A stretch of DNA of 64,000 nucleotides from NCBI RefSeq assembly GCF_040954645.1, contig NC_092804.1:148003108-148067107 (forward strand). The letters run 5' to 3'. This document shows, one piece after another, positions 1 to 64,000 of this stretch (the stretch's first letter is position 1; each line of letters opens with the position of its first letter). Both the position numbers and the translations under genes were made by a program. Source of the DNA: Diabrotica undecimpunctata. Its lineage: Eukaryota; Arthropoda; Insecta; Coleoptera; Chrysomelidae. The notes under the pieces were generated by a model. It ran no database searches and was not told the DNA's origin. It saw only the letters and a list, made by a program, of their open reading frames with translations.

Positions 1-252
1 CCGAGGACAGTTAACAACAACGTGTTAACCATGAACGTGTTTTTGAGCAACTTGGAAAATCTGAAAGTCAACCAGACAAGAACAGCGTTGCATCTTGGCT
101 TAAAACGAACTTCCTGGCAAAGAATTCTGAAGGAGCTGGGTGCATTTTCGTATGTAATTCAGGTACATCAGCAATTATATCCCAAGGATTATCACAGTAA
201 ACGAACATGTACAGTAGACGAGCTCTCAACATACAATCACAAAAACAAATAA
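1..252 (+). pseudogene. HTH remnant of a mariner-like transposase
   Basis: An open frame enters from the left edge and runs to a stop at 252. The region around TALHLGLKRTSWQRILKEL looks like the second helix-turn-helix of insect Tc3/mariner-type transposases, and the following QVHQQLYPKDY resembles the usual linker after it. No DDE catalytic part follows, so this is an isolated N-terminal fragment or the end of a copy lying mostly outside the window. The family call rests on motif resemblance only. Confidence 0.4.
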
Positions 253-558
253 TTTCCAAATGTATTTTGCTTTCACTTGCAACTAAACTACGTACTAACA
301 GACCTAAAAACGTCTACTAAGGTTCTGAAGGTCAGGCTTTAAGCGCTGTAAGTCACAAAGAAAAGATCGTTGTTTTGTGTATCATATATGACACCCTGGT
401 ACCTAATGGGGTTATGCACTATTCTATCTAAAATTTTGTGGTAAATCCAAATCTGTCTTCACAATGGCTATTGGGTTGGGAAAGTAATTTACTCCTTCAA
501 GTGAATGTAATACGATTTTATTTTCTGATATAAGAGCTAGGCTTATTTTTGCCTTAAT
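253..558. other. AT-rich spacer, nothing recognised
   Basis: No coding pattern, RNA gene or repeat boundary could be supported here. It separates the HTH remnant from the left end of the Sola-like transposon. Confidence 0.5.
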
Positions 559-593
559 ATATCGACTGGTCCAACGAAGACTGTAGTAACTCA
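559..593 (+). repeat. Left terminal inverted repeat of Sola-like element
   Basis: This 35 bp sequence is the exact reverse complement of 3350-3384. It marks the left end of the transposon. Confidence 0.85.
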
Positions 594-3380
594 AATTTTC
601 CACTTTTTGAGTTACGAGCGCAAAACAATAAAACATAATGATATCTTCCCCAGGAAAGAATCGTATCTCAGTAAACGTAGTTATGCAACCAATATTACGT
701 GTAAGAGTTTTATAGTATCTCCGATTTATGAAAAACAACCGTAGAAAATCATCGTATCTTGAGTTACAATAGTCTTTGTTGTTATCTGAGGCGATAGCAT
801 AGGTATCGTAACATGAGTTACTACGGTATTCTGCGTTAGTTTAAGGTTATGTTCAAAAGTTTAGCTTTGTTATAATTGCCATAATGTGTTCCAGAAGTGA
901 GTTATTATTGGAATTAGCTGAGAAAGCGTATAAAAACACTGAAACGGATATTTCTTATCGTTCTTTTGAAGGTAAATTTATAATAAACTTTATTTAAAAT
1001 AATAACAGCAAAGTAAAAACCTACTTATTTTTTAAGGTAAACATATTGCTGAAAGTATTGTAGAAGAAAGCAAATACAAAAAGGCGAATGAAGATCCTGG
1101 TGAGCACGAGACTGATATTAATCCTGAATGTTCTACAGGTTGGTTTAAATTCCGCATGAAAAAATATTACGTAGGCATTTACCTCATTTTTGTTTAATTT
1201 TAGTAAGCTTAGAAGAGAATAAAGCCAATAGGAATGAAAATGAAATAATTGAGAAGGAAAGCGATGAGGAACCATTTCATGCAGACTCTGATACTGACCC
1301 AGATTACATTCCGACAGAAGACAAAAACATCCCTGAAGTAATAATTGAACCTAATAAGAATATAACTAAAGCAACCACAAATAGAAAGAGAAGAAGCAGA
1401 GGCAATATAGAGAGAGTAAGTAGGAAAAGAATTAGAGACGTTAGTAAGTGGGCGGATGAAAAATCTAAAACAAGTCTAAACCTGAGACTTGAACATGAAA
1501 ATCGAAAAGCTATTCAAATTAAAGGAAGACAGATGGGTGCACCATGCGCAAACACATGTAGACTAAAATGTGCTACCAAAATAGCTAAAGAAGATAGAGA
1601 CCTTTTTTTCTGAAACCCTTTCTTGAAACCCTTAACGTTTCAGAAACTTGGATCACTACAGCATTAAGGAAACTGAAAGATGGTGGATCATTAGAGGAAG
1701 ATAAACGTGGAAAGCACACTAACAGACCACATAAACTATCACCAGAACTTATAGACAACGTAAAAAATCACATAAATCAGTTTCCTGTAGTACCTTCCCA
1801 TTATACCCGTAAGAATACGATGAAGATGTACCTTGAAGAAGGGCTAACTATCCAGAAAATGTACCGATTGTACAACGAGCATTGCGAAAAAAATAACATC
1901 ACTACAGCTGCCACGTCACGCCAGTATAGAGATATTTTCAATGAACAGTTCAATATTGGGTTCTTTAAACCAAAAAAGGATCAGTGTACTGTTTGTTCTG
2001 TTTTTAATAGGGCTAGTGATGCTGAAAAAGCAAAATTGCTCGAACAATATGAGTCCCATATGAAAAACAAAGAAGTTATCAGAAACTTAAAATACATAGA
2101 CAAACAGCTTGCACTAGATGATAAGAGCTTGTGTGTGGCTTGCTTTGACCTTCAAAAGGTTTTAGCTACCCCTTTGTCTAACATAAGTGATTTTTACTAC
2201 AAAAGCAAATACTCTACATATAACTTTACAGTTTATGATGTTGGAAATAATCAGGGTTACTGCTATGTATGGCACGAGCAGGTGGCTAAAAGAGGTCCTA
2301 ATGAAATTGCCAGTTGCCTCTGGAAATTTTTAGATCTCAAGGCACAACAAAGTGTTAAAACGATAATATTCCACTCAGACAACTGTGGGGGACAAAATAG
2401 GAATCGTTTAGTGTTTTCGATGTTTGCTTTTGCTGCTGCTCATTTTCATATTGATATTATTCACAGATTTCTGGAAAAAGGCCACACTCAGAACGAGGGT
2501 GACAGTATGCATGCTGTTATCGAAAATGCAAAGAAAAGGCAATCGGTTGTATATGTGCCAGAACAGTGGGTTACATTAATTAGAATGGCTAAAACTACAG
2601 GAAGAGTTTATGATGTTACGGAAATGTCCCAAGATAATTTTTTTAATTTTAAAAAACTGACTGATACCGAGAATTGGAAACTTGACAACGAAAAGAAATC
2701 AATAAAAGTTAGCAAAATACGAGAAATAAAATTTTCGCATGAACACCAAAATTCTATAATGTTTAAATACGAATTCGATGATGGTTTTAGAGGTTGTGAC
2801 ATAAAATTAAATCGAAAATGCAGAGGACGGCCTTCCACTACTATCAAATTTCCACCGAAACTGTATGATGCACCATTACCAATTGAAGAAAAAAAGCTAA
2901 AAGGATTACTGTGGCTGTGTAATACTGGCAAAATACCCACAATGTACCATGGATTTTATAAAAATCTTAATTCAAAGAGTTATGTACCTCCTAAAGTCGA
3001 GCTCGAAGTTGATTCAGTTGAGAGCGAAGAAGAGTCGGATGAGGAAAATTGAATTAAAATATAAATCTGCAAATTATATCTGTAGCTTCTTCAAAATGTA
3101 GCATTTTATATAAATAAAGTTAAGAAACAAATAATTCTGGTATTTATTACTTTAAAAATATCTCCATCGAAAACTATAGCAACTCATTCAAAAGTCACTT
3201 ATGACCATTTCTGTCTTAAATCTGTTTTACCCTTGTAAGATCATTATTAAAAGTATCACTTAATGCTATAAAAACATCCATTTAATAGATTAATGAATTT
3301 TGGTAACAGTGTAAATACATTTTTATAATTATCTCAATTACACAAAAAATGAGTTACTACAGTCTTCGTTGGACCAGTCG
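563..3380 (+). mobile_element. Sola-like DNA transposon with 35 bp TIRs
   Basis: Positions 559-593 and 3350-3384 are perfect inverted copies (outer end ATATCGACTGGTCCAACGAA on the left). The outermost ATAT is its own reverse complement, so it can be read as a 4 bp target-site duplication (559-562 and 3381-3384) with the element at 563-3380. The interior carries one multi-exon transposase-like gene on the plus strand. Sola elements make 4 bp duplications, which fits; the superfamily name is inference from that and from the protein type. Confidence 0.7.
884..3052 (+). pseudogene. Sola-like (DUF7869-type) transposase, frameshifted
   Basis: Proposed exons are 884-971, 1037-1138 and 1204 onward, joined by plausible GT..AG introns that keep phase. 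Exon 3 starts with an acidic, lysine/arginine-rich region (DSDTDPDYIPTED, then RKRIRD). At about 1612 the frame breaks with signs of a small deletion, then resumes and is uninterrupted to 3052. The intact 410-residue part holds a CTVCSVF knuckle near residue 55, the FHSDNCGGQNRNR block near 185 and EKGHTQNEGDS near 220. These blocks typify a protein family common in insects and cnidarians and thought to be transposon-derived. The D and E residues in them are candidate catalytic residues. An acidic tail ends the protein. A diverged second copy lies at 45.4-46.4 kb. Confidence 0.65.
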
Positions 3381-3384
3381 ATAT
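3350..3384 (-). repeat. Right terminal inverted repeat of Sola-like element
   Basis: This 35 bp sequence is the exact reverse complement of 559-593. It lies about 300 bp beyond the transposase stop codon. Confidence 0.85.
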
Positions 3385-4630
3385 GTAATATACCTATTAA
3401 CAACTTTTCCTAAATTTTGAAAGAAAAAAAAAATACGTTTTTAAGATATGATTTCTGTTTTGCATTGTGTTTAGTGGAACATTTTACATTGAAAACCTAT
3501 TTTTGAATATTTTTTTGAGCATATCGAGACGCTAGACAGCAAAAAGTGATAAAATACGGAAACAATTTTTTCCTGAAAAAAATTGTATTACTTAAAAGAT
3601 TTTAGTCCTAGAAGATTAAAATTTCACACACAATATTTTATAGTAAAGATACGCCTGTATAACTAGCAAAATCGACAGTGGTCGCCTGAGCAACTTTATA
3701 TACTAAAAGTTTTTTAAGAGTTAGTTATTTAGGTAATAAAATTTAAATGATATTAAATTAATTAATATAAATCGAAATATACAATAGAAAATACAATTCT
3801 GTATATTTTAAATAATTGTAAATAATAAAACACCACAATAGGTACACAGTTCGAAAAACTGAAAATTTCAGATATTCGCATGTTCAAGCTGTTTATTAAA
3901 TTACCCTACTTGCTATCTACCTACATTCATTCTCTATCTGAACAGCGTAAAGCGTTTAGCACAAGCGAAACTTTATAATTTGTCGTAAAGCTCTTGGGAT
4001 ATTTTAGTTTTAAAACAGAATTTCAACGGCATTTACTTTTTTATTGAGAATTACAGTATTCGTATTAACTCGTATATTAACTACATCAAACATTAAAAAC
4101 TTAATTTAAATATTAAATAAAGCTATTCAATGTTTAACGATGTAGATAATAAAATACCTATGGACTAACGTTAAAAAATGATATATTTTTAAACATATTT
4201 AAATATCGTATTCCCAAAGCTTTCCATATTAGGCTAAATAATTGCCTCCATTTTGCATTGCCAAAACAGTTAGTTCTATACTATAAATTCAATAGGATTG
4301 TCAGGGCAGACATTTTGTAGTTCGTTAACACTCGGTGGTAAGCGGCTATATATTTATTTCTTTATTAGCACACAAATCCACTTCTCAATTATCATTTTTG
4401 ACGGTTATATCTGTTGGAAGTCCGAACTAGAGAAGGTACACTCGCCTTGTTGCGAAATTTATTATTTAGTACCACTTGCAGCTTATCCGTGCCATTGAGG
4501 TATACCCTGAATGCCAATAGAGAAGCAGGCGGACACCGTTATTTCTTTTCGAAAGTAATATTCTTAATGCAATACGGCAACATTGTGAAAACTCACCCAC
4601 AAATAACCATTAAAATCAGGTGGGTGGTAG
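3385..4630. other. AT-rich spacer, no gene seen
   Basis: This stretch is low-complexity, AT-rich sequence without a convincing ORF, RNA or repeat end. Confidence 0.5.
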
Positions 4631-4636
4631 TATTTC

Positions 4637-5620
4637 ATGAGCGTACCGTCGGGTAACATCATGGCATCAAAACCAACATGCAGTACATCTGTTAATAAAC
4701 AAAATAAAAAAAGGTGGTTGTCTGTGAGAGAAAAGCAAATGATAAAATCGGTTGATCAGGGATTGCGTAGAAGATATCCAGATATGCTTATAGAGGACGT
4801 CGCTGCATTGTCTGGAGACTTAACGAAAGTATCGGCTCGTACGGTTTTCCGAATAATTCAAGGTAACAAACCTATCCAAAAACCAATCCATAAAGGATGT
4901 GCAAAAATTGTATTGGACGATAGTACGAAAAGTATAATCCGAAGAAAAGTTCATGGATTTTATTTTAGGAACGAACTGCCCACGTTAAAGGCTATTCACG
5001 AGAAGTTAATGCAGACGCAGATGATACTTTAAATAAAATATCCATGAGAGTATTACAAAGAACTGGACTTTCGGTATGTGAAGAGAAATCGGAAAAGTTT
5101 GTAGATGGAGAGGGACGAATTAGTGATATGGCGGAGAAAATATTTGCAAAAAATTCGTGATTTTAGACGACTTGGTGAAAAATTTATTATACGGACGAAA
5201 CGTTGTTGAATGAGGGTCATACGAAATCCAAAGTATGGCAAGACTTGAATATTAAAAGTGCGTGACAGGTTTTCATTGAGGGACTTTCAACCGGCTTAAA
5301 AGCACCCTCGGGCAAAGGAAGACGTCTCATTATAACGCACATTGAAAGTGATTCAGGTGTTTTACAAGATGGTTTAAATGTGTTTACCTCAATCAAAACG
5401 GGCGATTATCATGAGGATATGAATTCGGATGTTTTTGAAAAGTGGTTTTCATCTATACTGACTCTTGTAGATCCCGGTTTGGTAATTATAATGAAAAATG
5501 CACCTTATCGCAGCCGTCGTATGAAAAAATACCGACTTCTGCATTTCGAAAGGCAGATATAATAGATTGGTTAAGAAGTAAAAATATAGATTTTGATGAA
5601 TCCATGATAAAGTTAAGTTT
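4637..5620 (+). pseudogene. IS630/Tc1-type DDE transposase relic
   Basis: An N-terminal frame of 131 codons has HTH-like content (EKQMIKSVDQGLRRRYP, then SARTVFRIIQ). It breaks at about 5033 and continues through several frames. Recognisable later blocks are YTDETLLNEGH (first catalytic D), GDYHEDMNSDVFEKWFSSIL and MKNAPYRSRR, where the usual second catalytic D is replaced by K. The sequence stops before the final E block. The order and wording of the blocks match the intact protein at 60534-61838, so both likely belong to the same broad family. It is clearly inactive. Confidence 0.65.
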
Positions 5621-5816
5621 GGTGTGTAATTTCGATATTGTTTTTATATTTCTGGTTCCAATTTTGATATTAGGTACTTTTCTAAATGTAATATTTGTCA
5701 TTTTCAACTGTATCAATTTTATTAATTTATTTAACTAATTTATTAATTTACAAATGTATTATTTGTATACTTATTTGTTAAACCTGGTATATATGGTAAA
5801 GAGTGGTACAATTTTT

Positions 5817-6195
5817 TTAGTTATGTGTTGAAATTTCTGTTTGATCTGTCGTTATGACTTGTGAGACACCCAAAATAAGTCTATTTAGAAGGTTCGCTGG
5901 AAATGAATTCTCTAACATGATCGTTTTAATTTTTTTAAGACCGGCTGTTCTATATGCAGGATGTGACAAAGTTATAATCCTACTTTTCGTAAACGAATGT
6001 ACTGAGAAGTAATTAATAAACCTATTGCTACATATGGGTTTTCTATACCATTCTGTTTTTAGAACGTTGTTTGAATCACAATGTAATATCATATCTAGAA
6101 ATGGTATGCAGTTGTTGTTTTCTAATTCTACTGTAAATTGCAAGTCTGGACAGTAACTGTTAAATATGTGTAGTGTATCCATTATTATGTCTTTA
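5817..6195 (-). pseudogene. Penelope-like element RT fragment
   Basis: The 121-residue minus frame contains NNNCIPFLDMILHCDSN, then TEWYRKPICSNRFINY. This is the signature of the C-terminal part of Penelope-like reverse transcriptases (a phrase of the type PFLD, then YRKPT). It compares well with the PLE at 42.1-44.4 kb, which has NKLNFLDMTISRN and YRKPTQTD. No GIY-YIG domain or other RT motifs were found next to it, so it is a short relic. Confidence 0.6.
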
Positions 6196-6523
6196 AAAAT
6201 GGGACACTAAATGCTAACTTGCTAATACAGCTTTCAATTATGTCATCCAGTATAAAGTGGCATAGAATTGATGATATTTCGTTTCCCATGGTGTACCATG
6301 TATTTGTTTGTAATACACACCATTGAAGACCAGTATGTTTAAGTCAAATATGAAGGATAGTATTGTTACAAATGAATTAAAATCTATTAAGCTGTGTTGT
6401 GAGATGTTTTTCCATTGTTTTTTTTTATAGTATTTATGATTTGCTGTAACGACAAGCTGGTGAACAATGACACTACATCAAACTTACCAACACATAATTT
6501 GGGGAAAGTTTGAAATTGTTGAT
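6196..6523. other. Spacer between PLE and LINE relics
   Basis: Nothing recognisable was seen. The right edge meets the 3' tail of the neighbouring minus-strand LINE. Confidence 0.4.
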
Positions 6524-8870
6524 AAAGGAGCTATCTATCTATCTATATAAGGATTTTTACAGCTGTCGCCGCCTTCCTTCTTTCAGCCAACGTCTCCAGT
6601 CCTTTCTGTTCTGCTATTCTCCATCTCTGAGGTCTAGTCTTTCCATGGCCTCGTCCACTTCATCCCTCCATGATCTTCGGGGTCTACCTCTTTTCCTCCT
6701 TCCTATTGGGCTCCAATCCGAAATCTTTGCTACCTACCTTGTATGATCTGTTCTTCTCACATGTCCATACCAAATTAAACGTTTTTCTTCGATGTAACTA
6801 AGTATGTCTTGTTCTACTGCCATTCTTCGTTTTATCTCCTCATTTTTGATGCGATCCATTTTTGTCACTCTGCAACTTCTTATCATGAACCCCATTTCAG
6901 TTGCTGTGATTTTGGAACTGTTTCGTTTATTTATTACCCAATTCTCTGCTCCATAGGTCATTATAATGCGTACCAAGGTGTTATAAATTCTCTTCTTTGT
7001 ATTTCTGGCAATCTGTCTATCCCACAGTACCCCGTTCATTTGTTTAATACATGTTCTTGTCTGTGCTAATCAGCTGGTTATCTCTTGCTCGGTGGTTCCA
7101 TTTTTTGAGAGTATGAATCCGAAATATTTGAATTTGTCAGTACCGTTAATTTCCCTATTATCGTCTATTTCCAAGTTTCTTACTGGTTCTTGCTCTGTTG
7201 TTAAATATTCGGTCTTTTCTAGATTTATTTCCAGTCCATTTTTTGTGTATTCCTTTTCTAATTCTTGGAGCATATAGCACAGATCTTCTTCATCTTGTCA
7301 TCTGCAAAGCTTAATGTGTACAAGTAGTTGTCCCGGATTGGTATTCTCATCCCTTCACATTTCCTTTTCCATGGTTTTAATATTTGTTCGAGGAATATCT
7401 TGAAGAGTGTCGGAGATGTAGAGCATCCCTGCAATAAGCCTTTTGTGGTCTTAAATTTGTTGGAGTATTTATTGCCGGTTTTAACTCTTACCTTGTTGTT
7501 GTTGTAAAGGTTTTTTACGGCTTCTATTAACCTCTGAGTTATTCCGATTTCCTTCATCGTGTTTCATAGTTGTTTTCTGGGAACCGTGTCATACATCTTT
7601 TATAAATCTATGAATGCCATGTGTACTGGTCTATTTTGTGCAATTTTTTTTTCAATTAATTGTTGGAGTGTATATATGTGGTCTATGCAAGATCTTCCTG
7701 CCGTGAACCCAGCCTGATCTTCTCCGATTTTATTTGAGATAGATTTTTCCAGTTTTTCTTTCAGTATTTTTCCATATAACCTGCCCATACATGCTATCAC
7801 ACTGATGCCTCTGTAGTTCCCGCATTTCTTTTTATCTCCCTTTTTATGTATCGAGGTTATATATGCTTTGGACCATTCATCTGGTATTTCGTTCAGGTTT
7901 ATAGCGTTACTGAACATTTCGTGTATAATTCTGTGTAGTTTGTCCGTTCCGTACTTAATCAGTTCATTAACGATTCCTCCTGGTCCCCCTAATTTTTTGT
8001 TCTTTAAAGTCTTTATGGCATTCTTTACTTCCATTAATGTTATCTCAATCTGTTCTCCATTCTGATTTTGTTGTTGTTCCTGTTGTGTGTCTGTCTCTAT
8101 GAAATCTGGGCGGTTTTCTGTGAGTAGTTCTTTATAGTAGTCTTCCCACTCTTTTTCTGATATGTATTGTATTTGAACCTTTTCGTTGTTATTCTTCCTT
8201 AAAGATTTCAGTATTTTCCAGGATTCCGAATTCCTTGTTCCTCCTATGTATTGTTCAATTTGTGCACTTGTTTCTTCCCATTCTTCATTCTTTTCTTTGC
8301 CCTTCTTCGTTTTACTTCTCTGTTTTTCTCTTTGTACTTCTGTGTATCTTCTGGGGATTGGGTCCTCATACTTTTCTTCTCTTCTTTGTTTATTTTTACT
8401 TTGTGTTGGGTATTTCTTTTCTCAAGTTTCCCCAAAGCTTCTAATGCCGCCTTTTTTATGCTGTGTTTGACGTGCTCGTACGTTTCTTTGACGTTTCTGA
8501 AACCGAAATCCTGTAACTTCTGGTCCAGTTTTCTCTGGTAAGGTCCCTTATGGATTCCTCTTGAAGTAAATTTATGTTGAACTTCGTTTCTTATTCTTTC
8601 TGTTTATTTTCTACTTGGTCTTCTTCGTGTTCTTTCTTTCTTCTAGTTTGGGTGTTCAACGTGTAGGGAAACCCCATTTGTGAAATAATTAATCGGTGGT
8701 CAGTGCCACATTCGGCTCCTCTCTTTACTCGTGTATCTCTAATTTTGATAGTACTACTTTTGCTGACAATTATTTAATCGATAATGAATCTGATGTTTCT
8801 CGTTGTTTGATAAAGTATAAATACACTCCTGAATTTTATATATTTTTTGTATTTTTGTCTATATTTAACC
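6524..8870 (-). pseudogene. RTE-like LINE (endonuclease end, RT, C-terminal tail), decayed
   Basis: Read on the minus strand, it begins with the end of an apurinic endonuclease domain (VKRGAECGTDHRLI near 8740). A charged linker follows, then RT motifs: KNKKLGGPGGIVNELIKYG, KKGDKKKCGNYRGISVI, QAGFTAGRSCIDHIY, GLLQGCSTSPTLF and SFADDKM. The C-terminal segment is typical of insect LINEs (IRRMAVEQDILSYIEEKRL, WYGHVRRTDHTR, SPIGRRKRGRPRRSWRDEV), with a stop near 6557. A short (TATC)n tract at 6527-6548 is the 3' tail. Several frameshifts split the ORF, including an altered YADD (FADD). The 5' end is missing. Confidence 0.85.
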
Positions 8871-8879
8871 TGTAATCAA

Positions 8880-9800
8880 GACCTTTATTTTCTATCATGG
8901 TGCTTTATGAACCGTTATTAAAAATGATGAAACATAAATGCACATCATTTCTTGTGTTTTCGCAAAATAAAAGATCTCGGAAATTGAATTTTCACATGAA
9001 ATACTTAGGACGGAATCGCAAGAGAAAGACGGTACCATTGATATTAATCACTTCCAAATGGATGCCTACCTATATTCTTTTTAAGTCGCAGTTCCCATTA
9101 ATTTAATTTCTTTAATTTCTTTTGTCTCTAATTTATTTCCTTTCTATAAAGCGCAGCAAATGTACATTTTATACACCGGCGCTTCTCTTCAGTCACGAAA
9201 CATTTAAAATTAGGCCAATTTTTTAATGAGTAATAAAAATGAAATACGTAGTTTTATATCTAAATTAAAAATTTTAATTATACAGTCTAACAACGTAATA
9301 AAGATGGTTTTTTCGTTTTTAATTCAAAACGAACTATAGTGCTTATTTATGTTAAAATAGTACAAATATAGAACTCAAAAGACATTTCTTAATGGGAATA
9401 TAATATGACACGAGCTTGAATAATTAAATTTATACGTTTCTCTATATGTTTCTCAAAAATAGTAAACTTAATGTAACTCATTAATTACCATGATCTCCAT
9501 TTGCGAATAAAGCACCTGCGTCCTCACAGAATCGTCATGTTTATTCATTAATCCGTGAGTATTAAATGACATTCATGTTAGTTAGCTAATGTTAGTATGT
9601 TAGCTAATATAATCAAGTATCACAATTGTAGAAAGTGACTCATGTTTTAATTATTTTTTTTGGACCAGTAAAATTGGACGTTTACCCAATTCCATCTCCA
9701 GAACGTCCAGGACTTTCTAGCCCTTCTGACAAAGAAAAAATTTGTTAAACATTTTTTGTCTTGTTATTGATGCATGATAAATAACTTTTACTATTTAAAA
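8880..9800. other. Spacer, possible terminal exon inside
   Basis: No transposon was recognised. One short segment, 9669-9777, is listed separately as a doubtful exon. The rest is AT-rich. Confidence 0.35.
9669..9777 (+). CDS. Doubtful last exon of a host gene
   Basis: A pyrimidine run (TTATTTTTTTTGGACCAG) provides an acceptor-like AG at 9667-9668. The frame after it reads LDVYPIPSPERPGLSSPSD and ends at a TGA. Its proline/serine-rich composition is unlike the surrounding AT-rich junk. A polyadenylation-like AATAAA follows near 9802, although that is also the tail of the adjacent LINE. No upstream exon was found, so this is weak. Confidence 0.15.
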
Positions 9801-11174
9801 ATAAAGTAGAGTAGAGTATTTATTTAACTACATAACAGATACAAATATTGTTTGTAGCAAGTCAAAAAAAAACATACTTAGTATTAAAAAAGGAATATAA
9901 AACGTAACTTAAATATATACAAACAAGAACACATATTAAACAGAAAAACATTTTTATGGCAAAGTTACGGTAAGCAGTTCAGTGGATGTTCTGCAATGAG
10001 TCATATATTCTTCTGAGTAGTAACAACAATGTTTTAGAAGATATTTTTTTATAACTTTATCGAAACTATTACAGCTTAGCTGTTTTATACTTTTTGGTAA
10101 AATATTGTAATAGTTATAATTAAGATTATTTTTTTCTGAAAGACTTAATCTACAGCGATTTGTTCGTAGGTAGTGACAGTTTCGCGAATTATGAAGATGG
10201 ACATAAGACTGCTTTATTAAATGGGCACGTTTTCTATTTATTTCAGTTAGAACTTAAAATATCAACAGAGTAGGTAGCGGCATAATTTTGAATTTGATAA
10301 AGAAAGGTCGGCAGTGTTCTAGATAACTAATCCCTGCTAAAATCCTGACAGCTTTCTTTTGCATTCTAAAAATTTGAAGTGCATTTGTTGAATTACCCTA
10401 TATAATTACACCATAGTTTAGGTGAGAGTGGAATAAAGAAATATATGTAATTTTTAATGTTTCAAAGTTGACAACCCTTGCTAGTCGACGAATAACAAAT
10501 AATGAACTTGATAACTTTTTCTTAAGTTGTGAGATATGAGCTGACCAGTTGAGTCGATTATCTATGGTTATTTCCAATAGTTTAACAGTCTCTTTGATAA
10601 CTAAATCATTGTGTAAATTACTTGCAGATATAAGTCAATGTTGCGTTTTATCAAAGTTAAGTTTTAGTTTGTTGGCAGCAAACCATAAGCTAGATTTAGT
10701 AGAAACTTCCTCATGAAATATTTTTAAATCATCAATTATTTTTTCGTGATATAAAGTATGCCGTATCATCTGCGAATGGTATGGTTTTGTACGGAGATAT
10801 GAATTTAGGAAGATCGTTGACATAAATAATAAACAAAAGAGGTATTAAGACCGAACCTTGTGGGACTCCATGTTTTATGGATATAAAATCGGAGAGATGA
10901 CCTTTGGACACTGCTACATATATAAGAAGTTATAAGCTTAAAAGGGATACCTCTGATTCTATAGTAATTTAATTTGTGGAGCAAAATGTCGCGTGAAATG
11001 CAATCAAAAGCCTTCGACAAGTCGCCAAGAAAATTGCTGTGCGATTGCAACATTCAAGCCCCTCAATAACCTCGCTCACAACATTAAATACGGCGTTCGT
11101 AGTAGAACGAGCACTTCTGAATCCAAATTGTGAATTGCTAAAGTGATTATTTGACTTAAAATAAGAACACAATT
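9800..11174 (-). pseudogene. Jockey/CR1-like LINE, 3' half (RT palm, thumb, tail)
   Basis: On the minus strand it continues the RT that begins right of the ribozyme array. Blocks seen are SNSQFGFRSARSTTNAVFNV, DLSKAFDCISRDILLHKL (motif A), ANKLKLNFDKTQH, ITIDNRLNWSAHI, KITYISLFHSHLNYG and FRMQKKAVRIL. All are typical of jockey/CR1-clade elements. The YADD box region is damaged, with frame changes around 10780-10860. The 3' end lies near 9805, with a short GTAGAGTAGAGT repeat as tail. The frame joins in register with the 5' half once the array at 11175-13886 is removed. Confidence 0.8.
11163..11174 (+). repeat. Target-site duplication, left of ribozyme array
   Basis: AAGAACACAATT here matches AAGAATACAATT at 13884-13895 at 11 of 12 positions. 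The first three bases may belong to the array end, so the secure duplication is about 9 bp. Confidence 0.7.
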
Positions 11175-11284
11175 TGTGTAAAAGATATAATCTTTTAGCG
11201 AAAGCCGCTATCGCTTTATTAAATTAAATGGCCAAATATATGGCCTAGGAGGACAAATTCGTTAAACTTCCCGTGCTCGAATCG

Positions 11285-11349
11285 GTATCAATAAAGTGTT
11301 ATGATCATTTCGGCCTAGCCCAGCCTCATCAGACACTTTGGACTGATAC
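11285..11349 (-). ncRNA. Type I hammerhead ribozyme, unit 1
   Basis: In minus-strand order: GUAUCA, loop GUCC, AAAGUGU (helix I 5' side), CUGAUGA core, GGC..GCC helix II, GAA, AUGAUCAU (self-complementary helix III), A17 cleavage residue, ACACUUU, AU, UGAUAC (helix I 3' side). All invariant core bases are present. The helix I internal loop base (GUCC) differs from most other units (GCCC). Confidence 0.9.
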
Positions 11350-11603
11350 AACTTCAAACTCGGAAAGTCCAACGAATGTCTCCCAAAACTTCACTACAAC
11401 AGTAGTTAGCTACAAAGGCGCCACCTGCTTTGGCGGCCGTGAACGAAAACGATATGATAATATCGTTTTCTGTATCCTCTGCGCTATGCGAAATGTGTAA
11501 AAGATATAATCTTTTAGCGAAAGCCGCTATCGCTTTATTAAATTAAATGCCCAAATATATGGCCTAGGAGGACAAATTCATTAAACTTCCCGTGCTCGAA
11601 TCG

Positions 11604-11668
11604 GTATCAATAAAGTGTTATGATCATTTCGGCCTAGCCCAGCCTCATCAGACACTTTGGGCTGATAC
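11604..11668 (-). ncRNA. Type I hammerhead ribozyme, unit 2
   Basis: The motif is the same as in unit 1, with GCCC in the helix I internal loop. Core CUGAUGA, GAAA and the UA cleavage dinucleotide are intact. The unit also carries a GAACAAAAAC variant downstream that recurs only in the last inverted unit. Confidence 0.9.
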
Positions 11669-11922
11669 AAATTCAAACTCGGAAAGTCCAACGAATGTCT
11701 CCCAAAACTTCACTACAACAGTAGTTAGCTACAAAGGCGCCACCTGCTTTGGCGGCCGTGAACAAAAACGATATGATAATATCGTTTTCTGTATCCTCTG
11801 CGCTATGCGAAATGTGTAAAAGATATAATCTTTTAGCGAAAGCCGCTATCGCTTTATTAAATTAAATGCCCAAATATATGGCCTAGGAGGACAAATTCGT
11901 TAAACTTTCCGTGCTCGAATCG

Positions 11923-11987
11923 GTATCAATAAAGTGTTATGATCATTTCGGCCTAGCCCAGCCTCATCAGACACTTTGGGCTGATAC
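11923..11987 (-). ncRNA. Type I hammerhead ribozyme, unit 3
   Basis: The core and all three helices are intact, with the GCCC internal loop. Confidence 0.9.
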
Positions 11988-12241
11988 AAATTCAAACTCG
12001 GAAAGTCCAACGAATGTCTCCCAAAACTTCACTACAACAGTAGTTAGCTACAAAGGCGCCACCTGCTTTGGCGGCCGTGAACGAAAACGATATGATAATA
12101 TCGTTTTCTGTATCCTCTGCGCTATGCGAAATGTGTAAAAGATATAATCTTTTAGCGAAAGCCGCTATCGCTTTATTAAATTAAATGCCCAAATATATGG
12201 CCTAGGAGGACAAACTCGTTAAACTTCCCGTGCTCGAATCG

Positions 12242-12306
12242 GTATCAATAAAGTGTTATGATCATTTCGGCCTAGCCCAGCCTCATCAGACACTTTGGAC
12301 TGATAC
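12242..12306 (-). ncRNA. Type I hammerhead ribozyme, unit 4
   Basis: The core is intact. It shares the GUCC internal-loop variant with unit 1, three units away. Confidence 0.9.
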
Positions 12307-12560
12307 AACTTCAAACTCGGAAAGTCCAACGAATGTCTCCCAAAACTTCACTACAACAGTAGTTAGCTACAAAGGCGCCACCTGCTTTGGCGGCCGTGAA
12401 CGAAAACGATATGATAATATCGTTTTCTGTATCCTCTGCGCTATGCGAAATGTGTAAAAGATATAATCTTTTAGCGAAAGCCGCTATCGCTTTATTAAAT
12501 TAAATGCCCAAATATATGGCCTAGGAGGACAAATTCGTTAAACTTCCCGTGCTCGAATCG

Positions 12561-12625
12561 GTATCAATAAAGTGTTATGATCATTTCGGCCTAGCCCAGC
12601 CTCATCAGACACTTTGGGCTGATAC
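12561..12625 (-). ncRNA. Type I hammerhead ribozyme, unit 5
   Basis: The core and helices are intact, with the GCCC internal loop. Confidence 0.9.
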
Positions 12626-12879
12626 AAATTCAAACTCGGAAAGTCCAACGAATGTCTCCCAAAACTTCACTACAACAGTAGTTAGCTACAAAGGCGCCAC
12701 CTGCTTTGGCGGCCGTGAACGAAAACGATATGATAATATCGTTTTCTGTATCCTCTGCGCTATGCGAAATGTGTAAAAGATATAATCTTTTAGCGAAAGC
12801 CGCTATCGCTTTATTAAATTAAATGCCCAAATATATGGCCTAGGAGGACAAATTCGTTAAACTTCCCGTGCTCGAATCG

Positions 12880-12944
12880 GTATCAATAAAGTGTTATGAT
12901 CATTTCGGCCTAGCCCAGCCTCATCAGACACTTTGGGCTGATAC
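12880..12944 (-). ncRNA. Type I hammerhead ribozyme, unit 6 (truncated unit)
   Basis: The ribozyme is complete, but the unit ends about 10 bp beyond it, where the inverted half begins (about 12955). Confidence 0.9.
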
Positions 12945-13109
12945 AAATTCAAACTGTTTTACACATTTCGCATAGCGCAGAGGATACAGAAAACGATATT
13001 ATCATATCGTTTTCGTTCACGGCCGCCAAAGCAGGTGGCGCCTTTGTAGCTAACTACTGTTGTAGTGAAGTTTTGGGAGACATTCGTTGGACTTTCCGAG
13101 TTTGAATTT

Positions 13110-13174
13110 GTATCAGCCCAAAGTGTCTGATGAGGCTGGGCTAGGCCGAAATGATCGTAACACTTTATTGATAC
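13110..13174 (+). ncRNA. Type I hammerhead ribozyme, inverted unit 1
   Basis: Core CUGAUGA is at 13127-13133, helix II at 13134-13147, GAA at 13148-13150 and A17 at 13159. Helix III reads AUGAUCGU, so one A-U pair becomes a G-U wobble compared with the other copies. Folding is still possible. Confidence 0.88.
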
Positions 13175-13427
13175 CGATTCGAGCACGGGAAGTTTAACGA
13201 ATTTGTCCTCCTAGGCCATATATTTGGCCATTTAATTTAATAAAGCGATAGCGGCTTTCGCTAAAAGATTATATCTTTTACACATTTCGCATAGCGCAGA
13301 GGATACAGAAAACGATATTATCATATCGTTTTCGTCACGGCCGCCAAAGCAGGTGGCGCCTTTGTAGCTAACTACTGTTGTAGTGAAGTTTTAGGAGACA
13401 TTCGTTGGACTTTCCGAGTTTGAATTT

Positions 13428-13492
13428 GTATCAGCCCAAAGTGTCTGATGAGGCTGGGCTAGGCCGAAATGATCATAACACTTTATTGATAC
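13428..13492 (+). ncRNA. Type I hammerhead ribozyme, inverted unit 2
   Basis: All core bases are intact and helix III is the standard AUGAUCAU. The unit around it has small changes, including an AT-rich expansion near 13545. Confidence 0.9.
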
Positions 13493-13750
13493 CGATTCGA
13501 GCACGGGAAGTTTAACGAATTTGTCCTCCTAGGCCATATTTATATTTGGCCATATAATTTAATAAAGCGATAGCGGCTTTCGCTAAAAGATTATATCTTT
13601 TACACATTTCGCATAGCGCAGAGGATACAGAAAACGATATTATCATATCGTTTTTGTTCACGGCCGCCAAAGCAGGTGGCGCCTTTGTAGCTAACTACTG
13701 TTGTAGTGAAGTTTTGGGAGACATTCGTTGGACTTTCCGAGTTTGAATTT

Positions 13751-13815
13751 GTATCAGCCCAAAGTGTCTGATGAGGCTGGGCTAGGCCGAAATGATCATA
13801 ACACTTTATTGATAC
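13751..13815 (+). ncRNA. Type I hammerhead ribozyme, inverted unit 3
   Basis: The ribozyme is complete. The unit is cut about 70 bp later, where the LINE resumes. Confidence 0.9.
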
Positions 13816-13883
13816 CGATTCGAGCACGGGAAGTTTAACGAATTTGTCCTCCTAGGCCATATATTTGGCCATTTAATTTAATA

Positions 13884-13895
13884 AAGAATACAATT
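13884..13895 (+). repeat. Target-site duplication, right of ribozyme array
   Basis: AAGAATACAATT pairs with 11163-11174 (one mismatch). The LINE reading frame resumes immediately to the right. Confidence 0.7.
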
Positions 13896-15157
13896 GTTAT
13901 TTGATAACCTTTTCAATCACTTTCCCAAAAGTAGAAACAATACTTATTGGTCTGTAAATGTCAGTTTTTGAGGAATCACCTTTTTTGTAGATTGGTAGTA
14001 CTTTTGAGTATTTTAGTACTTCTGGAAATACTCCAGTTGATAGAATTAAATTAATAAGAATGAGTGAAAGGTGTTAAAACTATTTGGTAAGTTTCTTTTA
14101 AAATTTTGATATTCAATTCGTGAACGTCCCTATAATTAGAATTACTAAGAGACTTTATTATTTGAGAGACCTCTTCTTCCAGAACGGGACGAAAAAAAGC
14201 ACTTGCTCGGAGAAGGATAATTTCTATAATTGGCGAGGACATCGACGTTAATAGTTGGAATAGATATTCTTTGCAATTGTAGTAAAAAATTGATTCATTT
14301 CGTCTGCAGGTAGATCAGGTTGTACCGAACTGGATCTTGTGTAGTTTAAATTTACTATTTTCCAGCAGTCTCTAGGTTAATTATTGGAATTAGTAATAAA
14401 ATTACAGTATGCTGACTTTTTACCAATTATATTAAACTTTTTGTGGTTTATATAATTTGAAAAAATCGGAATCTTTAGTGGTATTTGCAATGTGTTTAAT
14501 AAGAGAAAGATTAGATCTGTAAGACCTTAATTCATTAGTAAACCATTGCACAGGTTTAAATGTTAATTTACACATGTTATTTAATTTTAAATTTTGTTCA
14601 CTTTGCCAGTGCTCCGAAAAACATATGACGTCAAATAATTTCTGATCCCCAAGAAAAACGTTGAAACAATCATATCGAGTTTATTTGAAATACACTGCAA
14701 ATTAACATAAAACATGCTTACCGTACCTTTTCGAATTGGTTTATTTTGATAAAATTTTGTACAAGCTTCTAGGTTTCTTCCTCCTTCTTTTTGTACTGAT
14801 AATTTCTGTTGAAGTTAAATCTCATAACGGCAGCTCCTTTGGCCCAAATATTAGGACTGAAGACTTCGTCAATTTTATAGAAAGGGAAAGTTACCTAATA
14901 TGTGGAGTATTTGTCAGTCTCAACTAAAAATTTTAGATCATCGGCTTTCATATCAACATCAATGCGGGACACATGTACATGACCTTGTCTAGGAATGGTG
15001 TTTACAGTAGACAATTCGTTGATTCTAATAATCGGTTTGTATTTGTTTTCCTTTTTCGGTTGGATATTCCAAGATTAGTGTCCTGTTTTTAGATTGTTTT
15101 TATTTTCCTTTTGTTTATTACTTATGTATGAATGAGGTAGACTTGTGTTTTTGTTTA
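13887..15157 (-). pseudogene. Jockey/CR1-like LINE, 5' part of RT ORF
   Basis: Minus-strand blocks include FFRPVLEEEVSQIIKSLSNS near 14190, then LKETYQIVLTPFTH, and near 13930 YRPISIVSTFGKVIEKVIK, the fingers region of a non-LTR RT. The ORF then runs into the ribozyme array; the rest of the RT lies at 9800-11174. Several stops and frameshifts show decay. No clear endonuclease domain was recognised between 14250 and 15150, although the spacing leaves room for a deleted remnant. Confidence 0.7.
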
Positions 15158-15158
15158 A

Positions 15159-15606
15159 TTACATTTTAATGGGTTCTTGACTGGTAGAACCTGAGTTGGT
15201 CGGGCCAGCTTTATTTACAGTGTTTTCGATAGATGACGTTGGAATGGGCATGGCTGAATTTTTATTATATTTATCTTTTAATAAAGAAATTAAATCTTGT
15301 TGCTCTTTCGTACGTTTTTCTAGATGGAATGATAGTTTACTTACTGCTCCGAGTTCACTTTTTATTTTAGTAAGTTCCTTGTTGGTCTTTATACACTGTT
15401 CACACACAATAACGTCTAGGTTATGTTCGACATTAAATGCTTTAATACCTTTTTACACTGTTTGTGTTAATTTATTAACGTAATCTGATAACTGAGGATT
15501 AGAACCGGACAGTGGTAACTTTAAATTCACTAATATGTCAATTAATTCCTGCTTTTTTTGCTTATTTAGTTCCGCTGTTAAAACTGCGACTTACTATCGG
15601 AAGCCA
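15159..15606 (-). pseudogene. LINE ORF1-like protein with coiled coil
   Basis: A minus-strand ATG at 15606 starts MASDSKSQF but meets a stop soon after. Other frames continue with NKQKKQELIDILVNLKLP and then the open 82-residue part. That part has a CEQCIKTNKEL pair of cysteines and a heptad-rich helix (VSKLSFHLEKRTKEQQDLIS), then a Ser/Thr/Pro-rich tail. Its position just 5' of the RT ORF and its coiled-coil style fit a LINE ORF1 that binds RNA. The frame is broken in at least two places. Confidence 0.55.
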
Positions 15607-16189
15607 TTTTGAGTATTCGAGTATATTTTTACACAAAAATAGTTTTGCCCGTTAACGGGTTAATGAGTTAAGGTAACTAAAGGACTACATTAACTCATTA
15701 AGTCCCTGATATAGTGGCCGACACATCTTCGTTTTTTTAATATAGACGTGAAAAAGACCTTCTAAAATGATGAAGAAAATGCAGTGACACCAAACATGAG
15801 AAAACCAAATTATTATTTACTTTATATTACTCGAACAATCAAGTCATTTTGTTTCAGAAATATAATGACGTAGAATAAATGACCAGAAAGGTATATAACT
15901 AGAAAAGTCTTTAGACCAGAAACAATTGAAGATTAAATCCAATGTAAGATTTATGCTGTCAGCATATAAAGCAGAATAGTCCAGTCGTCAGAGATTTGAT
16001 CCCTAAAAATGATACGAACAAGCTGAATTCTACCGAGAAAATCAATTTTGGGATTTTTTGTGATTTGTTGCACCCCAAAAGTGCAAAAAAGCAACTAAAA
16101 TGCAAACAAATTAACAACATGCAAAAAAGTTTACACACTCCTACCCCCGCGTCCAAGAATGTGTACGCCGCCGCCGTAGAAAAAAACAT
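15607..16189. other. LINE 5' UTR edge and spacer
   Basis: GTTAACGGGTTAATGAGTTA and a partial inverted echo (TTAACTCATTAAGTCC) lie at 15650-15710 and may be the LINE 5' end or its target. Nothing else is recognised up to the foldback-arm homology at 16190. Confidence 0.3.
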
Positions 16190-16520
16190 TTTAAATAAAA
16201 AATGTAGCTGAGATAACTCCAAACAAAAATATTTATTGTATACAATAAACCGTTCTCTCAGAAACAACGCTTGAAGGCACCCGCGATTTTGAATGTCAGT
16301 TACGAGGCGAAATCAATTTTAAATAAAATTTTGTATCAACTTGACGGTAAAAATTCGATATCTTCTGATCAGATTATCTTATCTACAAAAATTAAAATGC
16401 GTTATAAAGGTGAAGAGTGCAGCTTTGGTTTAAATTAAGTCAGTTTCTAGAAATCTGTTCAATAAATAAACATTGCGCGAATTTTGCCATTTTTTACGAT
16501 AAGCGTAACACTGGCCCTGT
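16190..16520 (+). repeat. Third copy of the 19.2-20.4 kb foldback arm
   Basis: Shared phrases in the same order as the left arm at 19219 include GTAGAAAAAAACATTT, CGTTCTCTCAGAAACAACGC, GAAATCAATTTTAAATAAAA, GACGGTAAAAATTCGATATC and AAAATGCGTTATAAAGGTGA. It is a solo, diverged arm, which suggests a dispersed family. Confidence 0.6.
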
Positions 16521-16707
16521 TACCTTCCTTGTATACCGTAGGTAAAAGAAATAGCAGACTACCCTACTATAATCCCAAAGCTACGTTAGCGAAATAAGGG
16601 GAGACTAGTATGATTATTGTTTTTTAAACACTTGAATTCATGTGAATTGTAATCAAAGTTTTCTTTGATTTAATTTAATTTAATTGCCATTCTTCTCACA
16701 CCTCTTT

Positions 16708-16733
16708 CTCACATAAACTAGGGTTTATGTGAG
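16708..16733. other. Perfect 11 bp hairpin
   Basis: CTCACATAAAC and GTTTATGTGAG flank a TAGG loop. No terminator-like or gene context is visible, and its role is unknown. Confidence 0.4.
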
Positions 16734-17459
16734 AATTTTTGAAACCATTATGTTAAAGTTTGTTTTTATATTTAGAAACTTTCGCTATTATGTAATTTGG
16801 GAGTGTGGGGTTTAAGCTGCATTTTTGTTAATTTTTTCTTGTGACTGTAACTAAAATGTTTAGATTAATTTCAGTCTCAAGAATTTAATTTGATATACAG
16901 AAAGTGGGTTAATACTGTACAATGAAAGTTTAAAAATAGGGCACCACAATCTAGTAAACTCGTTTAACGCTGGCAGTTAACAGTTCAATACTGGCCTATC
17001 GGTTTTAAATTTTTCCAATCTGCACCCAGACGGATTAAACCGGGTCGTTGGGATCCTTTAATTTTACAAAGCTTGAAGGGAATGAGTAAAAAGAGAATTT
17101 TTTTAATAAGGACGATATGAATCTAAGAAATCAGTTGATTTTGCTTTTATTCGTTTATAGTTTACCATAGTAATTAAAATAAGATTATTTATCTTATCAC
17201 GCAATACAGTAATTATTGTTTTTTATTGTATTGAGAATATTTATGGTTTCAGCTTTTAATATATAAATATGTATATATATATATACATGTATGTATATAT
17301 TATATACACATATGCCCAAAAGTTTGAAATATTGGAATTTATTGATTATTTATTGATTTATATATATAAACCTTTGTGAATAGGTAAACATCATTTTGTT
17401 TCAATTCTCAACAATACTAAATAAATCCCAAAACCAGATAAACGATATGTAAAAAATTA
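16734..17459. other. AT-rich spacer with short (TA)n
   Basis: A short TATATA run lies near 17273-17285. No genes were seen. Confidence 0.4.
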
Positions 17460-18357
17460 TTTTATTCTCTTGGAGTGAAAAACTTACAATGTACAACTTG
17501 TACATGTACATGTACATGTACAAAGTGTAATAGGGCGATTGTTTCGCTTCTTGATGCGTGTTTTGAGAATGTTCCAAGCATGTTCAGGGGAATTCGAGGG
17601 TCACTGTAATGTAGATATTCCTTCTCCAGAAAATTTTGTACTGCTGCTGTTCGATGAGGAGGTGCGTTGTCATGCATAAACACAAAATCATCACCTACTG
17701 CCCCTCGGAATAGACGTACGATAGGATTTAAAACTTCCTCGATGTACACAGCAATGATTCTTCTCTCCAGAACCAGCAGTGGCGTCCGTATACCACTCAC
17801 AATACCACCCCAAACCATAACACTGCCACCTTCAGATGCGACACGAGGTTGGGCTGTTTCTAGTCGGGCTTGTCGTCCTGAGGCACTCCAAACCAGTGTT
17901 CTTCGCGAATCAGATACCAAGCCAATTCTTTACTCATCAGAGAACATCACGTTATCCCAGTTAGGACTATGATGCACCATTTCTCTAGATCATTGCAACC
18001 TCACTATTTGGTTTGGTAGGTTAGTTTAGGAACACCTAGCGGTGTTCCGCATTTAGTATAAGTGTTATTGTTTGCCGTGAAATATTCAGTCCTTAAAGCT
18101 TAGAAATTTATCTGGATATCACTTGTAGATTCCAGACGATTTCTACGAGCTATCAATGTTATTTGCCGGTCTTGTGCTGCTGTTGTACATCGACATCTAC
18201 CACTTCTGTGACGATCCTTGACGTCATTTGTATCTTGGATTTTTTTAAATTTCAGATTCAGTACTCTGAGTAACATCAACAATATTTGCGATATAACTTT
18301 GACTAAAGCCCTGTTGAAACATGGATCTAAATCTGCCAAAATGACATTTTTAGACAT
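17460..18357 (-). pseudogene. Tc1-like transposase, internally deleted
   Basis: The minus-strand N-terminus (MSKNVILADLDPC near 18357) has the homeodomain-like start of insect Tc1-type transposases, and RSGRCRCTTAAQDRQI is the GRPR-like hinge. After a frame break, a 152-residue frame reads SDSRRTLVWSASGRQ, GGSVMVWGGIVSGIRTPLLV and FVFMHDNAPPHRTAAV, the second catalytic D block. The first D block (MSKELAWYLIREEHW) survives in another frame near 17920. The end is overrun by a (GTACAT)n tract (17497-17523) and the final acidic residue block is not clear. It is inactive. Confidence 0.75.
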
Positions 18358-18470
18358 TTTCTAGACATTTTTCTAGACATTTTTAAACGGCTCAATTCAA
18401 ATTTAAAGACTGAACTAATATGTAAACATACAAAAACGATTCAAATTTTTTATTTTGAATTTTTTATTTA

Positions 18471-18473
<3 letters not shown>

Positions 18474-18527
<54 letters not shown>
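18474..18527. repeat. (AT)n microsatellite
   Basis: This is an uninterrupted AT dinucleotide run of just over 50 bp. Confidence 0.95.
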
Positions 18528-18531
<4 letters not shown>

Positions 18532-19218
18532 ATGTTTCATTTTATCAATCAAAGATAAAATAAAAATTTTATTTGGTTATCAAACGCGGGCACATAAATT
18601 TGCAACGCTATGTGTATCGATTTGTAAATATTTGTTATAAGTTAGTTTTAAGCAGTGGGTTTATCCATAATAAGTTTTACCCTGAATTACTGAAAAACAT
18701 TAGTAAATATTTAATGTGAATAGACAATTGTTTCCCGATATTTGTAGATATTATATTTTAAAATCCTTTTGTTTTGTTTTGCTGGAAAGGCAAAAGCCAC
18801 CAGGTAGTTATTGTATTTAGAAAGTATAAGATAAAACGTTATCATTTTCAAAGAATATTTATTTAGAAGCGATGCTTGAGTTTTTCTGATGTAAAATGAG
18901 AGGAGGGATAAAGTAATTTTCTGATTGCTTAGTGAGTTTGGAATGGGGATGAAAGAGAGTGAATGTTTGAAAGTTTGGATTAGAAAAGATTATTACGTGA
19001 TGGGCATCCGAAAGAAGCAAGTGAAGTTTTGTGTAGTCAGTTAATAAGCAAGTACCAGTGTGTTAATTGTGAGAAGTGGGTGGCTGAAAGGTGGAACGAG
19101 AGATAGGTCAAAGTTGAGAAGTTGATTACCTCTTTGATTCTATAAAGTCCAAGTGAGTAAGTCACAAGAACTATAACTATTAAAAATATTTGCGACACCA
19201 AGTAAAAAAATTTCAATC
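18528..19218. other. Spacer, nothing recognised
   Basis: No convincing ORF or repeat boundary was seen before the left arm of the foldback. Confidence 0.4.
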
Positions 19219-20440
19219 GCAAAAAAACGCAAAAAAATCGATTTACCAAGACTCTGTACACCGTAAAAAAATTTTAAACAAAAATGTTTATAAGCATTTT
19301 TGTGTAGAATGAATCGTTCTTTTAGAAACAACGCTTGAAGCGACCGTCGATTGTGCATATCAGTTACGCGCGTGAAATCAATGTTCAATAAAATTTGTAT
19401 CATCGGAACGGTAAAAATTCGACATCTTTTAATACAAATGTCCTATTGACAAAAATCAAGATGCGTTTTAATGGAAAAGAGTGCGGCTTTCGTATGCAGT
19501 TTTTGTATTTTGCCGAGAATAAACTCAGTTTTTATTAAGGTAAATAAATTAACGTGGCGCGATTTTTGCCAGTTTTTACGATTCTCGTGAGATTAATAAA
19601 ATTGATCACTTTCATTGACCAGTTGTAGTAAAATTTCCATTTTTAGAGATTAATCTTTAAAACCTATGACATGAAATTTCAATTTTGAGTTGTGATAACA
19701 AATATGAGGCATTTGAAATATAAACAAAAAACGCAGAACTTATTGTTTTTCATTACAAACAATCATACGTCACGGAAAATGCATTTAAGAAGACTGTTTT
19801 GGATGTAGTTTATTGCAAAAGTTTTGTTCTTTTGAAAATCCTACTAGTGTAATAAAGAAAAATAGTTTTAAATGCTTTAGATCGTTTGTTGTGTAAAAGT
19901 TTAAATCCAGCGTTTTTTAAGCACATTTCAAATGCCTCACATTTGTTGCCAAAACTCAAAACTAAAATTTCATGCTATAGTTTTTAAAGATTAGGTTCTA
20001 CTAATCGAAACTTCATAGTGGCCAGTCAATGAAAAGGATAGATTGTATTGATCTTGTGAGAATCATAAAAAATGTCAAAAATCGCGCCACGTTTACTTAT
20101 TTAACACCTGTATAAAATCTGAGTCTCTTTGCGGCAAAATACAAAAACTGTATACCAAAGCCGACCTCTTTACCTCTAAAACGCATCTTGATTTTTTTCA
20201 ATAAGTCACTTAAATCAAAAGATATCGAATTTTTACTGTCGAGCTGATAAAAATTTTATTCAACATTGATTGCGCGCGCGTAACTGACATGCAAAATCGA
20301 TGGTCGCTTCAAGCGTTATTTCTAAGAGAACTGATCATTCTACACAAAAAATGTTTATAAACAGTTTTGTTTAGAATTATCTCAACTACATTTTTTTCTA
20401 CGGTGTACAGATCCTTGTTAAATCAATTTTTTGTGTTTAT
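19219..20440. mobile_element. Foldback element with ~550-600 bp inverted arms
   Basis: The left arm (about 19219-19800) and right arm (about 19880-20440) are diverged inverted copies. Matching phrases are TTTACCAAGACTCTGTACAC with GTGTACAGATCCTTGTTAAA, and CAACGCTTGAAGCGACC with GGTCGCTTCAAGCGTTA. AACGTGGCGCGATTTTTGCC pairs with a similar CGCGCCACG phrase, and CATTTGAAAT pairs with ATTTCAAATG at the centre. No coding capacity was seen. It is a non-autonomous DNA element of unknown superfamily. Confidence 0.7.
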
Positions 20441-20930
20441 CTCCTCTGCGAAGGGGGTTTTGGGGGTAAGCCCGGGGGAAGAAGTGGTAAACTTTTTTGC
20501 ATCTTTTTTGGGGTCTCAAAATTAATATTCTTGACGAAATTCAGCTTGTTTGTACGATTTTTAGAGGTTCAGTGGCATTTTTGTCTCTGACGATTGGAGT
20601 AAAAGATCTGTTTCTATAATTGCTGAAACCAGACACTATCATTATTATGAGAGACGCTATTAAAAATTATTTAAACAGCTTTAGGTAAAGGAGTGCAGAC
20701 TACTACAAAGTTAAAAGTATTTCAAGGAAGATAACATACTACCTAGTTAGTAATTTTAAACAGAAATTTATATATATTGTAATATTTTTCACGTTTTAAA
20801 ACAAGTTTAAACATTTATACACCAAAAATAAATTGTAGCATAAACCAAAGTTATTGGTCCTTTTCACAACTTTCCCCTTTTGCTTACTTTAATTACTTCT
20901 TTTATCTTATCTATCACAATTTTGTTTTAG
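20441..20930. other. Spacer or intron sequence upstream of a host exon
   Basis: No repeats were recognised. It ends in a strong pyrimidine tract and TTTTGTTTTAG acceptor at 20930, so at least the right part is probably intron. Confidence 0.4.
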
Positions 20931-21119
20931 GGCCGGCGTCTTGTTATTAGAGTCAGTTCAAATGGACACTTTATATACGGGCCGAATGCACGGCTTCCCC
21001 AATTTGAGTAAAGCCGGGTTAGAGCCGCCCTTAACCGAGGAAAGTATTCTTTCATTGTTGGTTGTTTTAGGCAGCAGCATATCATTGGTGGCACTGGTGT
21101 TCGCTTTTATTACTTACAG
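20931..21119 (+). CDS. Internal exon of a host gene encoding a transmembrane segment
   Basis: A TTTTGTTTTAG acceptor and a perfect CAG/GTAAGT donor bound a 189 bp exon, open in one frame (phase 1 in, 2 nt over at the end). Codon use and GC content rise above the neighbours. The peptide has a soluble part (MDTLYTGRMHGFPNLSKAGL), a short acidic linker, then about 22 hydrophobic residues (LLVVLGSSISLVALVFAFI) ending TYR. That pattern resembles a receptor ectodomain running into TM1, such as an adhesion-type GPCR, but no diagnostic motif is present and the gene is not identified. Neighbouring exons are outside what can be recognised. Confidence 0.55.
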
Positions 21120-21125
21120 GTAAGT
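21120..21125 (+). promoter_or_regulatory. Consensus 5' splice site
   Basis: CAG/GTAAGT at the exon boundary is a full match to the eukaryotic donor consensus. Confidence 0.7.
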
Positions 21126-21278
21126 CAGGAAAATATTCTTAGATATTTTATGCACTTATACTATGCCACAAAGTTTTATTGGTTCAAGCAAAGCTTGCTC
21201 ATCAAAAATAATATAATATACTATAATATAATATAAATAAAATACTCAAAACCAACATTATCTTTATTTTAACAAAAT

Positions 21279-21966
21279 ATACAGGGATGAGTGCCTTAAG
21301 AACCGGCAAAATAACGCAAAAGATAGAAAACATAATACGTTGTGAAATAAAAAGAGATGAAAGTAGTAGAGGTGAGAAATTATCGATATTAACCTATAAT
21401 TTACTTTACATTACATTAGAATTATCGAAAAATTCCCACCTTTAGACGTTAGCTTATGAGCTGGTTGACTTCAGTCATAGTAATACGTACCACGTAATGT
21501 AAGTACAAACAGTTTAAGTAGGAGTATTTTTTTTATCCAAAATTAAAGTATTGATCAATAATAAACTATGATTTGAGACGTCGCATACACTCTTCTCAAT
21601 ACAGAATTATCATAGCTTGTTATTCTGTATTCGTCAACACAGAATTAATTATCAAATTACTACTAATTAAACTGTTTACTAACATTTGCTTTATTGCCTT
21701 CAATCAGTTTTTACTTTATGCGAAATTTAAAAAATGTAAATGTTCGACGTCATACTTATAATATTATGACTGAAGTCAACTAGCTCATAAGCTAACGTCT
21801 AAAGGTGGGAAACTATCGATAGTCCTAATGTAATTTAATGTAAATTAGCGGTTTCTATCGATAATTTCCCACCTCTACTACTTTCATCTCTTTTTATTTC
21901 ACAACGTGTTATGTTTTCTATCTTTTGCGTTATTTTGCCGGTTCTTAAGGCACTCATCACTGTATA
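21279..21966. mobile_element. Foldback MITE with ~200 bp inverted arms
   Basis: The left arm (21279-21482) and right arm (21762-21966) are near-identical inverted copies. The outer ends read ATACAGGGATGAGTGCC, and the inner ends carry TTAGACGTTAGCTTATGAGC. The ~280 bp middle has no coding potential. It lies in the intron just after the 20931-21119 exon. Flanking ATA/TA is compatible with a short target duplication. Confidence 0.8.
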
Positions 21967-24308
21967 TTACCTTGTGTGTGTGTAGCTTAATATATCGTGT
22001 AATACTTAGAGCTTATAGCACCTATTTCAGTGTAAAATTATGTTTACCATCCAAAAGTAGCCTAATATTTTTACCAACATTTTAAAATATTCAAAAGGCA
22101 ACTTTTGTGTTATGTTAATTTGGTCATTATCCCCTTATATGTTAATGATACATATTTGTACTTATGGTTGATTTCCGTAACTTAATACTCGTAGATTGTT
22201 TAAAATAAGCGAAATCTCTTTTGGAATGTCATTGTAGCTCTCAGTATGACTAACACTATTTTTTCTGAAAATGACAAAATGGTAAAAATCGATACGAGCG
22301 TTTATTCGTGATCTTACGTTTATAATATTCTAGCTGTTGCTTTCTGCACATACGATAACCTTTATTTAATATATAAAGACATCAAAAAGGGAGAAGATTA
22401 TAAATGTTCAATCTAGAACTCGATGGTTTCTCCTTTTCGCAGTGGTTATGTATTACTACCACAAAAAGATAACAAGCAAGTAGACTATATAAAACTCTAT
22501 CGAGAGACAAGTAAAATCAAAAGACAAATATACATAAATGTACGTACATTGGAATATAATAAAATATAAAAAGCTGCAAATTTAAATATTATGTGATACG
22601 AAACCGATACGACAACCAATATTGAAACGGGTTTACAAAAGGTAAACGAATTTCCGTAAAAACAAAGCTGCCTTAAAAACTAAATATTACGTGACGAGTT
22701 AAGGATATTTATATCACACAAACCAAACCGCCCGTCTACACAAGAAATTTTGAGTAGGTATGCTTAAATATGATACAATATGAAAGAACAATGACTTTAA
22801 CAACTGATCGCTACTTAAATAAAATACAAAGAAATATAATGATTTTATCATACACACCGTTCAATTATTATAATAATGATGTTAAACAAAAATGCAATCG
22901 AAAGCAAAATAATTAAATTATACTAAATGCAATTTAAAGGTAATACCTATAAACAAATGTTAATAACAATTAGCAACAGAGACATAAATATACTATAAAA
23001 TTTATAATATTCAAACGAAAGTAAAATGATCAACATAAAGTTCAATTAAAAGTTTCAAATCGCGACACAATATGAAATAATAACATCAAGTAAACGTACT
23101 TGATCTATAACAGTAACAAGATATGGTGTAATGTACTGTACCCTAATGAAATGATAGCAGCAACCGCTATCGAAAAGGACGTCTTCAACGACATACAGGA
23201 ACCAAAAAAATATTGATGATGGAGCAGCCTCTACCCCTACTAGATGGAACGCCTGATAGTGACTGAGTGCTTGATGGTGACTGAGTGCTTGTTCGTTGGG
23301 CCAAGAGTTGTTTTGTATAAGCTGACGTAAGGTGTGGGCGATAATTACCCTGAGATCTGCACTTTTAGCGAAAGACATTAATTTTTTTCATCGTTCTTTG
23401 TTAACATACAATGTCTGAAAGAACAGTCTTTTGTCTGCAACAATATATTACAACCGTTTATTGTTCTCTAGCGTCTGTGTTTTTGTATGCGGAATCTTGG
23501 TTAAATATACGGGAAGAATCAAAACTAAGACTCTCTTAGTCTCTTAATAATTTAACAAGGTTTATATAAAGTTGTGAAACTGTAACAGTAGCAGTATTAA
23601 ATTGGAGTAAAAGTATGCGTTATAATGTATACTAAAGCTTACTAATTTCCGTTTTTCTGCAATAGTTTCTTGATTATTCGTTTGAAATATCTTTTAAAGG
23701 TTAGACTTGTTTTAGTTTTATAATGGTGTAAATAATTGATCTCAATAGTTGTTGTCAAGGACTCATACCAATTTAGAATTTTAAAATAAAATGATTTCTC
23801 AATAGGAAGACTGGTATATATTGCTACTAGATAAGATTTTTTTGTTTAAAATGTAGTATCTATCTATATATAAAAGGCTATGATGACAACTTACACTGTT
23901 TGTCCAGTAAACTAACGACGCCATCTAAGAAAGAAATCTGAACTACCACCATTTGACACTTCAATCATATTTTGTTCTTGAAACGATACATTTAATAAAT
24001 AATACGGTATTAATTAAATATTAATATAATAAATAATTAATTTTTATAATATTTTTAAGGTAGAATTTAATACAAAATAATTTGAACAAAGAAATCTGAA
24101 CTACCGACATTTCAACCTATGAGTCAATTATAATTTTATTATTTATTAATGTAATTAATAAATAATATTATTAATATTTGTAAAGCACGATTTATACAAA
24201 ATAATAAAATAAGAAATAAAATTTCTGTAGTTGGTTGTAAACCATAAATCACAAGTTTAGAAGATATATAATTAAAAAGTCCTTTGGATCTACATAACAA
24301 CAGAACGT
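21967..24308. other. Long AT-rich stretch without recognised genes
   Basis: A 107-codon minus frame at 23055-23378 has no family features and includes a short repeated phrase (GACTGAGTGCTTG, twice). TCTATCTATATATAAAAGGC near 23866 recalls the 5' end of insect Helitrons but no Helitron 3' hairpin was located. The rest is featureless. Confidence 0.35.
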
Positions 24309-24365
24309 TTTCGGACTAAAAGCCCATTATCAGTGCATGTACCAGGTGTGCATGAGTCAAGCCAC

Positions 24366-24378
24366 TAAATATTTGGGT
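24366..24378 (+). repeat. 13 bp target-site duplication (left)
   Basis: TAAATATTTGGGT is identical to 25187-25199 and brackets the truncated LINE. Confidence 0.9.
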
Positions 24379-25186
24379 CTTCTTCTTTAAGTTCCATCTT
24401 CTATCAATGGTTGGAAATCATCATGGCTATGCGAACTCTGTTGACTGCCGCTTTAAAAAGTTCTGCACTACTGCATTCAAACCATTCCCTTAAGTTCTTA
24501 AGCCAGGATATTCTTCGTCTTCCCACATTTCGCTTTCCTCGGATTTTGCCTTGCATAATAAGTTGTAATAATGCGTATTTTTGCCCTCTCATCACATGTC
24601 CTAAGTACTTAAGATTTCGTCTTTTGATAGTTAATATTATTTCCGCCTCATTTCCTATCCTTCTAGTTACTTCCACGTTTGACATTCTTTGAATCCATGA
24701 TATTCGTAGGATTCTTTTGTAACACCAAAATTCAAAGGCGGCCAACTTATTCAGATGGACTTGTTTTAATGTCCACGCTTCTAAGCCATAAAGAAGATGA
24801 GAGAACACGTAACATCGAAGCATTCTCAGGCGTTCTAACCTTATATCCCGACAATAAAGAAACTTTTTAAGTTTAATGAATGATGCACGTGCTATTTCAA
24901 CGCGTGTTTTAATTTCTTTGGTTTGGTCTACATCTGATGTTATCCATGTTTCTAAGTATTTATAGTTATTAACACTCTCAATTGCAGTATCTTCAATAGT
25001 CAATTGGATATTTGCAAGAGCAGATTTAGTCATGATCATGCATTTAGTTTTCTTTAAATTTATCTTCAGTCCGTACTCATGACAGCGTTCATTAAGGCGT
25101 TGCATTACGTTCTGTAAATCATTGTTGTTATCCGTCATTATTACTGTATCTTACGTTTTGCAGACGATACAGTAATAATGAATAAT
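24379..25186 (-). mobile_element. 5'-truncated RTE-like LINE insertion with 5' inversion
   Basis: The minus frame 25138-24404 (244 residues) is the RT C-terminal region: KINLKKTKCMIMTKS, NYKYLETWITSDVDQTKEI, LLYGLEAWTLKQ, YKRILRISWIQRMSNVEVTR, NLKYLGHVMRG and GRRRISWLKNLREWF. It ends in a (GAA)n-type tail at 24379-24390. At the 5' end the YADD-coding piece (TTTTGCAGACGATACAGTAA) appears on the opposite strand at 25154-25185 and overlaps the forward copy, which is the mark of twin priming. A 13 bp duplication flanks it. Confidence 0.9.
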
Positions 25187-25199
25187 TAAATATTTGGGT
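25187..25199 (+). repeat. 13 bp target-site duplication (right)
   Basis: It is identical to 24366-24378. Confidence 0.9.
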
Positions 25200-25570
25200 A
25201 AAAACCCTTAAAATGTTACAAAATTTGTATGACAACGTAAGACTCCCAATTTTGGGGTTTAAGTAAGAGATGAAGAGATAACTGGTAGTCTATCTCTCAA
25301 GAAATACTTCAGCAATGGAATTAACAGATGGTCAGATATGTTAATTCCATTGCTGAACAAGTCACAGTTGACAGTCATTGTTAACAAGTACAAGAAGAAG
25401 AAGAAGAAGTTTTTTCTTGTAATATGTATCCTTCCTTTAATCTTTTCATTGTTGTCTACGGTGACTAGTGAGTCTAGTACGTAAAATTTTTAACACTTTA
25501 AATATTGTAATCATGGTTAGATTCTGTAAGTCTCTCATTTCTGTTGATTGGCTAACATTTATATACTGTT
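25200..25570. other. Spacer with inverted phrase and (AAG)n
   Basis: CAGCAATGGAATTAACA (25310) and TTAATTCCATTGCTG (25339) form an inverted repeat. (AAG)n lies at 25391-25409. No gene was seen. Confidence 0.4.
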
Positions 25571-28110
25571 AAACGGGGTAACTTTACATCATTTTTTTAG
25601 TTCACTCGAAAAAGATCTGAACTTTTTATTATAAATATCTATTGAACAGATTGTAATATAGCTCTTAATATAGCTATTTTTTAGACATATTGCATAATTA
25701 AAAGAACAATCTAGTTTTATTAATGGTGTATACCCTAGAAAAGTGATACTTTGCACCACTCGTTATTTTGATAATATTTTACTAGATAATGCTTGCTTGT
25801 GCGTAGTAGGATATCCTTCTATAGTATTTTAAACTTTGCACCAATTAAACACAAAAAAATGTTCTTTTGCCTCGTTCTTTAAATTTAGACCTACCTACAT
25901 TTATGAAAGAAGCGTAAAAGTAAAGAGCATTGTTAAAGTTTAAATAAACAAATTTTATTATAACGACAATAGTGAAGATACTAAGTTTGAAACTGATCTC
26001 ACCACAATTTGTCATATTCTGGAACAATGGACAATCCTCGTCTGGAAATTTTCTTAGGAAGGTTTATGTTGCCAATTACATTGTCGTACGAATACCATAT
26101 TTTGTCGCATCTTTCTGACCATTTCCAAAACTTTAACGATTTTGCCATAGCATTTTGAAAAATAAAACGTACTCACCATTATTTTTTTAACATCATCTAA
26201 TTTAGAGTTTTTAATTTTTTCAGCAATATCTGTTCCAAGAGAATCTGAGGCGAGTTTTTTTATTAAATTCGCTTTCTTCTTCCATCTCTTGCAGCTTATT
26301 TATTTTATCGTTTGATGAATCTCTGCCTAGTGAAAAGTGGTCGTCCAAAACAATGTCCTTCTCTGAATCATCTACGATTTCTGGCTCAACAGCTTGATAA
26401 GATGTAGAAATAGATGCTTCAGTGAGACAGTTAGATCTTTTAAACTGATTTCAGAATGGACAGTACTTTGTCCTGCTGGAACAGTTATTTTCTTTTTGGT
26501 ACTAAGTATCTTAAACTGTGTGGCTTCCTGTCTTTTATCTTCTAAATACCATATTAAGTGTTTTTGATATCCGAGCAACTTTGTTTATTATTATTTGTTG
26601 TATCACTGCCAGTTATCACATAAGATTGCTGAGTTGTTTTTAACCGCTCCAAGAGCTGTACACTGATGTTACATTCTAAGGAACGATACCACATTTTATA
26701 AATTTCGACTTTAATATCTCATCGCTATTCTTTTGTATTTTTTCGATTAATGACCGTAAAAGCGTTGAAAAATGCTGTTTCTCAAGTACATTTGATCTAC
26801 TTCCTACATGGGTTTCCTTATATTCAGATAAAATTTTCCTCCGGGCTTTTTTAATTGGGACAAATAATGCAACATCAAGCGGTTGTGTAACGTGGGTGCT
26901 ATTCGTAGACAAACATCCAAACACAAATCCAAAACTTTAATATTAATATGAGAAGACAAATTGTCTCCTAAAAACGACCTTCTTTTCCTGATTTTTTTTA
27001 AGCCTGGGCAATAGAATAATGTTAAACCAATTTACAAATGTCTGTGATTCAAACCAACCAGATGCAGTATTTGCATAACGAGTACTAGGGGGCCATTTTC
27101 AGTCCATGTGTCCCATAATTGGGATTTGTACACCACATAAGGAGGTAGTAGTTTACCAGCTACATTTCCACACATCTAAATCTTTGTTTTAAATTTTCTA
27201 TGTATTCAGTCATTTGGTCTACATTGAGTGCTGCTCTACTTCTTTTTATGTTTGAGGCTATTCTTGCAGTAAGGTCCTTATGACCACTTAAAAATAATTT
27301 GACCCAATCCATACCTGGAGTATTATCCTTAAAACAAGTTATTTTTTCCCTTAGCGATTTAAATAAATATTGATTATTTGTCGCAATTCCATTCCAGTAA
27401 CAGGAAAACCAGCATCACTAAGACTATGAATGCATTGTACGAAGCACCTTTCCTCTTCGCAAGAGAATATTGGTGGGTATACAGGTTTTCTAGCGTGTAC
27501 TGCTTTTAATTTGTAAAAAAATAGTTCTCCTTAGAATGTTAAAGGATTCAGCGGCAACTCTTGTACTCATGCCATCTTTTACTGCTGACAAACTTGCTTC
27601 AAATCTTCTTCTAAGTAGTCTGCATATTTGCGAGATCCCAGTTTCCTTTTATAACGTCTGGGCATTTTCTAAAAACCATTTTCCTATTTAACTTTTACTC
27701 TTGGGGATACTTTGCACGACTTGCAAGTTGGCGGTGCAAAGTATACCCAATTCCACGTGTTAAGTACACATGTAAACAATGTTTTTTTTGTTATTGCTAT
27801 CCTGGTTTCTAAAAATCGCAATCGGTTATGGTATATGCCATTATGCCATTACACGTGTACTTACCAATTTTTGTCCGCTGGAACTGTCTGCACGGTATGA
27901 TTTTGCAAAGCCAGAAAATAATAGAATTTCGAGGTTATTATTCGAACCGTTGTTGCTGATAAATATCTGGCGACCGAGGGGACAGTCGCGCGCGTCCTTC
28001 TGACGTACTGTAATGTTGTCTATGTGTTCTAAGAGTACATAGTACAAATATCTAAACAAAATTGAGCGTAGGTTTACAGAAAATATAGTCAGTGCAAAGT
28101 AACCCCGTTT
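25571..28110 (-). mobile_element. Pogo-like DNA transposon relic
   Basis: AAACGGGGTAACTTTACAT (25571-25589) and the reverse complement of 28092-28110 match at 16 of 19 positions and are the probable ends. The motif ACTTTGCAC recurs in subterminal positions on both sides (25748, 25833, 27709, and inverted at 27734 and 28092). The middle encodes a decayed DDE_1-type transposase on the minus strand. A TA duplication expected for this group is not obvious. Confidence 0.55.
26100..27665 (-). pseudogene. Pogo/Tigger-type transposase, decayed
   Basis: The minus-strand ATG at 27665 opens MPRRYKRKLGSRKYADY, a Psq-like N-terminus. Frame changes follow through VKDGMSTRVAAESFNI. The central part near 27050 shows SGWFESQTFVNWFN, then FLGDNLSSHI (second catalytic D), and the 26924-26676 frame gives NSTHVTQPLDVALFVPIKKA, the classic DDE_1 block after it. 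The C-terminal region is Ser/Lys-rich. Numerous stops and shifts make it inactive. Confidence 0.7.
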
Positions 28111-29417
28111 TCCGGTGCCTATTTTGTTTTCATATCCATTCATTTTTAGGCCACTATTTTGAGCCAATTTTCTATCGGGACAGTTTATTATATTTGATTT
28201 ACTTTCACATCTCACCGTCGAATAAAAATATACGACAAACCAAGTATATTTCAGATTTATTGCTGTCTTTCACATTTTTAATATTTATTATGATACAATG
28301 AATTACAAAATAACACGTTTTTACAAAACAAAGAGTCTGACATGGTGAATTATCCACACAAAGTTGTTGGCTTGGGATATTTATTAGCCTGTTTTAGAAT
28401 TCCTTTGAAGAGCGAAATGCTTGCCGGACAAAACATTGGATGTAAGCTTTGTTTAACCAAATGGACCTAAGTGGTCTATAACTCAGTCTTTTATTCAAAA
28501 TTGTTCCGCACTTCTTGTATTTTTAACTGTTTGAGTTAAATTATGGTTTTTTTGGATACAGGAGTGTCGGTTTCATTTTATTTAGTTGTTTACAGATTTT
28601 GTTCTGTCTTTTTAAATACCCTTTTAATAATACGGGAATAAAAATTACAAATCCTAAAAATAATATTGAAAATTTTTTTAAACTAAAGCTTATGCCGTAT
28701 TTTAAATTTAATAACGAATGAACTAAAAAACTTTTTCCAAGCGTTTATGTTTTAGCGTTTTTATATTTTGTGCTTATATTTTGAATGGTAGTACAAGTAT
28801 TTTGGAAGCAAACGTGTCAAATATTTGTGGAGTGTACATTTTGCTCCCATTTTGGAAATAAAGCAGGATGGTTAAAGGTATAAAATTAATTTTGCTGCCC
28901 TTTCGGCCAGCTAAGGATTACGAAGATTTTTTTACAATTCTCATGACTTTTCACTCATGAGTTTTACTTCTCTGCTAGTAGGTTTTCATTTCAGCGAGGA
29001 GCTGGGATAGTGAGAAAAATACGGTTTTTATTAGATTTCACTTTATCTCTGAGACCTTGATAATCTTAGAGGTAGTATTTTTGTTTGTTGCAAATATTTT
29101 TTGATCTGGCTTGCCCATTTTGAATAATATGATGATCTTAAGATTGAATAGTAAATGCGATAGGTATTTCTTTGAGGATTCATACGTTCTGGGTGAATAT
29201 AAAACATTCTCCGCTTTCTTATGTTATTAATAATGTCTTCCAAGTACTTGTATAACTCATGATTGTATCTTCATAGGAATTTTTTATTTTCCTTGATTAG
29301 TTCTAAAATGTTTCTCAAAATTTCCTTGTCTTTAATTTCATTTGTTTTCCTAATGGTTCTTTTTTTTTACCATATTTAAACATTTGGATACATATAGGAC
29401 TGATGGACTGATTATTG
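28111..29417. other. AT-rich spacer, nothing recognised
   Basis: No ORF, RNA gene or paired repeat was found that would hold up. Confidence 0.4.
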
Positions 29418-29464
29418 TAAAGGGTGTTTTTTATTAGAAGTATAGAAATTTAAAATGAAATAAA

Positions 29465-30038
29465 ACAAAGATAATCTTTATAAATAAATACATGAAGGTC
29501 ACTAACAGCACACAAATAGCGGCACCACAAGATCTGGTGACAGAAGCACACACATTCGAAGGGGTCTCGGAGTTTATATATCTTGGAACACAACTAAATA
29601 ACAGCAACCTAGTAAACGTAGAAATTAAGAGAAGTATATACCTGGCGAACAGAGCTTACGTTGGCCTAAAGCAGCTCTTAATATTACACATAATTAGCAG
29701 AAAAACCAAGATACTAATATATGAAACTCTTATTAAACCTGTCATGACATACGCGTCACAGATATGGACTATGGTAAAAAGCGACGAAGAACAAGGAGTA
29801 CAAGAAAGCGGGATATGGTGCAGGCGCTACAATTTTGAGTTGTATCAGTGCTATGAAAAATGCAACATCTTCCGGTCTATTAAAATTAATAGACTAAGGT
29901 GGCTAGGACACCTTGAAAGAATGGTCACTGGAGACACCCAAAGACAGATATTATATCAAGAGCCAGTAGGAACCAGGAAGAGAGGCCGGCCAAGATCTAG
30001 ATTTAAAACTTAAGTCAAAGATAACTTGAGGAATCTAG
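29465..30038 (+). pseudogene. RTE-like LINE C-terminal fragment nested in the mariner element
   Basis: The 173-residue frame (29492-30013) has EFIYLGTQLNNSNLVNVEIK, ILIYETLIKPVMTYASQIWT, NRLRWLGHLERM and TRKRGRPRSRF, the tail of the LINE RT ORF. It ends right where the mariner transposase 3' part (CDLTP-like) begins at 30041. Confidence 0.8.
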
Positions 30039-30040
30039 GG

Positions 30041-30875
30041 TGTTAAATCGCACGATCTTAGAGACCAATTCACGGTCCAAAACGTGAAACTATGCGATTA
30101 CCAAACGTTTCCTCCAATAAATCAATTGTGGCACGAGCTGTGTGTCATGTGTGCAGGCTTATTGAAATGACAGCTCCTGCACATTATAATTGTTCAATTG
30201 GGAAATAAAAAAGGCAGTAATCATGGCTCTATAGTAGCAACCGTTGACTGTAACGTTCTGCCCAGCATCGTTTTTGAAAAAGTACGGTCCAATGATTCTA
30301 CCAGACCATAAAGCACACCAAACAGTAAGTTTTTCTGGATGTAATGCTTTTTCAACATTCATTTGAGGATATCTTAACTCCAAATAGGGCAGTTTTGTTT
30401 GTTGACATAGCCATTCAACCAAAAGTGGCAACCTGGTTTTGGACCCACTCACCGAATCTACGAATCTACAACTTGCTAGGTAATGATGTACCTTCAATTC
30501 TTGCATACGTTGGATTTTGTAAGTACGCAAAGTAAGATTTTTCTGCAAAATCTTCCACTAAGTCAATGGACACGTTTGCAACTGCTGTGCATGATGGCAG
30601 ATAGACTGATTCGGGCCTTCTTGTATGCTGCGCTCTACAGGAGTAACAACTTCTGTACACACTGTACGACGTTTCTGTGGATGCATATTATCATTTATAG
30701 TAAACTTGGTGTAAAAACGTTCCATGGTTATTCGAATTACTTGCTCTGATGGAATATTATGTTGACCATAAAATGGACGTAATGCGCGATACGTATTTCG
30801 AATAGAACCACAATTTTCAAAATGAATTTGTACAATTTGAAAGCGTTGTTCAGGCGTCAAGTCTATTCATGCTGA
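30041..30875 (-). pseudogene. Mariner/Tc3-like transposase, truncated
   Basis: The minus-strand N-terminus TPEQRFQIVQIHFENCGSIR, then RALRPFYGQHNIPSEQVIR and NPQ-like QKRRTV, is the paired HTH of this insect family. After an internal deletion come HPEKLTVWCALWSGRIIGPY, GQNVTVNGCYYRAM and NNYNVQELSFQ. The last is where the second catalytic D block (QQDGA) would follow, but a stop replaces it. The reading continues in another frame as TCHTARATIDLLEETFGNRI, then is cut by the LINE. It is inactive. Confidence 0.8.
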
Positions 30876-30984
30876 AATGTCAAACTAAACTTAACATAAA
30901 TTACTTGAAAGCTGTCAAAATGGCCGACAGGTCAAAAAGTGTTACCAACTTACATTTCTATACCTATAAAAAAAACACCCTTTA

Positions 30985-31440
30985 TTATAGCGACAGAGTT
31001 TTATGTTTAAAAATAAGCTTTTGTTTTGTACTTTGTCTTGTCTTTGCACAGATTAAATGTCCCATCTAATTTTGAACATCTACTTTCAATCTCAGCATTC
31101 TTTGAACCCTCAGGTTTAATATACTCTCCAAATTTTTTTGACTGTTTGAATTTGTCTTGTTGAATTTTCATAAAACAAGCTGCATTTTTAATGTTTGTAA
31201 TAAACTTCATTTTATCTTGTGCTACTTTTTTATTGACTTTCTAACAATCTTCTTTAAGACACAGTTGAGCAGTAAAAAAGGAATCAGGTCACTTTCTCTG
31301 ACTACTGTACGGGTTTCTTTATTTTGGATCCTTTACTTTGGATATGATTACTACTACTACTCTAAGTTTTACCTTGGGTACCATATTTTTTTTTTAAAAA
31401 AGGTGGTAATCAACTTTTTGCAGCAATCCATAAACTAACA
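30985..31440. other. Spacer
   Basis: Two short frames (31007-31210 minus, 31157-31438 plus) have no recognisable content. Confidence 0.35.
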
Positions 31441-32185
31441 GTACTTATATGACAGAATGAATTGGTACCACAAGAGTGGCTAAAGGGAATAATATGTCCA
31501 TTGCCTAAAAAGGGTGATTAACTGGAGTGTAAGAATTATAGAAGCATCACTCTGTTAGTATCTGTGTATAAAATCTAAGGCAATGTATTGTTTAAAAGAC
31601 TTAAACATTCTACAAAAGATATTGTTGGTCAATATCAATGCGGCTTTACTCCTGGAAAGTCAACTTCACATCAAATTCAAGCACATAGGCAGATTCTAGA
31701 AAAATCACTAAAATATAACATAGATACACACCATCTCTTCGTCGATTTCAAAGCAGCCTATGACGTCGTGAAAAGAACTGCATTAGATAATGCAGTGATA
31801 GACTTTGGGATCCCACCTAAGTTAGTTAAGTTGACCCAACTAACAATGCAAAACGTAAGCTCATGCGTTGGAATTGAAGGAGAAAACTCTACGTTATACG
31901 TTATTTGACATTAATAATGGTCTTGGACAGGGGGACGCGCTGGCGTGTCTCCTCTTTAATATTGCCTCGGAAAAGGCAATCGGACAATTAAATATTAGAA
32001 TGAATGGAACTATTTTTATTAGATCGACGCAAATTCACGCATTCGCTGACGATATACTTATGGTGGGCAGAAGTATGAGAGACATGGTGAGTGTTTCACA
32101 AGGCTTGCGGACGCGGCAAGTGAATTAGGACTTGTGGTAAACGAGGAAAAAACCAAATATATGTTAGTTTCTAAAAACCTCTGAA

Positions 32186-32878
32186 ATATCGATTGTTATA
32201 TGAAATAATGCGATTTGGAATAGTTTTCTGGGGGGGGGGGGGGGGGGAGTGGTAACGCTGAACAGGTTTTTATATTACAAAAAAGAGCAATCAGAACTCT
32301 ACTTAACTTGAAATACAGGGATTTATGTAGAGGTAATTTCAAAAAGCTAAACATACTAACAATGGCTGGAACATACATATATGAATGCTTACTTTTCATT
32401 TTTAACAATAGACATAAATTCTTGAAACACATAACAAACCATAATACTAATACATGAAACAATCTCATAAACTATAATATACTATATAGATTAACAGCAT
32501 ATGAGAAAACCACAGAATATGCCTGTATTAAATTCTTTAATAAACTGCCTTACCGCATTAAAATAGAAACTGACATAAATAAATATAGAATGTCTGTTCA
32601 ACAGTTGCTCATACACCTTGAATCGTACAAAGTGGAAGAATACCTTCAAGCTGACCTGCAGGAGAACTGAGGGCTCTTATCTGAATCTAAATGTCACTGT
32701 TATTATCATTATATTTTAATATTACTTTTATGTTAAGAGTAGGTTGTTACAGTAACCATTATAAATTGTAATTGACACCATTATCTCTATTGACAATTTA
32801 TATTTGTGTGTAACTTGTGAATTCTGAGAATAAAGCTTTTTTTATTCTATTCTATTCTATTCTCTTCTATTCTATCCA
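32186..32878 (+). mobile_element. 5'-truncated jockey-like LINE nested in the RTE
   Basis: Across frames it reads MRFGIVFW, a poly-G interruption, then QVFILQKRAIRTLLNLKYRD, LTMAGTYIYECLLF, INYNILYRLTAYEKTTEYAC and FFNKLPYRIK, the C-terminal end of jockey-clade RT ORFs. The 3' UTR ends in AATAAAGC and a (TATTC)n tail at 32846-32878. The host LINE continues directly after the tail. Confidence 0.8.
32230..32247 (+). repeat. Poly-G tract of 18
   Basis: An uninterrupted run of 18 G lies where the LINE protein would read FWG. It is unusual in such AT-rich DNA and prone to length error in sequencing. Confidence 0.9.
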
Positions 32879-33419
32879 ACAGAGAATTAAAATTAACAAC
32901 CATACCTTTGAACAAGTCAAAGAATTCACATATCTGTAAACGCAAGAAACAAGACAAGCAACGAAATAAAAAGACGCATAGCAATAGCAAAAACACTTAA
33001 AAAATTAAAATATAAAATATATAAATATAAAATATATAAAATGTAAACGTGCAGTAAAGCTCAATATATACAAGACCTTAATAAGACCGGTTTTGATATA
33101 TGTGGTTAAAACGTGGACTTTATCTCGAAATCTTCAGATATTGTGAAATTCGTTAAAGTGCAGAGACTTAGATCGGCTGAACACATTGCTAGGATGTCAG
33201 ACCACGAATACACGAAAAAATTAACATTTTTAAAACCAGAGGACACAAGAAGTAGAGGAAGACCACGAAGGAGATAGATTGATGATGTGGAAGAAGACCT
33301 ACAGATTCTAAGGGTCAGAAGATGTAGGGAAGTTGCCAGGCATCGACAGGGATGGCGACTTCTTTGTGAGCACGCCAAGATCCACAATGAATTGTCAAGC
33401 CACATATGGTGATACGATA

Positions 33420-33790
33420 TTTTTTAGAGGGACATCGGTTAAGATTATAGTTTTTTTATCTAAGCTGAATTCGGAAAGGGTATTTTTATTGATTTTCTAT
33501 CGATTGTGTCATAGGCTTTTTGAAAGTCAACGAAGATCACAACAAAATTTTTTGATCGTGATTTAGCATATGTTATTTCCTATGTATTCCGTAGAAAAAC
33601 ATTTAAAGAAACCACAATATTTGGAACATAGGAGAGTTTTAAGTGGCATCCAAAAGCTGTGAAATATAATATTGTTTTTTTTGTATCTTTAAATCTGTCT
33701 ATAAATCGTTCGAAAATTTAAACAATCTGAATTAGTCTGGGATGATTCCTGCCTTATATCCGTCTGCGTTATTAAATCATAACATTGTGA
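33420..33790 (-). pseudogene. LINE RT scrap (motif A)
   Basis: The minus strand of 33490-33545 reads VIFVDFQKAYDTIDRKSI, RT motif A of an RTE-like LINE. Flanking frames are degraded. Confidence 0.55.
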
Positions 33791-33812
33791 GTGACTCTCT
33801 TCCAAATATTAT

Positions 33813-34068
33813 GTGAATAGTTTTATTTTATCCTTAAGAATTATGAAAATGGAAAATGACATCTTGCTTCCATTATCCTGTTATATAGCACATTATCCTA
33901 CTTTGAAAGTATACTCGTACGAAATTTATACTTACGTCGGTATTCTACATTTACCTGGATTAGTATCTTTTATCCTGGAGTCTACGAGATGTGCTTTAGC
34001 AGAAAAACATAAAAGAAGATATCTACATAAAATATTTACATTACAATTAATTTTATTTTTAACAGACA
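33813..34068 (+). repeat. Unclassified repeat, related to 36860-36960
   Basis: The phrase CTACATTTACCTGGATTAGT here and CTACATCTACCTGGATTATT at 36877 are followed by similar text (TATCCTGGAGTCT with ATTATGGTCTCCC; GCAGAAAAACATAAAAGAAG with GCGAAAAAATACAAGAGAAT). The family is unknown. Confidence 0.4.
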
Positions 34069-34093
34069 GATTATATATATATATATATATATA

Positions 34094-34933
34094 CTAAGGT
34101 ACACTCGAAGAGTGGTGGGTTTTTCGGTCAAAGTGGAGAAATAAAAGACAAAGAAGGTGGCTACTTCATCTATTTATTAAAGATGTTTCGCTTTCTGCTC
34201 AGAAAACATCATCAGTTCATCTAAAAAGTACAATATGAAACCAAACATCCATAGAGAAGTTAAAAAAAGTGTGTTACCTTACAAAGACATGTAGCAGTCA
34301 ATAATGTTAAAAATATGAAAAAGCTTACGAAACTGGACATTTAGAGTTAAAGTTGTATAAAACAATTAACTGAAACTAGGTATAGTTTGCAATTTAACAA
34401 AATTAGCACAGCAAAAGAACATGTGATAAACATACATGTATATAAAAAAGTTATTATAAAAACTTAAGTAAAAAACATTAAGGTTTATTTTATAGTGTAA
34501 AGAACTAGAAAGATCATAAGAATGCACTTCCAACTATTTATTTATAATCAATTAGATTTTAATTTTAACTTTAGGTAACATTATTGAATTATTTAAGATT
34601 AATATAGTAATAAAGATAAAAATGAAGTTACCAGTCTTAAGCTTACTAAATCTCGCAGGTAAATGAATGAACAGGTTTAACACCCACGCAAACAATGTAA
34701 ATAGATATGTCCTTGAGGTCAAAATGACAGAACAGCAAGGCAAAATACCAACCTCTAATATAATAGAATAATAGAGCAGTACATTTATAGAATGTGATAA
34801 ATTTGGTTGACAACTTGTCATTAAAAAGCCAAAAAATGAAAGGAAAATGTGGTTAAGATCACCATTTACCCTCCATTGTCTTTTATTTCTCCAGTTTGAC
34901 CGAAAAACCCACCACTCTTCGAGTGTACCTTAG
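34094..34933. mobile_element. Foldback MITE with 56 bp inverted ends
   Basis: 34094-34149 and 34878-34933 are inverted copies with one mismatch, starting CTAAGGTACACTCGAAGAGT. The ~730 bp interior is non-coding. Confidence 0.8.
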
Positions 34934-34966
34934 TTTATTTTGGATTGACACTCGTACTACTTTCCC

Positions 34967-34968
<2 letters not shown>

Positions 34969-35044
<76 letters not shown>
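34969..35044. repeat. (AT)n microsatellite
   Basis: A 76 bp pure AT run immediately precedes the hammerhead element at 35045. Confidence 0.95.
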
Positions 35045-35048
<4 letters not shown>

Positions 35049-35385
35049 ACGAATAATTCTGGTAAGATTTTGGACTTAGTTGGACGTTTCGGTTTGAATC
35101 GGAATCAGCTCGAACAGCTGACGAAGTGGAGATACCGAAATAACAGTTAAATTGTTCTGTTAATTCCGATTTAGTCGTGAAAAGTTTGACTAATTTGTGC
35201 TCCAATGCCATAATATTTGTCTTATTTCATCAGAACAGTAGCAAGCTTTTGCTGAAAGTTCCAATCGTTTGCACATTTCGATAGCCCAGAGGAACAGAAA
35301 ACTATTTTACTAAATCTAAACTACTACTAAATCTACTAAAGATTTTGCAGATACTAGTTGGACTTTCCAGTTTTAATCGGTTTAA
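35045..35385 (+). mobile_element. Diverged retrozyme-like element (about 1.2 units of ~278 bp)
   Basis: The segment GTTGGACGTTTCGGTTTGAA (35079) and its repeat GTTGGACTTTCCAGTTTTAA (35357) are 278 bp apart and both match the phrase before the ribozyme in the 11-14 kb array (GTTGGACTTTCCGAGTTTGA). The region GCACATTTCGATAGCCCAGA matches ACACATTTCGCATAGCGCAG of the array. Order and strand agree, so this is a distant family member with one ribozyme and the start of a second unit. The second ribozyme is lost, and a 12 bp-stem hairpin (TAGCAGGGATAT with ATATCTCTGCTA, 35387-35415) follows. Confidence 0.75.
35097..35171 (+). ncRNA. Second-family type I hammerhead ribozyme
   Basis: In order: AAUCGGAAU, 7 nt loop, AACAG, CUGACGA core (35118-35124), helix II AGUG/UACC with GAGA loop, GAA (35137-35139), helix III AUAA/UUGU with 8 nt loop, U17 at 35156, CUGUU, A, AUUCCGAUU. 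Helix I is 5 plus 9 bp around an internal loop. All core residues are present. The closing pair of helix II is A-C instead of G-C, so activity may be reduced. Confidence 0.75.
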
Positions 35386-36134
35386 ATAGCAGGGATATAT
35401 CCGATATCTCTGCTATCACGTGCATAAACTGTATGAATGCTTTATTTTTAATCGCATACAGGAACAATTAGATACAAGAAAAAATAAGAAGCACCACCAG
35501 TTACTCTCTGTCTGAGGCAGCAAACCGCGCCAAGCAGAGAGAAAAATAGATAGTAGCCATACGGCGAAATACGATAATGTCACCACATGCTTACGAATAA
35601 TAATGGATAGAAAATGGGAAGACGTTTTTACGTTGTGCTAAATGGATAGAAGAGCAGACGGTAAAGAGGCTTTAAACATGACGATAACCTATTACAAACA
35701 AAACCCACTATAACCAAACCCTGCTTACATTGAAGTGTGTGCACTCCATCTTAATACCCATCTAATGCTTATAAAACTGAACGTATCCTAAAAAGATACT
35801 ATACTACTTGGAACATAATGACTGACTCAAATATTTTAGGCAGACAGTTCGCCGCTTCAACTCTTACCAAATAATGGAATTCTTACATCCTTACCATAAA
35901 CAAAGAAGTTTTCTTTCTTTTCCAAAGAAGTTTTTATTAACTTAACTTTTATAAAGAAAAGAGAAAATTGTAGATTTTTTCATCAAATGGGATCTCTATT
36001 GAGTAGTGGTGCTTAGCTCAGAAGATGGCTTTGTAAGCCGAAAGCAGGAAATAAATTTTTACACACTTCAAAAATACTTTTCTTGTCCATTCTTTGATTT
36101 GTCATAAATGTGCACAAAAACATAGCATTTTCAT
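35386..36134. other. Spacer
   Basis: The hairpin at 35387-35415 starts it. Beyond that no gene or classified repeat was recognised. Confidence 0.35.
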
Positions 36135-36366
36135 ATCTTCTTCTTCACGTGCCATCTCCTCTAAGAAGGTTGGCAACCATCATGGCAATTCGCACTTTCG
36201 ACGCCGCTGCTCTAAAGAGGTCAGCAGAAGTGCAGTTAAACCAAGCTCTCAAATTATTTAACCAGGAAATGCGTCTTCTTCCGCGACTCCTTCCACCCTG
36301 TACTCTTCCTTATATTATTAATTTGCTCAAGTTTAACAAGTTATAATGCTCGCCCCTCATGATATG
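36135..36366 (-). pseudogene. RTE-like LINE 3' scrap
   Basis: Minus frames give [19 protein letters not shown] and FRAAASKVRIAMM-like text. These parallel the end of the 24.4-25.2 kb LINE (VMRGQKYALLQLI, then GRRRISWL and FKAAVNRVRIAMM). It ends with a similar GAAGAAGAAG tail. Confidence 0.65.
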
Positions 36367-36386
36367 TCCCAGATATGTCCCAGCAT

Positions 36387-36390
<4 letters not shown>

Positions 36391-36462
<72 letters not shown>

Positions 36463-36463
36463 A

Positions 36464-36533
<70 letters not shown>
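36391..36533. repeat. (AT)n microsatellite, one interruption
   Basis: This is a ~143 bp AT run, broken once by CTATATTT near 36461. Confidence 0.95.
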
Positions 36534-36536
<3 letters not shown>

Positions 36537-36688
36537 TTATTCAAATTGTTTCAGTTTACTCCTGAGGAAGCTATCAAATAAATAGCGAAATATTAAGTAT
36601 CTTAGAAAAAAGAAAGATTTTCATTAGAGACCACTTTACCCGATAATTCCAACGTATTTATAAATTATTTTTTGGTCGAAATAATCAC

Positions 36689-36693
<5 letters not shown>

Positions 36694-36759
<66 letters not shown>
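36694..36759. repeat. (TA)n microsatellite
   Basis: A pure TA run of about 66 bp. Confidence 0.95.
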
Positions 36760-36761
<2 letters not shown>

Positions 36762-37499
36762 GACATTTTTTGCCACTAATATTTTCACTAAATTATTTTT
36801 TCGTTATATCTCTATGTAAATGTAATATGGCGCTTTGTCTCCAATTTCATATTTCCACCACACTCGAAAGACGCCTGATTCTTATACTACATCTACCTGG
36901 ATTATTATCCTTGATATTATGGTCTCCCTAGTGTGCGTCTTTGCGAAAAAATACAAGAGAATAAAAGATCTTGAACACGTGAAAGTACAAACGACTGTCT
37001 TTTCTTATATTTCCAACTCAAAGGACCCTGTTTAGTCTCGAGATAAATTGCTCCGAAAAACCTTTCGTGGTTGCTGTTCGCAATTGTTTCCGAACGTGCC
37101 GTGCCGTTATTACCTTTTTAATTGTTTTATTTGGCTCAAAGTTATTTTGTCTGCATTAAATGAAAATCCTGGAGATTCAGGGAAAAAAGGGTGATTATTC
37201 GAATTTTTCGATTTACTTTATCTTTCCGGTGCGCTCGTTTCATTTCGAATAACTTATTTGGAATTAACTGTATACACAAATTTTATAAAAGCGTGGAACT
37301 TTTTAAATAAAATAAATTATTTATTTTGTATGTATTACCTTTACCATCGTGGTTGTGGATGGTCTTTTTATGCAAAAATAATTTTAGTTTTGCTCAAAAC
37401 TGTAAATTCTCTTTCTCCATTAGCCAACAAAATAAATTGTAAGCAAGATTGTATCAAGATCTGTTGGAATTTTCTGCATTTTTATTCTTGAATTTTCAC
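36760..37499. other. Spacer with one unclassified repeat
   Basis: 36860-36960 resembles 33930-34020. Nothing else was identified. Confidence 0.35.
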
Positions 37500-37830
37500 C
37501 TCTCATCTCTCTCTTGTTTTTCATCTGTACGTTAGTTATGCTTTAATATAGTCGCACATGTTGTCTTTACTGCTTTCCTCTATTTGTCTCATCTCTCTTT
37601 TATGTTTGAGGTGTTCTCGTTAATGTCCTTTATTTCCTTTTTTAGTTCTTTTCGTACTATGATTCCGCTTTCTGGGTTAGTGCGTTTCTTTATATCAATA
37701 GTATTTAAATTAGATTTTTTCTCGAGCCGTTTTACTCTCATCACCATTCTGCACACCAACATATTGTGGTCCATAGGATTATTTATATTTACATTTTGTG
37801 CTAACCAATATTTTTCCTATATATAAACAT
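37500..37830 (-). pseudogene. RTE-like LINE scrap (endonuclease end and linker)
   Basis: The minus frame reads DHNMLVCRMVMRVKRLEKKS, then ELKKEIKDINENTSN. This is the SDHNLV block that ends a LINE apurinic endonuclease, followed by the charged linker before the RT. Confidence 0.6.
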
Positions 37831-38394
37831 TACCTCAACATTAAGATCTATATTTATGCTTCAATAATTTTAGAGATCCAAAGTAAATGGCTATTCGTAG
37901 CACTATCATTATATTAAGTGGGGAGTTTGTTTGATATCATGCCTTTCTCTCTACGTGTTAGCCTTTAATGTGAAACTACCTGACTAGTCTTAATAAAGGC
38001 AAAACATGACGTAAAATTAATAAAGAAAGACTTTTTAGAGAAAAGACAGGCATTCATGCTTTTTGGTGCATAATACGCCGGCTCTTATAACACAAATTAC
38101 ACACATTTGCATCTATAATCGTCTTTTTTTAAATATTTTTTTACACATAAGATTAGAGTTTATATGGGTAATGAATATATATATATTTCATAGTTAATGC
38201 AGGAGGTTTAATTTAAGTTACCTAAATGCCAATATTGATAAAGAAGCCGTAAAACATATATTAGTATATTTAGCGCACATGATATCACAAATAAAAAAGG
38301 AAGCCCGCAATTAACTTCGCACCCTAAAGAGGGATGGTGGTTGTTAGCACATACTTCCCCAATAGAAAGATACATAATTTAATGTGGACGTAGT
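37831..38394. other. Spacer
   Basis: AT-rich, nothing recognised. The right edge meets the duplication of the next LINE. Confidence 0.4.
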
Positions 38395-38406
38395 CCAATG
38401 AACTTT
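38395..38406 (+). repeat. 12 bp target-site duplication (left)
   Basis: CCAATGAACTTT is identical to 40477-40488. Confidence 0.85.
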
Positions 38407-40476
38407 CCTTCTTCTCAGTCCTAATCCCTTTTGGGATGTGGTGACACCATCAGGCCTTTACAGTTTTTGCACGATTTCTCTCCATCCAATTCTGTCCTGG
38501 GCTAGTTGTTCGGTTTCATGTAATCCTTGGTTAATTAGTATTTTTGTTTGATCTACCCAACGGCTTGGAGATCTTCCCCTAGGTCTCTTTCCTTTAACTC
38601 TACCCTCGACTATCAGTTTTTCCATCGTGTCTGTTCTTCTAGCAATGTGTCCAAAATACTGCAAATATCTCTGTTGTATTTGTTTAAGCAATGTATCCTT
38701 TACTTTAAGTTGTTCTAATATCGATACGTTAGTGCGATGATCAATGCAGGATATTCTCAACATGCGGTGGTATACCCACATTTCCAAAGCGTCCAGTTTA
38801 TTTTTATCCGCTTTCTTTAAGGTCCACGTTTCGGATGCATATGTCGCTATGGGAAAAATGAGCGCCTTTACCAACCTTAGTTTTGAGTGTATTGTTATGC
38901 TAGAATTTTTCCATATTGCTACCAGTTTCATTATAGCTGTTCTAGCAATAGTCGACCTTCTACGTATCTCTCTGTCACACTCTCTGTCATTTGTTATTAG
39001 TGACCCCAGGTATATGAAACTATTTACTACTTCAAAGCCCCCAATTTCTTTAATGTGTTGAAGATTATTCCGAGCTCTGTCTACTATCATGATCTTTGTT
39101 CTTACTTCTATTTAGCTGTAGTCTATATGTTTTGCTTTTTTCCTCTAGACGTCTCATTATGTCTTCCATTTCTTCTTGATTTGCCGCGATTATTAAAGTG
39201 TCATCTGCATATCTCAAGTTATTGATTTTTTGACCTCCTACTGATATTCCGCCCTTCCATCCGTCTGGTACTTTTCGCATAATGTGTTTGCTGTAGATAT
39301 TAAACAGAGTTGGCGAGATTATGCATCCCTGCCTGACAAGTGCCTCTGTTCTGAAATGATCGGAATGTGCTTTGTTTATTTTTACTGTGCACTTATTATT
39401 TTCATATAGACTTCTGATTAGTTGAATTAAGTGGTGGGGTGTTCCCATTTCCACTAGTATGAACCATAGCTGCTGCCATTTGACTTTATCGAAGGCCTTT
39501 ATGTAATCCACAAACACATAAGCATAGGAGTATTAAATTCACGAGTTTTTTCGATTAACTGTCTGACATTAAGGATGTGTTCTCTTGCGCCTTTTTTTAG
39601 TATTACATGAAGTAGAACCTTGCTTGCATGGGATATTAGGGTTACCGTTCTGTAGTTGCTGCAATCTAGAGGAGTTCCTTTTTTGAATATAGAGATGAAA
39701 GTGGATATTGCCCAGCCGTTGGGTCACTCTCCGGTTTCCCAAATCTTTTTGCAGATCATATCCATAACATTTACTCCGACATCTCCAGTCTCTTTTAAAA
39801 CTTCTGCAGTGATCTGGTCTGCGCCAGGAGATTTTCTATTTTTCAACTTTTTGATTGCCTTTTCTACCTTTGACTTTAGAATGTTTGGTTCTGTCTCTGC
39901 AGTGAACTCATCGTGATTTGCATTTTGGGGATTAACTGCATATAGACTTCGACAATATTTTCTACATACCTCCGCAATACCTTTCTCGTCATTTATATGT
40001 TGGTTTTGATCCATTATTGTTTGTGTGATTGGTTTAAATTCCCTGGATAGATATCGGACTTTGTTATATAGCTCATGGGATTCATACCGGTTTGCATGTC
40101 TCTCTAGTTCTTCGCATTTTTCATTTATATGTTTATTTTTATCATCCCTACATGCTCTTTTAATTTCTCTATTTAAACTTACCAATTCGGTTTTGTTGCT
40201 GTCGTTTTGATATATGAGAGATTTGATTCTCCTTCGCTCTTCGAGAAGTTGCAGCGTTCTGTCTGTCATCCAGTGATTTCTTTTGATGATCTTTTTTTCG
40301 GTTCTGGTTCTTTCTACAGAGGTTTCTTAGAGAGAAATCTTTCCACATTTCTTCTGGATTGTCTTGTGTGTTCAACATACTAGTTTCCTTGAATGCATCT
40401 CTAAGGGGTGTCGGAGTTGAGGACTCCTCCGCCCGTCCGCCTTCCGCGAAGTGCAGAAGAGTCCCTACTTGAATCC
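38407..40476 (-). mobile_element. RTE-like LINE copy, ~2.07 kb, lacking endonuclease
   Basis: Minus-strand frames in order cover the linker (LLEERRRIKSLIYQNDSN, REIKRACRDDKNKHINEKCE), the RT fingers (KLKNRKSPGADQITAEVLKE), motif A (FVDYIKAFDKVKWQQLWFIL), the QGCIISPTLFNIY block, NNLRYADDTLIIAANQEEME with an intact YADD, and the tail (NSFIYLGSLITNDRECDREI, LQYFGHIARR, GKRPRGRSPSRWVDQ). Only a few frame breaks separate them, so this is a fairly young copy. The first ~90 bp at the 5' side (40390-40476) are GC-rich and are joined straight to the post-endonuclease linker. A 12 bp duplication flanks it. Confidence 0.88.
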
Positions 40477-40488
40477 CCAATGAACTTT
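40477..40488 (+). repeat. 12 bp target-site duplication (right)
   Basis: It is identical to 38395-38406. Confidence 0.85.
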
Positions 40489-42128
40489 AACAGAACCAAA
40501 TTGACTTAGATTTTATTGATCGTAGACACTTTTCTAATCTATTAGATGTTCTTAGTGATAGGGAAGCCAATGCTCATTCAGACCAATGTGTAATACATAT
40601 AAAACTATCCACGAGAATCATATGTAAAGAATATTAGAGGTGCAGGAGCGAAGAGATACATGACACATATGAAAGATGAACAAACGGTAGAAAGGTGTCA
40701 GAAGCAGATCTCACAACCACCATGGACACAAAGCGCAAGCCGACAATCAAGAATAGGATGCGTTTGAAAAAATCGTCAAACATGTGGCAAATCGGATTCT
40801 AGGAAAGGAAGAGTTACTTAAAACCATTGATTGGTTTGAAGAACTAAAAGCCCTAACAAATGAAAGGAAACAGGAAACTTATATAGAAAGTTCAATAAAA
40901 CAAGAAAAAACTTTAAACTGAAATCTTTGCAGTTAGAGGGAAGTAAATATAATAACTAAAATAAAAAAGTCCTTAACTGGTTGATAAAATATTTTAAGGA
41001 TTTACTATGCACTAATAATAATATTGTTCCAATATCTAATTAGATATTGACCTAAATGAGAATGAAGAGAAAATTCCAAAAACTTTACAGGAAAATAACG
41101 ATACAATCCAAAATCTAAGGAACACCAAAGCGCCAGAAAATTTACTATAATGGAGAAGAATGCGGATGAGCCAAATTGTAAGTTCATCCGCACTTGGGGT
41201 CAATTTCTTAACCCTAGGACACAACAATGCCCTAACATTTATCAACTCGTTCACTCAAAACTGTTGGCCAGTAAGTAAGGGATTGTTTATACCGGTAATA
41301 ACTCGGTAAAAATAAGGACCAGTTAACCATATATGTCTTTTTCAATTATCTTATAGGAGGCCCAGAAGTTGGGCGCTACTTTGGGTAATTTAAAAATTAG
41401 CCCAAGGGAAGTTCATTGAATTTAAGTTAAACGAAGGATTTCAGGTTAAAAGACGTTTATTATGCTATAGCTTTCAAAGGTTTTGAAAGATATATCGGCG
41501 AGCATTGGAAAGTGGGTCAACAGATCTAGACAGTGGTTATTTTTACTATACGCTTCAAATGCAATCTATTCGAATCCCTTTAATAATGAATACGTAGATG
41601 AATTGTATCCCAGGACTAATTCTGGACTAAAAATCCATGGAATTAAGGAATACCTTAACAAGGAAACCCTAACATATTTCTCAAAAAATCACCAAAACAC
41701 TTACACCTATATTGACAAAGTGGTGTTATTTCAGGAGATGTTCTGCGTCAGGACCGAAGTCCCCACCTCGACCTTAACTGGCTCACCACCATATTAAGAA
41801 TTTAGACTTGACTTCTAGTCAATCTCAATGGGAATTTTTTCCTTATTGTTTCTCGTGATGATGCGAGCTGTTTAAGCTTCAGTACTTTCTCCTGGTGCGC
41901 AGAACTAACTTTTTAGATAAATCTGCCAGAGGCATATTATAGAGGTATTTCCGTACTGAGACTGTACTAACTGTATTTGTTAATGTATATAAATAATTGT
42001 GCCATTTTTAATCTCTTTAATGATTTGAGACTCAATACTTAAAGCGTTTTTCTTCGAAGATTTTTAGGCGCAGTTTGCAATAAAGGATATTTTTATGATA
42101 TACAGAGGTGAAAAGTGCTTCAATAGTA
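40489..42128. other. Long unclassified stretch
   Basis: A 104-codon plus frame at 41483-41797 (NRSRQWLFLLYASNAIYSNP near its start) has no family features. No paired ends or LINE motifs were seen. Confidence 0.35.
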
Positions 42129-42142
42129 ACTTACTATATATT
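42129..42142 (+). repeat. 14 bp target-site duplication (left of PLE)
   Basis: ACTTACTATATATT is identical to 44378-44391. Confidence 0.85.
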
Positions 42143-43113
42143 GATATAAGGTTGAATGCTCGAATAAATGAATTGCCCAAGTACTTTCGCTCACTACAGC
42201 ATCCTCAGTGGCATCTGAAATAAGCCAAGAAACGTTTTTTTATTCAACGATCCCAGAATGTCATTAACATAAAATTAACAATAAAGTTGAACATAATACT
42301 ACACTAAACAAAGACTTAAATTACTTAAAAGGACAAATTACTTAAAATAGTCGAAGCTACATTTTTGTCGGCAACAGGAGAGAGAATGGCTCCCGGTATT
42401 AACGGACATGTTAAGGTGACATGTGACATATGACAGCTTGGATAAGCAGTCACAAATATGTAGATGTGATCTGCACATTTTAAAATTTTAGGTAACTAAC
42501 CATTGGCCAAAGGTCCAACTGACACTACTATAGAACTGATGAACTGATGAAATATGATATATAGAATATTATAACTAGATTGCATAATCCAGATCTCACA
42601 CTTAAACCTGTCTATAATAATTAGGGTGTTAGTTTGAGAGCAATTGAAGTGGACATAAAGTATGAATGCAAGAAATAGACTAGACAATCTATTAGACAGT
42701 GGGTGGTTGACTACAATAAAAGGGTCTACCAGGCACTATCAATACTGTAGAAAGGAAGAAATCTGACTATAAAATTAAAATGCTAAAAATTAAAAAACAA
42801 AATTAAAAGCAATGTATAAATGGGGTATAATTCAAGTAGTTCAGTTGAACTCTCAGTCAATGGGAGAACTACAAATTAATATGTAAAAGCGTTATTCAAG
42901 ACCAACTGACCAACAGTGGGAGATGTTGAAATATACAACTCTGGACATAGTATATCCAAATTACGCAGAAGTATATGGAGTGTAATTAACGCCAACTATA
43001 GATTAATTGAACCTGACCAAGTTAGTTTTGTAAATTGTTGAAGAATGAAATAGTAATGTTGAATAAAGTATGAAATTAATAAAATCTTAATGGGTATACT
43101 CAGTGCAGGAAGT

Positions 43114-43497
43114 CTAAACAGCCGAGCTGGGTCCACTACGAGGTGAAGCTGCAATAAAGTTTTTAAAAATAGGTTTAAATTTAGTACAATTTAAATTAAT
43201 TTGAGTATTGAGACAGTGAGAGTTTCCATTTGTTTCCTTTGTGATCTCCAAATCTTCCAATAAATCCAACTCCAAATAGTTTTTCCTTCTATTAATGTCA
43301 TGTAAAATAGACGAACCAGTGTTGATGTTAAAATTGTGTTTACTGGATAATAAGTGTTGACCAAAACTTGAAGAGTTTGGTCTTTTCAAATGTTCTGAAA
43401 CTCTAGTGGATAACTTTCTAATGGTTCTACCTACATAAGAGGCATCACAATCATTACACTTTAATTTATAAATACCACTTTTGTCGAGTGTGTTCAT
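43114..43497 (-). pseudogene. PLE GIY-YIG endonuclease domain
   Basis: The 127-residue frame has SGIYKLKCNDCDASYVGRTI (GIY, then YVG, with the linked CxxC), RKLSTRVSEHL (catalytic R and E region) and FGQHLLSSKHNF (His pair of the zinc-binding site typical of Penelope endonucleases). It would nick target DNA for priming. The domain itself is open, but it is cut off from a complete RT. Confidence 0.88.
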
Positions 43498-43668
43498 CCT
43501 ATCTTTGGTGTTGATTAAAAAGGAACCTAAAGTGTGACTTGAAGAAAATTTTGATGTTTCAATTGTAGAAGTAAAAAGTTTAGATATTTTATTGGAAATA
43601 TTGCTAATATAAGTAAAGGAGAAATATCTGATGTTGTTTGAAGCATTAGGTTGAAGAAAACATTGTGA

Positions 43669-44070
43669 TTAATATGCAAGCTTTTCTGCAATTTTGAGTT
43701 TAGCTCTATTTAGAAGCTTATAAATAATATTGGGATCATAACCATTATTGAAAGCAATTTGCGTAAGACTATTAAGTTCTAAATTAAAGTTATCATTAGA
43801 AAGTGGAAATTTGAGTAACCTATGAATATAACTATTCAAAGCAGTCATTTTATGTTGGGTTGGATGATTAGATGTTTCATGTATAACATGATCTGTTTGG
43901 GTAGGTTTTCTGTAAATATTGTACTCTAGAGAATCTTTATTACGAGATATAGTCATATCCAAGAAGTTCAACTTATTGCCAGATTCTGGTTCCAATGTAA
44001 AAGAGATGTTAGGATGGAGGTTATTATGCATAATTGTTGAGTTACTTGTTTGTTGTTTTTGCAAAATCAA
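43669..44070 (-). pseudogene. PLE reverse transcriptase, C-terminal part
   Basis: Key blocks are ISFTLEPESGNKLNFLDMTI, YNIYRKPTQTDHVIHETSNH, HPTQHKMTALNSYIHRLLKF and NNGYDPNIIYKLLNRAKLK. This FLD, then YRKPTQTD, then thumb-like order is diagnostic of Penelope-like RTs. The YADD-containing palm upstream is absent from this copy. Confidence 0.85.
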
Positions 44071-44075
44071 ACGGA

Positions 44076-44327
44076 TTAATTTGTTGGTAAGACTTCTCTT
44101 CTTGGTGGTTTGTAAGCGGAGACCTCATCTTCCATGTTGTTAAAGGAGTCTTTGACAAGAAACCAGGGATGTTGCTGCAAAATTTGGTCATAAGTAATTT
44201 TAAGATTGACATTAATATGATGAAGTTTGGTATAGTGCCTCTTAAGTTCCCTTTTCAGGATCTTTTTCTTCAAAATCTGTTTTTCCTTATTATGAGGATG
44301 CTCTAGTGAGCGAAAGTACTTAGGCAA
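44076..44327 (-). pseudogene. PLE polyprotein, N-terminal piece
   Basis: The 83-residue frame is Lys/His-rich (EKQILKKKILKRELKRHYTK, then ITYDQILQQHPWFLVKDSF). It is the region ahead of the RT palm in Penelope-like proteins. A frame shift near 44075 joins it to the next piece, and most of the RT core is missing, so the copy is internally deleted. Confidence 0.65.
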
Positions 44328-44377
44328 GATTTAATTAATAAAACTGTGCTCGATATCTCCTTTATTTTTCAAAGTTC

Positions 44378-44391
44378 ACTTACTATATATT
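44378..44391 (+). repeat. 14 bp target-site duplication (right of PLE)
   Basis: It is identical to 42129-42142. Confidence 0.85.
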
Positions 44392-45430
44392 TAAATCTGT
44401 AGCTAAATCAGCATTGCCCCTGTCCAAACTCTATTGTCATCCACGTTTCTTTCAAATCATCCAATCTTCTTTTAAGTTACTTTGAACCAACAATCTATGC
44501 ATTTTGTATGTTTTAAAACAGAAATCCTAAAACTGTCTATATTCTTTTAATTCAATAATTTTAACATTCTTTACAAACCTATCTTTTATTGACTGAAATA
44601 TATTTTGTTATATTTTAATTCTCATTAGCTTACACTGACTTTATCCAAACGATTTGGATAAATTCGATATTGTTTCAGCATTTTTGATCAGAATAAATAG
44701 TTAATGATATAAATGGAATGTATTTTACATTACAAATATTTTGCAAAATTATTATCCTAGTAGGAGCCGTATTAAGTTTGCAATTATAATTCATGAAAAC
44801 CAAATTACGCATTAAAGTTTAATGTTTAAAATCTACTATAATTATAAATATTCTTCTTTCAGCAAAACAATTATTAAATACGTTTTCTAATGCGTGTCTA
44901 TTGGTTTCTGACAACATTAGAAAATAATGACAGGATATTGCCATTTGTTCAATATTATTATTAATTTACGTAGAAGTAACTTTTTATATCCATGTTAACA
45001 ATGAACACAAATAGAAACTACCATAGAACTAATTCCCAATTAACAGAATTCTGGTAATTAGCCTTTAACTACAACTCGAAAATCCATTAAAAGTTTAAGA
45101 GCAGTGCTTACATAAATATTTCATCTCCCTCAGTACGTGACGAACATAGTAATATTGAAAAGCTAAAATCTGAGAGAGTAACATTGTTAAAATAACTGAC
45201 AATACACATTACCGGAAAAACTACACATACTTAAATCGATCACATGCTTTTTTAAATTATTTTAGTAAACTTAGGAGCGAGAAAGAAACAAATAAAAAGT
45301 ACATGAACTATTAGTGAGATCTTAATCTTAATGTTCTACATAGCATGGACAGTAAAAAAGTTCATTTCAACGAAACAATCTAGGTATTTAATCATTTAAA
45401 CGTGTCTTTTTTTTAATTTAAATTATTTTA
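44392..45430. other. AT-rich spacer
   Basis: No gene or repeat pair was recognised. Confidence 0.4.
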
Positions 45431-46362
45431 TTTTCTTTTGTTTTAGACAACGAGAATGAAAGCAACGACGAAAAGCGACGACAATCATACCGTTGACATT
45501 GATATCAATATATTTCCTTCTGATTATTCCGATGATGATCCGATCTATGTTCGCTATGAGGATCATAAGCCAAAAACGCAAATTTGAATCTATTTGATAA
45601 CAAGAAAAGTAATGTGTCACTGGACATTATCATCAAAAAGAAAGCGAAAAGTGACAGAAAAGGTTAAGATAGGAGGAAAACGAGTTAGAAATGAAAACGA
45701 ATGGATTGATAAAAAAGTCAAAAGAGAACTTAATAGAGGTCTGGAACATAAGAACCGCAAATATAAGTTTATACCTGCTAAGAAGATGAAGGTTCCTTGT
45801 AAGGATAGTTGCATATTAAATGTAATAGCATATTAAATTTTAAAACAAGACAAGTAATTTTTGATGAATTTTGGAAACTTGGAGATTATACCAGGCAGTG
45901 GGATTTTCTTGCAAGGTGCGTGACATAACAAGGTAAAACGCAAATTACTGTAAACAATTCTACTGTAATGTTAAGAAACAAATTTGCAAGACAATGTTCT
46001 TGAATACGCTTGCGATTTCTGAAATTTTATTTGCACTGCATTAAAAAAAAGTAGTAAAGCTGGTACCATATATGCTATGGAAGCAGATAAGAGAGAAAAA
46101 CATAATACTAGACCGCACAAGATCCCCGATAGTGTAAAAGATAACATTGTAGAACACATAAAATTATTTCCACTTGTACCTTCTCATTATACAAGGAAGA
46201 ACTCCAAACGCATGTACTTAGAAGAGGACTTAAACATATCTGTAATGCACTGAACGTACGTGGAATATGCCAAACTCAAAAAATTAGATACCGTAGCTAC
46301 AGTTAAATAATACAGGGATACTCTAAACTCACAATTTAACACTGCATTTTTCAAATTACTTG
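45431..46362 (+). pseudogene. Second Sola-like transposase relic
   Basis: After a TTTTCTTTTGTTTTAG acceptor-like site, the plus strand holds an acidic start (DNENESNDEKRRQSYR) and then scattered frames. They match the element at 0.9-3.0 kb: KREKHNTRPHKIPDSVKDNI against GKHTNRPHKLSPELIDNVKN, LVPSHYTRKNSKRMYLEEDL against VVPSHYTRKNTMKMYLEEGL, and LNSQFNTAFFK. It ends before the conserved GGQN block. It is heavily mutated. Confidence 0.7.
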
Positions 46363-46849
46363 CAAAATTGCTTGCTTGATCAGCCGTTGCCCAAAAAGAT
46401 TAAAAAAGTTGAATATATCATTTTCAGATAATTTCGATTTACATTTATTGTTACATCCAGGTCCCAATTCTCTCATTTTCGTTAATTTTTCAGTTTTGCT
46501 GGCATATTCTTGGCCAGAGTTTTTCAGTTTATTTAAGATATTTATTTTCCAAACACTTGGACCCCTTTGTCCATTTCTTCCAAGATTTTTCTCCTGTTGT
46601 AAGCACACGATACTATTTTGTATAGTGATCGTCTTTCTGACAAAATGTAAAGTATTGGATGTAAAGTTCTGGTAAATTGACTTACAATATTATTCGTAGT
46701 AATATTCCACTACTCTGTTTTCTTGTATCACAATTTACAATGAAGTTATAAAAATTTACTAAATAAATTTAAAAAAAAAACATTGTATACAATATTAAAA
46801 TGTCTTTATAATAATATATTCATCAATAATAAAATTTTATATGGCTCGA
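46363..46849. other. Spacer
   Basis: Nothing recognised. Confidence 0.35.
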
Positions 46850-47025
46850 ATGGAGCCCCATAGGAAGGAGGAAAAGAGGACGACCCCGAAAATCCTGGAG
46901 GAACGAAGTAGACGACGCCATGAGTAAGAGAGGCCTAAACGATGGAGAATGGAACAACAGAGAAACATGGAAACGGTTGAGCGAGGGAAGGCAGTGAATA
47001 CTGTAGAATCCCTAAATATATATAT
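46850..47025 (+). pseudogene. RTE-like LINE 3' scrap
   Basis: The plus strand reads WSPIGRRKRGRPRKSWRNEV, then GEWNNRETWKRLSEGRQ and a stop, followed by an ATATAT tail. It parallels the C-terminus of the 6.5-8.9 kb LINE. Confidence 0.8.
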
Positions 47026-47336
47026 ATATAATTTTGTAGGGAAATCAATATTGTAACATTGGTTTTCACGTTTTTTCCACCAAATTATTCAAAATTTGCA
47101 TTTACAATGAGGTTATTTTTCAAAATAAATTTATATTTACATAAGATGGGATAAAAGTTATTAGACCAAAATAAAGGTTATCCTTTATATATGTCATTTA
47201 AGCCATAGTTAAAAAACATTGTAAATAGAGTTACAATGTTATTCATATCAGGTGTCTCATTAAAGTAAACTCAATTTATTTGAAAAGTCTCTTTCCCCTA
47301 AAAAGCCATAGTTTATCAAAACAATGGTCCGCAGAT

Positions 47337-49440
47337 ATTGTACACAATATTATTATTATTATCTATTATTATATTACAAATAAGGGCATAGGCGCGAGCT
47401 CCTATTATGCACAAAAAGCAAAAAAAAAACAAAAATAAAAAATATCCTTATAAAACTAATACCAATTATAAAGTTAAGTAAACATAAACAATTAAGTATA
47501 TCATACAAAAATTGAATTTTGAGATAAAAAATAAATAAATAATGCTGTCCGACACAAAAAAAAACACAATCCTATAAATAAAATAAAGCGCTATGGTGTC
47601 TTGATCCAAATTGTTCCGGATATTAAAGATTCTACTTGGCAAAAAGTTCACCCTGGACCTTGGAGTAGTTTGTTCCCTCTTTAATTTGTATCGATGGCCT
47701 CTTAATCTTTCGTCTTGATTCAAAGTGAATATGGTATTTATTTTCCCAAAAATGTTTCCCAATATGTTTTAAAATACGGAAGGACATAATTAGATTACCT
47801 CGAAGACGTCGCTGCCCGAATGTCGCTGGTCCGGCAAACTCAAGAATAGGTCTAACATATATTGAGTAAAGTTTACTAACAGAAGTTAGAGATATACGTG
47901 TAACAAATTTACGGATCAAAAACAGTTTCGAGTTTGCACGTTTACACACCGACACTATGTGATCAGACCAATTTAAGTCACTATTAATTATCACTCCGAG
48001 ATTATTGTGGGAGGTTACCGAGTTTAAGGGATGTCCATTAATAAAGTACGGCAGTGATGGTTTATTTTTGCCGATATGTAACACAACGTATTTTTCAATG
48101 TTAAGCAGCAGTAACCATTCTGAGGACCATTTGAATATTGCGTCAATATCTTGTTAAAGAACATTTTGGTTAACAGTTGGATTCACATATAATTTCGTGC
48201 CATCAGCGTAAATGGAAACCTTACTGGATACGATGAGCGGAAGATCACTAGTGTAGACACAAAATAGTAACGGTCCAAGTACTGATCGTTGTGGAACTCA
48301 ACTCTTGACTGGCTTATCTAGTGAGTGATCTTCCCCAACACGAACCCTGAAGTAACTGTTGGATTGAAAATCTAATCCAAATGTTTAACTTTCCGCGGAT
48401 ACCATAGTGATCCAATTTAGCTAGTAATCACGTTTAGTTATGGAACACGGTCAAAAGCTTTGAAGAAGTCTAAGTAGACTACATCGACAGGATTCCGATT
48501 GTTTAAAGATAATGACAAATCATTTTACACAATGAAATAAGTTTGTGATCGTTGAACGACCTTTGATAAAGCCATGCTGTTGGTGAGGGATGACATTTTC
48601 TTGAAGAAGAAACTCAGACATAGCTTCCGAAATAATCGATTCCATGACCTTGGCGACAATAGGAACCAGGCTTATTGGACGATAATTATTGCAATCAAGT
48701 TTATTTCCTTTCTTGAATATAGGAGTAACCGAAGCTTATTTCCAGGATGAGGGGAGAGAACCTTGATTAAAAGAAGCATTCATTATAAGATATATGGTGA
48801 TGGCTACAGATTCTGCAGATTGTTTGAAGAAAAAAGAGGTGAGTCCGTCTAATCCAGGTGATGAATTATTTCGTAGTTTCCTTAAATTATGTTTAATTTC
48901 ATCCGGTGTGAAAGATATATTGTCAAGAGTTTTAGACAAACGTGGGCACATTGTTTGAGGAATGGTATCGTTAGGTTCATTTGTAAAAACCTGAGAAAAG
49001 AATAACGATAAACATTCCGAAGATTCGTTATTCGAAGAACATAAAGACCTGTCAGCTTTTTGAAGTAACGGTATGGAGACTTTAGAAGATAAAGGTATAC
49101 GAATGTACCGATAAACTTTTTACTATTACCACTTGCAATGATAGATTCTTCAAATTCAGTTCTTAACTTTAGCAAAGATTGTTTGACTCGGTTAGAAAAA
49201 TTACGGTGGGCGAGAAAATCATCAAGGGAACCAAGGTAAGTTTATATCTTCGCCAAAGCTTTCGCTTATGTCGAATTAAATGGGTAGCTGAGAGGTTAAT
49301 CCAAGGTTTATATCTGCGGACAATCTGATTTACATAATTGTTATGATAATGTAAATAATTATTATCATCAATATGCGAATATACGCCTATAAGTATTCTG
49401 TTGGTCATATACTATCTTTAAATATTTCTCAACGTTCTTA
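47337..49440 (-). pseudogene. Jockey/CR1-like LINE, RT to 3' end
   Basis: Minus-strand frames show a linker, LRKLRNNSSPGLDGLTSFFF (RT start), NYRPISLVPIVAKVMESII near 48650, HGFIKGRSTITNLF, then damaged palm sequence. They continue with LPYFINGHPLNSVTSHNNLG, VIINSDLNWSDHI, KLYSIYVRPILEFAGP and the C-terminal SRVNFLPSRIFNIRNNLDQD. A (TAA)n-like tail lies at 47349-47372. The YADD region is broken by shifts near 48200-48500. Confidence 0.82.
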
Positions 49441-49805
49441 TTTGGACTGTCTGTAAAGTTTCGCATTTACTTTGGCAAATAGACTGTAATTTACACAGGG
49501 TCGGTATTGAACGAGCCTTGTACATTCTTTCAGCTCACGTCTATAGTCAAATTGCTGCGATTTCTAAGCTCACGTAAAAGGAATAAAAGTTAAAGAAGGA
49601 AGAAAGTTCAACATCCACGGAGCGTTGTCAGCTTTTACACTAATGAACAACTTTATGAGGGCATAGTAAACAATTTTCTACCTTCGTTGTTGAAATTACT
49701 AGAATTAGAAATCCGTTTTAATATTAAACTTTGCGATGTATAAATTAGAGATCAAATTGCCTTTAAATTTAGTTTGATTGCGGAGCTTAGATCACTAGTT
49801 TTTAT
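49441..49805. other. Spacer
   Basis: Nothing recognised. Confidence 0.35.
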
Positions 49806-50460
49806 ACAGGGTGATTCTTTGGGAGTTCCAACTAGACGTTTTAAAGCAATTTAACATAACTAATGTCTGAAAATTTAGGTTAAGGTGTTTTTAGGTATGC
49901 CCAATTATTCTAAAATATTCAGATTCTCCCACCACTTCTAATTATACTGGAAGTTGACTAACACTTCCTTATTTTGGATATAACCCCATGCATATTGTTA
50001 GGCATTTCGATAGAAAAGCTGTTCAGAATTCTCTTGTAATATTATAATATTAATATTAATGATTATTTCGGTGATAATAATAAAGAAAGCAAAAACTTTT
50101 TAGCACTCCTTTTTACTGATATCAAATAAAAAAAAGTATTTTTTGTGTTAGTTTTGTTTACTTTAATCTAAATGTTGTCATGACAGTAGTTGTTAGTTTT
50201 ATAGTCGTTTGGATCTCGTTAACTAAATATCGGAACAATGGTACACTTAACAGAAAAGCACAATATAACAATTCTACAAATAATTGGTTATAGAGACAAC
50301 ACAGGGATACAAATGGATGTTGGAGAGGGTAACTTTATTACCAAACTTTCCACATTTAAGAGAGGCGTAGTTGAACACCTGGTTGCTTCAAAATATTTAT
50401 TAAGGACCACTGAAGCAATAAAACACTTAAGATGTATTTTTCCTTCGATTTATTTATAGC
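49806..50460 (+). pseudogene. Mariner-like remnant (TIR and HTH start)
   Basis: ATACAGGGTGATTCTTTGGG at 49805 looks like a mariner-type end. The frame at 50238 starts MVHLTEKHNITILQIIGYRD, the N-terminal HTH common in insect Tc1/mariner-like transposases, but no catalytic part follows. It is probably an internally deleted copy. Confidence 0.5.
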
Positions 50461-53348
50461 GAACTTAAGGGCTGATTCAACATTGATAATTATCGCAATT
50501 CTGATATAATAAAAAGAGCTATAAAAATATGATTAGCTTTAAGTGCTAGGAGGCAGTAACAGAGATACATAAAATTGAGAGATACAAACAGGTATACGGT
50601 TTAACACAAAACACCGGGTTTACAAGCGCATTTATCACTTACGCACCACGCACTTTTCGACAACACACCCGGTCCTTACTTGACCAGCGTTGTCAGGCCC
50701 AAAAAATTTATTTCCCCAAATTGTGTTTCAAAAGTTTTCAGATTTTGAACAGAAGATTTATATATTTCAGTTTTTAATAAATCTTCTCCATATATGCAAC
50801 CTTTGTTGCGATCTGTGTTGCCTGCCATGTAGGTTACCGATATTATATCCAGCCATAGGTGTTTTCAACGATTAACGTTATACACGGATTATATGACATA
50901 TGACAGAAGCTCTAAACAAATGAGAAGCGTTGTAAAGTCCTGATATGTAGTAATTGTTTTTGACATTATTGACAGTATGACAGTTATTATATTCGCGATA
51001 GCCAATTCCGACAGGGGGCGCTCAAGATTTCAAAGATGGACGATCACTTCGGGAAAACAAATCATTTTGCCATTTGATCTCGAAACTATAAAACGTTTAA
51101 TATAAATCATTTACACGTGTGTTTTGCCAAAGTAAAAGTTGGAGTACGTTCTTCAAAGTTTATTTGTTTGTGATTCGAGTTTAAACATGCGGTAATTGAT
51201 TCCCAAACCTGAATAAAAATAAAATTAAATGTTTGTCGTTTTACATTATGTGCTGGAGCTGGAACGTTGGAGCTGGCCACGTTATATTTTGTAAATTACG
51301 CCTTACGTTTTCTACTAATAACTTCATAAGATCTTTGGGGCAATTTAGCTGATGGAACAGCATTTTTCTTCAGTTTTCTCAATTTAGTTTCAGGTGTTAC
51401 TTTAAAGTAAATTAAATATACATATATTAAAATATAAATAATATTTTAATCAACACTCGTTCTCAGTCAAATGTAAACTGCACACAGTCATGTACTTGGT
51501 TATAGGTTTGCCAATTCGCAAAACGCATTGCCAAATTTTTATCATATTCTCGTCCAGCGGAAACTTTTTTTGTGAATTATAATAGGATGAACATTAAGGA
51601 ATACTGCAATAGTTCTTTAAAGTCGAAGTCATTGTTAATTATAGTATAAACCGGTCGCTAATATGAATACAAATTAAGGACAATTTCAATGTTTTCCCGA
51701 AGTGGATGCTTTTGAAATCTACCACCAGGTGTCGCCCACTTTGCGGTTCCTCGCGAATAGAATTACAGGAAATGACAAATAACAATGCCTCATGACTTCT
51801 AAGAAGTCTTGATAATTTTATTTGTTTCTTGTAAGTCGGGAAACCCCGGACCTACACAGGTGGTTCATAATAGATAACAGTGTCAGAGAACCCCAGGCAA
51901 TATGATTGTTTGCGGTAGTGCCGCGATCATATCTTCTCCTTGTAGTACATTTAATGTTCACATAATTACTTGACTTTTAAAAATAACTATTTTTTACTAA
52001 ATTTAATAACATATTTTATCCAGTTTGATTTCCCGAGATATTATTCATTTTAAAAAAGGTTTTCCCCAGTACCCAAAGATTCTCAATTTTTCCCAGTTCT
52101 GAGGAAAAATCGCCAGGCCTGGCATCCCTGACTGAGACTGTCCTAAGTTATATGACGCGGAGTGAAGAGAGATTATGAAGGAGAGGGTCGCAAACACATT
52201 AACACGAGAGCTGACGAGTTGCGGCTACAAGTTGGTAAAATAACTAAATACCTAAATATGATTACAATATTATAAATAGGTTGTTTTTACAACAGATGTT
52301 GCTAGCTTATTTTATAAAACATTTACAAATTTGCCGCCTATATCTCAAGGGATAATTAGTAAAACAAAAAAACTTTTTTGCAAGATTGGACATGTAAAGC
52401 AGATAATAAAAGCAGCTGCCAATGCAATAAGTGGTGATACCAAATTGAAAATTATGTTTGAGTTTTAAGAAAAACTCAGATAATTCTAGTCGCCTAAAAA
52501 ATAAACTCAATGTTAGATATTACGAGTATAGTCCATTAAAAAGTTATTTTTGGGTTGCATTTTTCAGAGGATACAATTTAATTTTTTTTGAGGTGTAGTG
52601 GAACGCGTAGACCGAATCAGCCATATTTTAAACGGAACCAGTGCTGTTAAGTGACATTTTATCTTGTGTGCATAGAAAAATTAACCAGGTTTAATTTATT
52701 TACGGCAACTATAGACATAGTGCGCACTATTTTATTCGTACTTTTAGTTAAAGAATAGATTACATTATTTCAAATGTACTAAATTATTAATCTATAAAAA
52801 TTTAAATTACAGTTCTGTCGTAGCTTATCACAAATTTCTCAATTCGAGTCTATGTTTCTGTTTAAAATATGACGGTAGCGTGCTGACAAACTTCAAAGCC
52901 GGTATCTGAGAGTGGGCATTCTGATTGTTTATTATTCTGTGGTATAAGCTTAAGTTCAAGTTTCTGGGGTCGCCCTTGACCGTTGTCCTTCTGCCGCCAC
53001 CTTGAAAAAATTGTTTACAACTTAATTTATCTTGCTTTTTATCGTTAAAGGGAGAATAAAAAAGTTATAAGCAAAAATATGCAAATAATTTTAAACATTT
53101 TGAACTTTTTTCTGGTCATTTTACAACAAAATAACATCAAAACAATTTTATAGAGGGTTTTTTCAATGAATACTGTTCACTATAAATTTGTTTAATTTTA
53201 TTAATTTATATGAATTTTACGGCGCTTAGAAGTTGACCAGGCTTTTAAATACTCTTAAGAATGTTATAAAAACAAATCATTAGGCTTAGTTTTCTATTAT
53301 ATTATATTTTTTTATTCATATAGTTTATCATTTTTTAAACAATTTTAT
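50461..53348. other. Long AT-rich stretch, no gene recognised
   Basis: Only short frames lie here and none carries family motifs. A purine/GC-richer patch near 51000-51060 and another at 51840-51920 have no coding support. Confidence 0.4.
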
Positions 53349-53356
53349 ATTATTAG
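53349..53356 (+). repeat. 8 bp hAT target-site duplication (left)
   Basis: ATTATTAG is identical to 56253-56260. Confidence 0.9.
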
Positions 53357-56252
53357 TAGACTTCGGCAAATATGCAAATAAAAATGTAGAAAATATGCGC
53401 ATAAATATGCACGTGTTTACCCGAAAATATGCAAATATTTTACAAAATATGCATACAAATAAATAAAAAAATCGTAAAATAGTAACAATTTTATTTAAAA
53501 AAAAAGTGTACATAACTAAATATTTCCTACTATTCATTAAGATTTACATTTATTTTAAGTAACTACATCATTTTTAAGTATGAATAAACTTATTTAGAAT
53601 TATGATAACAATAAATGACCAAGTGGTGTTCAAAATTTTCTAACAAAAACTTGTGGCTTCTGTCTGAGTACATATATTTATATATGGAAAAACTTCGTTC
53701 AACATCAACTGATGTAACGGGAGCATTTTTCAAACTAACCAAAACATTTGGTTCTAATAATTGTTTCCGAAATATTTCCAGCTAGAACACTGACTACTTC
53801 AGAAAGAATATGGTAACCTTTATTTTTTTCCATAGTAGCTTCAAATTTTTTTAAAATATCTTTTCCAATATTACCTCTAACGTTCCGACAACATGACGCA
53901 AATTCTTTTATTAATGCTGTACTTTCGAACAATGACAGTTTTGGTGATTCTAACTGAGTAATTGTTTTTTGAACAAAACTAAAATTTGATTTTATAAATG
54001 AAAGTTCTTGTTGAAGCAAGTTACTCTGAAAAGTTTGTTTAGAATCCAAAAGAGATTGGGAACTTTCATCTGTTAACGTATCAATTATGTTCTTTATTTT
54101 AACAAAATGATCTGCATACAAATTAGCTGCTTCTAACCATGTTCCCCATCGCGTTAAAATAGGTTGTGGTGGAAGAGGAATGTTAGGTAGCATTTCTTTA
54201 TAAAGTTGAATTCTTATAGGAGATTTAAGAAATACTTTTTTGACACTGGATATCATGATATTTACAAGAGGAAACTTTTTTCGTATTTCCTCTGCAACTC
54301 TGTTTAATCCATGCGCTACACAAGTAACATGTATTAAATCTGGGAAAAATATTTTTAAATTTTGTCCTGCTTTCACCATATAAGGAGCAGCATCCGATAA
54401 AATAAGCAGTAATTTATTAGAAGGAATAGTTGTCGGAAGAAAAAAAGTTGCTAATGTTTCTTGTATAAAACGCGAAATTGTTAAAGCATTTGTTTTCTCA
54501 AGTTGCTGGCATGAAATAAGATGAGATTTTGGTAAGGTATCTTCTTTAAGAACACCAATCAATAAATGAGCAATATACTTTCCTGAGGAATCAGTGGTTT
54601 CGTCTACAGATATGTAAAAATAATTATCTGCAATTTCTTCCTTAATATTAATTAACACCGACGAGTATAGCCCGTTCACATTATTTCTTCTTAGAGACCG
54701 ATCACTTGGAACATTAAGTTTGCAATATTTTTTTAGAAACGAACTAAAATTTACATTTGCTAATTTTGAAAGCGGTATGTTTGCAGACACTAATGCGCGA
54801 CACAAGTCTTCATTAAAAGTTTCTTGCTCATCTCATTTTTTTTAAGTAGATTGGAAACATCTAGCCATTGAAGTTTGATGTTTTCCTCCTATTTTTCCTT
54901 TTTTTTGCAATGTGTGAAGCAGTTCTCACATGTTGGTCTATCTGAAATTTCTTCTCACATGCTATCTATAAATAAAAATAAAAACCTTTATTTTAACCCA
55001 ACCTTTAAAATATAAAAATATACAAGGTGTTTTTGGTTAATCAAATAACTGGTTTGGAAAAAAAACACTCGCTAAGTGTTTTAAATGCAGTATTAATCCA
55101 CAAATTAGTTTTTGTTACTAACCATTAGTACATCATATAACTTATTTTAAAATTCAACAAATTTGTTTTTTTTTTGTTAATTAAATTACAATAAAAATAA
55201 TTGTGTTTTAGAATAGCTGACTTCATAAAAAAAAGTTAAGGTGAAAATTTTTTCTAAAGACACACCATTGTATTGTACCATGGACAATTTTTTCTCACTA
55301 AAGGAAGCTATTTTTCATTTAAAAACAACCTACGAGTACTAAATTTCAAGTAAATACGTTTATTGGTTTTAAAGTTATTGTTGTTATTAACTAAAAGAAT
55401 TTAATTTTTTTTTAATTTTAACACCCTGTATCTCGAAAAGTAAATAAGTTTGACCCCTCATTAACTATATCGTTTTGTTCAATTTTTCGAGAAGTATCTA
55501 CAGTCAAACGTTGTAAGTGTCATTTGGAAACACCCTGTATGTATAAAATATTAGATATTTAATAGAAAATATTAGATACTTACAATTTTGCCACATACTG
55601 AACAGTAGATTTTTCCCATATCCATAGACAGCTCTTTATAAGGTTTAATCCAAGTTGAAGCACTGGTTGTTTTAGGCATTATAAAATCACAATCTTCCTT
55701 TTTGTTACGCACAACGAGTGTTTACGCTTTGAATATCAAAACAAAAATGATTTACAAATCTGAGCATCAAATTAGAAATGTTTAGGTACCTAATTCAATA
55801 AACTGGGAGATTTTGGAAAATCCCTAAATTAGGAACAAAACTATTGGCCGTTTACCTGCTGTTAAGATACAATAAATTGTTGATAGATTTGGGGATTAGA
55901 TCATAAAATGAAATTAGCGAACCCTTACCGATTATCCAATAACTGAATGCCTCAGTGACCGAGACTTTCTAAGAATGTTGAGGGCTACTTAAATTGATCT
56001 TCTTTGAAATTGTAAATGTTTTGTACCTGTAGAGATTACGTACTTAGATCATTTCTTGATTAAAATGACTACAAAATTTTATACAAGAATTGAAATAAAT
56101 TGGTATGTTTAAAAATTTTCAAATACAGTATAAAAATCTGAACTTTTATGCACTTTATGCAAACTTTTATACAAATATGCCAAAATATGAAATATTTGCA
56201 TAAAATATGCACAATATGCAAAATATGCAATATGCATATTTACCGAAGTCTA
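53357..56252 (-). mobile_element. hAT transposon, 2.9 kb, with TIRs and 8 bp TSD
   Basis: The ends are TAGACTTCGG (53357) and CCGAAGTCTA (56252), inside exact 8 bp duplications. The subterminal zones are filled with short AAATATGCA-type repeats on both sides (53367-53460 and 56183-56240), probably transposase binding sites. The interior encodes a two-exon transposase on the minus strand that is nearly open. This is one of the best preserved DNA elements here. Confidence 0.92.
53590..55679 (-). pseudogene. hAT transposase, two exons, few frameshifts
   Basis: Exon 1 (55679-55584) starts MPKTTSASTWIKPY and contains YCSVCGK, the cysteine half of a C2H2/BED-like finger; it ends at a GTAAGT donor. 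Exon 2 starts at 54965 after TTTATAG and supplies HVRTASH, the histidine half. After a frame break near 54850-54920, a 356-residue frame follows with FYISVDETTDSSGKYIAHLL (first catalytic D), LILSDAAPYMVKAG (second D), HVTCVAHGLNRVAEEI and TRWGTWLEAA (the CxxH and RW blocks of hAT). A one-base shift near 53752 separates the dimerisation tail, which reads SLKNAPVTSVDVERSFSIYK and ends at 53590. Confidence 0.85.
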
Positions 56253-56260
56253 ATTATTAG
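56253..56260 (+). repeat. 8 bp hAT target-site duplication (right)
   Basis: It is identical to 53349-53356. Confidence 0.9.
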
Positions 56261-56366
56261 TAATATATTATTGACCCTTTCACCCACCACTTAACTTGGA
56301 ATATCATTGGGTTTTACAATAATTTCTAATCAGTGTATTTTTACGAGAATCCCACAATCCTGCAAT

Positions 56367-57990
56367 CATCATCATCATCATTCTGGTTTTACAATCCTGA
56401 GTGGGTCCTAGTCTCCTTAAGAATTTCTCTCCTGTGGTTCCTATCCATCGCCTTTCTCCGCCAAGCAAGTATTCCCATATTTCTCATGTCTTCATCGATG
56501 TTATCAAGGAACCTTGTTCTGGGTGTTCCTCTTCTTCTCTGGCCAATGGATCTATCAAGGAGAGTTTTTTAGCTGGGTCATTTTGTTTTAGCCTCATTAC
56601 GTGCCCTATTCACCTTAGACGTCCTATCTTAATGTTCTACTATATCTAGTTCCTAGTATATTCTATAAATTTCGTTGTATACAACATAAAGTTGTATCGT
56701 CTTCTCCACACTCGATTGTCATTCACTGCTCCATAGATTCGCCTTAGTACTTTTCTTTCGAAACATCTTAAAATGTTTTCATTACTTTTTGTTAGATTCC
56801 AGTTTTCTGAACCATATGTTAGGACTGGGCGTATTATTGTTTTGTAGAGTTTAATTTTTATATTTCTCGATACAATTGTGGATTTAAGGACGAGATGAGC
56901 CCAAAATAGCATCTGTTTGTCGTGCAAATTCTGCAGTTTATCTCCAGGAGTGCTTCCAGGTATACAAATTTGTTCACTGCTTCGATGACGTCGTTTTCTA
57001 TAACAAGCGGTGTAGGATTTGTGGTTGCGTGCTTATTTTCACGTACTTTGTTTTGTTGGTGTTTCCTATTAAACATATTTTTGTAACATACATATTTGTG
57101 ACATACGTATTACTTTTTCCAGAGCCAGATTTAACAGTATACAGGAGAGAGGGTCTCTCTGACACAGCCCGTTATTTGTTTTAAAAGGTTCAGATAGTTC
57201 TCGCTGAATTCGTACTCTACATTCAGCTTTTTCAAGAATTAGTTCTAGAACTAGCTCTTTTATTGCTTTGAACATTTCTCTTCTATTTACAAAATCGTAC
57301 GCTGCTTTGTAGTACGCTATTCCATGCTATTTTTAAAATTTATTTTAGGTTTAAAATCTGATGAATTGTCGATTCACCCCCTCTGAAACCAGCCTAGTAT
57401 TTTTCTACTATCCTTTCTGCATATAGTGCCATACGATGACATAGTACTGGGGAAAGTATTTTATACGCTGCATTTAGAAGCGTAATTCCTCTGTGGTTAG
57501 AGCATTGGGAGGGATTTCTGTCTCCATATTTCTTTTATAAGCTGCTGTAATGCTATTATGGTATCGTGGCCAGCTTATTTATATAGTTCAGCTGGGAGGT
57601 GATCTATTTCAGGTGATTTGTTTCTGGCCAGTTTTTTAACTGCATCTTTAACTTCAAGAATCGTTGGTGGTTCTTTTTCCCTCTCGTCTGCTTCCCTTAC
57701 CTCATCTCTTTCGTCTTCTGGGTTTTCTTCTTCTTTCTTCATATTATGTGTCTAATTGTAGTATTCCACCTATTTATTCAATACATCTTTCCTTGTTGTT
57801 AATATTTCGCAATTTTGACTTCTGCATTGTCTTGTAATTGCCTTGAATTCTTGTCTGTTGTCTTATTTAAGTGGTTTCGTTTTTTTTGTTTTGTGTATCC
57901 TCTTCTCTTCTTTTTGTCTGATAATTCTCTACAATGTTTCTAGATTGTCTGGTAAGCATCTTTTTGCAGGCTTCATTTTTTTTTCTTTTA
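56367..57990 (-). pseudogene. RTE-like LINE, decayed
   Basis: Minus-strand order: an acidic linker near 57700 (ENPEDERDEVREADEREKEP), EVKDAVKKLARNKSPEIDHL, NNGLCQRDPLSCILLNLALE, VIEAVNKFVYLEALL, KIKLYKTIIRPVLTYGSENW, CFERKVLRRIYGAVND and GQRRRGTPRTRFLDNIDEDM. A (GAT)n tail lies at 56367-56382. The palm core is lost. Confidence 0.8.
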
Positions 57991-58738
57991 TTGTATTCTT
58001 GCATTCAGCAACAACAATACTCATCTATAAAGGCGCGTTCTCACGAGTCAAGCTTGGTTGACCAGTTTTAGTTGATGAACAAACAATTAAAAGTGAATCA
58101 ACAATATAATCTAAACCTATGGTCGAACATTATTGTACGTAAATGTATACAAATTGTTGTAGTTTTTTTTAAGGAGTTAACTTGTTAATTATATGATCAA
58201 AAGTCAAAAGTTGTTTTAGGGCGAGACAGTAGATTCTAAAAATAAATAGATTAGAAGCATCAGTAGCGGTGCTCAAAGGTCTAGCGTTAGAGTATAAAGA
58301 AGACTAAAAATCATTTAAGAATATCCAAAGAAAACTTCAACGAGGTACTGCCAAAAGTGCAGGATGTCATAAAAAAGATAAAGTGATGTGATTAAATTAT
58401 AAAAAATAAATTATAAAAGTAAGTTATATTTATAAGTAAGTTATATAAGATTATATTCTAAGTCTAAGAGTCCTGCTACATATGTAATAATTATATCAGA
58501 TGACATCTGCGAATTCTACCGACATTCTTGTCTAGTGTGAATGATTTGAAATGAAATAGGATAAATTTTCTTCTTTCACGTTGTCTGAAATTCCTGTAGA
58601 TTGAGATTGAGAAATAATCAGAAGGTGAAAACTCTGAAATAACAGAAACGCATATGCACCACAGTGGATTTAGAGCCAACAAAAACGTTCAAAAATGTTC
58701 AAAAAAAAATTCTGCTGTTCATTGGCGGATTAATACCT

Positions 58739-59760
58739 CTATAGAAGGTTGTCACTCCATCCTTTGCGCGGTCGTCCGATACTTCTTCTGCCGATTAGTG
58801 ACTTATCTCTTGCTATTTTGACCTCCGTCCGGCTCGCGGAGATAAGAATACGGCCGGGGTCAGAAAGCCCTGCCTGTCGTAAGAGGCGACTAATGGGTAG
58901 GAATCGGGAGGTGGAGAGCCGTCGCTTCCTCGGCGGCGACCTGTCTACGTGCGAGGTGGAAATTCCTCCGCCTGCCAAGCCTATTCGCCCGTGGTGTTGG
59001 AATAACGGGTAGGTGCGGTACTCGCAACACAGGTACTACGGGGAGGGTGAAGCCCCCACGTGGTGTGACCCAGGGTGTGGCCCAGGGTCCTGCCAGGTCT
59101 TTTGTACTTGGAGGGCACGCAATTCTGCAATGCTATTTTGACGACAAGGGTCTCCTCCATTCTGCTTATGTGGTTATTCCATTCTTTTTTTATTTTGTGT
59201 CCCTTCATTTATACACTGTACGTTACATTTTCTTCTAACCTCTTTACTTTTCTTTCGATCTCTTAGCGTATTTCCTGAAATACTTCTCAGTACTCTCATC
59301 TCTGCCGTTTCCAGTAGCCTTTGCGTTGTGGCTCTGTCGGGTCTTATTTCTGGGGCATATGTCATTATTGGTCTTACACTGGCTTTATAAATTCTTGACT
59401 TCATCTTAGTGTAAAAGTGTCTGTTTCGCCATATAGTATTATTAAGGCACCCTGCCAGTCTATTTGCTTTTTTAACTTGATCTCTCACTTCTTTGTCCAG
59501 GTCTCCATAGCTAGACATGTAATTCCCAGGTATTTTATTTCCATTACTTATTCAATACTGATGCCATCAATATATATTTTATATCGGGTTGGTTCTTTGC
59601 TGACTACTATTGTTTTAGTTTTCTGAGATGTCATTGTCATATTAAATTCTTTTGATCTTATGTTAAATCTGTGGATATCCTTATCTTGGGTTATCAATAT
59701 TGCGTCGTCTGCGTAACAGAGTATTTTTATTTCTTTGTTTCCCATTCTGCATCCTCATAA
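58739..59760 (-). pseudogene. RTE-like LINE 3' part, interrupted by a GC-rich insert
   Basis: Minus-strand blocks are ILCYADDAILITQDKDIHRF (YADD), SSYGDLDKEVRDQVKKANRL, SRIYKASVRPIMTYAPEIR, EMRVLRSISGNTLRDRKKS, NNHISRMEETLVVKIA, and after the insert RDKSLIGRRSIGRPRKGWSD. Removing 58823-59130 plus one duplication joins the last two blocks in frame. Confidence 0.82.
58823..59130. mobile_element. 308 bp GC-rich insertion with 12 bp TSD (SINE-like?)
   Basis: TGCTATTTTGAC occurs at 58811-58822 and again at 59131-59142, directly flanking this segment inside the LINE coding frame. The insert is strikingly GC-rich, with no poly-A tail and no ORF of note. It includes GCCCTGCCTGTCGTAAGAGG, a phrase seen in dispersed insect repeats. 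A short non-autonomous retroelement is likely. Its class is unknown, and no clear pol III A and B boxes could be assigned. Confidence 0.7.
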
Positions 59761-59879
59761 CTGGGTCAAACTTTTTAGATTAACTAAAAAGTTAATAAAT
59801 TCTGTTTAATGACAGGTTCTCACTAGAGTTTTCATTAAACTTTTGTTGATTAACTAAACTTGACTAATGAGAACGCGTT

Positions 59880-60533
59880 TTTTCAAGACAAGCTTCAATT
59901 TGTAAACAATTCAGAACGATTCACCACTTGAACAAGAAAAGTTTGCTGGGTCAAACTACGAAGTTGAACGACAGGTTCTCACTACACTTACAACACAATA
60001 TTTACTTAAATCATTTTTACATAAATGATGTTGCTATAATTATAGTTGATAAATAAATAATATTTAAATTAAACCAACAACTCTTGAATAAAAACAACAA
60101 ATTTTGTATTTTGTTTGATAATTTTATGCCTGTATTTTGTTTAATGACAAAATAATTTATTCCGTATAATTTTCTGCAGAAAAAGCAATATTTTGTTTTG
60201 CAATTAAAATTTTATTTATTAAATCTGTTATTTATTCGTAACTAAATTAAATCTAAATAAAACTGTTATTCACATTTATAGAAATCACTAAAAAAAATTA
60301 CTAAATCTTGGGTTTGTTTAGGAAAATTATACACGCAACGGAATAAATATTCCCAAATGATAAATAATTAACCCACTTTTTGGTCTTTAAAATTCAAAAG
60401 CACATCTCCTTCTAATTTGCAAAAACAGAGCCGTTCGGTTAAGACTTAAAATAAGAAATTAATTAAACGAAATTTCTAAGAGAGAATTTCTAATGAAAAA
60501 TAAAAAAATTTAACTTGCCAACAAAAATGAAAA
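59880..60533. other. AT-rich spacer 3' of the transposase gene
   Basis: No terminal repeat partner for the neighbouring transposase was found. Confidence 0.4.
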
Positions 60534-61838
60534 TCAGTCATTATCATCAAAAATATCATAATCGTCATCATCATCACTGTCATCACCATTAATTGTTATT
60601 ATGATTGGACTTATTTCGTTTATTTTATTTTCACGAGTCCACCAATCTTCTATTAGTTTCTCGCACTTGAATATACAGTTGCACCACACTTCTGGAGTTA
60701 CAATTGAAAGTGCCTTTCGCCAAGTTTCCCGAACTGCGTCGTCGCTATAACCGTTAGGCCCAATATGGTTGTCATAATATTGTTTTGCTATTCCCCATAT
60801 ATATTCGATGGGATTAGACTGGCAATGATACGATGGCAGACGTAAAACTTGATGGCCGTAACTTTCAATAATCTGATCCACAACAAAGGTTTTTGGTTTT
60901 GCGTGGATATTTGCCAAGCGTAATAATTCTGATTTTAAAATATGTTGTGTAAATGGTATATGTTCCTTTGTCAACCATTCTTTAATTTTATTAACAGTCC
61001 AAGAATTCGTTGGACTTTTATTTAATACTTCAGAATGGTAAGGTGCATTGTCTAAAATAATTACGCTGGGCTCACTTAAACCTGGGAGAAGTTTTTCATG
61101 TAACCATTTTACAAACATTTCTGTGTTCATATTATCGTGATAGTCACTTGATTTTGATTTAGATGAAAATATTAAATCAGCACCTTCTATAAAACCCGAT
61201 TTCCCTCCTGCATGTAAAACTATGTGTGGCTTCCCTTCTCCATCAGTATGTTTGATAGACTTTACGTTATCATCTTGCCATATTCTCTTGGTTGCACCCC
61301 TAGAAAATATCCATGTTTCGTCTAAATATATAAAATTTGCCCTTTCTTCTTTTAATTTAGAATATTTTCTTAGAAAGTTAATTCTTTTATGCACAACAGA
61401 ACTTCTTTCACAAAGGGCTTTTCTGTTATCCTCCTTTTGAAATTTGAAACCCAAATTATGTATCACTTGCCATAGACCCATTCTGCCAATTTCGTCAAAT
61501 TTTCTATCTTTTAATTCCGAGAGAATTGTATTTAAGGTCACATGTTCCTTGTTGGCTCGCATTCGATAAATGGTATCACGAATTTCAAATTTTTTTCCAT
61601 CTGGAATATCTTTCGTTTTCAATGATAGGCGAGTTTTTCGGTGATCTTCTTTCGGCCGTTCATTATTGCGATTTTGTAATACTCCTCTTAGTTTGGTTTC
61701 ACTAATTCCTAGAGCATCACATTCGCGTTGTTGAACAGACATTACCGATTTTAAAAAACCGCCATTTTCTTTTTCATCCGTAAAATACTTATGTACACTA
61801 CAAATTAGACTATCTACATCTAACACACGTCTAGGCAT
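60534..61838 (-). CDS. Intact DDE transposase, IS630/Tc1-mariner type with long D-E spacing
   Basis: The 434-codon ORF is uninterrupted, with an ATG start. Residues 1-60 are a lead with HTH-like content and 75-140 a second HTH-like region (KKFEIRDTIYRMRANKEHVT, MGLWQVIHNLGFKFQ). The DDE_3 fold follows: D173 in IYLDETWIFSRG, D263 in VIILDNAPYHSE, and E345 in CQSNPIEYIWG. There are 81 residues between the second D and the E, far more than the 34 of classic Tc1. This resembles the long-spaced (DD82E, Sailor-type) branch. The tail is very acidic (DDSDDDDDYDIFDD). It would cut and paste DNA in the nucleus. No matching terminal repeats were recognised around it, so it could be a young transposon copy or a domesticated gene. 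A broken relative is at 4637-5620. Confidence 0.85.
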   Translation of the reverse strand: MPRRVLDVDSLICSVHKYFTDEKENGGFLKSVMSVQQRECDALGISETKLRGVLQNRNNERPKEDHRKTRLSLKTKDIPDGKKFEIRDTIYRMRANKEHVTLNTILSELKDRKFDEIGRMGLWQVIHNLGFKFQKEDNRKALCERSSVVHKRINFLRKYSKLKEERANFIYLDETWIFSRGATKRIWQDDNVKSIKHTDGEGKPHIVLHAGGKSGFIEGADLIFSSKSKSSDYHDNMNTEMFVKWLHEKLLPGLSEPSVIILDNAPYHSEVLNKSPTNSWTVNKIKEWLTKEHIPFTQHILKSELLRLANIHAKPKTFVVDQIIESYGHQVLRLPSYHCQSNPIEYIWGIAKQYYDNHIGPNGYSDDAVRETWRKALSIVTPEVWCNCIFKCEKLIEDWWTRENKINEISPIIITINGDDSDDDDDYDIFDDND

Positions 61839-62430
61839 TTTTAAATATTTTCACCAAACATACAATGTCAACACTGGCAAAGAATCAATTTAACTGCAAT
61901 ATTGTAACAAATTTATACCTACCCTAATGTTATTTTAATGTATTTTAAAATATGACCATTAATGCAGTTTTTACCTAATTTTCTGGGAAGTTGTTTACTG
62001 CAACTGGTTATCAATCAGTCATTAGCATAATTTTGTTAATCCGAAACCCGCGTAAATATAGCGAACCGACTATACATGAAACATGCACTTTTTTTTTTCT
62101 TTTTTTTTTGTTCTTGGCTTGGACAATTGTCATTCAGCCAGTCACAATCAGCATGAGCTTTATTATCGAATTAGTGAAACATGATTAATATAATATAATA
62201 ATAATATAATTATTCCGTACTTAGCTAATGTACATACTATGTTAATAAATACTATATTATAATTCAGTTATTGACAGACGTGAAATACATAGTGTATACA
62301 TCTTACAAATAAAAATATCTACCTACTATGTTAATAAATACAACTATGGTAATATATTTTTTTAATCACTACGTTAGGAGATAAACCCGATTCAACACCT
62401 CGGAGGTTTAGATCCTCTTAGTGATTGTTT
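61839..62430. other. Spacer 5' of the transposase gene
   Basis: AT-rich. AACACCTCGGAGGTTTAGAT (62394) contains a small inverted phrase. No promoter can be assigned. Confidence 0.35.
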
Positions 62431-63400
62431 TACTATATTTTTATTTTTTTTTCCTATTTTTTTCTTTTTTTTGTTTTTATTTAATATATTTTTTAAAATC
62501 CTTTTTTTATTTATTTTTTAAATTTATTTCTTTTATTTATTTTTTTTAATCTATTTTTTTTAAGTATTTTTTTTCCTTTTTTTAATTTTTTTTTTAAATT
62601 TTTTTCTAAACATAGGTTACAAATCTAATTACAGGCATACTTTACTATCACACAAAAAGTTTATCAAGCAGTTAAACATTTTCTTTTCATTAAGTGATAG
62701 TAGAAAGAGAATATTGACAGGAAGTGGGATGTTCTTGTGCATCTTTCTTTTAATTAGGTTGTTGGTGGGTTGTTTATACTTTTGACATTCAAAAAATATG
62801 TGGTTTAAGTCACTTTTAATCTGAGATTCTTGACAAATATCGGAATCTAATATATTTTAAATAAATGTGCAGGATAACATGCATGACCAAATCAAAGTCT
62901 ACTGATGGTAGTTATATATTTGCGAGAGAGGATGAAATTCTTATACCAAGGTTTTTTGGAATATTTGGTTGTATCAAACTATAATATTTTGTTGTTGAAA
63001 TACTACAGTACTTTTCCCAGTGTGCTTTCCAGTTGTTCATTTGTTCAGTTCTTAAACAAGCAAAAGCATCTACAATGCAAGGATGATAGTTGGTTAGTGT
63101 TCCATGAATGATGGAATTTTTAGATAACTGGTCTACGTGTTCATTATATGTAAGTCCTGAATGTGCTTTGATCCACATCAATTGTATTTTTTGTGAGTAT
63201 TTATTAATTTCAAATAAGCATTTTTTAATTAAAAAAATGTATGGATAAGAAGTACTACATGGTAGTTGCGGTTTTTGAATAGCTATAAGTACAGATAATG
63301 AATCAGATAAAATTACTGCTGAACTACACACACTTAAAAATGTTTTGCATAATGTAATATTTTCAAAATTATTCACCAAATCTGGTGAAATCTATTTTTT
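62431..63400 (-). pseudogene. I-like LINE: RNase H domain and 3' end with long A-rich tail
   Basis: The minus frame 63379-62912 reads SSAVILSDSLSVLIAI (RNase H aspartate), then IQLMWIKAHSGLTYNEHVDQ and LSKNSI, the H..N..D end of an RNase H as found in I/R1/Loa-type LINEs. Beyond it a C-terminal HIFFECQKYKQPTNN segment recalls the zinc-binding tail. The plus-strand T-rich block 62431-62610 would be the element's A-rich 3' end. The RT part is absent. Confidence 0.75.
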
Positions 63401-63554
63401 TTTTAACAAAATACTTTATTATATATATAAAATTGTATGTTTTGAAAAAAACAATAAACAAAATTTAAAGGATTAACAGTTTGTTATTATTATTTATAAT
63501 ATGTATTATAAATATATTTTTTTAAATATGTACAGATATAGGAACTAATACTTA

Positions 63555-64000
63555 ATATGCCGTACTTCCACCTCTTGCATCAATGCAAGACTGAATGCGA
63601 TGTCCCATGCTTCTTATAAGTGTATTAATGTAGTTCTGGTCCATGGTGCCCCATTCTTCAATCGCTGCTATTCTAAGGTCTTGTAGTGTCCTTGGGGGTG
63701 GCTGCCGGGACTGAATTTTTCTTTTGAGCATATCCCATCCGTGCTCACTGTGATTGAGGCCAGGTGATCAAGGTGGCCATTGTAATCTGACGATATCTTC
63801 TGTCCATAAAAAATCTGCCACATGTTTCGTACGATGAGGAGGCGCATTGTCGTCCATAAAAAATAAATTCTGGACCAACAGCTCCTCGCCACAAGCGTAC
63901 AACAGGCCTAAGAATGGTATCAATATAAATTTGTCCATTCATGTTACCAACAATAGGAATTAAAGGAGTTTTATTATTTAGCATGATGCCGCCCCAAAAC
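63555..64000 (-). pseudogene. Tc1-like transposase C-terminal part, cut by window edge
   Basis: The minus strand from the right edge reads FWGGIMLNNKTPLIPIVGNM, then YIDTILRPVVRLWRGAVGPE. A frame shift falls at the second catalytic D block (DDNAPPHR-type residues split between frames near 63850). Next come DIVRLQWPP, SPGLNHSEHGWDMLKRKI (the final acidic block, with H and S changes) and RIQSCIDARGGSTAY before the stop near 63560. It is inactive in this form. Confidence 0.82.

Follow-up and report, generated by a model that had tools for sequence, protein, structure and literature searches.

Head-to-head, two-ended insertions of a hammerhead retrozyme in Diabrotica undecimpunctata and their likeness to Penelope-like elements

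A retrozyme array in two inverted arms

The analysed DNA is a stretch of 64,000 nucleotides from Diabrotica undecimpunctata (contig NC_092804.1, positions 148,003,108 to 148,067,107), referred to here as the window. Repeat analysis placed the limits of an array at 11175–13886, exactly those given in an earlier note, which had described a nine-copy array of hammerhead ribozymes. The nine hammerhead cores were recovered; the topology was not, since the array consists of two inverted arms instead of one tandem. Six cores are on the minus strand (11300–12927) and three on the plus strand (13127–13800), and the arms meet head-to-head at 12956 when the units are aligned on the hammerhead. The left arm has 5.6 units with a period of 319, and the right arm has 2.9 units with periods of 318 and 323. 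The inversion of the arms is the most informative feature of the retrozyme family. The features of the insertion are listed below, with the strand of each arm given as RNA sense.

11166..11174, target-site duplication, left copy: AACACAATT, 9 bp, 8/9 identical to 13887–13895
11175..12955, minus, left arm of 5.6 retrozyme units; its outer end is the long 'A' end at unit position 123–125
11175..11219, minus, 'tail' segment (unit about 81–123), which terminates the A arm and is absent from the B end
11300..11332, minus, hammerhead copy 1 (core to UA cleavage site), from the structural scan
11619..11651, minus, hammerhead copy 2, from the structural scan
11938..11970, minus, hammerhead copy 3, from the structural scan
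12257..12289, minus, hammerhead copy 4, from the structural scan
12576..12608, minus, hammerhead copy 5, from the structural scan
12895..12927, minus, hammerhead copy 6, from the structural scan
12955..12957, head-to-head inner junction, unit position 259 against 117
12957..13886, plus, right arm of 2.9 units; its outer end is the short 'B' end at unit position 86, ...AATTTAATAAAG
13127..13159, plus, hammerhead copy 7, with one A to G in helix III, U-G pairing still possible
13445..13477, plus, hammerhead copy 8, from the structural scan
13768..13800, plus, hammerhead copy 9, from the structural scan
13887..13895, target-site duplication, right copy: AATACAATT

The tail segment contains the stem-loop AAAAGAU-UAU-AUCUUUU. 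The host sequence of the array is a minus-strand LINE, and its frame runs unbroken through the site once the flanks are brought together around a single copy of the duplication (...YRPISIVSTFGKVIEKVIK*QLYSYFKSNNHFSNSQFGFRSARSTTN...), bar one stop within the flank. The 9-bp duplication and the continuous LINE frame across the site indicate that the array is an insertion and not a local satellite.

Each unit contains CUGAUGA, a 4-bp helix II, GAAA, the palindromic helix III AUGAUCAU and UA at the cleavage site, and helix I is 7 bp long, with an internal loop and then more pairable sequence beyond it. The loose pattern CTGATGA...GAAA matches the window at 13 places, where chance would give 1.18 on average, and nine of the 13 are the array cores. 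When a structural scan was set to a helix I of 7 bp, a helix II of 4 bp, a palindromic helix III of 4 bp and UA at the cleavage site, 9/9 array copies and no other match in the window were found, which agrees with the claim of the earlier note that every unit of about 319 bp carries a complete type I hammerhead core. The Rfam search with the hammerhead type I model, proposed in the same note as a check, reported no match in the window even at E ≤ 10; the retrozyme sequence lies below Rfam detection. The layout of the Rfam Hammerhead_1 consensus equals that of the retrozyme hammerhead, including a helix III without a loop.

In the predicted lowest-energy fold of one hammerhead segment, helices I and II are kept and helix III is replaced by a competing pairing. 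Two paired segments were predicted at -50.2 kcal/mol versus 2 × -20.0 (-40.0) kcal/mol apart, where the pairing is one extended duplex and not specifically a two-hammerhead fold. Action as a dimer through the palindromic helix III is plausible from these models, and the hammerhead of amphibian retrozymes is described to act as a dimer (PMC7229834).

Other hammerhead-like and repeated sequences were also observed. A looser structural scan added one unrelated motif in the window (34186–34215, minus), which is located in a short insert (34089–34938) with 69-bp inverted ends at 34089–34157 and 34870–34938. This insert has (TA)n on one side and similar pieces in loci L026 and L073, and it is probably a different Penelope family. 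A second hammerhead family scored above the Rfam Hammerhead_1 cut-off in at least 16 places among 74 scored of 202998 candidates. Locus L074 (G000 C8:112368200-112370600), the one locus of this second family that was read, has two direct copies of 169 bp (700–868 and 1086–1254), 386 bp apart. It lends no support to the insertion model described below, since it is without head-to-head arms and its inverted match is imperfect and 38 bp long. Elsewhere in the window, there are two inverted-repeat pairs (19270–19764 with 19880–20378, 81%; 21276–21485 with 21759–21968, 92% identity) and a 410-codon open frame with a Pfam DUF7869 match (1820–3052).

The family in the genome, its ends and its target sites

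The exact 30-nt core was found 371 times in the 1.74-Gb genome (170 plus, 201 minus), while the reversed-pattern control gave 0, so the other genomic copies that the earlier note had proposed to look for do exist. The exact core was absent from viral contigs. The unit is 319 bp long with a GC content of 41.7%, and its longest ATG frame is 30 codons. Structure, unit size, GC content, the lack of an ORF, dispersal and target duplications all bear out the assignment as an animal retrozyme: it is a metazoan non-LTR retrozyme, a new family of a known kind, and it is non-autonomous, without a protein of its own. About 0.7% variants per base across the units read, together with the 371 exact cores, fit the recent spread suggested earlier. 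The other suggestion, selection on the RNA, was not upheld, because variation in the core (6 of 1579 base-cells) is not significantly different from that elsewhere in the unit (219 of 31170; p = 0.16). The youth of the copies is enough to explain why their cores are intact, and selection need not be invoked.

The head-to-head layout was also examined by core orientation. The first 100 listed of the 371 cores form 42 clusters, of which 19 have both strands. Among these 100 cores, all strand switches within 3 kb (19/19) run minus-then-plus, which is head-to-head, and the same holds for 21/21 when the limit is 7 kb. The remaining clusters have cores on one strand only, and 11 of these have more than one core.

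A total of 36 loci were read, namely the window, 20 loci (L039–L058) that are the best by score of the 39 non-window loci in the best-scoring list, and the first 15 loci in map order on contig C1, two of which belong to the remaining 19 of the 39. L039, L052 and L053 were dropped since their flanks show the same insertion as L040, leaving 33 independent loci. These four places on C11 are one retrozyme insertion by their common flanks, vary in unit number, and one is without the other arm; the same flanks with differing arms indicate that the locus was duplicated and then changed. Among the 33 independent loci, 26 are clearly two-armed and six are single-armed, and one, C1_25986959, stays outside the two-armed count with an A arm of only about 18 nt.

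In the two-armed loci, the A end is at unit position 119–129 in 26/26, with 21/26 at 121 or 123, and the B end is at 77–94 in 25/26; the exception is L057, where it is at 59 and adjoins a (TA)n flank. Every two-armed locus (26/26) has one A and one B end, never the same kind of end on both sides. The A end is longer by a tail of about 43 nt that is absent at the B end. The inner junctions behave in another way, as all 25 scored are distinct (25/25); L040, whose B arm is fragmented, is outside this count.

Flank repeats of at least 10 bp were found in 13/16 non-microsatellite loci versus 0/240 mismatched pairs (longest 8), where the lengths include overlap with the element ends and microsatellite loci are set aside. 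One of the three loci that fail this exact-match test is that of the window, whose 9-bp repeat has one mismatch. With L039 included, one control match appeared in 272 pairs, and it was gone once L039 was dropped. A (TA)n left flank was present in 17/33 loci, whereas (TA)n makes up 0.55% of the window, which shows a preference for (TA)n targets.

Insertion route and its alternatives

Two minus-strand fragments of the window (43114–44070 and 5817–6182) are Penelope-like, being recognised by reverse-transcriptase-like and GIY-YIG-like residues; Pfam gave no match on them. A genome search with 43114–43497 started from 21196 first-look candidates and scored 150 places, where the longest frames reach 836 codons, and among 149 of these places all strand switches within 8 kb (35/35) run minus-then-plus. 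The second query, 5817–6182 (150 places scored of 11395), gave four minus-then-plus and one plus-then-minus within 8 kb. Three Penelope loci were examined (C4:110377786-110382328, L065 and L066), and 3/3 have one short and one long end, so the layout of the retrozyme is also that of these Penelope copies. Their ends lie 54 and 86 nt past the cleavage site of the minimal hammerhead, 32 nt apart, as compared with about 80 and 123 for the retrozyme, and flank repeats of 9–11 bp were seen by eye. When the hammerhead-to-tail segment of the retrozyme was compared with 15 Penelope records, some of them without a tail, the scores were within those of shuffles and no partner emerged by sequence. A Penelope array was also observed at G000 C1:162405951-162437727. 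It has six minus and four plus copies with exactly 3373-bp spacing within each arm, 9/10 copies have 836-codon frames, and its head-to-head, multi-turn layout is like that of the retrozyme.

In work with a purified Penelope protein from the anole, both strands of AT-rich DNA were cut and extended, and reverse transcription began at two internal RNA sites bounding a 'tail' (Frangieh 2024, PMC11167929). Given the architecture of the retrozyme loci, it is likely that an enzyme of the Penelope type uses both ends of a break in the target to copy a single retrozyme RNA, which is probably circular; the RNA circle, the Penelope enzyme and the cleavage in the cell are the parts that we infer. The type I hammerheads, possibly in dimeric form via the palindromic helix III AUGAUCAU, would first cut the array transcript, and the resulting 319-nt RNAs would be closed into circles. 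A Penelope-type protein with reverse transcriptase and GIY-YIG nuclease would then cut both strands of AT-rich DNA, often (TA)n, with the two cuts about 9–12 bp apart. Both target 3' ends would prime one RNA at two start sites about 43 nt apart that flank the stem-loop, at unit positions about 80 and 123. Each cDNA would run 0.1 to 6 turns round the RNA, past the cleavage site, and the two cDNAs would be joined wherever each ends. Two-site priming and cDNA joining would by themselves account for arms that stand head-to-head, for fixed ends of unequal length, for junctions that differ between loci and for the target duplications. The six single-armed loci among 33 count against this model. Fold prediction for the circle places the A site in the unpaired ACACAUUU just 3' of the stem-loop, and the B site in an unpaired AU-rich strand just 5' of it.

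An RNA circle is probably the template, as suggested by the multi-turn arms of uniform units. Among the loci read, variants private to one locus occur in all covering units of both arms in four loci (L056, C1_76771232, C1_80747297 and C1_123722643). A 2-nt deletion, which gives a 317-nt unit, is mixed with the long form in none of the 31 independent loci with coverage; it is present in five loci, only two of which have more than one informative unit. Shared variants were found in both arms in 26 cases and in one arm only in 20, a fraction reached by 0/2000 shuffles, but most of this concordance comes from a single site that is nearly fixed, and the case for a common template is therefore made by the private variants and the 2-nt deletion. 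Partial variants speak against one template, namely 267G and 277T in 2/9 units of the window, eight variants in part of one arm in L055, and one in 2/3 units in L056.

A linear multimer of uniform units would also do as the template. The insertion route would then be unchanged, but the RNA copied would be a multimeric linear transcript read through an array already in place, which we consider doubtful. The arms of up to six units run past the cleavage site uncut, the arrays are young and nearly uniform, and unprocessed RNA is described as the main in vitro substrate for the Penelope protein (Frangieh 2024, PMC11167929), all of which would suit such a template. In contrast, circles are reported as about half or more of the monomer retrozyme RNA in three animals (PMC7229834). 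The fixation of private variants across all units of both arms in four loci, and the single spacing of 317 or 319 per locus, with the window's right arm (318 and 323) as the exception, also argue against a linear multimer.

It is improbable that a LINE, not Penelope, moves the retrozyme by ordinary twin priming. In L1 twin priming the first priming site is the RNA 3' end and the second is not fixed, whereas both start sites of the retrozyme are internal and fixed, about 43 nt from each other, and each arm invariably has its own (26/26). No poly-A or other tract was found at the insert ends beyond the AT sequence of the target itself. What speaks for a LINE is that LINE fragments are present within the window and that L1 twin priming (5' inversion) is alike in having two target ends prime one RNA, with inverted arms and target duplications as the product (PMC2837659). 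The tail signature, however, is described as unique to Penelope elements (PMC11167929).

Movement by a transposase is very improbable; the retrozyme would then be a fold-back DNA transposon whose long inverted repeats consist of ribozyme-bearing units. The long inverted arms and the 9-bp target duplication of the array do resemble those of fold-back elements. But the two ends of the retrozyme differ in sequence (unequal in 26/26), its B ends scatter (77–94 in 25/26), the 25/25 distinct inner junctions leave no common internal structure, and half of the targets are (TA)n. Hardly credible at all is that recombination turned round an ordinary satellite array or that the arms are an error of assembly: tandem repeats readily suffer either, and two left-arm units three apart have two variants in common, which suggests a later DNA-level duplication, but the same architecture with flanking duplications stands at independent sites on many contigs, and a fold-back artefact would mirror the flanks too.

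Copying by a Penelope-type enzyme from both ends of a break leads to a broader proposal, which we hold to be evenly poised between right and wrong. Animal retrozymes would be parasites of Penelope, with two subunits of one complex, one at each end of the staggered break, chasing round one hammerhead-made circle from a pair of start sites that lie about 43 nt from each other. Such circles may also serve to amplify Penelope itself, whose 10-copy head-to-head array on C1 keeps a spacing of exactly 3373 bp within either arm; hammerhead, tail and inverted repeats would then belong to one rolling-circle, twin-primed pathway. If the circle is the template, this would help to explain the hammerheads of Penelope and its tandem and inverted copies. 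The fixed A and B ends with head-to-head arms are a fingerprint that can be searched in any retrozyme genome, by which the question of the mover becomes testable, and they give exact RNA positions for an assay with purified Penelope protein.

Relation to known retrozymes and Penelope-like elements

The family is like the metazoan non-LTR retrozymes described by Cervera and de la Pena 2020 (PMC7229834) in having a type I hammerhead per unit, tandem units of about 170–400 nt (319 here), low GC content (41.7% here), no ORF, many copies, target duplications over 4 bp and Penelope in the genome. A very short palindromic helix III and units of about 330 nt are likewise found in the amphibian satellite hammerhead HHR_Amex1 (PMC7229834). 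As candidate movers, that paper names LINEs or PLEs, with Penelope the stronger. It differs from the present case in that the parts of PMC7229834 covered describe tandem repeats and make no mention of head-to-head arms or of two fixed ends. In the open-licence papers searched, no inverted retrozymes and no Penelope-type ends in retrozymes were found. The W elements of schistosomes have target duplications and internal inverted repeats, and the term 'head-to-head' does not occur in the sections of PMC8490949 covered. As far as this partly covered open-licence literature shows, the inverted, two-ended insertion pattern is not described for retrozymes.

The closest likeness is with Penelope-like elements. 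Rotifer Penelope elements have an inverted pLTR, a 31-bp tail at one end, target duplications of 8–10 bp and mostly head-to-head copies (Arkhipova 2013, PMC3846280). The retrozyme shares with Penelope-like elements the head-to-head inverted copies, one end longer by a tail of 30–40 bp, short target duplications, AT-rich targets and a hammerhead upstream of the start sites. It is unlike them in being without an ORF (no ATG frame above 30 codons), so it does not encode a reverse transcriptase and GIY-YIG nuclease, whereas Penelope encodes its own protein (frames up to 836 codons here) and its hammerhead is a minimal one. In the assay of Frangieh 2024, as far as PMC11167929 was covered, the start site is equal on both strands, in contrast to the strict one A and one B end of the retrozyme. 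In its predicted fold, the retrozyme stem-loop flanked by the A and B sites recalls the AC-rich stem-loop of the anole Penelope.
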